Source: an uncultured Acidobacteriota bacterium (lineage in GTDB: Bacteria > Acidobacteriota > Vicinamibacteria > Vicinamibacterales > UBA2999). From it: a stretch of DNA of 35,888 nucleotides. The DNA lies in the NCBI GenBank assembly GCA_902826065.1, contig CADEDM010000030.1, positions 1 to 35,888 on the forward strand, given 5' to 3'. The translations under genes were made by a program, and so were the position numbers. Positions 1 through 35,888 of this stretch are shown here, in pieces. Positions within the stretch are counted from its first letter, which is position 1. Each line of letters begins with the position of its first letter. The notes beneath the pieces are model-generated. The model saw only the letters and a list, made by a program, of their open reading frames with translations. It ran no database searches and was not told where the DNA came from.

Positions 1-314
1 GTCACTTCGGTGTTGAAGCAGGTGCGGGCGCCGGTGTGGCACACGTTGCCGTCGCCTTCGCGGGCAGCCTTCACGAGCACCGTGTCGTCGTCGCAGTCGA
101 CCAGCAGCTGCTTCACCGCCAGGCGGTTGCCCGAGGTCTCGCCCTTGGTCCACAGCGTGTTGCGCGTGCGGCTGTAGAACGTGACGTAGCCGAGGCGCTT
201 CGTGATGGCCCAGGCCTCGTCGTTCATGAAGCCCACCATCAGCACCTCGCCGCTCTCGTGGTCCTGCACCACGGCGGGCACCAGGCCGTCCAGCTTGCTG
301 AAATCCAGGGTCAT
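1..314 (-). CDS. hisI: Phosphoribosyl-AMP cyclohydrolase, 3' end cut by window edge
   Basis: Opens the adenine ring of phosphoribosyl-AMP in histidine biosynthesis (cytosol, Zn and Mg dependent). About 104 residues are visible. Family signatures seen in order: LVPAVVQDHESGEVLMVGFM near residues 11-30, YVTFYSRTRNTLW at about 47-59, KGETSGN, then DCDDDT, and the Zn-binding VCHTGARTCF near the end. HisI is normally about 110-130 residues, so only the extreme C-terminus is missing. The ATG is preceded by GAAGGA (322-327) at good spacing. It lies downstream of a complete histidine attenuator (384-554), which independently supports the assignment. Any genes that follow it in the operon are outside the window. 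There is no HisE domain upstream, so this is the cyclohydrolase half alone unless a HisE domain follows. Confidence 0.95.
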   Translation of the reverse strand, partial: MTLDFSKLDGLVPAVVQDHESGEVLMVGFMNDEAWAITKRLGYVTFYSRTRNTLWTKGETSGNRLAVKQLLVDCDDDTVLVKAAREGDGNVCHTGARTCFNTEV

Positions 315-372
315 CGGTCGTTCCTTCGTCTCGGTCGTTCCAGGAATCCGTCCGGGCTCCGCGGGGCGCGCA

Positions 373-404
373 CAAACAAAAAACCCCGCCGGATTCCGGC
401 GGGG
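373..404 (-). terminator. Intrinsic terminator of the his attenuator
   Basis: On the minus strand, CCCCGCCGG and CCGGCGGGG form a perfect 9-bp stem around a 3-nt loop (384-404). It is followed at once by six T, a G and three T (373-383). It sits 70 nt before the hisI ATG and 40 nt after the stop of a His-rich leader peptide, so it most likely works as the regulated terminator of an attenuator. It could also catch readthrough from the kinase gene upstream. Confidence 0.93.
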
Positions 405-476
405 CTGCTCAGGTTCGTGCTGTGAACGCTGATTCGTGTGTCGCTACACGTGCAGTCCGGCCGGCCCGAAGGCGGC
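396..476 (-). promoter_or_regulatory. Alternative RNA pairings of the his attenuator (UUCG hairpin and antiterminator)
   Basis: Two competing structures can be drawn by hand. Just after the His codons, GCCGCC-UUCG-GGC(C)GGC (476-460) forms a hairpin with a UUCG tetraloop and one bulged C. Its 3' side overlaps CCGGCCGGACTG (464-453), which can instead pair with CAGCCCCGCCGG (407-396) in 10 of 12 positions. That second pairing uses up the left arm of the terminator. A ribosome stalled on the His codons would block the UUCG hairpin and favour this antiterminator. A ribosome reaching the stop codon (446-444) would cover 464-453 and let the terminator form. The pairing is seen in the sequence; the switching logic is inferred from classical his attenuation. 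Confidence 0.72.
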
Positions 477-515
477 ATGGTGATGGACGTGATGCACGTG
501 GTGGCGGAGGAACAC
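444..515 (-). CDS. hisL: Histidine leader peptide (attenuator), 23 residues
   Basis: A short reading frame GTG...TAG encodes a 23-residue peptide whose residues 4-12 read HHVHHVHHH, with an eighth His two residues before the end. Seven His in nine codons is the hallmark of a his operon leader whose translation senses charged tRNA-His. It lies between a promoter (525-554) and a U-tract terminator (373-404), directly upstream of hisI. No Shine-Dalgarno sequence precedes the GTG. The GTG begins 9 nt after the -10 hexamer, so the transcript probably starts at or within a few bases of it, making this a leaderless leader peptide. Other in-frame upstream starts (GTG at 560, TTG at 554) lie in or before the promoter and are unlikely. 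Confidence 0.85.
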   Translation of the reverse strand: MFLRHHVHHVHHHAAFGPAGLHV

Positions 516-524
516 GACTTCGAG

Positions 525-554
525 AGCGTAGCCGAAGCCGCGCCCGGCTGACAA
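525..554 (-). promoter_or_regulatory. Probable promoter of hisL-hisI
   Basis: TTGTCA (554-549) and TACGCT (530-525) are spaced 18 bp apart, a reasonable housekeeping sigma match. The promoter begins 8 bp after the stop of the kinase gene, and the predicted transcription start falls at the leader GTG. Confidence 0.65.
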
Positions 555-561
555 GGGCACC

Positions 562-3003
562 CTAGTCGGAGGCTCCGTCGAGCCTCGCGCGAGCCGTGAC
601 CGTGAAGGGGTGATCGTCGCCCAGCAGATCCCGGTATATCCCGTGGCTCTCGGTCAGCAGCCGCCCGCCCTCCGCGGCGCGGCCCAGCGCCCGCAGCGTC
701 AGGCCCAGCTCGCCCAGCACGTGGGCTCGCGTGTGCCTGATGTCCGGATACGGCTGCAGCACCCGCCACGCCTCCCGGAGCGAGAGTTCGGCCCGGTCCA
801 GCGCGCCCTGGCGCCGGTAGACGGTGCCGATCGCGAGTTGCAGGGTCGCGAAGTCCGGATGCCCCGGCGCCCTGATGGCGCGGAAGCGGGTCTCGGCGTC
901 GTGGAGCACCCGCTGCGCGTGGTCGAGGTCGGCGGTCATCGCGAGTGCCCGACCCCACGTGAGCAGAAACGACGCCTGGAACGAGTACTCGGGCGGCCAC
1001 GCCCTGGCCGCGCCTTCCACCGCCAGTTGGCCGATCCGCGCCGCCTCGTCGTAGACGCCGCGGGTTCGCAGCAGCTCCGACAGGCTGCGCAGGACGTAGA
1101 GGCGCGTCGGATGGTCGGAGGCCACGCGATCGGCCTGCGCCAGCGCCGCGCGCAGCACCGTCTCGCTCTCTGCCAGGAAGCCGCCAATCATCAGCTGATT
1201 GCCGAGCGCCTGCCGCATCTCGACGACGTTGGCCGTGGCGATCCCGTGGGCGTCGGCGATGCGCACCGACTCGCGCAGCAGCGCAATCGCCTCGCGGTCG
1301 GCCGGGCGCTCGGTGGTGATCGTGAGCGCCAGGTTGTTCATCGAGTAGGTCAACACGATCGGATCGGCCTGGTCGCCGCGCGCCTGCTCCATGGCGACGG
1401 CCTCTCGCAGGAACGGGGCCGCGGCCTTCGGCTGGCCGCGGAGTATCCGGCTGCGCCCGTGCTGCCCGAGGGTGCTGGCGATGCCGGCGGTGTGACCGAG
1501 CTGACGGTAGAGGGCCAGGGCCTTGTCGAACTCCGCCTCCGCCTGGTCGACCGCGCCGATGCCCAGGTAGGTGCGACCCAGGGTGTGGTGCATTTCGGCC
1601 TCGATGTCGGGCGCGCCGCCCAACGTCGTCGAGACATTGCGGCTGGCGGTATCGAGCACCTCGCGCACGGTCAGCGAACCGCTGCGGGCCGCGGTGGCAG
1701 CGTTCCCGGTCGGGCTCGCCGACGCCAGCATCTCGGTCAGGAACGTGTTGAGCTGCTGCGCCTTCGCGGATTCGCTGCGGGCCCGCGTTTCCTGGGCGCG
1801 GGCTTCGCGGGCCTGCAGCACCGAGATCGCCGTCGCGACGAAGAGCGCGACCGCCAGAGCGGCGGCGATCGTCGTGGCCACCCAATGGCGGCGCACGAAG
1901 CGCGACGACTGGTAAAGCAGCGATGGCGGCCGCCCTTCGATCGGGGCGCCTTCGAGCCAGCGCTCGACGTCGTCGGCGAGGTGCTGAATCGACGAGTAGC
2001 GCTGCGCTGGATCGGCGCCCAGCGCCTTCAACACGATCGTGCCGAGGTCGCCCGCCAGTTGGCGCCTCAGCCGCGCCGCCGACACCTGCCGCGTCGCCGC
2101 CGACTCGGTCGTCACCGCGAGATGCGGCGCGACCGGCGGCGTGCCGGTCATCGCGCGCTCGACGGAAGCCATGAAGGACGTGCGCTCACCGAACGCGCGG
2201 CCGCCGCTGACGAGCTCGTACAGCACCAGGCCAAGGCTGTACTGGTCGGTGGCGGTGCCCACGGCCTTGCCGATCAGCTGCTCCGGACTGGCGTAGGCCG
2301 GCGTCAGCGGCGCGCGCGACAGCGTGGCGTCGCGATCCGGTTGCAGCAGGGTCGCGGTGCCGAAGTCGACGACTTTCGGGTGGCCGTCGACCGTGACCAG
2401 GATGTTCGACGGCTTGAGGTCGCGATGCAGCACCAGGTTGCGGTGCGCGAAGGCCACGCCGCTGCAGACGGTGCCGAACAACGCGAGCCGGGCCGGGAGA
2501 TCGAGCCGGTGGCGATCGCAGTAGCGGTCGATCGGCTCGCCGTCCACGAACTCCATGACGAGGTACGGCTCGCCCAGCGCCGTGACGCCGCCATCGAGCA
2601 GCCGCGTGATGACCGGGTGCTCGAGCGCCGCCAGGATCTGGCGCTCGGCCCTGAACTGGGCGACGAGCGCCGCGTCGTCGAGCCGGACGTCCATGATCTT
2701 GATGGCCACCCGCTGCTCGAACGCGTCGTCGTCGCGACGGCCCTCGTAAACCGCCGCCATGCCGCCGCGCGCGACGAGCCGCACGATGCGGTAAGCGCCG
2801 AGGCGCAGATCCAGATGGGGATCGCCGGCGGCATCGGCCCGCTGGAGGCGCAGGTCCTCGTCGAGCAGGACGCGGATCTCGGCCTCGAGCGCCGCGTTCC
2901 CGGCGCACAGCGCCGCCAGCGTCGCGTCGCGCTCCGGGCCTTCGGGGACGTCGGTCGCGGTTTGGAAGATGGACTCGATCGCGTGCCAGCGTGCCGCATC
3001 CAT
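562..3003 (-). CDS. Membrane-bound Ser/Thr protein kinase with TPR sensor region
   Basis: Hanks-type kinase, 813 residues. The N-terminal stretch (1-65) resembles the helical segment common in acidobacterial and planctomycete kinases. The kinase domain spans about 68-345: glycine loop LVARGGMAAVY, ATP lysine K102 in VAIKIM, catalytic loop HRDLKPSN at 193-200, DFG at 213-215 and ASPE at 238-241, so all catalytic residues are present. One transmembrane helix lies at about 374-396. The rest (about 400-800) is helical TPR repeats (AEAEFDKALALYRQLG, TLQLAIGTVYRRQG and similar), probably periplasmic and used for protein binding. It is divergent from an ECF sigma factor, a common pairing in these phyla that suggests a joint signalling role. 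I chose the ATG at 3003 because a TANNNT hexamer (3025-3020) lies 16 nt before it; the in-frame ATG at 3021 overlaps that hexamer. Confidence 0.9.
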   Translation of the reverse strand: MDAARWHAIESIFQTATDVPEGPERDATLAALCAGNAALEAEIRVLLDEDLRLQRADAAGDPHLDLRLGAYRIVRLVARGGMAAVYEGRRDDDAFEQRVAIKIMDVRLDDAALVAQFRAERQILAALEHPVITRLLDGGVTALGEPYLVMEFVDGEPIDRYCDRHRLDLPARLALFGTVCSGVAFAHRNLVLHRDLKPSNILVTVDGHPKVVDFGTATLLQPDRDATLSRAPLTPAYASPEQLIGKAVGTATDQYSLGLVLYELVSGGRAFGERTSFMASVERAMTGTPPVAPHLAVTTESAATRQVSAARLRRQLAGDLGTIVLKALGADPAQRYSSIQHLADDVERWLEGAPIEGRPPSLLYQSSRFVRRHWVATTIAAALAVALFVATAISVLQAREARAQETRARSESAKAQQLNTFLTEMLASASPTGNAATAARSGSLTVREVLDTASRNVSTTLGGAPDIEAEMHHTLGRTYLGIGAVDQAEAEFDKALALYRQLGHTAGIASTLGQHGRSRILRGQPKAAAPFLREAVAMEQARGDQADPIVLTYSMNNLALTITTERPADREAIALLRESVRIADAHGIATANVVEMRQALGNQLMIGGFLAESETVLRAALAQADRVASDHPTRLYVLRSLSELLRTRGVYDEAARIGQLAVEGAARAWPPEYSFQASFLLTWGRALAMTADLDHAQRVLHDAETRFRAIRAPGHPDFATLQLAIGTVYRRQGALDRAELSLREAWRVLQPYPDIRHTRAHVLGELGLTLRALGRAAEGGRLLTESHGIYRDLLGDDHPFTVTARARLDGASD

Positions 3004-3019
3004 GGGCGTTCGAGGCGGC

Positions 3020-3026
3020 ATACTAT
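3020..3026. promoter_or_regulatory. Shared, two-way -10 element between kinase and sigma factor
   Basis: The 7-bp ATACTAT reads TACTAT on the plus strand (3021-3026), 8 nt before the sigma factor ATG. On the minus strand it reads TAGTAT (3025-3020), 16 nt before the kinase ATG. It is the only AT-rich spot between the two genes. I see no good -35 on either side. Confidence 0.5.
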
Positions 3027-3034
3027 CGTGATTG

Positions 3035-3622
3035 ATGAACGAACCCGCGCCGCCTCCGGGCCACCTCACGCAGCTGCTGCAGAGATGGCACGCCGGCGAG
3101 TCGGGTTCGCTCGACCAGCTCGTCTCGGACGTGTATCCGGAGCTGCATGCCATGGCCTCGCGCTACATGCGCGGCGGCCGCGGCAGCACGGTGCAGGCGA
3201 CGATGCTGGTGCACGACCTCTACCTCCGGCTGCTGAAACAGGAGCGCGCCAACTTCCCCAACCGCCGGGCGTTCTTCGGGTTCGCGTCGGGGGTGATGCG
3301 CCACATCCTGATCGATCACATCCGCAGCGCACGGGCCGAGAAGCGCGGCGCCGGCCGGCAACGCGTGCCGCTCACCGAAGACCTGCAACTCGTGGACGCC
3401 AGTCCGGCGTTCCTGCTCGACCTCGATGCCGCGCTCGACGAGCTGGCGGCGTTCGATCCGCGCAAGGCCGAACTGGTGCAGCTCTGCGTGTTCCTCGGGT
3501 GCGGCCGCAGCGAGGCGGCCGAGCTGCTCGACATCTCGCTCGCCACGGCCAAGCGCGACTTCCGGCTGGCCCGCGTGTGGCTCTCGCAACGGCTGCGTCT
3601 CGAGCCGCCGGTCGAGGAGTGA
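3035..3622 (+). CDS. ECF-family RNA polymerase sigma factor
   Basis: 195-residue sigma factor of the Sigma70_ECF type found next to Ser/Thr kinases in Acidobacteria and Planctomycetes. Region 2 lies at about 8-95 (LTQLLQRWHAGESGSLDQLV, then NFPNRRAFFGFASGVMRHIL and IDHIRSARAEKRG). Region 4 lies at about 125-185 and has the helix-turn-helix GCGRSEAAELLDISLATAKR, which contacts the -35 element. There is no C-terminal extension. The ATG at 3035 is preferred over a TTG one codon earlier. No Shine-Dalgarno is present, and TACTAT ends 8 nt upstream, so a leaderless mRNA is likely. The divergent kinase suggests that kinase signalling controls this sigma factor or its target genes. No anti-sigma factor gene is visible nearby. 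Confidence 0.92.
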   Translation: MNEPAPPPGHLTQLLQRWHAGESGSLDQLVSDVYPELHAMASRYMRGGRGSTVQATMLVHDLYLRLLKQERANFPNRRAFFGFASGVMRHILIDHIRSARAEKRGAGRQRVPLTEDLQLVDASPAFLLDLDAALDELAAFDPRKAELVQLCVFLGCGRSEAAELLDISLATAKRDFRLARVWLSQRLRLEPPVEE

Positions 3623-3653
3623 CAGCCCTGGCGGTTCGACCGCCAGGACTGTC
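3621..3653. terminator. Strong hairpin between convergent genes
   Basis: GACAG-C-CCTGGCGGT, loop TCG, ACCGCCAGG-A-CTGTC: 14 paired positions and one mismatch. It starts at the sigma factor stop codon and lies 19 bp from the end of the convergent FN3 gene. There is no U-tract on either strand, so it is a probable bidirectional terminator or mRNA 3' protector. Confidence 0.6.
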
Positions 3654-3671
3654 GATGTGTCCGCCGCGGCG

Positions 3672-5681
3672 CTACGGCGCGATGCCGAAGACCCGCACTC
3701 GCTTCGGCGTGCCCGCCACGAACCCCGCGGCGACGGCGCGACCGTCGGCCGACAGCGCGAGGCCGACGTTGGCGGCCGCGGAGGGGTTGGTGATGTCCGA
3801 CCCGATCTGCGTCCAGGTCCCGTTCGTGAGGCCGTAGACCCTGGCCAGGCACCGGCAGTTGCCAACCACCGCGAAGCGCGTGCCGTCGTCGGACAGCGCC
3901 ACGGTGTCCGCGCCCTGATCGGTCACGCCGATGACGGCGTTGCCCACCGGTGTCCATGTCGACCCGACGAGGTCGAACACGCTGACCTTGCCGGTGTTGC
4001 CGCCACCGGCCGGTGCCGCCACGGCGAGGCGCGAGCCGTTGGCCGAGAGCGAGACGCCGTCGCCGAAGTTGCCGCTGTCGTTGTCACCCAGCAGCACGTT
4101 GCCCACCTGCACCCAGGTGCCGGCGTTCATCCGGTAGACATACACCTCGCCATCCTGAGATGGCGCCGACACGGCGATCGTCGTGCCGTCGGCCGAGATG
4201 TCCACGGCGTAGCCGAACTCGCCGTTGGTCGACATCGTCGGGCCCACCTGGGTCCAGGTGCTGCCCACCAGGTCGAACACCCTCGCGTAGCCGGTCGTCG
4301 AGCTGCTGCCGTGGCCGCTGGCGATGAGCCGATCGCCGCTGGCCGACAACGCCACGCTGAAACCGAACAGCCACCCGGCCGCGCCGCCGTCGAGATCGGC
4401 GCCCACCTGGGTCCACGTGGAGCCTGCGAGGTCGTAGACCCGCACATGGCCACTCGAGGAGCCGCCGCCGTCGTTGCGATCGGCGCCGATGGCGAGGCGC
4501 GTCCCGGCGGCGTTCAGGCTGAGGCTGATGCCCGACTGGTCGGCGATCGCCTCACCGAGGATGTCGGCGCCAATCTGCGTCCAGGTGTTGCCCGTGCGTT
4601 CGTAGACGCGCGTCGCGCCGCTGTTGGGTGACGCGAACGACGCCACGGCCAGGCGCTGGCCGTTGGCTGACAGCGCAACCTTGAAACCGAAGTTGTCGCT
4701 CGCGCTCGTGATGTCAGCGCCGAGCTGCGTGATCGGCGGCGGCGGACCGGTGATGGGCAGCGTCACCGTGATCTGGTTCGACGCCGGACCGGTGCCCACC
4801 GCGTTCACGCCCGCGATCTGCAGGACATAGGTGCCGTTCGGCACGCCGGGAATGGAGATCGAAGAGCCGGTCAGGGGCAGGGTCGCCAGCACGCCGCCGC
4901 CCGGGGCCAGGGCCGTCAGCAGGTACGACGTCGGCGCGCCCCCGCCGCCCGGCGTCCACGACAGGTTCAGGGTGCTGCCCGCTCCAGCGGCCGGGTTCAG
5001 CGTCGGGGCGCCTGGTGCCGTGGGCCCGGCGATCGACAGCACCGCCTCGTTCGACGGCGCGCTGACGCCGCCAGAGTTCTGGGCCACGACGCGGATGTAG
5101 TAGGTGCCGGGTGGCACCCCGGGCACGACCGTGCCGGGCGCCGACGCCGGCAGCGGCAGCGAGGCGATGGGCACCGCGAAGCCTGGCGTCAGGCCGGCCA
5201 TGAGCACGTAGTTGCCGACCGCGCCGCCTGACGAGGGCGGGGTCCAGATGAAGGACGCGGTGCTTCCGACGGCAGACGCGACGAGACCGGTCGGCGGTCC
5301 AGGCGGAGCCGGCAGTGTCGGCAGGGTGATGGTGATCGCTGCCGATTCCGGCCCGGCGCCCGAGGCGTTCACGGCGACGAGACTGACGACGTAGACCCCG
5401 TTCGGCCCGACGGCGCTGAACGCCGTGGTGTTGCCGAGGGGAATCGCCGCCAGCACCGCGCCCCCCGGCGCTGCCCGTGCGACCAGGGTGTAGCTCGACG
5501 GCGCCCCGCCCGTCGACGGCGCGGCCCACGTCAGCGTCAGGTTGTTGCCGTCGACCACGGCCTGCAGAGTGGAGGGGGCGCCCGGCAGCGCCGGCTGAGC
5601 CGCGGCCGTCGGGACGGCGGTGATGCCAGTGACCGTCGCGACCAGCAAGCCGGACAAGAAGATTGAAGCGAGTCTCGTCAT
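3672..5681 (-). CDS. Secreted protein: three FN3 domains plus seven-repeat beta-propeller
   Basis: 669 residues with a Sec signal peptide (MTRLASIFLSGLLVATVTG, cleavage near TAAAQP). Three fibronectin type III-like domains follow at about 33-120, 125-215 and 220-312, each with the TLTW/SFIW/NLSW strand and the GPESAAITI/APSNEAVL/GPASNQITV closing strand. The remaining 350 residues are seven repeats of about 45-50 residues, each with the pattern S-x-(N/D)-G-x-(R/T)-(L/F/I)-A-V and ending in xVYxxxGxTWTQ(I/V)G. Seven repeats suggest a closed seven-bladed propeller of the FG-GAP/integrin-alpha type. No catalytic residues are recognisable; a surface or adhesive role is inference. AAAGGA lies about 11-12 nt before the ATG. 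It converges on the ECF sigma gene and is divergent from the Rieske gene. Confidence 0.85.
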   Translation of the reverse strand: MTRLASIFLSGLLVATVTGITAVPTAAAQPALPGAPSTLQAVVDGNNLTLTWAAPSTGGAPSSYTLVARAAPGGAVLAAIPLGNTTAFSAVGPNGVYVVSLVAVNASGAGPESAAITITLPTLPAPPGPPTGLVASAVGSTASFIWTPPSSGGAVGNYVLMAGLTPGFAVPIASLPLPASAPGTVVPGVPPGTYYIRVVAQNSGGVSAPSNEAVLSIAGPTAPGAPTLNPAAGAGSTLNLSWTPGGGGAPTSYLLTALAPGGGVLATLPLTGSSISIPGVPNGTYVLQIAGVNAVGTGPASNQITVTLPITGPPPPITQLGADITSASDNFGFKVALSANGQRLAVASFASPNSGATRVYERTGNTWTQIGADILGEAIADQSGISLSLNAAGTRLAIGADRNDGGGSSSGHVRVYDLAGSTWTQVGADLDGGAAGWLFGFSVALSASGDRLIASGHGSSSTTGYARVFDLVGSTWTQVGPTMSTNGEFGYAVDISADGTTIAVSAPSQDGEVYVYRMNAGTWVQVGNVLLGDNDSGNFGDGVSLSANGSRLAVAAPAGGGNTGKVSVFDLVGSTWTPVGNAVIGVTDQGADTVALSDDGTRFAVVGNCRCLARVYGLTNGTWTQIGSDITNPSAAANVGLALSADGRAVAAGFVAGTPKRVRVFGIAP

Positions 5682-5781
5682 CAGGGGAGGCGTCCTTTCG
5701 ATCGACCTCACCTGACAGAACGGGAACGCCCGGCAGATGGGCTCACCCGGTGACGCGGCGCCCTGGACCTCCCGTGGGGTG

Positions 5782-5787
5782 TAGGAT
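5782..5787 (+). promoter_or_regulatory. -10 element of the Rieske/quinoprotein operon
   Basis: TAGGAT ends 11 nt before the ATG at 5799, predicting a 5' leader of only about 4-5 nt. No Shine-Dalgarno is visible before the ATG, and no clear -35. Confidence 0.45.
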
Positions 5788-5798
5788 GCCTGACCACG

Positions 5799-6413
5799 AT
5801 GGATTGCCGACGCCTTCCGGCCGCGCCTGACCACACGGCGACGGACCTGCCGCCCAGGCGCACGCTGCTGCAGGCCGCAGCGGCCACGGCGCTGGCGTGG
5901 CTGGCGCCCGTGTCCGTGGGCACGGCCTCGGCGTCCGCGCAGGCCTCGAGAACCGCTCGGCCGGTGGCCGGCGATCACCTGGTGCGCAACGGCGACGACC
6001 GCGCGGCGCCGCTGACCCCGGCCGACATCGTCGCCGGCGGCGCGCCTGTCATCGCCTGGCCGGTCACGCCGGCCGATGGCGTCGTCCGCAACGGCTCGCG
6101 CCTGAACCGGATCCTGCTCGTGCGCCTGGCGCCGGACGGATTCTCGGCGAAGACCGCCGCCGCCGCCGCGGACGGCATCGTCGCCTACTCGGCGATCTGC
6201 ACGCACACGGGCTGCGAAGTCGGCACGTTCCTCGCGGCCGAACAGCAGTTGTATTGCGAGTGCCACCAGTCGCGGTTCGACCCGCGCGACCAGGCACGCG
6301 TGGTGGACGGTCCGGCGCCGCGCAACCTGCCGGCGCTGCCGCTGCGCATCGAGGACGGGCGCCTGCTCGTGGCAGGTCCGTTCACGACCCGGCCGGGGTT
6401 CGAGCAGGGCTGA
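5799..6413 (+). CDS. Exported Rieske [2Fe-2S] protein
   Basis: 204 residues. It has a Tat-like signal (RRTLLQ at about 20-25, then an Ala/Leu-rich core), fitting export of a folded Fe-S protein. The Rieske motifs are complete: C134-T-H136-T-G-C139 and C153-E-C155-H156-Q-S. C134, H136, C153 and H156 bind the cluster. C139 and C155 are placed to form the disulfide found in high-potential bc1-type Rieske proteins, although Gln replaces the usual Gly after CxCH. It is therefore more likely an electron carrier than a dioxygenase ferredoxin. The next gene, 49 nt downstream on the same strand, is a PQQ dehydrogenase, so the Rieske protein may take electrons from it. There is no cytochrome b gene here, so it is not a bc1 operon. 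Confidence 0.88.
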   Translation: MDCRRLPAAPDHTATDLPPRRTLLQAAAATALAWLAPVSVGTASASAQASRTARPVAGDHLVRNGDDRAAPLTPADIVAGGAPVIAWPVTPADGVVRNGSRLNRILLVRLAPDGFSAKTAAAAADGIVAYSAICTHTGCEVGTFLAAEQQLYCECHQSRFDPRDQARVVDGPAPRNLPALPLRIEDGRLLVAGPFTTRPGFEQG

Positions 6414-6462
6414 AGCACGACCCGCGCGGCCGTCGCCGCGCGTCGGAACACGGAGGGCGGGC

Positions 6463-8232
6463 ATGCGCGCGTCGAACGTCGTTCTCGTGATGGCTGGACT
6501 GACGGCGCTCTCGCTGAGCGTGGTCGATGCGCGACAGCGTCCCGCGCCGCCGCCTCCTCCGGCGCCGCCGCTGCCGATGCCGGCGATCCTCAAGAGCTAT
6601 CCGCCGGTGACCGACGAGCGGCTGAAGCGGCCGACCGACGGCGACTGGCTCATGATCCGCCGCACCTACGACGGTTGGGGGTACAGCCCGCTCGAGCAGA
6701 TCACCGCGGCCAACGTGGCGCGGCTGCAGCCGGTGTGGTCGTTTTCCACCGGCGCCACCAACGGCCACGAGGCGCCGCCGCTCGTGAACGGCGGGGTGAT
6801 GTTCGTGTCGACCCCCGGCAACCAGGTGATCGCCATCGACGCGAAGCGCGGGACGCTGCTGTGGCGCTACCGGCTGCCCATCCCCGAGGACGCGGTGGTG
6901 ATGCATCCCACCTCGCGCGGCGTCGCGCTGCACGGCGACAAGGTGTACCTCGCCGCCAACCAGGGCGTGCTGGTGGCTCTCGACGCGCGCACCGGCAAGG
7001 AAGTGTGGACCGCCGATGTCGGCGGCAACGACGCCGGCTACTACATGACGCTGGCGCCGCTCATCGCGGAAGGCGTCGTGATGATCGGCGCGTCGGGCGG
7101 CGAGTTCGGCATCCGCGGCTTCGTCGCCGCTTTCGATCTCGCCACCGGCAAGCAGGCGTGGAAGACCTACACGGTGCCGGCGCCGGGCGAGCCCGGCAGC
7201 GAGACGTGGCCGAAAGGCGACCAGTGGAAGACCGGCGGCGCGCCGGTATGGGTGACCGGCAACTACGACGCCGAGACGGGCATCGCCTACTGGGGCACCG
7301 GCAATGGCGGCCCGTGGATGGGCGATCAGCGCCCGGGCGACAACCTCTACACCGCGTCGACGGTCGCGCTCGAGGTGAAGACCGGACGCATCCGCGGCCA
7401 TTTTCAGTACCACCCGAACGACTCGTGGGACTGGGACGAGGTGTCGCCGCCCATCCTGGTCGACTTCCAGCGCAACGGCCGCACCGTGAAGGGCCTCGTG
7501 AACGTGGCCCGCAACGGCTACCTGTGGTTCCTCGAGCGCGGCGCCGGCCCGATCAAGTTCGTGCAGGGGATGCCGTACGTGAAGCACACGGTCTTCCGCG
7601 GCCTCGATCCGGTCACCGGCCGGCCCGACGTCGACCCCGAACGCAAGCCCGCCACCGGCAAGAAGGCCGACGACATCTGCCCGTCGCACTGGGGCGGCAA
7701 GAACTGGCCGCCGATCGCTTTCAGCCCGAAGACGCGGATGATCTACATCCCCGCCAACGAGAACCTGTGCGACTGGCTCACCGGCGCCGAGGTCGAGTAC
7801 GAAGCGGGCGAGCGCTTCATCGGCGCGACCAGCGGCATGAAGCTGGCGGCGGGCGCCGATCACGTCGGCGAGGTGCAGGCCTGGAACGTCGACACCGGCA
7901 AGCGCGTGTGGACGCACCCGTACCCGACGTCGGCCACGTGGGGCTCGATGCTCGTCACCGGCGGCGGCGTCGTCTTCTCGGGCGGCACCAACGACCGCAA
8001 GCTGCATGCCTTCGACGCGGCCACCGGCAAGGTGCTGTGGGAGTTCCCGACCAACTCGGGGATCCTCGCGCCGCCGTCGTCGTTCACGATCGACGGCAAG
8101 CAGTACATCGCCATCCAGTCGGGGTGGGGCATCGACTCGCGCGGGATGCAGTCGCGCCTCAACACGATCACCAACGGCGCCTACCCCGAGGTGCCCGAAG
8201 GTGGCGCCGTCTGGGTGTTCGCGCTGCCGTAG
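6463..8232 (+). CDS. PQQ-dependent alcohol dehydrogenase-type quinoprotein (lanthanide-type active site)
   Basis: 589 residues with a signal peptide (MRASNVVLVMAGLTALSLSV). It is an eight-bladed quinoprotein propeller with the usual VIAIDAKRGTLLWRY and LVALDARTGKEVWTADV blade motifs. The metal ligands known from methanol dehydrogenase align: Glu214 in GASGGEFG, Asn281 in GTGNGGPW, and Asp323, the probable catalytic base, in SWDWDE. Asp325, two residues later, is the extra acidic residue that marks lanthanide-dependent (XoxF/PedH-like) enzymes; Ca enzymes usually have a small residue there. I see no adjacent Cys-Cys pair and no C-terminal CxxCH haem domain, so electrons need a separate acceptor. 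The Rieske protein encoded just upstream is the obvious candidate. The substrate is unknown. GGAGG lies before the ATG. Confidence 0.9.
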   Translation: MRASNVVLVMAGLTALSLSVVDARQRPAPPPPPAPPLPMPAILKSYPPVTDERLKRPTDGDWLMIRRTYDGWGYSPLEQITAANVARLQPVWSFSTGATNGHEAPPLVNGGVMFVSTPGNQVIAIDAKRGTLLWRYRLPIPEDAVVMHPTSRGVALHGDKVYLAANQGVLVALDARTGKEVWTADVGGNDAGYYMTLAPLIAEGVVMIGASGGEFGIRGFVAAFDLATGKQAWKTYTVPAPGEPGSETWPKGDQWKTGGAPVWVTGNYDAETGIAYWGTGNGGPWMGDQRPGDNLYTASTVALEVKTGRIRGHFQYHPNDSWDWDEVSPPILVDFQRNGRTVKGLVNVARNGYLWFLERGAGPIKFVQGMPYVKHTVFRGLDPVTGRPDVDPERKPATGKKADDICPSHWGGKNWPPIAFSPKTRMIYIPANENLCDWLTGAEVEYEAGERFIGATSGMKLAAGADHVGEVQAWNVDTGKRVWTHPYPTSATWGSMLVTGGGVVFSGGTNDRKLHAFDAATGKVLWEFPTNSGILAPPSSFTIDGKQYIAIQSGWGIDSRGMQSRLNTITNGAYPEVPEGGAVWVFALP

Positions 8233-8275
8233 AGTCCGCGTGATCGGGCGGCGCGCCTTGCCCCGACGCCGCTGA

Positions 8276-9226
8276 TCAGCGAAGGGCGTCGAGGCCCGAT
8301 CGGCGTCGCACGGCATTGACCAGATTGCCGCGCCGGCCGTGGCGCAGCGCGAAGTACGGCGCGTGCGGATGCACGCCCAGCGCCATGGCCGCGGCCGCCA
8401 TCGGCCGGAACAGCCAGCCACGCACCGCGCCCAGCGTCGACACGCCGAAGCGGACCGTATTGGCATCGCGCTCGCCGGCGAGGGCGGCGCGCTCGAGCGC
8501 GATCTCGCGGAAAGCCGCGTCACGGCGCAGGCGTTCCGCGGCATAGAGGTGTTCCGGCGACGCTGCCGTCGAGTAGCCGGCGCGCATGCTGGCCGGAATC
8601 GCCAGCGCCGTCACCCGCGGCAGCACGCGCATCGTCGCGCCGGACCGCCACGCTCGCCACAGCCAGTCCTGCGACGACGTCACGAACGTCTCGCGCGCCG
8701 GGCGCCACGGGCCGACGCGCTCGGCGAGGGCGCGGGTCATCACCCAGGCCGACGCGAAGACGAACAGCCGCGGGTCGTAGGCGTCGGTCAGCGGCACGCC
8801 GCTCAACCGGCAGGTCCAGCGATCGCCGGCCAGGTCGTCGGCGGAGGCCGGCAGCATCACGAGCAGCGGCGACCACACGAAGCTGGCGCCCGTCTGCTCG
8901 AGTCGCGCGATCGCCGCGGCCAGGTGATCGGGGAAATAGAGATCGTCGTGGTTCAAGTACGCGATGTAGCGGCCGCGCGCCTGCCGCAGCCCCTCGTTGT
9001 TCGGCGCCGACTGCTCGCCGGCATTGGCCGGCAGGTTCGTGAACGAGATCCTCGAGTCGCCGATCGCGCCGACCATCTCCGCGGTGTCGTCGGTGCAGTG
9101 ATCCCCGACCACCAGGTGCTCCCAGTCGTCGAGCGTCGAACGTCGGACGCTGTCGATCGCGTGCCGCAGCACCTGGCTGCGGTTGTACGTAGCGGTGATC
9201 ACCGAGACGAGGGGGCCGTCGCGCAT
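8276..9226 (-). CDS. Family 2 glycosyltransferase
   Basis: 316 residues, GT-A fold inverting glycosyltransferase. The N-terminus PLVSVITATYNRSQVLRHAI is the classic nucleotide-sugar binding start. DDTAEMV follows at about 43-49, and the DxD-like motif NHDDLYFPDHL lies at about 93-103. SQDWLWRAW near 186-194 is at the position of the acceptor/ED motif. No transmembrane helix is evident. It is divergent from an FAD oxidoreductase with 12 bp between start codons, so both may serve one cell-surface glycan pathway (inference). The acceptor and donor sugars cannot be read from the sequence. It converges on the quinoprotein gene, ending 43 bp from it. Confidence 0.85.
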   Translation of the reverse strand: MRDGPLVSVITATYNRSQVLRHAIDSVRRSTLDDWEHLVVGDHCTDDTAEMVGAIGDSRISFTNLPANAGEQSAPNNEGLRQARGRYIAYLNHDDLYFPDHLAAAIARLEQTGASFVWSPLLVMLPASADDLAGDRWTCRLSGVPLTDAYDPRLFVFASAWVMTRALAERVGPWRPARETFVTSSQDWLWRAWRSGATMRVLPRVTALAIPASMRAGYSTAASPEHLYAAERLRRDAAFREIALERAALAGERDANTVRFGVSTLGAVRGWLFRPMAAAAMALGVHPHAPYFALRHGRRGNLVNAVRRRSGLDALR

Positions 9227-9231
9227 ACAAT
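9226..9231 (+). promoter_or_regulatory. -10 element of the FAD oxidoreductase gene
   Basis: TACAAT is one base from consensus and ends 7 nt before the GTG start at 9239, as for leaderless mRNAs. It overlaps the start codon of the divergent glycosyltransferase by one base. Confidence 0.55.
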
Positions 9232-9238
9232 CGCGATC

Positions 9239-10438
9239 GTGACACACGTGGCGGTGCTGGGCGGCGGCATCATGGGCTGCGCCACTGCGGTACTGCTCGC
9301 ACGTCGCGGCGTCGACGTGACGCTCTTCGAGGCGGCCGATCGCGTGCTGGCGCGCGCGAGCCGCTGGAACGAAGGCAAGATCCACCTCGGCTACCTCTAT
9401 GCCGGCGATCGCACGCTGAACACCGCGCGTCGCCTGATGCCGGGCGGGTTGGCGTTCCGCCGCATCACCGAGACGTTGCTCGAGCAATCGATCGCGCCGG
9501 CCATCGGCGCCGACGACGAGGTCTATCTCGTGCATCGCGCGTCGGTGGCGAGCGTCAGGGCGACGGCGCAGTATCTGGCCGCGGTGGCGTCGCTCGTGCG
9601 CGAGCACGCCGAGGTCGCCGGCAGCGTGGCCCCCGATGCCGGCCGCGCCCCCGCGACGCTCGCGTCGACGGACCTCGCGCGGATCACCGACAGCGCCGAC
9701 ATCGTGGCCGGGTTTCGTGTGGCCGAACGCTCGGTCTCCACGAACTGGATCGCCGATCGGCTCGAAGCCGTCGTGGCCGCGACGCCGCGCCTGCGGCTGC
9801 GGCTCGGCGCGCGCGTGGCCGCCGTGACGCCAGCCGCCGATCGCACCGATCGCTTCCACGTCCAGACGGCCGAGGATCGCGACGGCCCGTACGACGCGGT
9901 GGTCAACGCGCTGTGGGAGGGCCGGCTCGCCATCGACCGCACGATGGGACTATCTCCGCCGGCCGAATTCTCGCACCGCTATCGCGTTGCGGCGTTCGTG
10001 CGGCTCTCGCAGCCGGTCGATGTGCCCAGCGTGGTGATTGGCACCGGGCCGTTCGGCGACGCCAAGCGCTACGGCGAGCGCGACGTCTACCTGTCGTGGT
10101 ACCCGGCCGGACTGCTCGACGAATCCGACGCGCTGGCGCCGCCGACCGAGCCGCGCGGGAGCGCCGACGTCGACGCGCGCCTGCTGATCGATATCACCAC
10201 CCAGCTGGGCAGCATCGTGCCGGCGGTCCGGCAGGTGCTCTCGAATACCGACCATGCGTCCATCCGCGGCGGCTGGGTCTATGCGAATGGCCGCGGCTCG
10301 CTCTCCCAACCGTGGTCCACGCTGCATCGGCGCGACCGCGTCGGCATCCACCGCGTGGGCCGCTACCTGTCGGTCGACACCGGCAAGTACTCGATCGCGC
10401 CGTGGCTGGCGCAGCAGGTCGTCGACCAGCTCGTCTGA
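9239..10438 (+). CDS. FAD-dependent oxidoreductase (DAO/glycine-oxidase-like)
   Basis: 399 residues. Dinucleotide-binding fold at the N-terminus: VAVLGGGIMGCATAVLLARRGVDVTLFEA (GxGxxG with the terminal acidic residue at about 32). SRWNEGKIHLGYLY at about 41-54 is typical of a D-amino-acid-oxidase-like subfamily often found in polysaccharide clusters. VVNALWEGRLAID near 221-233 is the second FAD-contacting segment. I chose GTG 9239 because the fold begins at once, no Shine-Dalgarno is present, and TACAAT ends 7 nt upstream. The divergent glycosyltransferase suggests a joint role in glycan modification, but the substrate is unknown. The DUF411 gene follows after 32 nt. Confidence 0.82.
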   Translation: MTHVAVLGGGIMGCATAVLLARRGVDVTLFEAADRVLARASRWNEGKIHLGYLYAGDRTLNTARRLMPGGLAFRRITETLLEQSIAPAIGADDEVYLVHRASVASVRATAQYLAAVASLVREHAEVAGSVAPDAGRAPATLASTDLARITDSADIVAGFRVAERSVSTNWIADRLEAVVAATPRLRLRLGARVAAVTPAADRTDRFHVQTAEDRDGPYDAVVNALWEGRLAIDRTMGLSPPAEFSHRYRVAAFVRLSQPVDVPSVVIGTGPFGDAKRYGERDVYLSWYPAGLLDESDALAPPTEPRGSADVDARLLIDITTQLGSIVPAVRQVLSNTDHASIRGGWVYANGRGSLSQPWSTLHRRDRVGIHRVGRYLSVDTGKYSIAPWLAQQVVDQLV

Positions 10439-10470
10439 GCGCCCCGCCAGGCGTGTGGCAGACTAGATCC

Positions 10471-10941
10471 ATGCGTTCCCGCGTGTTCACGATCGCCATC
10501 ACCGCCGTCGCCGCCACCGGCCTCGGCCTCGCCGTCCAGGCGCAGAAGCCCGCGCCGGCGCCGACCAAGGTCGTCGTCTACAAGTCTCCGACCTGCGGCT
10601 GCTGCAGCAACTGGGTCGCGCACCTGCGCACCGCCGGCTTCCAGGTGGAGGCCCACGACGTGACCGACGCGCGGCTCGCCGCCGTGGCCGCGGAGGCCGG
10701 CGTGACCGACAACCTGCGCTCGTGCCACACCGCCAAAGTCGACGGCTACACGGTGGAAGGCCACGTGCCGGCCGCCGACATCCAGAAGATGCTGAAGGAG
10801 CGGCCGAAGATCACCGGCATCGCCGCGCCCGGCATGCCGATGGGCTCGCCCGGCATGGAGCAGGGCGGTGCGAAGGATCCGTACGACACGGTCGCGTTCA
10901 CGAAGGGCGGCGCGACGTCGGTCTACGTGCGTCACCGCTGA
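10471..10941 (+). CDS. DUF411 (CopG-like) exported copper-binding protein
   Basis: 156 residues with a signal peptide ending near VQAQ. The mature part has a thioredoxin-like start VVVYKSPTCGCCSNWVAHL (C42, C44, C45), then NLRSCHTAKVDGYTVEGHVP (C85, H86, H98) and the GMPMGSPGME loop at about 121-130. These are the DUF411 signatures. The family includes CopG, a periplasmic copper-resistance protein that binds a Cys-bridged copper cluster. All the usual ligands are present here. No copper efflux gene is adjacent, and the gene stands alone between the FAD oxidoreductase and the convergent permease. CAGACT ends 6 nt before the ATG, so the transcript may be leaderless. Its exact function here is uncertain. 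Confidence 0.88.
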   Translation: MRSRVFTIAITAVAATGLGLAVQAQKPAPAPTKVVVYKSPTCGCCSNWVAHLRTAGFQVEAHDVTDARLAAVAAEAGVTDNLRSCHTAKVDGYTVEGHVPAADIQKMLKERPKITGIAAPGMPMGSPGMEQGGAKDPYDTVAFTKGGATSVYVRHR

Positions 10942-10947
10942 CGCCGG

Positions 10948-13593
10948 TCACTCCGCGCGCAACGACCGGGCGGCGTCGATGCGCGACGCCCGCCACGCCG
11001 GCAGCGCGCAGGCGACGACGCCGGTCCCCAGCAGCAGCGCCGCCGCGGCCGTGAGCGTGGCCGGATCGGCCGGCCGGACGTCGAAGAGCAGGCTGGTCAT
11101 CGCCCGCAACACCACGAGCCCGCCGGCGAGGCCGACGACGAGTCCGGCGATCACGGGCTGCAATCCGCTGGCGAACACCATCTGCCGTATCGCCGCGGCC
11201 TTCGCGCCCAGGGCGAGACGGATGCCGATCTCCATCCGCCGCTGCGCCACCGTGACGCTGAGCGCCCCGTAGAGGCCGACGGCCGCGAGCAGCAGCGCCG
11301 TGGCTGCAAACGCCCCCAGGACCCACGCCACGAACCGCCGCGTGGCGGTCGTCGCAGCCACGACGTCGTCGTAGCTGCCGATGTCGGTGACCGGCTGCGC
11401 CGGATCGACGTCGCGCACGACCGCGCGCACCGCCCCGGCCAGCGCCAGCGGATCGCCCGCCGTCTTCACCACCAGCGTCATCAGCGTCTCGGCCCACGCC
11501 CACTGGGCCTGCGGCACGTAGACCTGCGGCCCGGCCGGCTTGTCGAGGCCGCGATGGCGGACGTCGCCCACGATGCCGACGATCGTGCGCGGCTGACCGC
11601 CCGGTCCGCCGAGGATGACCTGATGCCCGATCGGGTCGTCGCCGGCGAAGAGCGTGTCGGCGGCTTCGCGGTTGACGAGGGCCACGGGCGCCGCGCCGAT
11701 GCCATCAGTCGCGTCGATGAGCCGCCCCCGCAGCAGCGGCACGCCGAGCGTCGCGAAGTAGTCGCTGGTCACGACGAAGCGATCGGCAGACGGCGCGTCG
11801 GCGGGATTCGCGGTCATGCGGCCCACGATGTGGAAGCCGAAGCCGTCGATGTCGCGGCTGAGCGGCAGGACCGTGACCGACGACGCGGACTGCACTCCGG
11901 GCAGCGCCCGCACGCGGGTGAGGACGTCGTCGTAGAACGCCACCGCGGTGCGGATCTGCTGCGGTGTCTCGCCTTCGCGGAAGCGCGCGCCGCCCGCCCA
12001 CAGCTTCATCGTGAGCACCCGTTCGGTCTGCACGCCCGGGGCGACCGCCAGCAGTCTCGAGACGCTGCGCACCAGCACGCCCGAGGCGACCAGGAGTATC
12101 GCCGCCATCGCGACGTTGCCGGCGACGATGAACGCACGCGCTTTCCAGATGCCGGTACCGGCAGTGCGTCGTCCGGCGCCGCGGATGGCGTCCGCCGCGT
12201 CGTGTCGACCGAGCTGGCGCAGCGGCGCCAGTCCGAAGACGACCCCGCTCGCCAGCGCCAACATCACCGCCACGGCGGCGGCGCGCGCGTCGAGCGAGAG
12301 CGCGCCCAGGCGCGGCAGCGCCGCGGGCCCGTAGGTGGCCACCAGCCGCACCGCGGCCCACGCCGGCGCCAGGCCGACCAGCGCGCCCGCACCGGAGAGC
12401 AGCACTGCCTCGGTCAGGAGCTGTCGGGCCAGCCGCACCCGCGTCACGCCCAGCGCGGCCCGTATCGCCACCTCGCCTGTCCGCTCGCTGGCGCGCAGGA
12501 GCAGCAGGCTCGCGACGTTGGCGCACGCCACCAAGAACAACAGCCCGACGCCGCCGGCCAGGAGCAGCAGGGCCGGACGCACGGGACCGAGGAACAGGTC
12601 CGACAGCGTCCGCACCTGGGCGCCGGGATTGGTGTAGTCGCGGGGACTGGCGGCCGCCATCTCGCGGTAGAACCCGCTCAACTCAGCCTGGGCGGATGCG
12701 GTGGTGTGGCCGTCGGCCAGCCGGCCGATGACGACCAGGTGCCGGCAGGTGCGGCACGCGAACTCGGCCGCCGGGTCGTAGCCGAGCGGGAACCACAGTG
12801 CCGCGTTGCCATAGAGGCGCGCGGCGACGATGTCGTCGAAGTCGCGCGGCATCACGCCGACGACGGTGTAGGGCTGCCCGCCGATGTCGACGACGCGGCC
12901 GATGGTGGCCGGATCCGCGCGAAACCGCCGGCGCCACAGGGCGTCGCTCAGGATCGCGACGCGACGAGCGGCCCCGGGCTGATCCTCGGCGGCCGTGAAA
13001 GCGCGTCCGAGCGCCGGCGTCACGCCGATCATCGAGAAGTAGTCGGCCGAGACCCGCATCGCGTTCAGCCGCTCCGCGTCCTGCCCGTCTTCCGTGAACG
13101 TCGCCGTCGACTGCGTGGCCGCCACCAGATGGCTGACACTGCGTGCGCGCGTCCTGAGATCGAGGAACGAGAGGTAGCCGGTGTTGCCGCCCCGGCCATC
13201 GCCACGCGTCTCGCCCACGAACACGAGCCGGTCGGCGTCGCGGTAGTCGAGCGGCGCGAGCAGCACGCCGTCGACGACCGTGAACATCGCGACGCTGGCG
13301 CCGATGCCGAGCGCCACCGTGACGACCGCCGTCAGCGTGTGCGCGGGACGGGCGACCATCGCGCGCCAGGCCACGCGCAGATCGCGCCACAGGATGTCGA
13401 GATGTTCGCGTGGCGCCACGCGGACCACGTCGGCGGCGGTCGCGAGCCACAGCGCGACGAGCGGGCCGCGACGTCCACGACGCCGGGCCTCGCGCGCCTC
13501 GGCCTGGAACGTGGCCTCGGCATCACGGGCGTAGCCGTCGCGGAACTCCGACGGCAGCAGGCGCAGCAGGGCGCGGAAGAGGCGGGGCGCCAT
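10948..13593 (-). CDS. Orphan MacB/FtsX-type ABC permease (acidobacterial ADOP family)
   Basis: 881 residues. The N-terminal cytosolic extension LFRALLRLLPSEFRDGYARDAEATF (about 5-29) is typical of the duplicated orphan permeases of Acidobacteria. TM1 (TLTAVVTVALGIGASVAMFTV) is followed by a large periplasmic MacB-core domain (about 110-300). Three helices come next (LLLLAGGVGLLFLVACANV, LSGAGALVGLAPAWAAV, VAVMLALASGVVFGL), then a second TM, a second periplasmic domain and three final helices, ending in RASRIDAARSLRAE. This is two MacB-like halves fused in one chain. No ATPase gene is adjacent, which is usual for the family. Its start codon overlaps the padR stop (TGATG), so the two are translationally coupled. 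Efflux or lipoprotein mechanics are likely; the substrate is unknown. Confidence 0.92.
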   Translation of the reverse strand: MAPRLFRALLRLLPSEFRDGYARDAEATFQAEAREARRRGRRGPLVALWLATAADVVRVAPREHLDILWRDLRVAWRAMVARPAHTLTAVVTVALGIGASVAMFTVVDGVLLAPLDYRDADRLVFVGETRGDGRGGNTGYLSFLDLRTRARSVSHLVAATQSTATFTEDGQDAERLNAMRVSADYFSMIGVTPALGRAFTAAEDQPGAARRVAILSDALWRRRFRADPATIGRVVDIGGQPYTVVGVMPRDFDDIVAARLYGNAALWFPLGYDPAAEFACRTCRHLVVIGRLADGHTTASAQAELSGFYREMAAASPRDYTNPGAQVRTLSDLFLGPVRPALLLLAGGVGLLFLVACANVASLLLLRASERTGEVAIRAALGVTRVRLARQLLTEAVLLSGAGALVGLAPAWAAVRLVATYGPAALPRLGALSLDARAAAVAVMLALASGVVFGLAPLRQLGRHDAADAIRGAGRRTAGTGIWKARAFIVAGNVAMAAILLVASGVLVRSVSRLLAVAPGVQTERVLTMKLWAGGARFREGETPQQIRTAVAFYDDVLTRVRALPGVQSASSVTVLPLSRDIDGFGFHIVGRMTANPADAPSADRFVVTSDYFATLGVPLLRGRLIDATDGIGAAPVALVNREAADTLFAGDDPIGHQVILGGPGGQPRTIVGIVGDVRHRGLDKPAGPQVYVPQAQWAWAETLMTLVVKTAGDPLALAGAVRAVVRDVDPAQPVTDIGSYDDVVAATTATRRFVAWVLGAFAATALLLAAVGLYGALSVTVAQRRMEIGIRLALGAKAAAIRQMVFASGLQPVIAGLVVGLAGGLVVLRAMTSLLFDVRPADPATLTAAAALLLGTGVVACALPAWRASRIDAARSLRAE

Positions 13594-13940
13594 CAGATCG
13601 TTCCCAGCTTGGCGCGGGCCTGGGCCAGCGTGTCGGCCATGCGCCGCGTCTCGGCCACGGCCACGGCCCGGCCGCGGTCGGTGAGCCGGTAGTAGCGGCG
13701 GCGTTCGTCGTCGAGCGCCGGATCCGGCCGCGCGTCCGACTCCGCGATCAGGCCGTCGTCGACGAAGCGGCGAATCACGGTGTAGAGCGTGCCGGCGCGC
13801 AGCCTGACGGCGCCGTCGGTGCGGCGGGCCACTTCCTTGATTACCGCGTAGCCGTGCTTCTCGCCGTCGGCGAGCGCCACGAGCACCTGGAACATCGCCG
13901 GGGTGAGTGGCAGGAAGGGAGACGGGTCGAATCGCGCCAT
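13593..13940 (-). CDS. PadR-family transcriptional regulator
   Basis: 115 residues, close to the minimal PadR length. The winged helix runs from about 12 to 85: LTPAMFQVLVALADGEKHGYAVIKEV, then VRLRAGTLYTVIRRFVDDGLI as recognition region, and RRRYYRLTDRGRAVA as wing. The short C-terminal helix would dimerise. Its TGA overlaps the permease ATG by one base, so it very probably regulates that permease. A perfect 9-bp inverted repeat (13949-13973) lies just before its start, and TATAGT in the near half-site ends 9 nt before the ATG. Autorepression that also silences the permease is the natural reading; the inducer is unknown. Confidence 0.93.
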   Translation of the reverse strand: MARFDPSPFLPLTPAMFQVLVALADGEKHGYAVIKEVARRTDGAVRLRAGTLYTVIRRFVDDGLIAESDARPDPALDDERRRYYRLTDRGRAVAVAETRRMADTLAQARAKLGTI

Positions 13941-13948
13941 GGTGGATA

Positions 13949-13973
13949 GACTATATCGACAATGGATATAGTC
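13949..13973. promoter_or_regulatory. Palindromic PadR operator overlapping the promoter
   Basis: GACTATATC, 7-bp spacer, GATATAGTC: a perfect 9+9 inverted repeat with centres 16 bp apart. On the minus strand the near half-site contains TATAGT (13955-13950), which is also the likely -10 of padR, so a bound dimer would block polymerase. It is the most AT-rich spot in the neighbourhood. Confidence 0.8.
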
Positions 13974-14087
13974 GAGAGAGACGCGACACGGCCCCTGAAA
14001 GTTCCCAGGGATGAGCCGCGGGGCGATGCCCGCCGGCGCCGGGAGCGCGTTTCCTCGCACCGGCGCGTGAAGCTCTGAGCGCCCAAT

Positions 14088-15095
14088 TCAACCGCGCTGC
14101 GATCGCACCGCCCAGCGCAGCTTCGCAGAAGCCGCCCGCCGGTCCGCGAACGTCTCGTCCTTCTGCGCGCGGATGGCCTCGCGCGCGATCGACGAATAGA
14201 GGCCGGACCGGTGCCCTGCCTGAAACGCCTTCTTCACCCGGCGATCCTCGCCTGAGTGGAACGTGAGGATCGCGACGCGGCCGCCCGGCGCAAGGCATAG
14301 AGGCAGCGCGTCGAGCAGGCGATCGAGCGCCGTCAGCTCGTCGTTCACGGCGATCCGCAGCGCCTGCATCGTGCGGCGCACCGACAGCTTCACCGCGGCC
14401 TTCGTGATTCCGGCGTAGGCCCCCGTCAGGCCCGTTCGCACGCTCCGTTCGAGCGCGTGGGTGGTGGTCACGCGGCCGTCTTTCAGGAGCCGCGCGACGA
14501 GAACGGCGTGCGGTTCATCCGCGTTCGCCTCGAGCAGCGCCGCCAGCGTGTCGACGTCGAGCCGATCGATGAGTGCGGCGGCCGTCTCGGCGCCGCTGCC
14601 CTGGTCCATCCGCAGATCGAGCGGCCCGACTCCCTTGTAGTGGAAGCCGCGCGACGGATCGTCGAGTTGCATCGCCGAGACGCCGAGGTCGACGAGCACC
14701 AGGTCCGCGCGGCTGCCTCCAGCGTCGGTCAGCACTGACGGCAAGTCTGCGAACGACGCGTGGCGGCTCACGAAGACGTCGGATTCGAAGCCAGCCTCGC
14801 GGAGACGTGCCGACGTGCGTGCCAGCTCGCGGCGATCGAGATCCAGGCCGATGAGGCGCCCGCGTGGTGCGATGTGCGCGAGCAGCGCGTGGGCGTGGCC
14901 GCCGCCGCCGAGCGTCGCGTCCAGGACGTGATCGCCCGCGCGCGGCGCGAGCACCCGCAGCACCTCATGCAGCAGTAGAGGGCGGTGAGAGCTGCGTGAG
15001 AGCACGGCTGCCAGCACGTCGCCGCGGATCGGGGAGGCGCCGGAGCGTGCGCGCGGGAACCGCTGGCGCCGATTGCGATGCTGCGGCGGGGGCAC
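14088..15095 (-). CDS. rsmH: 16S rRNA (cytosine1402-N4)-methyltransferase
   Basis: 335 residues. It methylates C1402 in the decoding centre of 16S rRNA using S-adenosylmethionine. Signatures: HRPLLLHEVLRVL (about 37-49), SAM motif LDATLGGGGHAHALL (about 58-72), LIGLDLDRREL, LVLVDLGVSAMQLDDPSRGF (about 131-150), LDLRMDQG, and ILTFHSGEDRRVKKAF near 273-288. The usual length is about 300-320; the excess is a basic N-terminal extension of about 36 residues. The GTG start at 15095 is supported by TACGAT ending 8 nt upstream. It stands alone: no mraZ, ftsL or ftsI is next to it, although rsmH usually sits in the division cluster. The genome may hold a second copy there. Confidence 0.92.
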   Translation of the reverse strand: MPPPQHRNRRQRFPRARSGASPIRGDVLAAVLSRSSHRPLLLHEVLRVLAPRAGDHVLDATLGGGGHAHALLAHIAPRGRLIGLDLDRRELARTSARLREAGFESDVFVSRHASFADLPSVLTDAGGSRADLVLVDLGVSAMQLDDPSRGFHYKGVGPLDLRMDQGSGAETAAALIDRLDVDTLAALLEANADEPHAVLVARLLKDGRVTTTHALERSVRTGLTGAYAGITKAAVKLSVRRTMQALRIAVNDELTALDRLLDALPLCLAPGGRVAILTFHSGEDRRVKKAFQAGHRSGLYSSIAREAIRAQKDETFADRRAASAKLRWAVRSQRG

Positions 15096-15320
15096 GTGGA
15101 GGCATCGTAGCCGAGCCCGGCAGGGCTACGAGCCGGCCCGACTACGGGCGGCAGGTCGTTGCCTACAGTGTGTAGGTTCGCACCGCCGCTGTGTCGCAAT
15201 ACAACTCGGCATTGCGCGCGAGATACCGGTACGGCCCGTCGCCCGGCCACACAGCCGTGGCACTTGAGTTGCACCGTCGCTCGATGGCGCCGTGTTTCCC
15301 CGCCAGCGGCCGTCTGCAGC
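15096..15320. promoter_or_regulatory. Divergent intergenic region with a 15-bp palindrome
   Basis: 225 bp between rsmH (minus) and the PEGA gene (plus). It holds the rsmH -10 and, at 15162-15176, the perfect palindrome CCTACA-GTG-TGTAGG, a plausible regulator site. I see no clear promoter for the plus-strand gene and no other gene here. Confidence 0.4.
15104..15109 (-). promoter_or_regulatory. -10 element of rsmH
   Basis: TACGAT ends 8 nt before the GTG start; there is no Shine-Dalgarno in between, so the mRNA is probably leaderless. Confidence 0.5.
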
Positions 15321-16484
15321 ATGCCCGCCCAGTCACGACGTCTCATCGAAGTTGAACACGACGATCCGTGGGGGTTCGGCGCGCCGGAGGGCACGTCGGT
15401 CGACAAGCGCACCGACCCGCACGGCGTGGGGCGCGGCCGCGTGGCCCCGGTGCGTCGCGAGACGCCGCGTCCGGCCAGCGAGGCTCCGCGTCCGGTCGAT
15501 GCCGGCGCGATCGTCCTGACGCCAGGTGGGAGGGCCACACGCAGCGCCGCGCACGAACCCGCCGGCGATGCGCGCCTGCAGCTCGACGTCCCCAACGAGG
15601 CGTCTCCCGACTACGTCCTTCCGAGACGCCGCCGTCCGCCGCGTCGCGGGACGCGACCGATGACGGTCGTGCTGGCTCTCGGCCTGGTGGTGCTGGCCGG
15701 AGTCGGTGCCTACCTGTGGTTCGTGCGTGACCGGCCCGTCCAGGCGGTCATCCCGGTGCAGCAGGGCACGTTCGTGTTGTCGTCGCAGCCGGCCGGCGCC
15801 GACGTGCTGCTCGACGGCAGTCCAGCCGGACGAACACCGCTCGCACTGACGCTCGCGCCCGGCGACCACATCGTGACCGTCACCACCGGCGGCGGTGTCA
15901 CCCGGCAGATCACGGCCCGCGTGCCGGCGGGCGAGTCCGCATCCCAACACCTGGTGCTCGACGCGCCACAGCCGCCCGCCGCCGCCACACGGAAGCGTGG
16001 CCGCGACCCGGCCGCACCCGTGCGTGCCGACGGAGGCGCCGCGGTCCCCGGCGGAGCGCCGGTGGCGGCCGGGTCGTCCGGGTTCGTCACCTTCGACGTG
16101 CCCTTCTCGGCGCAGGTGTTCGAGGGAGGCAAGCTGCTGGGGTCCACTGCCAGCCGACTGCGCGTGGCTCCCGGAACGCACACCTTCACACTCGTCAGCC
16201 CTGAGCTCGGCTTCGACGCCCAGGAAACGGTGGTCGTGTCGGCCGGCCAGCCGACGCGACACGTCGTCGAGCAGCACAGCGCCCCCCTCAGCGTGAACGC
16301 GCGGCCGTGGGCCGAGGTCTTCATCTCGGGTCGAAGCTTCGGCGAGACGCCGCTGGCGAACATCTCGCTGCCGATCGGCACCTACCAGGTGACACTGCGA
16401 CACCCGACGCTGGGCGAACGCGAAGTCGCGGTGACCGTGAGATACGGCACCGCCAATCGCCTGGCCGTCGACATGCGCAGGTGA
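15321..16484 (+). CDS. Membrane-anchored PEGA-domain protein
   Basis: 387 residues. A polar, Arg/Pro-rich cytosolic N-terminus (1-115) precedes one transmembrane helix (TVVLALGLVVLAGVGAYLWFV, about 114-134). Beyond it come PEGA-type beta domains: FVLSSQPAGADVLLDGSPAGRTPLALTLAPGDHIVTV (about 150-186), VTFDVPFSAQVFEGGKLLGSTASRLRVAPGTHTFTLV (about 255-292), and a third at about 320-387 (SVNARPWAEVFISGRSFGETPLANISLPIGTYQVTL). PEGA domains are surface or periplasmic modules, often on kinases and lipoproteins, with no enzyme activity. The next gene starts 4 nt after its stop, so they form an operon. No Shine-Dalgarno precedes the ATG, so the start is less certain. A protein-scaffold role in the envelope is inference. 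Confidence 0.82.
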   Translation: MPAQSRRLIEVEHDDPWGFGAPEGTSVDKRTDPHGVGRGRVAPVRRETPRPASEAPRPVDAGAIVLTPGGRATRSAAHEPAGDARLQLDVPNEASPDYVLPRRRRPPRRGTRPMTVVLALGLVVLAGVGAYLWFVRDRPVQAVIPVQQGTFVLSSQPAGADVLLDGSPAGRTPLALTLAPGDHIVTVTTGGGVTRQITARVPAGESASQHLVLDAPQPPAAATRKRGRDPAAPVRADGGAAVPGGAPVAAGSSGFVTFDVPFSAQVFEGGKLLGSTASRLRVAPGTHTFTLVSPELGFDAQETVVVSAGQPTRHVVEQHSAPLSVNARPWAEVFISGRSFGETPLANISLPIGTYQVTLRHPTLGEREVAVTVRYGTANRLAVDMRR

Positions 16485-16488
16485 GGCG

Positions 16489-17484
16489 ATGCGGTCGCTG
16501 CCCTGGACGCTGGCCGTCGCCGCGACGATCGTCGTCATGACGGGCACGCCGTCGCCGGCGGAGGCGCAAGGCACGCTCGAAGCGGCCACCGACCTGTACG
16601 CGTCCGCTGCCTACGACGACGCCCTCGCCATGCTCGACCGCCTGCCCGTCGACGGGCTCGACGTGACGACGCGCGTGACCATCGATCACTACCGCATGCT
16701 CTGCCTGCTGGCGCTCGGTCGTACCGACGACGCCGAACGGGCCATCGCGCGCCTGCTGGAGCTGCATCCTGCCTACACCCTCGGCGAAGACGACGCGTCG
16801 CCGCGAGTAGTGAAGGTGTTCCTCGAGGTGCGCGGCCGCGTCCTGCCCGAGATGATCCGCCGCCGCTTCGATGCCGCGCAGGCGCTGCAGGTCAAAGGCG
16901 ACCACGCCGGCGCGGTCACGGCGTTCGCCGTGGTTCGGGCGTTGCTCGCCGATGCCGGTATGGCCGGCTCCGAAGGAGCGCTTTCCGAGCTGGCACAGCA
17001 GGCAGCGCGTGGTGAAGCGTCCAGCCGCGAGGCGCTGGAAGCCGGCGAGAGGCGGGCCGCCCTGGATGCGGCGGTGGCCGCCGCCGCCCGCGACGACCTG
17101 GCCCGCGCCGCGGCCTCGCCGCCCGCAGAACCCGTGCCGCCGCCCACCGCCGCCGCTCCGCCCACACCAGCGCCGCCACCCGTGCCGGCCGATGGCATCT
17201 ACACCGCCAACGACCGCGGCGTGGTGGCGCCGGTCGCCCTCCGCCAGGAGGTGCGCCGCTGGTTCGGGCCGATGACGCCGCCCACGGCGGGCACGCCGCT
17301 GGGTCAGGTGCAGTTCGTCATCGACGAAACCGGCGCTGTCACCGATCTGGGCGTCGTCGCATCGGTCAGCGCGTTCTACGACGCGGTCGTCATCGAGTCG
17401 GTGAGGACCTGGCGGTATCAACCGGCCACCAGGGACGGCGTACCGGTGAAGTTCCGGCGCGTCATCAGCCTCGTCAGCCGCTGA
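16489..17484 (+). CDS. Exported TPR protein with C-terminal TonB domain
   Basis: 331 residues. Signal peptide MRSLPWTLAVAATIVVMTG, cleavage near AEAQ. A helical TPR-like region follows (about 28-175: ATDLYASAAYDDALAMLDRL, YRMLCLLALGRTDDAERAIARL, FDAAQALQVKGDHAGAVTAF). Then comes a Pro/Ala-rich linker (about 208-232) and a TonB C-terminal-like domain (about 245-331: LGQVQFVIDETGAVTDLGVVASVSAFYDAVVIESVRTWRYQPA). It lacks the N-terminal anchor of true TonB, so it is probably not an energy transducer; such TonB-C proteins are common in Acidobacteria with unclear roles. The gene begins 4 nt after the PEGA gene with GAGG inside the gap, so the two products probably act together at the envelope. Confidence 0.8.
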   Translation: MRSLPWTLAVAATIVVMTGTPSPAEAQGTLEAATDLYASAAYDDALAMLDRLPVDGLDVTTRVTIDHYRMLCLLALGRTDDAERAIARLLELHPAYTLGEDDASPRVVKVFLEVRGRVLPEMIRRRFDAAQALQVKGDHAGAVTAFAVVRALLADAGMAGSEGALSELAQQAARGEASSREALEAGERRAALDAAVAAAARDDLARAAASPPAEPVPPPTAAAPPTPAPPPVPADGIYTANDRGVVAPVALRQEVRRWFGPMTPPTAGTPLGQVQFVIDETGAVTDLGVVASVSAFYDAVVIESVRTWRYQPATRDGVPVKFRRVISLVSR

Positions 17485-17524
17485 CGGCCGGCCCCGCGCT
17501 CGACGACGCCGCCTCACCGGGCAG

Positions 17525-17554
17525 GTGACGCGGTGGCTGGCCCGGCCGTAGAAT
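17525..17554 (+). promoter_or_regulatory. Promoter of the TPR lipoprotein gene
   Basis: GTGACG (17525-17530) and TAGAAT (17549-17554) are spaced 18 bp apart. The -10 ends 7 nt before the ATG and there is no Shine-Dalgarno, so a leaderless transcript is predicted. Confidence 0.6.
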
Positions 17555-17561
17555 CCGCGTC

Positions 17562-19262
17562 ATGTGGCTCCACACCTTCGCTCACGTCCGTCGAGGCGTC
17601 GTGTCGATACCCACGCTCGCGCTGCTCGCGGCGTGTTCCGGCCCGGCGCCTGCGCCCGCCACACCCGCACCCGCGACGACCCCACCGGCTGCCGCGCCGG
17701 CGGCACCCGCCGCGAGTGACGCGGGGTTCGGCCGCCATCACCATCCGATTGCCACCGCCAGCGCCGACGCGCAGCAGGCGTTCGACCGCGGTTTCGACTT
17801 CGTCTTCGGCTTCAACCACGAGGAAGCCGCGGCGTCGTTCGCGAAGGCCGCACAGCTCGACCCGAAGGCGGCGATGCCGCAGTGGGGCATCGCGTGGGCG
17901 ATCGGGCCCAACTACAACCTCGACATCGACGACGCCCGCTCCAAGCAGGCCTACGACGCGATGCAGAAGGCGGTCGAGCTGTCGAAGGGCGGCCCGCCGG
18001 CGGAGCGCGCCTACATCGAGGCGATGGCGATTCGCTTCTCGCCCGACCCGAAGGCCGACCGCCCGGCGCTGGCGCGCCGCTATGCCGATCGCATGGCCGC
18101 GATGGTGAAGCAGTACCCCGACGATCTCGACGCCGCCACGCTCTATGCCGAGAGCCTGATGAACCTGAGGGCGTGGAAGCTGTGGTCGCTCGACGGCACG
18201 CCCGCCGATCGCACGGAGGAGATCGTCCGCGTGCTCGAATCGGTGCTGGCGCGCGATCCGGATCATCTGGGCGCGAACCACTACTACATCCACACCGTGG
18301 AGGCATCGCCGAACCCGGCGCGCGCACTGGCCAGCGCCGGACGCCTCGCCACGCTCGCGCCGGCCGCCGGTCATCTGGTCCACATGCCGGCCCACATCTA
18401 CGCGCGCACCGGCGATCACGACGGCGCCGCACGCGCCAACCTCGGCGGCGCCGAGGCCGATCGCGCGTTCCTGAAGGACAAGCCGGCCGACAACTTCTAC
18501 GGCATGGCCTACTACTCGCACAACCTCCACTTCCTCGCCGACTCCGAGATGATGCAGGGCCGGATGTCGAAGGCGAAGGAAGCGGGCGCGGCGCTGGTCG
18601 AGCGGCTCGCACCGCACACCGCGATGATGCCGATGGTGGAGTCGATGATCACCATCGACACTTCGGTGCTGCTTCGCTTCGCCCAGCACGACGCGATACT
18701 CGCGCTCGCGGCCCCGGCCAAGGATCACCCGGTGCAGACGGCGTGGTGGCACTTCGCGCGCGGCGTGGCGCTGGCGCGCACCGGCAAGGCCGACGAGGCG
18801 ACGGTGGAGCGCAAGGCCCTGGCAGCAGCGATGCCAGCGGTGCCCGATCAGGCGCTCTTCGGCGGCACGGGACTCGAGAGCGCGAAGACCATCCTCGCGC
18901 TCGCCGGCGTCGTGCTCGACGCGCGCATCGCCTGGGCGCGCGGCGCGAAGGCCGAGTCGGTGGCGCTGTGGAAGCGCGCCGTGACCCTGGCCGACGCCGT
19001 GCCCTACGACGAGCCGCCGGTATGGTACTACCCGGTACGCGAGTCGCTGGGGGCGGCGCTGCTGCTCTCGGGCGACGCGCCGGCGGCGGAAGCCGTGTTC
19101 CGCGCCGACCTGGTCAGGTCCCCGCGCAATGCGCGGTCGCTCTTCGGCCTGCACGAGAGCCTCGTCAAGCAGGGGAAGTCAGCCGACGCCGCCTGGGTGA
19201 AGCGGCAGTTCGACGAGGCCTGGGCACGGGCCGAGATGCCGCTGACGATCGACGCGCTGTGA
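17562..19262 (+). CDS. TPR lipoprotein with conserved histidine clusters
   Basis: 566 residues. Lipoprotein signal with lipobox LAAC (Cys25), followed by a long Pro/Ala linker (26-52). The rest is TPR-like helical repeats (ASADAQQAFDRGFDFVFGFNHEEAAASFAKAAQLDP at the start; AAEAVFRADLVRSPRNARSLFGLHESLVKQG at the end). Embedded are unusual histidine groups: N239-H240-YYI-H244, H271-LV-H274-MPA-H278-IY, and YYS-H320-NL-H323. Proteins with this HYYIHxxE / HMPAHIY pattern occur in many bacteria as uncharacterised TPR proteins. The histidines could bind a metal, but no enzyme activity is established as far as I know. It has its own promoter and a hairpin after the stop, so it is a single-gene unit. 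Confidence 0.8.
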   Translation: MWLHTFAHVRRGVVSIPTLALLAACSGPAPAPATPAPATTPPAAAPAAPAASDAGFGRHHHPIATASADAQQAFDRGFDFVFGFNHEEAAASFAKAAQLDPKAAMPQWGIAWAIGPNYNLDIDDARSKQAYDAMQKAVELSKGGPPAERAYIEAMAIRFSPDPKADRPALARRYADRMAAMVKQYPDDLDAATLYAESLMNLRAWKLWSLDGTPADRTEEIVRVLESVLARDPDHLGANHYYIHTVEASPNPARALASAGRLATLAPAAGHLVHMPAHIYARTGDHDGAARANLGGAEADRAFLKDKPADNFYGMAYYSHNLHFLADSEMMQGRMSKAKEAGAALVERLAPHTAMMPMVESMITIDTSVLLRFAQHDAILALAAPAKDHPVQTAWWHFARGVALARTGKADEATVERKALAAAMPAVPDQALFGGTGLESAKTILALAGVVLDARIAWARGAKAESVALWKRAVTLADAVPYDEPPVWYYPVRESLGAALLLSGDAPAAEAVFRADLVRSPRNARSLFGLHESLVKQGKSADAAWVKRQFDEAWARAEMPLTIDAL

Positions 19263-19287
19263 GGCGCGTTCGGCGCGTGCAGGGGAC

Positions 19288-19315
19288 GGGCGCCTGACGA
19301 AATCGTCAGGTGCCC
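19288..19315 (+). terminator. Long hairpin after the TPR lipoprotein gene
   Basis: GGGCGCCTGACGA and TCGTCAGGTGCCC pair over 13 positions with one G-U, around a two-base AA loop in DNA (the innermost A-T pair probably opens). It begins 26 nt after the stop codon. No T-run follows, so it is either a terminator without U-tract or an mRNA end protector. Confidence 0.6.
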
Positions 19316-19391
19316 ACGCCCAGCGCGACGTCGCGCGAAACCCCGGGCAATCGGCCGCGCCGACTCGACTGGGAGGTCGCGCCCGGCGGCG

Positions 19392-19397
19392 TATAGT
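19392..19397 (+). promoter_or_regulatory. -10 element of the double TonB-C gene
   Basis: TATAGT lies 32 nt before the ATG at 19430, with GGAGAAGGA as ribosome site in between. This is a normal leadered transcript, in contrast to its neighbours. Confidence 0.5.
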
Positions 19398-19429
19398 GGC
19401 AGAAACTCCGTTCCCCGGAGAAGGACGCT

Positions 19430-20281
19430 ATGCGCTCGACACTCGCCGCTCTCTGCGCCGTGCTCACCCTGACCGGCAGCGTGCACGCCCAGTCGCTGGG
19501 CACCGTGGCTGCCGACGAAGCGGCGCGCCGCAAGACCATCCAGACGCCAGCGCGCGTCATCACCGGCGACGACATCAAGCCCGCCGACCCGGTCAGCAAT
19601 CCCACCGAGGTGCCGCCGTTCCCGAGCGACGTGGCGGGCGCGGATGACCCCGCCGCACCGCGCGTGCAGGTGAAGCCCGCCGTGTTGCAGAGCGGCAGCG
19701 TCCCGGTCATTCCGGTGATGGCCGTCTCAGGCGGCGAGGTGGCCCTCGAGGTCGACGTGTCGCGGGAAGGCGCCGTCAGCGCAGTCAAGCCGCTGCGAGC
19801 CACGCCACCCTTCACCGACGCCGTGGCGGCGGCCGTGCGCTACTGGCGCTTCTCGCCGGCCGAGGACGCGCTGCGGCCTCCGCCTGGCGAGTCGATCGAT
19901 CCCAAGACCGTCCGGCCGATGGCCTCGAAGGTGCTGGTGCTGGCGCTCTATCGTCCCCCCGCGATCTACGAGGGCACCCTGGGCGAGCCGCCGAAGAACG
20001 TAGGCACGCCGTCCGAGGGCGTGGCCGTGCCCACCAGCCCGGCCACGATGCCGGGTTATCCGCCGAACGCGTTGTTCAACGGCGTCGTGCTGCTCGAACT
20101 GGGCGTCACCGCCGAGGGCGACGTGAAAGGCGCCAAGGTGCTTCGCAGCGCTCCGCCCTTCGACCAGCTCGCGCTCGAAGCCACCACCTCGCTGGGCTTC
20201 CGTCCGCCGCGAGTGCACGGCCGCAGCGCCGCGGCGAACGTCTACGTCGCCGTGGCGTTCCGCCAGCCGATCACACCGTAG
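19430..20281 (+). CDS. Exported protein with two TonB-C-like domains
   Basis: 283 residues with a signal peptide (MRSTLAALCAVLTLTGSVHAQ). After a charged stretch (22-85), two copies of a TonB C-terminal-like fold follow: about 88-165 (GGEVALEVDVSREGAVSAVKPLRATPPFTDAVAAAVRYWRFSPA) and about 200-280 (FNGVVLLELGVTAEGDVKGAKVLRSAPPFDQLALEATTSLGFRPP). The repeats share the ATPPF/SAPPF turn and the WRFSP/GFRPP end, so they look like an internal duplication. There is no transmembrane anchor, so it is unlikely to energise receptors. GGAGAAGGA lies before the ATG. It converges on the M28 peptidase gene with 6 bp between the stop codons. Confidence 0.78.
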   Translation: MRSTLAALCAVLTLTGSVHAQSLGTVAADEAARRKTIQTPARVITGDDIKPADPVSNPTEVPPFPSDVAGADDPAAPRVQVKPAVLQSGSVPVIPVMAVSGGEVALEVDVSREGAVSAVKPLRATPPFTDAVAAAVRYWRFSPAEDALRPPPGESIDPKTVRPMASKVLVLALYRPPAIYEGTLGEPPKNVGTPSEGVAVPTSPATMPGYPPNALFNGVVLLELGVTAEGDVKGAKVLRSAPPFDQLALEATTSLGFRPPRVHGRSAAANVYVAVAFRQPITP

Positions 20282-20287
20282 CGCCCC

Positions 20288-21883
20288 TCAGCGGGTGGGC
20301 AGCGGCTTGCGCGGCAGCTTCTCGGGCCAGTTGGCCGCCTGCCACGCGAACACCGACGCCACCACGCCCTGCTGTTCGACCTCTGCCTTCTGCACGCGGT
20401 CGAAGGTGTCCATGTTCGAGTGGTGCGAGCGCGAGTTGTACTCGAGCCGCTCCTGGATGAACTGGAACCCTGGCAGCCCGGCGTTGTCGAACGACGAGTG
20501 ATCGGTGGCGGCCACGCTGCGCGGGCTCGCCATCTTCCAGCCGAGGTCCTTCAGCGGCTCGCCCCACTTCTCGAGCACCGGCAGCGCGCCCTTGTTCGAC
20601 TGGCCCCACACGCCGCGGATGCGGCCGGTGCCGTTGTCGAGATTGAAGTAGGCGGCGACGTTGGCGTGCTCGCCCTTGGGCTTGCCGGTGGCGGCGTCCC
20701 AGAAGTGCGCCGCGACGTAGGCGCGCGAGCCCAGCAGCCCCTGTTCTTCGCCGCCCCACAGCGCGACGCGGATCGTGCGGCGCGGGCGCAGCTTCAGCGC
20801 CTGGATCACGCGCACCGCCTCCATCATCGCGGCGCTGCCGGTGGCGTTGTCGGTGGCGCCGGTGGCGTAGGGCACGCCGTCCATGTGCGCGCCCATGATC
20901 ACGACCTCGTTGGCGAGGTCGGTTCCCGGAATCTCGGCGATGGTGTTGATGCCGTTCGGCTGCGCGCCTTCCGGATGGAACGTCGTCTGGATCGTGACGT
21001 CCATCGACACCGGCACCTTGCGATCGAGGAGCCGCACGAGGCGGTTGTAGTGTTCCACCGAGAGCGTCGCCGACGGCACCTGGGCCGGCACCTTCGGATC
21101 GCGGCTGCCGCCGCTGGTCGGGAAGATGGTGCCGCCATCGGTCATCTGCGTGCGCCACGTGAGATCGCTGCCGCCGGCGGCGGTGTCGTTGTCGCTGCCG
21201 CGCTCGAGCAGCACCCCCACGCCTTCCTTCACGAGGAACGCCTGGATGTCGGCGGCGAGCTTCTGGCGTGCTGCCGCGGCGGCGGCTGCGGCGGGTGACG
21301 GCTCGGGCGTGGGCGACGGCTCCACCGGCGTCGCCGCCTCGGTCCACCACGGGCCGTCGTCCATGCGCAGGATCACCGGCCCTTCCAGCATGCGCACGGC
21401 GCGTGCGGGCTGCATGATCACGATCTTCCCGCGCAGCGTGCCGGCGTACTTCGCGAAGTCGGCCTCGGTCGCGATCTGCACGCGCACCACGTCGCTCGAG
21501 ATCGTGCCGGCGGTGGAGGGTGAGTAGTTGCGCGGCGCGCCGATGAGCACCGCGGGCGTTGGTGCCGTCATCACGGCGGAGAAGCGCTGGATGGTCCAGC
21601 CTTGACCGAACGCCCACCGTTCCTGGTGCACGTTCGACAGCCCCCAGGCCGTGAACTGCTTCATTGCCCACTCGCTCGCCTGCGCGAATGCCGGCGTGCC
21701 GGTGGACCGCGGTCCGTAGACCTCCGACAGCCACCACACGTGGTCGAAGGCCTGCGAGCGGGTCGAGGCCTCGTCGCGGACGCGCGCGATGGTGGCCGGA
21801 TCGAGCGGGCCCGCGGTCTGCGCCGCGAGCGTGAGCGTGGAGATCAGGGCGCCGAGCGCCGGAAGGGTGAGCTTGCGCAGCAT
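20288..21883 (-). CDS. Secreted M28-family zinc aminopeptidase
   Basis: 531 residues with a signal peptide (MLRKLTLPALGALISTLTLAAQ). A PA-like insert (about 110-290) carries an Ala-rich linker (198-206) preceded by PSPTPEPSP. The M28 catalytic domain (about 310-515) shows the zinc ligands in order: H333 in GAHMDG, D345 in TDNATGS (bridging), E379/E380 in WGGEEQGLLGS (general base and ligand), D416 in FNLDNGTG and H488 in SRSHHSNMDT. It is a likely periplasmic or extracellular aminopeptidase or carboxypeptidase feeding on peptides. TAAGAT ends 7 nt before the ATG and no Shine-Dalgarno is present, so a leaderless mRNA is probable. It is convergent with the double TonB-C gene. Confidence 0.92.
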   Translation of the reverse strand: MLRKLTLPALGALISTLTLAAQTAGPLDPATIARVRDEASTRSQAFDHVWWLSEVYGPRSTGTPAFAQASEWAMKQFTAWGLSNVHQERWAFGQGWTIQRFSAVMTAPTPAVLIGAPRNYSPSTAGTISSDVVRVQIATEADFAKYAGTLRGKIVIMQPARAVRMLEGPVILRMDDGPWWTEAATPVEPSPTPEPSPAAAAAAAARQKLAADIQAFLVKEGVGVLLERGSDNDTAAGGSDLTWRTQMTDGGTIFPTSGGSRDPKVPAQVPSATLSVEHYNRLVRLLDRKVPVSMDVTIQTTFHPEGAQPNGINTIAEIPGTDLANEVVIMGAHMDGVPYATGATDNATGSAAMMEAVRVIQALKLRPRRTIRVALWGGEEQGLLGSRAYVAAHFWDAATGKPKGEHANVAAYFNLDNGTGRIRGVWGQSNKGALPVLEKWGEPLKDLGWKMASPRSVAATDHSSFDNAGLPGFQFIQERLEYNSRSHHSNMDTFDRVQKAEVEQQGVVASVFAWQAANWPEKLPRKPLPTR

Positions 21884-21890
21884 GCGCGAG

Positions 21891-21896
21891 ATCTTA
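21891..21896 (-). promoter_or_regulatory. -10 element of the M28 peptidase gene
   Basis: TAAGAT ends 7 nt before the ATG at 21883. No convincing -35 at 16-18 bp. Confidence 0.5.
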
Positions 21897-22029
21897 ACAG
21901 CGGGGCTGGCGCAACCGATGTGATTGCGGCATTGGTGTCACGGTACCCATGCATCGTCGCGGCATGGTGTCGCGGCCGCTGCACTGGGGGGATAGAGTTG
22001 GACGATCGGTCCCGGTGAGGAGACGTTCG

Positions 22030-23280
22030 ATGACGAGACGTACGACAGTGTCGATGGCTGCGGCCATCGCCATCATTGCGGCGGCGGCCGCGTATAGCCA
22101 GATTCCGGGTGGCGGACCCGAATCGGGCATGAACACCCGCCCGCCCAACGGACAGGGCCAGAAGCCGGCATTCGACGGCCAGACCCGCGTCGCCGAGCAG
22201 AAGCTCAGCCAGGCGTTCACGGTTGTCACCGTCGCCGAAGGGCTGCAGAACCCGTGGAGTCTGGCCTTCCTGCCCGGCGGCAAGATGCTGGTCACCGAGC
22301 GTCCCGGCCGCCTGCGCGTGCTCGCCGCCGCCGGCACGTTGTCGGCGCCGGTCGCCGGACTGCCCGCCGTCGACGCCCGCGGTCAGGGCGGGTTGCTCGA
22401 CGTCGTGCTCGACCCGGCGTTCGCGAAGAACCGCACGATCTACTGGAGCTACGCCGAGCCGGCGGGCCAGCCGAACGTGAACAACACCGCCGTGGCCAAG
22501 GGGACGTTCGTCGACGACGCCGCGGCGCCGCGGGTCGAGGGCGTGCAGGTGATCTACCACCAGCGGCCGTCGCTCGCGTCGCCGCTGCACTTCGGCGGCC
22601 GCCTGATCTTCGGCCGCGACGGCACGCTGTTCGTCACTCAGGGCGATCGGTCGATCACCGAGGGCCGCATGCAGGCGCAGAAGCTCGAGAGCGGCCTGGG
22701 CAAGATCGTCCGCATCAACACCGACGGCTCGATCCCGAAGGACAACCCGTTCGTGGGCAAGGAGGGCGTGCGGCCCGAGATCTGGTCGTTCGGCCACCGC
22801 AACGTCCAGAGCGCCACGCTGCATCCCACGACAGGCGAGTTGTGGGAAGTGGAACACGGCACCCGCGGCGGCGACGAGCTGAACATCGCTCGCAAGGGCA
22901 AGGACTACGGCTGGCCCACCATCGCCTACGGCATCGAGTACCAGGGGGGCGCCATCACCGGCGGCATCCAGCAGCAGGGCGGGATGGAACAGCCGCTGTA
23001 CTATTGGGACCCCGTGATCGCGCCGAGCGGCATGCTCTTCTACACCGGCACGCTGTTCCCGGCGTGGAAGGACAGCCTGTTCATCGGCGGTCTCGGCAGC
23101 ACCAACCTCGTGCGTCTCACCGTCAAGGGCGAGAAGGTCGTGGGCGAGGAACGTCTGCTGCAGGACCTGCAGCCGCAGCGTGAGCGCATCCGCGACGTCA
23201 GGCAGGGGCCGGACGGCGCCATCTACGTCGTGACCGACTCGCCCAAGGGCCGCGTGCTCAAGCTCGTGCCCAAGGCCTAG
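22030..23280 (+). CDS. Soluble PQQ-dependent aldose sugar dehydrogenase
   Basis: 416 residues, GSDH family (six-bladed propeller with PQQ and Ca). Signal peptide at 1-26 ([22 protein letters not shown]). Motifs: [31 protein letters not shown], where the WxLAFLP blade opens the family; [12 protein letters not shown] with the usual catalytic-His position replaced in my reading by [58 protein letters not shown] (H-R-N, E-H-G, D-E-N); and [18 protein letters not shown] at the end. It oxidises aldoses in the periplasm and passes electrons to the respiratory chain. I chose ATG 22030 because GAGGAG lies 7 nt before it and the signal peptide begins there. A cupin gene and an SMP-30-like gene follow on the same strand, 26 and 96 nt apart. 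Confidence 0.9.
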
Positions 23281-23306
23281 CGCCCGCAGGAACTCGGAGC
23301 AACGTC

Positions 23307-23768
23307 ATGAAGGCAGTGGTGGTGGCACCGGGCGAGGGGCGGTTCATCGCCGTCGGGTCCGGCGGTACTGGCGTGATGGTCAAGGTGTCGGCCGGTGACA
23401 CTGATGGCCTATGCACGGTCTGGGAAGGACGAGTGCCGCCGGGAACGGTGGGCGCCGGGCCACACTATCACCGCGAGCGAGACGAGTTCTTCTATGTCCT
23501 GTCAGGCGAGCTGGTGCTGCGCATCGGCGACGAGAGACATCCCGCACGAGCCGGCACCTTTGCCTTCGTCCCGCGAAACACCATCCATGGCTTTCACAAT
23601 GCGAGCACCGAGAGCGCGAGCCTCCTGGTCATGCATCATCCCGCCGGCTTCGAGCAGTTTCTGGAGGAGATGCAGGAGCTGGCGGCGCGGCACGGCACCA
23701 ACGAGGAGCGGCGCGCCTTGGCGGCTCGCTTCGATATGATCCCCGTACCGGCGTCTGCGGAGACCTAG
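23307..23768 (+). CDS. Small cupin-domain protein
   Basis: 153 residues, a single cupin_2 barrel. Motif 1 is G-x5-HYHRERDEFFYVLSGEL (about 48-71, with H56, H58, E62 as probable metal ligands) and motif 2 is PRNTIHGFHNAS (about 90-101, with the fourth His). No signal peptide, so cytosolic. The fold serves isomerases, dioxygenases and binding proteins, so its reaction cannot be read from the sequence. It sits between a sugar dehydrogenase and an SMP-30-like lactonase, which suggests a sugar or sugar-acid substrate (inference). A weak Shine-Dalgarno GGAG lies about 9 nt before the ATG. Confidence 0.82.
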   Translation: MKAVVVAPGEGRFIAVGSGGTGVMVKVSAGDTDGLCTVWEGRVPPGTVGAGPHYHRERDEFFYVLSGELVLRIGDERHPARAGTFAFVPRNTIHGFHNASTESASLLVMHHPAGFEQFLEEMQELAARHGTNEERRALAARFDMIPVPASAET

Positions 23769-23864
23769 CGTCAGTCAGCGGAGGCCGTGATCCAAACGCG
23801 CCTGGCAGCAGAGCCAGACTTGCACCAGGGCCTGCCAGCGTCCCAAACACTCAGGAGATTCCAC

Positions 23865-24896
23865 ATGTCACTGCCGTGGGCCCGCGTGGCCCCTTCGTTC
23901 GTTCTCTGCTCGGCGATCGCTGCCGGCGTCGCGTCCGCCCAGCCCGCGCCCGCAGGCCCGCAGCCCTACGCGGTCGGCAACCCGGTGGGCATGCCCACCA
24001 CCGCCACCGCGGGCAGCACGTTCGCACCGGTGTCGGCGAACGTGAAGATGTTCGGCGCGCTGTACTCGGCCGAAAGCTGCTCCTACGACCCGGTCCGCAA
24101 CCTGATCGTGGCGCCGAGCCGCGGTGTCGCCCAGAACGTCCAGACCAACAACGCCTGGGTCTCGTTCATCAACCACGACGGCTCGGTGCACACGCCGCGC
24201 TGGATCGGCTGGCAGAATCCTGGCCCGCAGCGTGACACCAGCCAGCCGCCGCTCGTGCTCAACGAGCCGCTCGGCAGCGACATCGAGGGCGGCATCCTCT
24301 ACCTCGCCGATCGCGATGGCGGCACCAACCCGCAGGATCCGTCGGTGTCGGTGATCCGCAAGTTCGACATGAAGACCGGCGCCCCCGCAGGCGAGATGAA
24401 GACGCCCGGCTCCACCGGCTTCAACGACATCGAGGTCGCGGCCGACGGCACCATCTACGCCACGCAGACCGGCGGCGGCGAAGGCGGCTTCGGACAGCTG
24501 TGGAAGGTCACGAAGGACGGCACGTCGACGCTGTGGATGCAGGGCGCGCCGCTGCGTCAGCCCAACGGCATCGCCATCGACCCGAAGGGCAACGTCGTGG
24601 TCGTGATGATCGGCAACAACGAGGTGCTGACCTTCTCGCCCGACGGCAAGCTGCTCACCACCGAGACCGCGGTGCAGCCCGGCAACGACGGCCTGGTCAT
24701 CATGGCCGACGGCACCAAGTACGTCAGCAGCGTGATGCAGGGCGGCGTGTCGCGGATCCGGCCCGGCCAGAAGGCCGAGCTGATCGCGCAGAACATCCCG
24801 AGCGCGGCGTCGATGTGCTACGACGCGGCCGCCAATCAGCTGGTCATCCCGATGAACGCCAACAACGGGCTGGCGTTCGTGCCCCTCGGCAAGTAG
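23865..24896 (+). CDS. Exported SMP-30/gluconolactonase-like beta-propeller protein
   Basis: 343 residues with signal peptide (about 1-25, cleavage at ASAQP). Propeller repeats: GFNDIEVAADGTIYATQTG, QPNGIAIDPKGNVVVVMIGNNEVLTFSPDGKLL and GNDGLVIMADGTKYVSSVMQGGVSRI. These match SMP-30/NHL-type blades, and the N-D (FNDIEV), N-G (QPNGIA) and N-D-G (GNDGLV) turns resemble the Ca ligands of gluconolactonases. If so, it may hydrolyse the lactone made by the PQQ aldose dehydrogenase two genes upstream. A non-enzymatic propeller is also possible. AGGAG lies 8 nt before the ATG at 23865, which decides the start and opens the signal peptide directly. Confidence 0.75.
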   Translation: MSLPWARVAPSFVLCSAIAAGVASAQPAPAGPQPYAVGNPVGMPTTATAGSTFAPVSANVKMFGALYSAESCSYDPVRNLIVAPSRGVAQNVQTNNAWVSFINHDGSVHTPRWIGWQNPGPQRDTSQPPLVLNEPLGSDIEGGILYLADRDGGTNPQDPSVSVIRKFDMKTGAPAGEMKTPGSTGFNDIEVAADGTIYATQTGGGEGGFGQLWKVTKDGTSTLWMQGAPLRQPNGIAIDPKGNVVVVMIGNNEVLTFSPDGKLLTTETAVQPGNDGLVIMADGTKYVSSVMQGGVSRIRPGQKAELIAQNIPSAASMCYDAAANQLVIPMNANNGLAFVPLGK

Positions 24897-24927
24897 ATCG
24901 CGCTGCCGCGGATCGTCGGCGTGCGGT

Positions 24928-27900
24928 TCAGAAGATGACCTTCACCGCGAGCTGGACGATCCGCGGGTCGAGTGCCGAGGTGATGGTGCCGAAGCTCGCG
25001 GCGCCGAGCTGAGCGGCCGGCGCGTTGAAGTTGGCGGTGTTGAGCAGGTTGAACGCCTCGACCCGCAGCTCCAGCAGGCGCGAGCCGCCGAACGGCACCA
25101 GGCGCGACAACGCCACGTCGACGTTGCGATACGTCGGACCGCGCACCGGATTGCGCGACGCCGTCCCGATCGAGAACTGGTTGGCGGTGGCGAACGCCGC
25201 GGTGTTGAACCAGCGCGCCGGCGACTGCTCGTCCGCGGGCAGCTCGGGATCGCCGACCAGGTTCGGGCGCTGCGTCGTGAAGCCGGCGTAGCCGAGCGAG
25301 TTCGCCTGCGTCACCGCGACCGGCACGCCCGATTGCAGCGACACCACCGTGGCGACGCTCCAGTCGTTGACGAGCGCGCCGAGGATGCCGCCCGGCTGGA
25401 ACGCGCGGCCGTGGCCGACCGGCACGTCCCACACGATCGACGACGCGAAATAGTGCGGGATGTCGCCGGTGGAGTAGTCGTAGTCTCGAGCCAGGTTGCT
25501 GCTGTCGGCGACCGCGGCGTTGGTGAGCGGCCCGGTCAGGATCGACGCGTCGAACACCGACGACGCCGTGTCCTTCAGCCGCGACCGCGTGTACGCCGCC
25601 GTGTAGGTGAGACCCTTCGACAGGCGCTGGCGGATGCTGAGCGCCACGCCCTGGTAGTTGCTGACGCCGACATTGTTCCGGTAGAAGCTCACCGCCGTGT
25701 ACTGGGGGTAGGGCTTCAGGAGCTGCGCCACCGTGATCGTCGGGTCGCCGATCGACGACGACCGCGGCACGATGCCGAAGTAGGGATTCGGCACTCGGGT
25801 GAGGAGCTGCGCGCCGAGCTGCAGCTGTTCCTGACTGAGCTGGTTGACGTTGCTGTCGGGGATGCCGACGTGCGTGATCTTCGAGCCGATGTACGACAGC
25901 TCGATGGCGGTGTTGGCGCCGATCTCCCGCTGCAGCGACGCGTTCCACTGCTGCGCATAGCCCGAACCCAGCGTGTCGTCCACGGTGAAGACGCCCTGGC
26001 CGAGACCGGCGGTGGCCGACGGCGTCACCGGCGCGACGTTCGGGCCGCGCGACAGCACGAACGCCGGCGCGATGTTGTCCAGCGTGCGCTGCGTGACCTC
26101 CTGCAGGAAGGGAAACGTCGGCGTCGTGAACGGCGTGGTGATGCCGGCCATCTCGATCCACACCATCCCGTAGCCGGCGCTGGCCACGGTCTTGTCGGTG
26201 ATGCGGTAGACAGCGCCGAGGCGCGGGCCGAAGTTGGTCTTCTGCAGCGGCCGCACCGGCTTCGTGCCCGGGTAGTCGAGCTGCCGGGTCTGCAGGTTGA
26301 ACACCGCCGTCTGGCCGTTCTTCTCGGTGGACGGGAAGTTCAGCGTGTAGCGGAGGCCGGGATTGATGGTGAGGCGGTCGGACACGCGCCAGTCGTCCTG
26401 GATGAAGTACTCCTGGAACCGGGCCCGCTCCTGGATCTCGTTCGACTGGAAGTCGATGGCGAAGGTCTGCACCTGGCCGAGCAGGAAGCTGGCAAAGCCA
26501 TTGCCGGTGCCGGTGACGCCGGGCAGGTCGCTGCCCACGGTACCAAAGGTGAACGACCCGGTCGGCCGCGGCGGCTGGATCACGTCGAGCCGTTCCCAGC
26601 GCCAGTCGAAGCCCGCCTTCACGGTGTGCCGTCCCTTGAGCCAGGTCAGCGAGTCGCTGACCTGGGTGACGCCGGTGCTGAAGTTCGACGCCGCGCTCAT
26701 CGGTGAGCCGAGCTGCTGGTAGCCGTTCACCACGAACGTGGGAATGGTGTTGGGGAAGTAGCTGCTGGTCGGGATGCCCGGGATGTTCAGCGTGGCGCCC
26801 GCCAGCCCCGTCAGCCGCGCCGCTTCACGCTCGACGCGGCGGCGGGTCTCGCCAATCCGCAGCTCGTTCAGCAGCGTGCTCGAGAACGTGTGCCGGTAGT
26901 TCGAGGCGAACGACCACGAGCGGGTCGACTGCGGCCCGACCGCGACGCTGCCGGCCGGAATGGTGCCGCCGCCGTCGGGGAGCGCGGTGACCGGCTCGGA
27001 GCGATCGCGGAAGTGCGTCAGCCGCGCGAACACCTGATCGCCGGCCCCGAACTTGTGATCGATGCGGATGTCGCCCTGGTCCTGGTCGACGACCTCGTCG
27101 CCGGTGCGGGTGTAGTTGTTCGCCGTCCCCGCCGACGTCGGCGCCGGGTAGCGCTCAAGCAACGCCAGCGCCACGGGGTCCATCGCGCTGCGCGGAATGC
27201 TGTTGCCGGCAAAGGGCGAGCGCGTCGAGCCGGCGGTCGTGGACGGATCGTAGATGACCGGCACGCGGCCGGCGATGGCCTCGGTGAAGATGCCCTGGCG
27301 CTGCAGCGCCGTGGGCACCGTCGAAGTGACCGTGCGCGCGATGCGCTGGCGCTGCCCCTGGTAGTCGACGAAGAAGAAGGTGCGGTCGCGCGCCACCGGG
27401 CCGCCGAGCATGCCGCCGAACTGGTTGCGCCGGTACTCCGGCGTCGACAGGTTCGCCGTCTGGAAGTAGTTCCTGGCGTTCAGCCCCTCGTGGCGGAAGA
27501 ACTCCCATCCGGCGCCCTGGAAGCGGTTGCTCCCTGCCTTGGTCGTGAGGTTGACGACGCCGCCGTTGAAGCGGCCGAACTCCGCCGCCGGGCTGTTGCT
27601 TTCGATCTTGAATTCCTGGATGGCGTCGACGATCGGGTAGTAGGCCACCTGGCCCGGCTCCGGCTGCAGCACCGAGATGCCATCGAAAAGGTACTCGTTG
27701 GTGCGCGGCCGCCCGCCGTTGATGCGCGGCAGGACCGAGTTGGGCGGCAGCGCCACGCCAGGCGCGATGCCGGCGAGCAGGATGAAGAGGCGGCCGTTCA
27801 AGGGCAGTTGCACGACCTGTTCGTGCTCCACCACCGTGCCCAGGCTCGCCGTCGTGGCCCGGATCACCGGGGCGTCGGCGACCACGGTGACCTGCTCCTG

Positions 27901-28251
27901 CACGTCACCGACGATCAGGTCGATGTCGATGCGCGCCTTCTCACCGGTCGAGAGACGGACGCCTTCGCGCCGCACCGCCTTGAACCCCGCCAGGGCCACG
28001 TCGAGTCGATAGTCGCCCGGCGCGAGGCTCGGCACCACGTACAGGCCGTCGCCGGTGGACACGACGACGCGCTGCAGGTTGGTGCCCGTATCGGTGACGG
28101 TGATGGTTGCCCCGGGGATCGCGTCGCCGGCCGGGTCGCGTACGAGACCCGTGAGTTCAGCGGCGGCCGTCTGGGCATGAACGGGGGACAGTCCGGCTCC
28201 GACCACCAATCCGGCAGCGAGGCACCACGAGCGCAATTGAGCGAGAGGCAT
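24928..28251 (-). CDS. Oar-like TonB-dependent receptor with carboxypeptidase-regulatory domain
   Basis: 1107 residues. Signal peptide (MPLAQLRSWCLAAGLVVGAG, cleavage near VHAQ). A carboxypeptidase-regulatory-like beta domain at about 31-115 (LTGLVRDPAGDAIPGATITVTDTGTNLQRVVVSTGDGLYVVPSLAPGDYRLDVALAGFK) comes before the plug (about 120-235: VVQLPLNGRLFILL, NGGRPRTNEYLFDGISV, VDAIQEFKIESNSPAAEFGRFNGGVVNLTTKAGSNRFQG). The rest is a 22-strand barrel ending in an aromatic/hydrophobic strand (VQLAVKVIF). These Oar-like receptors are multiplied in Acidobacteria and import glycans or peptides. No SusD partner is adjacent. It converges on the SMP-30-like gene. A promoter and an inverted repeat lie upstream (28263-28316). 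Confidence 0.93.
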   Translation of the reverse strand: MPLAQLRSWCLAAGLVVGAGLSPVHAQTAAAELTGLVRDPAGDAIPGATITVTDTGTNLQRVVVSTGDGLYVVPSLAPGDYRLDVALAGFKAVRREGVRLSTGEKARIDIDLIVGDVQEQVTVVADAPVIRATTASLGTVVEHEQVVQLPLNGRLFILLAGIAPGVALPPNSVLPRINGGRPRTNEYLFDGISVLQPEPGQVAYYPIVDAIQEFKIESNSPAAEFGRFNGGVVNLTTKAGSNRFQGAGWEFFRHEGLNARNYFQTANLSTPEYRRNQFGGMLGGPVARDRTFFFVDYQGQRQRIARTVTSTVPTALQRQGIFTEAIAGRVPVIYDPSTTAGSTRSPFAGNSIPRSAMDPVALALLERYPAPTSAGTANNYTRTGDEVVDQDQGDIRIDHKFGAGDQVFARLTHFRDRSEPVTALPDGGGTIPAGSVAVGPQSTRSWSFASNYRHTFSSTLLNELRIGETRRRVEREAARLTGLAGATLNIPGIPTSSYFPNTIPTFVVNGYQQLGSPMSAASNFSTGVTQVSDSLTWLKGRHTVKAGFDWRWERLDVIQPPRPTGSFTFGTVGSDLPGVTGTGNGFASFLLGQVQTFAIDFQSNEIQERARFQEYFIQDDWRVSDRLTINPGLRYTLNFPSTEKNGQTAVFNLQTRQLDYPGTKPVRPLQKTNFGPRLGAVYRITDKTVASAGYGMVWIEMAGITTPFTTPTFPFLQEVTQRTLDNIAPAFVLSRGPNVAPVTPSATAGLGQGVFTVDDTLGSGYAQQWNASLQREIGANTAIELSYIGSKITHVGIPDSNVNQLSQEQLQLGAQLLTRVPNPYFGIVPRSSSIGDPTITVAQLLKPYPQYTAVSFYRNNVGVSNYQGVALSIRQRLSKGLTYTAAYTRSRLKDTASSVFDASILTGPLTNAAVADSSNLARDYDYSTGDIPHYFASSIVWDVPVGHGRAFQPGGILGALVNDWSVATVVSLQSGVPVAVTQANSLGYAGFTTQRPNLVGDPELPADEQSPARWFNTAAFATANQFSIGTASRNPVRGPTYRNVDVALSRLVPFGGSRLLELRVEAFNLLNTANFNAPAAQLGAASFGTITSALDPRIVQLAVKVIF

Positions 28252-28262
28252 GGAAGAGGAGC

Positions 28263-28316
28263 ATGCTAGACCGAATCGAACATAAAACAAAGTCGACTCT
28301 AATCGGTCTAAGTCGA
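28263..28316 (-). promoter_or_regulatory. Promoter and inverted-repeat operator of the Oar-like receptor
   Basis: TTGTTT (28290-28285), 16 bp, TAGCAT (28268-28263), which ends 11 nt before the ATG. Immediately upstream lies TCGACT (28293-28298), 12 bp, AGTCGA (28311-28316): a 6+6 inverted repeat placed for a repressor or activator next to the -35. TCGA occurs at 28276, 28293 and 28313. Confidence 0.55.
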
Positions 28317-28355
28317 ATTCAAGAGTAGCGGCGCCGGCGCGCCTCACAAGGCGGA

Positions 28356-29513
28356 TCAGCGCGCCGGCCAGGGGTCGGCGAAGCGCGGGTCGTGCAGGAG
28401 CGCCGTATCGGTCAGCGACTCGAGAAACGCCTTCAGGTCGGCGCGCTGGCCCGGCGTCAGCTGGAAGCCGCGCACGCCGTCGTCCTTGTTCGGGTTGTCG
28501 TGGCCCACGCCGCGGTCGGGTCCGGCGGCGATGCTGCGGCCGCCGGCCGAGTAGTGGTCGATGACGCCATCGAGCGTGGCGATGCTGCCGTCGTGCATGT
28601 ACGGCGCGGTCACCGCGATGTTGCGCAGCGACGGCGCCTTGAAGCGGCCCACGTCGGCGGCGCGGCCGGTCAGCGCATGCACGCCGGTGTCGCGCGCGGG
28701 ATACGACACGGCGCCGGGCAGATTGTAGAGGCCGGTGTTGTGGAACGACGGCAACCGCGACGGCCGGGCCGTCCCCATCGGTGGCGCGGCGCCCATCGCG
28801 TCCGAGAAGTGGACGCCGCCATGGCAGGTGAAGCACGAGAGCGGACGGGAGTGGAACAGCATCTCACCGCGCTTTGCGGCGTCGGAAATCGCCGTCTCGT
28901 CACGCTCGAAGTGATAGCGATCGTAGGGCGATCGCATCGACACGATCGATCGTTCGAACGCCGCCAGCGCCCGGGTCACGTGCGACGACGTCAGCCGCGG
29001 TGCGTCCGGAAACGCCGCCGGAACCAGGCGCGCGTAGGTCGCGTCGCCGGTGAGCCGATCGAGCCAGCGGTCGTCGCCCGCCGTGAGCCCGAGCTCCACC
29101 GGTGCGGTGCCGTACATCGGCACGAGCGCCTGCGCTTCGAGCGTGGTGAGCGTCGGGTGCGCCCACGTCAGGGTCTCGGCATAGGCGACGTTCACCAGGC
29201 TCATCGCGTTGCGCGCGTGGACCTGGCCCGTCGATCCGATACCCTGCGGGCGGCCGTCCGTGAAGGCGCGCGATTGCTGGTGACAGGTGGCGCACGACTG
29301 CGTGCCGTTCGCCGACATCCGCGTGTCGTAGAAGAGATGCCGGCCCAGGTCGACGACCTCGGGCGACATCGGGGCGTCGGACGGCACGTTCGGCGCCCGC
29401 ACGCCAGCCGGCAGATCCCACACCCACGCCGGCGCGGCCGACGACACCACGCCCGCGCCCAGCCCGCAGGCCAGCGCGAACGCCGACGCCGTGGCCAGCG
29501 CCCGCATCGCCAT
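28356..29513 (-). CDS. Periplasmic di-heme protein, MbnH/MauG-like
   Basis: 385 residues with a signal peptide. Two c-haem sites: C74-A-T-C77-H78 and C227-F-T-C230-H231. Text around the first (SCATCHQQSRAFTDGRPQGIGSTGQVHARNAMSLVNVAYAETLTWAHPTL, 73-122) matches the MbnH branch of the bacterial di-haem peroxidase/MauG superfamily better than classic cytochrome c peroxidase. FKAPSLRNIAVTAPYMHDGS (291-310) is the superfamily's C-terminal signature. MbnH enzymes oxidise Trp of the copper protein MbnP to kynurenine; no MbnP gene is seen here, so the substrate is open. Its ATG overlaps the TGA of the preceding gene by one base (TGATG); a GTG one codon earlier is possible. Confidence 0.8.
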   Translation of the reverse strand: MAMRALATASAFALACGLGAGVVSSAAPAWVWDLPAGVRAPNVPSDAPMSPEVVDLGRHLFYDTRMSANGTQSCATCHQQSRAFTDGRPQGIGSTGQVHARNAMSLVNVAYAETLTWAHPTLTTLEAQALVPMYGTAPVELGLTAGDDRWLDRLTGDATYARLVPAAFPDAPRLTSSHVTRALAAFERSIVSMRSPYDRYHFERDETAISDAAKRGEMLFHSRPLSCFTCHGGVHFSDAMGAAPPMGTARPSRLPSFHNTGLYNLPGAVSYPARDTGVHALTGRAADVGRFKAPSLRNIAVTAPYMHDGSIATLDGVIDHYSAGGRSIAAGPDRGVGHDNPNKDDGVRGFQLTPGQRADLKAFLESLTDTALLHDPRFADPWPAR

Positions 29514-30052
29514 CACTTCGGGACGCGCACGACCTCGAGCCGGTTCAGCAGTCGCACCGACCGCGCGCCGCGCGTGTCGCGCGGAGCCACGAGCCGCCAG
29601 GGCCCCTGGTACGAGAACAGCGGCTTGCCGTCGACGGTGTCGGCGATGATGACGTCGTTCGGCACGAAGCCGTTGTCGACTTCAGCCATCGAGTAGACGG
29701 CGCGGTAGCCGTCGGCGGCGTGCGCCACGACGTAGCTCGCGACGGCGTCGCCGCGCAGCGCCGGGCCGACGGGAGCCCCGGCGCGCTGCAGCACCTCGCC
29801 CACGAGGACGCCCTCGTAGGTCACGGTGCGCCCCTCGTCCTGCACCTGGACCTTGGTGCGCGGCATCGCCTTGAGGTCGGCCGGCGAGAGCGTCAGCGGC
29901 GTCTTCACCGCGCCGCCGATCGCCAGCGACGTGGGCGCGGCCACGTCGGGCACCGCGGGCTTCTGCGTGGCGCCCTGGCCGGCCTGCGCGATGATGGCAC
30001 CGCCCAGCAGGGCGGCGAGCGCGAGCGTCGTGACGAATGGACGTCGGGTCAT
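29513..30052 (-). CDS. Exported SUOX-fold (molybdopterin-domain-like) protein without cysteine
   Basis: 179 residues. N-terminal signal with RR (MTRRPFVTTLALAALLGGAIIAQAG). The mature part resembles the small oxidoreductase molybdopterin-binding fold: LTLSPADLKAMPRTKVQV, VTYEGVLVGEVLQRAGAP, ADGYRAVYSMAEVDN, and GPWRLVAPRDTRGARSVRLLNRLEVV. Sulfite-oxidase-type enzymes hold molybdenum through a Cys, yet I find no Cys anywhere in this protein, so it probably does not bind the cofactor that way. It may serve as a binding or chaperone domain. It lies 20 nt after the TonB receptor gene and overlaps the di-haem gene, so all three are probably co-transcribed. Confidence 0.78.
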   Translation of the reverse strand: MTRRPFVTTLALAALLGGAIIAQAGQGATQKPAVPDVAAPTSLAIGGAVKTPLTLSPADLKAMPRTKVQVQDEGRTVTYEGVLVGEVLQRAGAPVGPALRGDAVASYVVAHAADGYRAVYSMAEVDNGFVPNDVIIADTVDGKPLFSYQGPWRLVAPRDTRGARSVRLLNRLEVVRVPK

Positions 30053-30072
30053 GTCCGGTGCTTCCGAGGAAC

Positions 30073-32166
30073 TCAGAGGCCGATGCGGGTCTTGACGAAG
30101 AACGTGCGCCCCGGCTGGGGCAGGCCCCAGGCCAGAGCATAGTCGTCATCGAGCAGGTTGCGGCCCCCCACCATGACCTCCACGCCGCCCGGGAACTGGT
30201 ACGACGCCGACAGGTTCAGCAGCGTGTAAGCGCCGGTGCGGAGATAGGGGAACGACCCCGCCGGCACCGGATTGATGTCGCTCCAGCGGTCGCCGGCCAG
30301 GTCCAGGCTCGGGACGATCGACAGCCGCTGAATCGGCGTCCACACCGCTTGCAGGAACGCCTTGTGGGTGGGCGCGCCCACCGGACGCAGGTTGGGCTGT
30401 AGTGCGTCGGTGACCGTGCGGCGCAGGTAGGTGTAGTTGCCGCCGACCTGCAGCGTCGAGGCGACGGTCAGATCGACGCTGCCCTCGACGCCGTAGAACT
30501 CGCCGTCGCCGACGTTCTGCGTCTGCGTCGTCGTGTCAGGCAGCACCACGGTCTGAATCAGATCGCGGATGTCGCTGTAGAACACCGCACCTTCGAGGCG
30601 CGCCCGTCCGCCGAACGCTCCCTTCCAGCCCAGTTCGACGTTCGTCGCGCGTTCCGCCCCAAGGTCCGGATTGGGCGTCGCCGAGCCGAAGCGCGTCGAG
30701 TAGAGCTCGAAGATCACCGGGAAGCGCGCCCGGTTGGAGACGCTCGCGTGCACCTGCGCCGACGGCGTGTAGTGCCAGATGGCCGCGCCCTGCCAGTTGA
30801 ACGAGTCCGATCCGCCTTTCGGGTACTCGAACACGCCGCGCGCGGCGTTGAACTCCTCCGCCCTGGTGATCTCGTAGCGCTCGTAGCTCGCGCCGACCAC
30901 GAAATCCACGGTGGCTGACGCGTGGATGGTGTCCTCCAGCGCCGTCGACCACGTGTACTGCTCCTGCGTCTGCAGCGGCTCGGTGTTGGCCAACGTCGGA
31001 TTGTCGGGCCGGTTGAAGTTCTGCTCGGTGTGCTCGTCGCGGCGGTAGTGCAGGGCCGCCTTCACGTCGCCGGCGCGGGTGCGCGTGGCGCCGACTTCGA
31101 TCGTGCCGCCGGCGGCGTTGTCGTCGTAGGGACTGAAGAACCGGCCGTTGGCGGCGCGAGCCGTGTAGTTGATGTCGTCGTAGGCGTCGAGCCCGTTCTT
31201 GAAGGTGTTGTAGTAGAGGATGCTCTTCATGTACGCCGTGCCGCCGAGGTTGGTGCGCGACAGGAACGACAGGTTCTGGATGTCCCAGTACGGCCAGCGC
31301 CAGAAGCTGTTGGCCGGCACCGGCGGGTTGTTGAAGACGTTGAGCGGCGCGCCCTTCTCGCCTTCCTGGCGCGTGTAGTTGAGGGTGTATTCATCGGTGC
31401 CGTTCGGCGTCAGTCCGACCTTGGCGTTGACGCGCCAATCGCGGCTGTCTGAGCCGAGGCGGCGTCCGGCCGGCTGCAGCGAGCGCGCCGCCGGCGTGTA
31501 GTCGTTCGACAGCGTCCAGAAGTCGCGATCCGAGACGTTCACGCTGCCCTGCGCGTAGTACTTCGCCTGCCGCGTCCCGGCCATCCCCCACGCGCTCCAC
31601 GCCTCGCGGTCGTCGCGCCCGCCCAGCCACACGCTGCCTTCGGCTTCGAAGGGCTTCACGGGCTTCCGCGTCACGAGGTTGATGGCGCCGCCCATGGCGC
31701 CAGGGCCGTCGATGACGGAGGCATAGCCTTTCTGCACCTGCACGGCGGCGATGTCGGCGGTGAGGAAGCGGGCGAAGTCGAGCCGGTTGTCGGCCGGCAG
31801 GTAGATGCGCACGCCGTCCATCATCAGCGGCACCTGCCAGCGGCCGAAGCCGCGCACGAAGATGTCGCTCTCGTTGCGCCGGCCGTTGCCGTCGAGCGTG
31901 CTGGCGACGCCGGGAATCAGGTTGACCGCCTGATCGAGCGACTGACGGTCATAGCGCCAGATCGATTCGCTGGTCAGGACCGATCCGCCCACGCCGGGCG
32001 TGCCGGGTGCGGTGCCGACGACCTCGATCTCGCCGAGGTCGAAGATCATGCCCCGCGGGTCGGGCGCCGGCGGTGGAGCCGCCGCGGGCTGCTGTGCGCG
32101 GGCCTCCGCTGCCCATGCGCCGATCATCACGATTGCGACCCAGGTCCCGACTCGACGCAGTTGCAC
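30073..32166 (-). CDS. TonB-dependent outer-membrane receptor
   Basis: 697 residues. Signal peptide (GTWVAIVMIGAWAAEARAQ, about 8-26). A TonB box-like stretch IFDLGEIEVVGTAPG (about 40-54) is followed by the plug (about 55-165: SLDQAVNLIPGVASTLDGNGRRNESDIFVRGFGRWQVPLMMDGVRIY; VQVQKGYASVIDGPGAMGGAINLVTRKP) and a barrel whose last strand ends TFFVKTRIGL. It has the size of a siderophore/metal receptor, without an N-terminal regulatory domain. I chose GTG 32166 because GAGGAG precedes it by 7 nt and a signal peptide follows; upstream in-frame starts have neither. The co-transcribed periplasmic SUOX-like and di-haem genes suggest a metal or metal-chelate substrate, perhaps copper (inference). Confidence 0.9.
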   Translation of the reverse strand: MQLRRVGTWVAIVMIGAWAAEARAQQPAAAPPPAPDPRGMIFDLGEIEVVGTAPGTPGVGGSVLTSESIWRYDRQSLDQAVNLIPGVASTLDGNGRRNESDIFVRGFGRWQVPLMMDGVRIYLPADNRLDFARFLTADIAAVQVQKGYASVIDGPGAMGGAINLVTRKPVKPFEAEGSVWLGGRDDREAWSAWGMAGTRQAKYYAQGSVNVSDRDFWTLSNDYTPAARSLQPAGRRLGSDSRDWRVNAKVGLTPNGTDEYTLNYTRQEGEKGAPLNVFNNPPVPANSFWRWPYWDIQNLSFLSRTNLGGTAYMKSILYYNTFKNGLDAYDDINYTARAANGRFFSPYDDNAAGGTIEVGATRTRAGDVKAALHYRRDEHTEQNFNRPDNPTLANTEPLQTQEQYTWSTALEDTIHASATVDFVVGASYERYEITRAEEFNAARGVFEYPKGGSDSFNWQGAAIWHYTPSAQVHASVSNRARFPVIFELYSTRFGSATPNPDLGAERATNVELGWKGAFGGRARLEGAVFYSDIRDLIQTVVLPDTTTQTQNVGDGEFYGVEGSVDLTVASTLQVGGNYTYLRRTVTDALQPNLRPVGAPTHKAFLQAVWTPIQRLSIVPSLDLAGDRWSDINPVPAGSFPYLRTGAYTLLNLSASYQFPGGVEVMVGGRNLLDDDYALAWGLPQPGRTFFVKTRIGL

Positions 32167-32235
32167 GAACACTCCTCGACTGGCGCCCTTGGACGGCTGT
32201 TCGCCGCCGGGCACAAGTCCGGATCTGTAACGTAC

Positions 32236-32288
32236 CTTGTCGATTAAAGACAAGACGGATCGATAAATGAGACGCTTTGAGTCGATTC
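32236..32288 (-). promoter_or_regulatory. Regulatory region of the receptor/di-haem operon
   Basis: Contains the inverted repeat CTTGTC, 7 bp, GACAAG (32236-32254). It also holds three same-direction copies of a (G/A)TCGAT(T/A) element at 32239, 32259 and 32281, spaced 20 and 22 bp, about two helical turns. The region is unusually AT-rich. The -10/-35 are not clear. The 187 bp between the receptor gene and the sensor kinase gene hold nothing else I can recognise, and I see no known riboswitch fold. Confidence 0.45.
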
Positions 32289-32353
32289 ATGCTCGTGACC
32301 GAGCGGACGCGTGCGAGCAGGCGTGACGCAGGGACCTGGTGAGGCTTCGACGA

Positions 32354-34444
32354 TCAGCCGACGCGCGCGGCGATCGACGCCGGGTCGGGGCGGTGCACCG
32401 GCGCGATGGGCAGGCGCACGACGAACGCGGCACCGCGGCCTTCGCCATCGCTCTCGGCCGAGACCGTGCCGCCGTGCAGCTCCACCAGGGCCCGCACGAT
32501 CGACAGTCCCAGGCCCAGGCCGCCGAACTCGCGCGTGCTGCTGCCGTCGGCCTGCCGGAAGCGATCGAACACGTGCGGCAGGAACGCCGGTGGGATGCCG
32601 ATGCCGGTGTCGCGTACGGTGAGTTCGAGCCAGTCGCCGCTGGCGCGCGCGTCCACCGAAACGCCGCCGGTGGCGGTGAACTTCACCGCGTTCCCGACCA
32701 GGTTGTAGACGATCTGCAGCACGCGATCGGGGTCGGCGACGATGTGCGGCAGATCGGGCGCCACGTGGCAGGCGAGGCGCAGGCCCTTGGCCTCGGCCGC
32801 GACCCGGAAGGTGGCGGCCGCGGCCTGCACGACGTCGCCGATCTCGACCTCGCGTGGGGTGAGCTGGAACTTGCCCGACACCGCGCGCGAGACGTCGACG
32901 AGGTCGTTCGTGAGCTGCGCCTGCGCCAGGGCCGTGCGATGGATGGCCTCGACGGCCTCGAGCTGACGCTCAGGCGTGAGCCGGCCGGATCGCAGCAGGT
33001 CGGTCCAGCCGAGCAGCGCGTTCAGCGGCGTGCGCAGTTCGTGCGAGAGCGTCGCCACGAACTCGTCCTTCATCCGGTTGGCCGACTGCGCCTCGCGATA
33101 GAGGCGCGCGTGCTCGACGGCCTGGGCGGCGCGCCGGGCGATCTCGGCGGCCAGGGCGAGGTCGCGCTCGTCGAACGGCGCGCGGCCGCGGGTGCGGACC
33201 CACGCAAAGGCGCCCAGCGTCGCGCCGTGCAGCGTGAGCGGCACGACCAGGCCGGACGTCACGCCCAGCGGGCGCAGCCGTTCGACCTGCCAGGGCGCGG
33301 CGCCCAACGCCCTCAGCACCGCGTCATCGACCTGGGGGAAGAGCTGCGGCGCCCGGGCGATGGTCACCAGCGTGATGCCGTCGCCAGTGCGCGCGGGGGC
33401 GTCGTCGCGGCGTCCGACGTCGGCGCTGCCGTCCCCTTCGAGCGTCCCGGACGCGTCCTCCCGGTCCAGCGAGGCGATGCGGGTGAGCCGTCCCTGCGCA
33501 TCGACGACATCGAGCAGCGCGAAGTCGGCCATCGCCGGCACGGCCAGGGCCGGCAGCTGCCGCAGCGTCTCCTCGTAGTCGAGCGACGCCGACAACAGCT
33601 CCGAGGCCTTGGCCAGGAACTTCTGCTCCTCGGCCTGGCGCCGCCGCTCGGAGACGTCGCTGAAGACGCCCAGGGCGCCACGCGCCTCGCCGCGCTCGTC
33701 GAGCAGCGGCACCGCGTGCGCCAGCAGTGTCACCCACGACCCGCCGGCGCGCTGCACCGCGAGCTCGGCGTCGAGCACCGGCCGCTTCGTGCGCACGGCT
33801 TTCTGCAGCGGAAGCTCGTCGGTCGCCAGCGGCGTGCCATCGGTGGCCGTGGCGCGGAAGGGCGGGGACTGGCCGGGCGGGGGCGTCAACGACGCGTTGA
33901 GCGACGCCGGCACGCCCAGCCGCGCCGCGAGACTGCGGTTGACGGTGACGTGCAGGCAATCGGGGTCGTTGGCCCTGGCGATGCCCATCGGCGAGACGTC
34001 GAAGAGCGCGTCGAGTTCGGCGGCGCGCCGTTCGGCGTCGCGGGCGTGTCGTTCGGCGTTGGCGCGGGCGAGCGCCAGTTCATCGGCGCGCTGCCGATCG
34101 GCGGCGGCGCGATCCTCCGCCCGGGCGCGGCCGGCCTGCAGATACCCGGCGGCGAGGCTGATGCCCAGGCCGCTCAACGTGAAGAGCGAGAGCCGGACGA
34201 TCTCCAGCGCCTCCCACCGTTCGCGGCGATCTTCGGCGAACACGATCTCGGCCGCGACGATCCCCAGCAGCGTCGCGAAGACGCCGGCGTCGCGTCCCGC
34301 GAAAACCGCCGCCAGCAGCACCGACGGCGTGAAGAGCAGGAACGGCGCGCGATCGAGATCCAGCAGCCGGCCGAGCACGAAGAAGCCCAGCGTCTCGAGG
34401 CTGACGAGCAGCGCCGCGATGCCGTAGCGGGCCACCACGATCAT
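32354..34444 (-). CDS. Membrane sensor histidine kinase (PAS-GAF-HisKA-HATPase)
   Basis: 696 residues. N-terminal membrane sensor of several helices (about 5-100: YGIAALLVSLETLGFFVLG, FLLFTPSVLLAAVFAG, TLLGIVAAEIVF, LSLFTLSGLGISLAAGY), like the DUF4118/MASE type. A short coiled coil (about 100-140) precedes a PAS domain (about 140-275, ending GALGVFSDVSERRR) and a GAF domain (about 295-450). HisKA has the phosphoacceptor H468 in LSHELRTPLNALLG. The HATPase has the N box NLVGNAVKFT, G1 VRDTGIGIP and G2 GGLGLGLSIV. All catalytic boxes are intact. No receiver domain or response regulator gene is present, so its partner lies elsewhere. Its ATG overlaps the upstream stop codon (ATGA), a sign of coupled translation with the ATP-grasp-like gene. 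Confidence 0.92.
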   Translation of the reverse strand: MIVVARYGIAALLVSLETLGFFVLGRLLDLDRAPFLLFTPSVLLAAVFAGRDAGVFATLLGIVAAEIVFAEDRRERWEALEIVRLSLFTLSGLGISLAAGYLQAGRARAEDRAAADRQRADELALARANAERHARDAERRAAELDALFDVSPMGIARANDPDCLHVTVNRSLAARLGVPASLNASLTPPPGQSPPFRATATDGTPLATDELPLQKAVRTKRPVLDAELAVQRAGGSWVTLLAHAVPLLDERGEARGALGVFSDVSERRRQAEEQKFLAKASELLSASLDYEETLRQLPALAVPAMADFALLDVVDAQGRLTRIASLDREDASGTLEGDGSADVGRRDDAPARTGDGITLVTIARAPQLFPQVDDAVLRALGAAPWQVERLRPLGVTSGLVVPLTLHGATLGAFAWVRTRGRAPFDERDLALAAEIARRAAQAVEHARLYREAQSANRMKDEFVATLSHELRTPLNALLGWTDLLRSGRLTPERQLEAVEAIHRTALAQAQLTNDLVDVSRAVSGKFQLTPREVEIGDVVQAAAATFRVAAEAKGLRLACHVAPDLPHIVADPDRVLQIVYNLVGNAVKFTATGGVSVDARASGDWLELTVRDTGIGIPPAFLPHVFDRFRQADGSSTREFGGLGLGLSIVRALVELHGGTVSAESDGEGRGAAFVVRLPIAPVHRPDPASIAARVG

Positions 34445-35631
34445 GCCCGCACGACGAAGCCCGCCGACGCACCCACCCAGGCCAGGCCACGATTGTGGGC
34501 CACGCCCATCATCCGCCCGCGTCCCATGCGGATCAGCGGTAGTACCGGCCGCAGCCGGTCGGTCCAGACGTACATCACGCGTACTTCGGCCTGCGTCGGC
34601 CCGTGCGGTGTCTCGATCACGGGCGCGAACGACACGCGCTCCTGCAGGATGTAGAGCTGCCGTTCCGCCGCCGGGATGGCCGCCAGCTCGGCGTCGGAGG
34701 GCGCGAACACGATGCCGCCACCGGCGAACGAGAACAGCGGCTTGAGCAGCAGCTCCTCGCGTGGCAGGGGCAGTGTGTCCACGGCGTCGAGTCGCCACGT
34801 GCGCGGCACCGCCGGATGCTCGAGCCACGGAATCGCCGACTTGCTCACGCGGAAGTACCAGGCGGGATGCCCGATCCATTCGACGTCGAGGTCGTCGCGG
34901 TAGTCGAAGGGGATCTCGAGGCCGGCGCGATCGAGCTCGTCGGGGATCACACGGTTGTAGACGCGGCGGATCGGGACGTCGCGCCCCTGCACCACACGCC
35001 ACAGGCGGCCGCCCCGCACCGCCACCTGACGCGGGTCCACGGTGTCGATGCCCCACAGCTGCTTCGTCAGCACGAAGTCGGGAAGCGTCTTCTGCTGCGC
35101 CGGATCGAGCTCCATCAGCACCACTTCCGACGGGTCGTGCCGGCCCACCAGGACCTCGCGCATCAGGGCGAGGTACGACGGCGTGTCGAGGCCGCCGAGA
35201 TGGCTGGCCAGTTCCGCCGGCAGTTCATGCACCTCACGGTGCAGCGCGCCGAGTACGTGCTGGAACGCGTACAAGGACGGAAACGCCTGCAGCTCGACGA
35301 GCCGCGGTTCGTAGCCGCCGTCGGCCCGGCGCACCAGGCCGAAGTCGACCTGGACGAAGGTGGGCCGTGGTTCCTGGCCTGGACCGAGGTAGCGCTCCGG
35401 AATCAGCGCCTCCGCCGCGGCCCTGGCGTCGGCGTTGTCGAGGAACGACGTGACCAGCGTCTCGCCGGTCGACGTCATCGCGTCGACGATCGCCTGGGGG
35501 AAGAAGCACGGCGTCTCCGACAGCGTGAAGCTCGGCGCCACGCCGGTCTGCGCTTCGAGCGCGCTCAGCAGCCGTGCGTGCCGCTCCGGTGTCCAGTCGC
35601 GGTTGAAGCGCGCACGCAGCGCCGGCACCAT
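34441..35631 (-). CDS. ATP-grasp-like protein of unknown function
   Basis: 396 residues, cytosolic, no signal peptide. Not firmly recognised. The C-terminal third looks like an ATP-grasp nucleotide site: LLLKPLFSFAGGGIVFAP (about 290-307, Lys before a Gly-rich loop), ERQLYILQERV (hinge, about 320-330), then TQAEVRVMYVW and RMGRGRMMGVAHNRG with possible metal ligands. The middle has PTFVQVDFGLVRR and PRLVELQAFPSLYAFQ. ATP-grasp enzymes join a carboxylate to an amine or thiol, so a small peptide-like ligase is possible. It starts 7 nt after the M29 aminopeptidase and overlaps the sensor kinase by 4 nt, so all three form one operon. The alternative is a conserved protein with no enzyme role. Confidence 0.6.
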   Translation of the reverse strand: MVPALRARFNRDWTPERHARLLSALEAQTGVAPSFTLSETPCFFPQAIVDAMTSTGETLVTSFLDNADARAAAEALIPERYLGPGQEPRPTFVQVDFGLVRRADGGYEPRLVELQAFPSLYAFQHVLGALHREVHELPAELASHLGGLDTPSYLALMREVLVGRHDPSEVVLMELDPAQQKTLPDFVLTKQLWGIDTVDPRQVAVRGGRLWRVVQGRDVPIRRVYNRVIPDELDRAGLEIPFDYRDDLDVEWIGHPAWYFRVSKSAIPWLEHPAVPRTWRLDAVDTLPLPREELLLKPLFSFAGGGIVFAPSDAELAAIPAAERQLYILQERVSFAPVIETPHGPTQAEVRVMYVWTDRLRPVLPLIRMGRGRMMGVAHNRGLAWVGASAGFVVRA

Positions 35632-35638
35632 GTCGGGC

Positions 35639-35888
35639 TCACGCCGGGACGAGGAAGGTGCCGCGCTTCATGAGCGGCGTGTCGTCGACCCAGATGTCGA
35701 ACTCGGTGCCGACGACGTCGATGTGGGTCGACGAGTGCCACTGGGCGCCGGTGTGCGCGCCGTACGGATTGCCGAAGGCGATGTGGATGCCGGGGAACTT
35801 CTCGTCCTGCAGGATGTTGCCGATCAGGCGCGACAGCTCGATGTTGGTGCCGATGGCGAACTCGCCGACGCGGTCGGAGTTCTCGTCG
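35639..35888 (-). CDS. M29-family metalloaminopeptidase, C-terminal 82 residues
   Basis: Only the C-terminus is in the window; the start lies beyond position 35888. The visible part shows RVGEFAIGTNIEL, with the metal-ligand Glu of the M29 family; GIHIAFGNPYG, with His and, seven residues on, Tyr; and WHSSTHIDVVG, with the His-x-Asp ligand pair. These match the family's ligands in T. thermophilus aminopeptidase T (His345, Tyr352, His376, Asp378). It ends DTPLMKRGTFLVPA before a TGA. It removes N-terminal residues from peptides in the cytosol. The ATP-grasp-like gene follows after 7 nt. Confidence 0.92.
   Translation of the reverse strand, partial: DENSDRVGEFAIGTNIELSRLIGNILQDEKFPGIHIAFGNPYGAHTGAQWHSSTHIDVVGTEFDIWVDDTPLMKRGTFLVPA

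Follow-up and report, generated by a model that had tools for sequence, protein, structure and literature searches.

Comparative evidence for a ribosome-mediated, apparently leaderless histidine attenuator in front of hisI in Vicinamibacterales

What controls a histidine biosynthesis operon whose first gene is preceded by a short His-rich open reading frame (ORF), a promoter close to its start codon and a terminator hairpin? This arrangement is found in the contig studied here (35,888 nt from an uncultured Acidobacteriota bacterium; the window in the following), where it occupies the gap separating the end of a kinase-TPR gene at 562 from the start of hisI at 314 on the same strand. A preliminary description had proposed a ribosome-mediated his attenuator. 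Comparative evidence, i.e., leader ORFs, terminators, promoters and antiterminator covariation, supports this reading in an apparently leaderless form, and we consider it highly probable that translation of the His-rich leader peptide governs transcription attenuation of the his operon at this locus. The features of the window are listed in Table 1.

Table 1. Features of the putative his attenuator and its surroundings (positions within the window).
Feature	Position	Strand	Details and basis
-35 box TTGTCA	549..554	-	sequence; equivalent box 17-18 nt 5' of the -10 box in 88/94 relatives
-10 box TACGCT	525..530	-	18-nt spacer from -35; ends 9 nt upstream of the leader GTG
Leader ORF VFLRHHVHHVHHHAAFGPAGLHV	444..515	-	23 codons; GTG start 515-513, TAG stop 446-444
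His-codon run HHVHHVHHH	477..503	-	seven His codons = sensor codons; includes segment 1
Segment 1	485..500	-	500-493 with 454-447 and 488-485 with 458-455 (1:2 helix); RNA fold
UUCG hairpin	460..476	-	tip of the 1:2 helix; RNA fold
Segment 2, antiterminator 5' strand CCGGCCGGACTG	453..464	-	duplex energies, family alignment
Segment 3, antiterminator 3' strand and terminator 5' arm CAGCCCCGCCGG	396..407	-	duplexes, alignment
Terminator hairpin	384..404	-	9 G-C pairs, loop AAT; terminator search, family alignment
Terminator arms CCCCGCCGG and CCGGCGGGG	404-396 and 392-384	-	sequence
Terminator U6 tract	378..383	-	sequence, terminator search
AAGGAA, Shine-Dalgarno-like site of hisI	321..326	-	read from sequence
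hisI (phosphoribosyl-AMP cyclohydrolase)	1..314	-	ATG 314-312; cut by contig end; NCBIfam

Most parts of the initial proposal were recovered in the window at their original coordinates. This holds for the TTGTCA-N18-TACGCT promoter, for the 23-residue peptide with its HHVHHVHHH run (GTG 515 to TAG 446-444) and for the 9-bp terminator with its U6 tract (404-384 and 383-378), which is the single terminator detected within 200-900 (0.1 expected in shuffles). It also holds for the antiterminator, in which 10/12 positions are paired between 464-453 and 407-396. The leader RNA fold beats 200/200 shuffles (z -4.1). In the best fold of the window leader RNA, the His-codon region is linked to the antiterminator strand by a 1:2 helix that had not been listed before; the UUCG hairpin described right after the His codons is present but forms merely the tip of this helix. 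Given the segment 1 helix, all classical pairings (1:2, 2:3 and 3:4) are available.

Relatives of hisI were drawn from whole genomes and GTDB species contigs, which yielded 103 distinct upstream regions. A His-rich ORF is found 5' of hisI in 95 of these regions and is accompanied by a U-tract terminator in 91/103. The leader peptides show on average 6.4 His per ~25 residues, encoded by a mixture of codons (CAC 328, CAT 280), and are variable apart from His. Among the 8 regions without a His-rich ORF, five belong to other phyla (Bacteroidota, Desulfobacterota, Chloroflexi), one extends just 102 nt upstream and the remaining two come from Acidobacteriota (L063, L106); for the hisI of L063, no His-rich ORF was found within 450 nt upstream. 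Nearly all Vicinamibacterales with sufficient upstream sequence retain both the His run and the terminator. Relatives that keep hisI without one of the two had been named as a refuting observation, and the outcome is favourable with L063, L059, L064 and L091 as exceptions. The same-genus relatives resemble the window up to the promoter, where the similarity stops and thereby excludes the upstream kinase gene, i.e., the attenuator unit travels with hisI and not with the upstream gene.

We also built a covariance model of the leader from 39 leaders. It matches 70/100 genomes of the order and one place in the source genome. The matches compared, i.e., those from genomes with known hisI coordinates, sit just 5' of hisI on the same strand, and six of 7 tested genomes without a hisI match show no model match below 0.01. 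A weak match in G031, which has no hisI match either, covers a terminator without an adjacent His ORF or his gene and was judged a false positive; model matches weaker than ~1e-4 are thus doubtful. With regard to the wider phylum, a His-rich ORF precedes hisI in 14/14 members sampled from a distant family (f23), again with a -10 box near the start codon in those members whose promoter was read. Five sampled genomes of other families show no His-rich ORF 5' of hisI, and in at least two of these five hisI lies directly behind an apparent hisF.

To assess the start of the transcript, we searched for TTGnnn-N17/18-TAnnnT at any distance within 80 nt 5' of each leader ORF. Such a promoter precedes 88/94 leader ORFs, compared to 0.85 expected in shuffles, and the distance from the end of its -10 box to the start codon is 7-12 nt in 86/94 leaders with a mode of 9. 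The choice of start codons in this count had drawn on the promoter score; in a recount using the ATG/GTG closest to the His codons, which is promoter-independent, the peak at 9-10 nt persists. The window promoter itself scores under the sigma-70 threshold of the promoter tool, and its position is nevertheless conserved in the relatives. Since a -10-to-start-codon distance of about 10 nt serves as a criterion for genome-wide calls of leaderless genes, which are estimated at 13.3% in three Acidobacteria (PMC3160421), the observed spacing predicts that the his leader mRNAs are leaderless or nearly so. This agrees, as a prediction, with the original leaderless reading, and a leaderless transcript would leave no room for a Shine-Dalgarno sequence in front of the leader ORF. 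A second promoter may lie further upstream, such that the leader of a genuine attenuator would be translated from an ordinary 5' UTR. We consider this unlikely given the narrow spacing in 86/94 leaders, the end of the similarity at the promoter and the mostly weak Shine-Dalgarno matches found 5' of the leader ORFs of the relatives.

Control might also act on hisI translation, i.e., by sequestering of its ribosome site instead of transcription termination. Attenuators that act on translation have been described (PMC9413887), and L059, L064 and L091 show a His ORF and a terminator-like stem with no U-tract by our search rule. Against this, a hairpin plus U-tract well apart from hisI is present in the window as well as in 90 other leaders, which renders translational control quite improbable. 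In the three leaders mentioned, the terminator-like stem is followed by a second hairpin 5' of hisI, and L059 and L064 show visible complementarity to the AAGGAC region immediately 5' of hisI. Possibly, these three leaders have switched from transcriptional to translational control.

The RNA pairings were evaluated across the family. The terminator shows 93% of its alignment cells paired. For the antiterminator, 82% of the cells are paired compared to 27-47% when slid by 1-3 columns, and its duplex with the own partner reaches -27.8 kcal/mol, against -24.5 for a swapped one and -21.9 for a shuffled segment 2. Conserved His codons and compensatory changes upstream of hisI had been suggested as a check of the attenuator; the comparison with relatives provides both, i.e., His codons in the 95/103 regions and, in the family alignment, double changes at six antiterminator pairs. 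That is, the antiterminator pairing, which is exclusive with the terminator, is conserved by covariation. The 1:2 helix is paired in 78% of the cells in relatives, with a covariation barely above shuffles. Synonymous recoding weakens the antiterminator in 63/91 leaders as a set; for the window leader taken alone, no weakening is observed. An elemental-pause motif (GG-N6/7-TGYG) near the ORF end was found in 43/95 leaders only and was dropped.

The His-rich peptide could itself be active, e.g., via metal binding or in trans as reported for the leader peptide peTrpL of Sinorhizobium meliloti (PMC7298713), but its non-His residues vary widely while the codons at its 3' end track the RNA pairing, such that we regard this as very improbable. 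The idea that the terminator, which lies downstream of the kinase-TPR gene on the same strand, just ends that gene and that the His-rich ORF is a chance product of GC-rich DNA has next to no probability and was rejected, since about 90 genomes share the His run, the promoter, its spacing and the terminator 5' of hisI and the similarity to relatives ends without reaching the kinase gene.

To investigate the switching of the ribosome-mediated attenuator, we masked the RNA by a ribosome and assessed the pairing of segment 3 with the region 5' of the stop codon, using RNA truncated before the terminator 3' arm. For the window, the antiterminator pairing is 0.03 for free RNA, 0.23 with the ribosome at the stop codon and 0.72 with the ribosome at the His codons. 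The respective means over 91 leaders are 0.43, 0.32 and 0.79, and the expected direction of change is observed in 77/91 leaders. The proposed block over the His codons hence has the anticipated effect in truncated RNA, i.e., a change from 0.03 to 0.72, while for the full-length window RNA at equilibrium the terminator prevails in every masked state. We therefore infer that antitermination is a kinetic and not an equilibrium effect.

The predicted course of events is as follows. RNA polymerase would start at the leader GTG or within a few nt, and a ribosome would load on the new RNA 5' end by leaderless initiation. Given ample His-tRNA, it would get to the stop codon and cover part of segment 2, such that segment 3 would pair with segment 4 and transcription would end at the U-tract. 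When His-tRNA is scarce, a ribosome stalled in the His run would open the 1:2 helix and free segment 2, which would pair with segment 3 before the terminator 3' arm exists, and hisIGDCBHF would be transcribed. If the leader is not translated, segment 2 would be held by the 1:2 helix, i.e., termination is predicted for the window sequence.

The genes downstream fit the sensed amino acid, as hisIGDCBHF makes histidine. hisG, hisD, hisC, hisB, hisH and hisF are found in that order on contig C261 (NCBIfam), the end of which carries the last hisI codons, so that C261 appears to continue the window contig. Judged from these sequences, hisI appears to head a hisIGDCBHF operon; a genome of the same genus shows the identical his gene order on one contig. 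The best hisA candidate is located on another contig. For hisE, just one weak sub-threshold match and no confident one was obtained in the source genome, and the gene is probably located outside hisIGDCBHF. A split or rearranged his pathway had been suspected. The hisI-first order and the location of hisA are in accordance with that, but hisI is not isolated: it heads a seven-gene operon and thus the attenuator occupies its usual place. We therefore regard the his operon as rearranged, headed by hisI, and not as broken up.

Further leaders were observed in relatives. A Trp-rich short ORF (e.g., ...SYWWWYRTATEGAASV) followed by a GC hairpin and usually a T-run was seen in 12/12 relatives examined, two of which belong to the genus of the window. 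These loci (L190 and L192-L202, e.g., L194, L195, L196 and L199) are found 5' of the trpE match at a distance of 1.2-1.9 kb and likely represent a trp attenuator. Where visible, a -10-like box is found ~20-26 nt before the start of the Trp ORF, i.e., the trp leader is not leaderless-looking. Leaders 5' of ilvB showed nothing consistent in relatives. Only L213 harbors an Ile/Ser-rich short ORF ~260 nt upstream of its ilvB match; the ATG follows a -10 box at a distance of 10 nt, and a terminator comes after the ORF. It is absent from other ilvB loci and could be a branched-chain leader.

The locus is best read as ribosome-mediated his attenuation of the classical kind in an apparently leaderless variant, and we found no report of such a variant from Acidobacteriota. 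The preliminary description had named no case from this phylum, and our full-text literature search, with its thin coverage of subscription papers that leaves priority unproven, likewise returned no his attenuator of Acidobacteriota. The enterobacterial his attenuator (hisL; Rfam RF00514 His_leader) shares the leader rich in His codons, the 2:3 and 3:4 pairings, a 1:2 pairing that is predicted here from the fold, and the terminator before the his operon. In contrast to it, the present leader is predicted to be leaderless, the operon is hisI-first and not hisG-first, and the phylum is another one. A search against Rfam, RF00514 included, left both the window and 20 relatives unmatched, with no match at E<=10 in 300-620 either. 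His leader peptides occur in Proteobacteria and some Firmicutes (PMC9413887; PMC2965389). The Firmicutes attenuators, likewise not covered by RF00514, combine a His-rich leader with a terminator/antiterminator in front of his genes or hisS/hisZ; they are reported from a few lineages, and leaderless leaders go unmentioned in the sections consulted of these two sources. The attenuator described here, in contrast, belongs to another phylum and spans one order plus a distant family of it. The closest leaderless counterparts are the polycysteine attenuators of mycobacteria (Canestrari et al. 2020, via PMC9031893 and PMC13236596) and candidate leaderless polycysteine short ORFs of the same group (PMC4633059). 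There, too, runs of a single codon tie downstream expression to the respective amino acid, which is cysteine in Actinobacteria and histidine in the present system; the likeness refers to the descriptions in the citing papers and not to structures.

Leaderless his attenuation may be an old trait of Acidobacteriota, comprising at least Vicinamibacterales and a distant family, with ribosome loading at the 5' end as part of the timing between ribosome and RNA polymerase; we put this forward tentatively, as a serious possibility that falls somewhat short of an even chance. Leaderless translation and ribosome-mediated attenuation, which are usually studied separately, would meet in the his leader, which makes it a simple and conserved system for the question of how a 5'-loaded ribosome keeps up with RNA polymerase.
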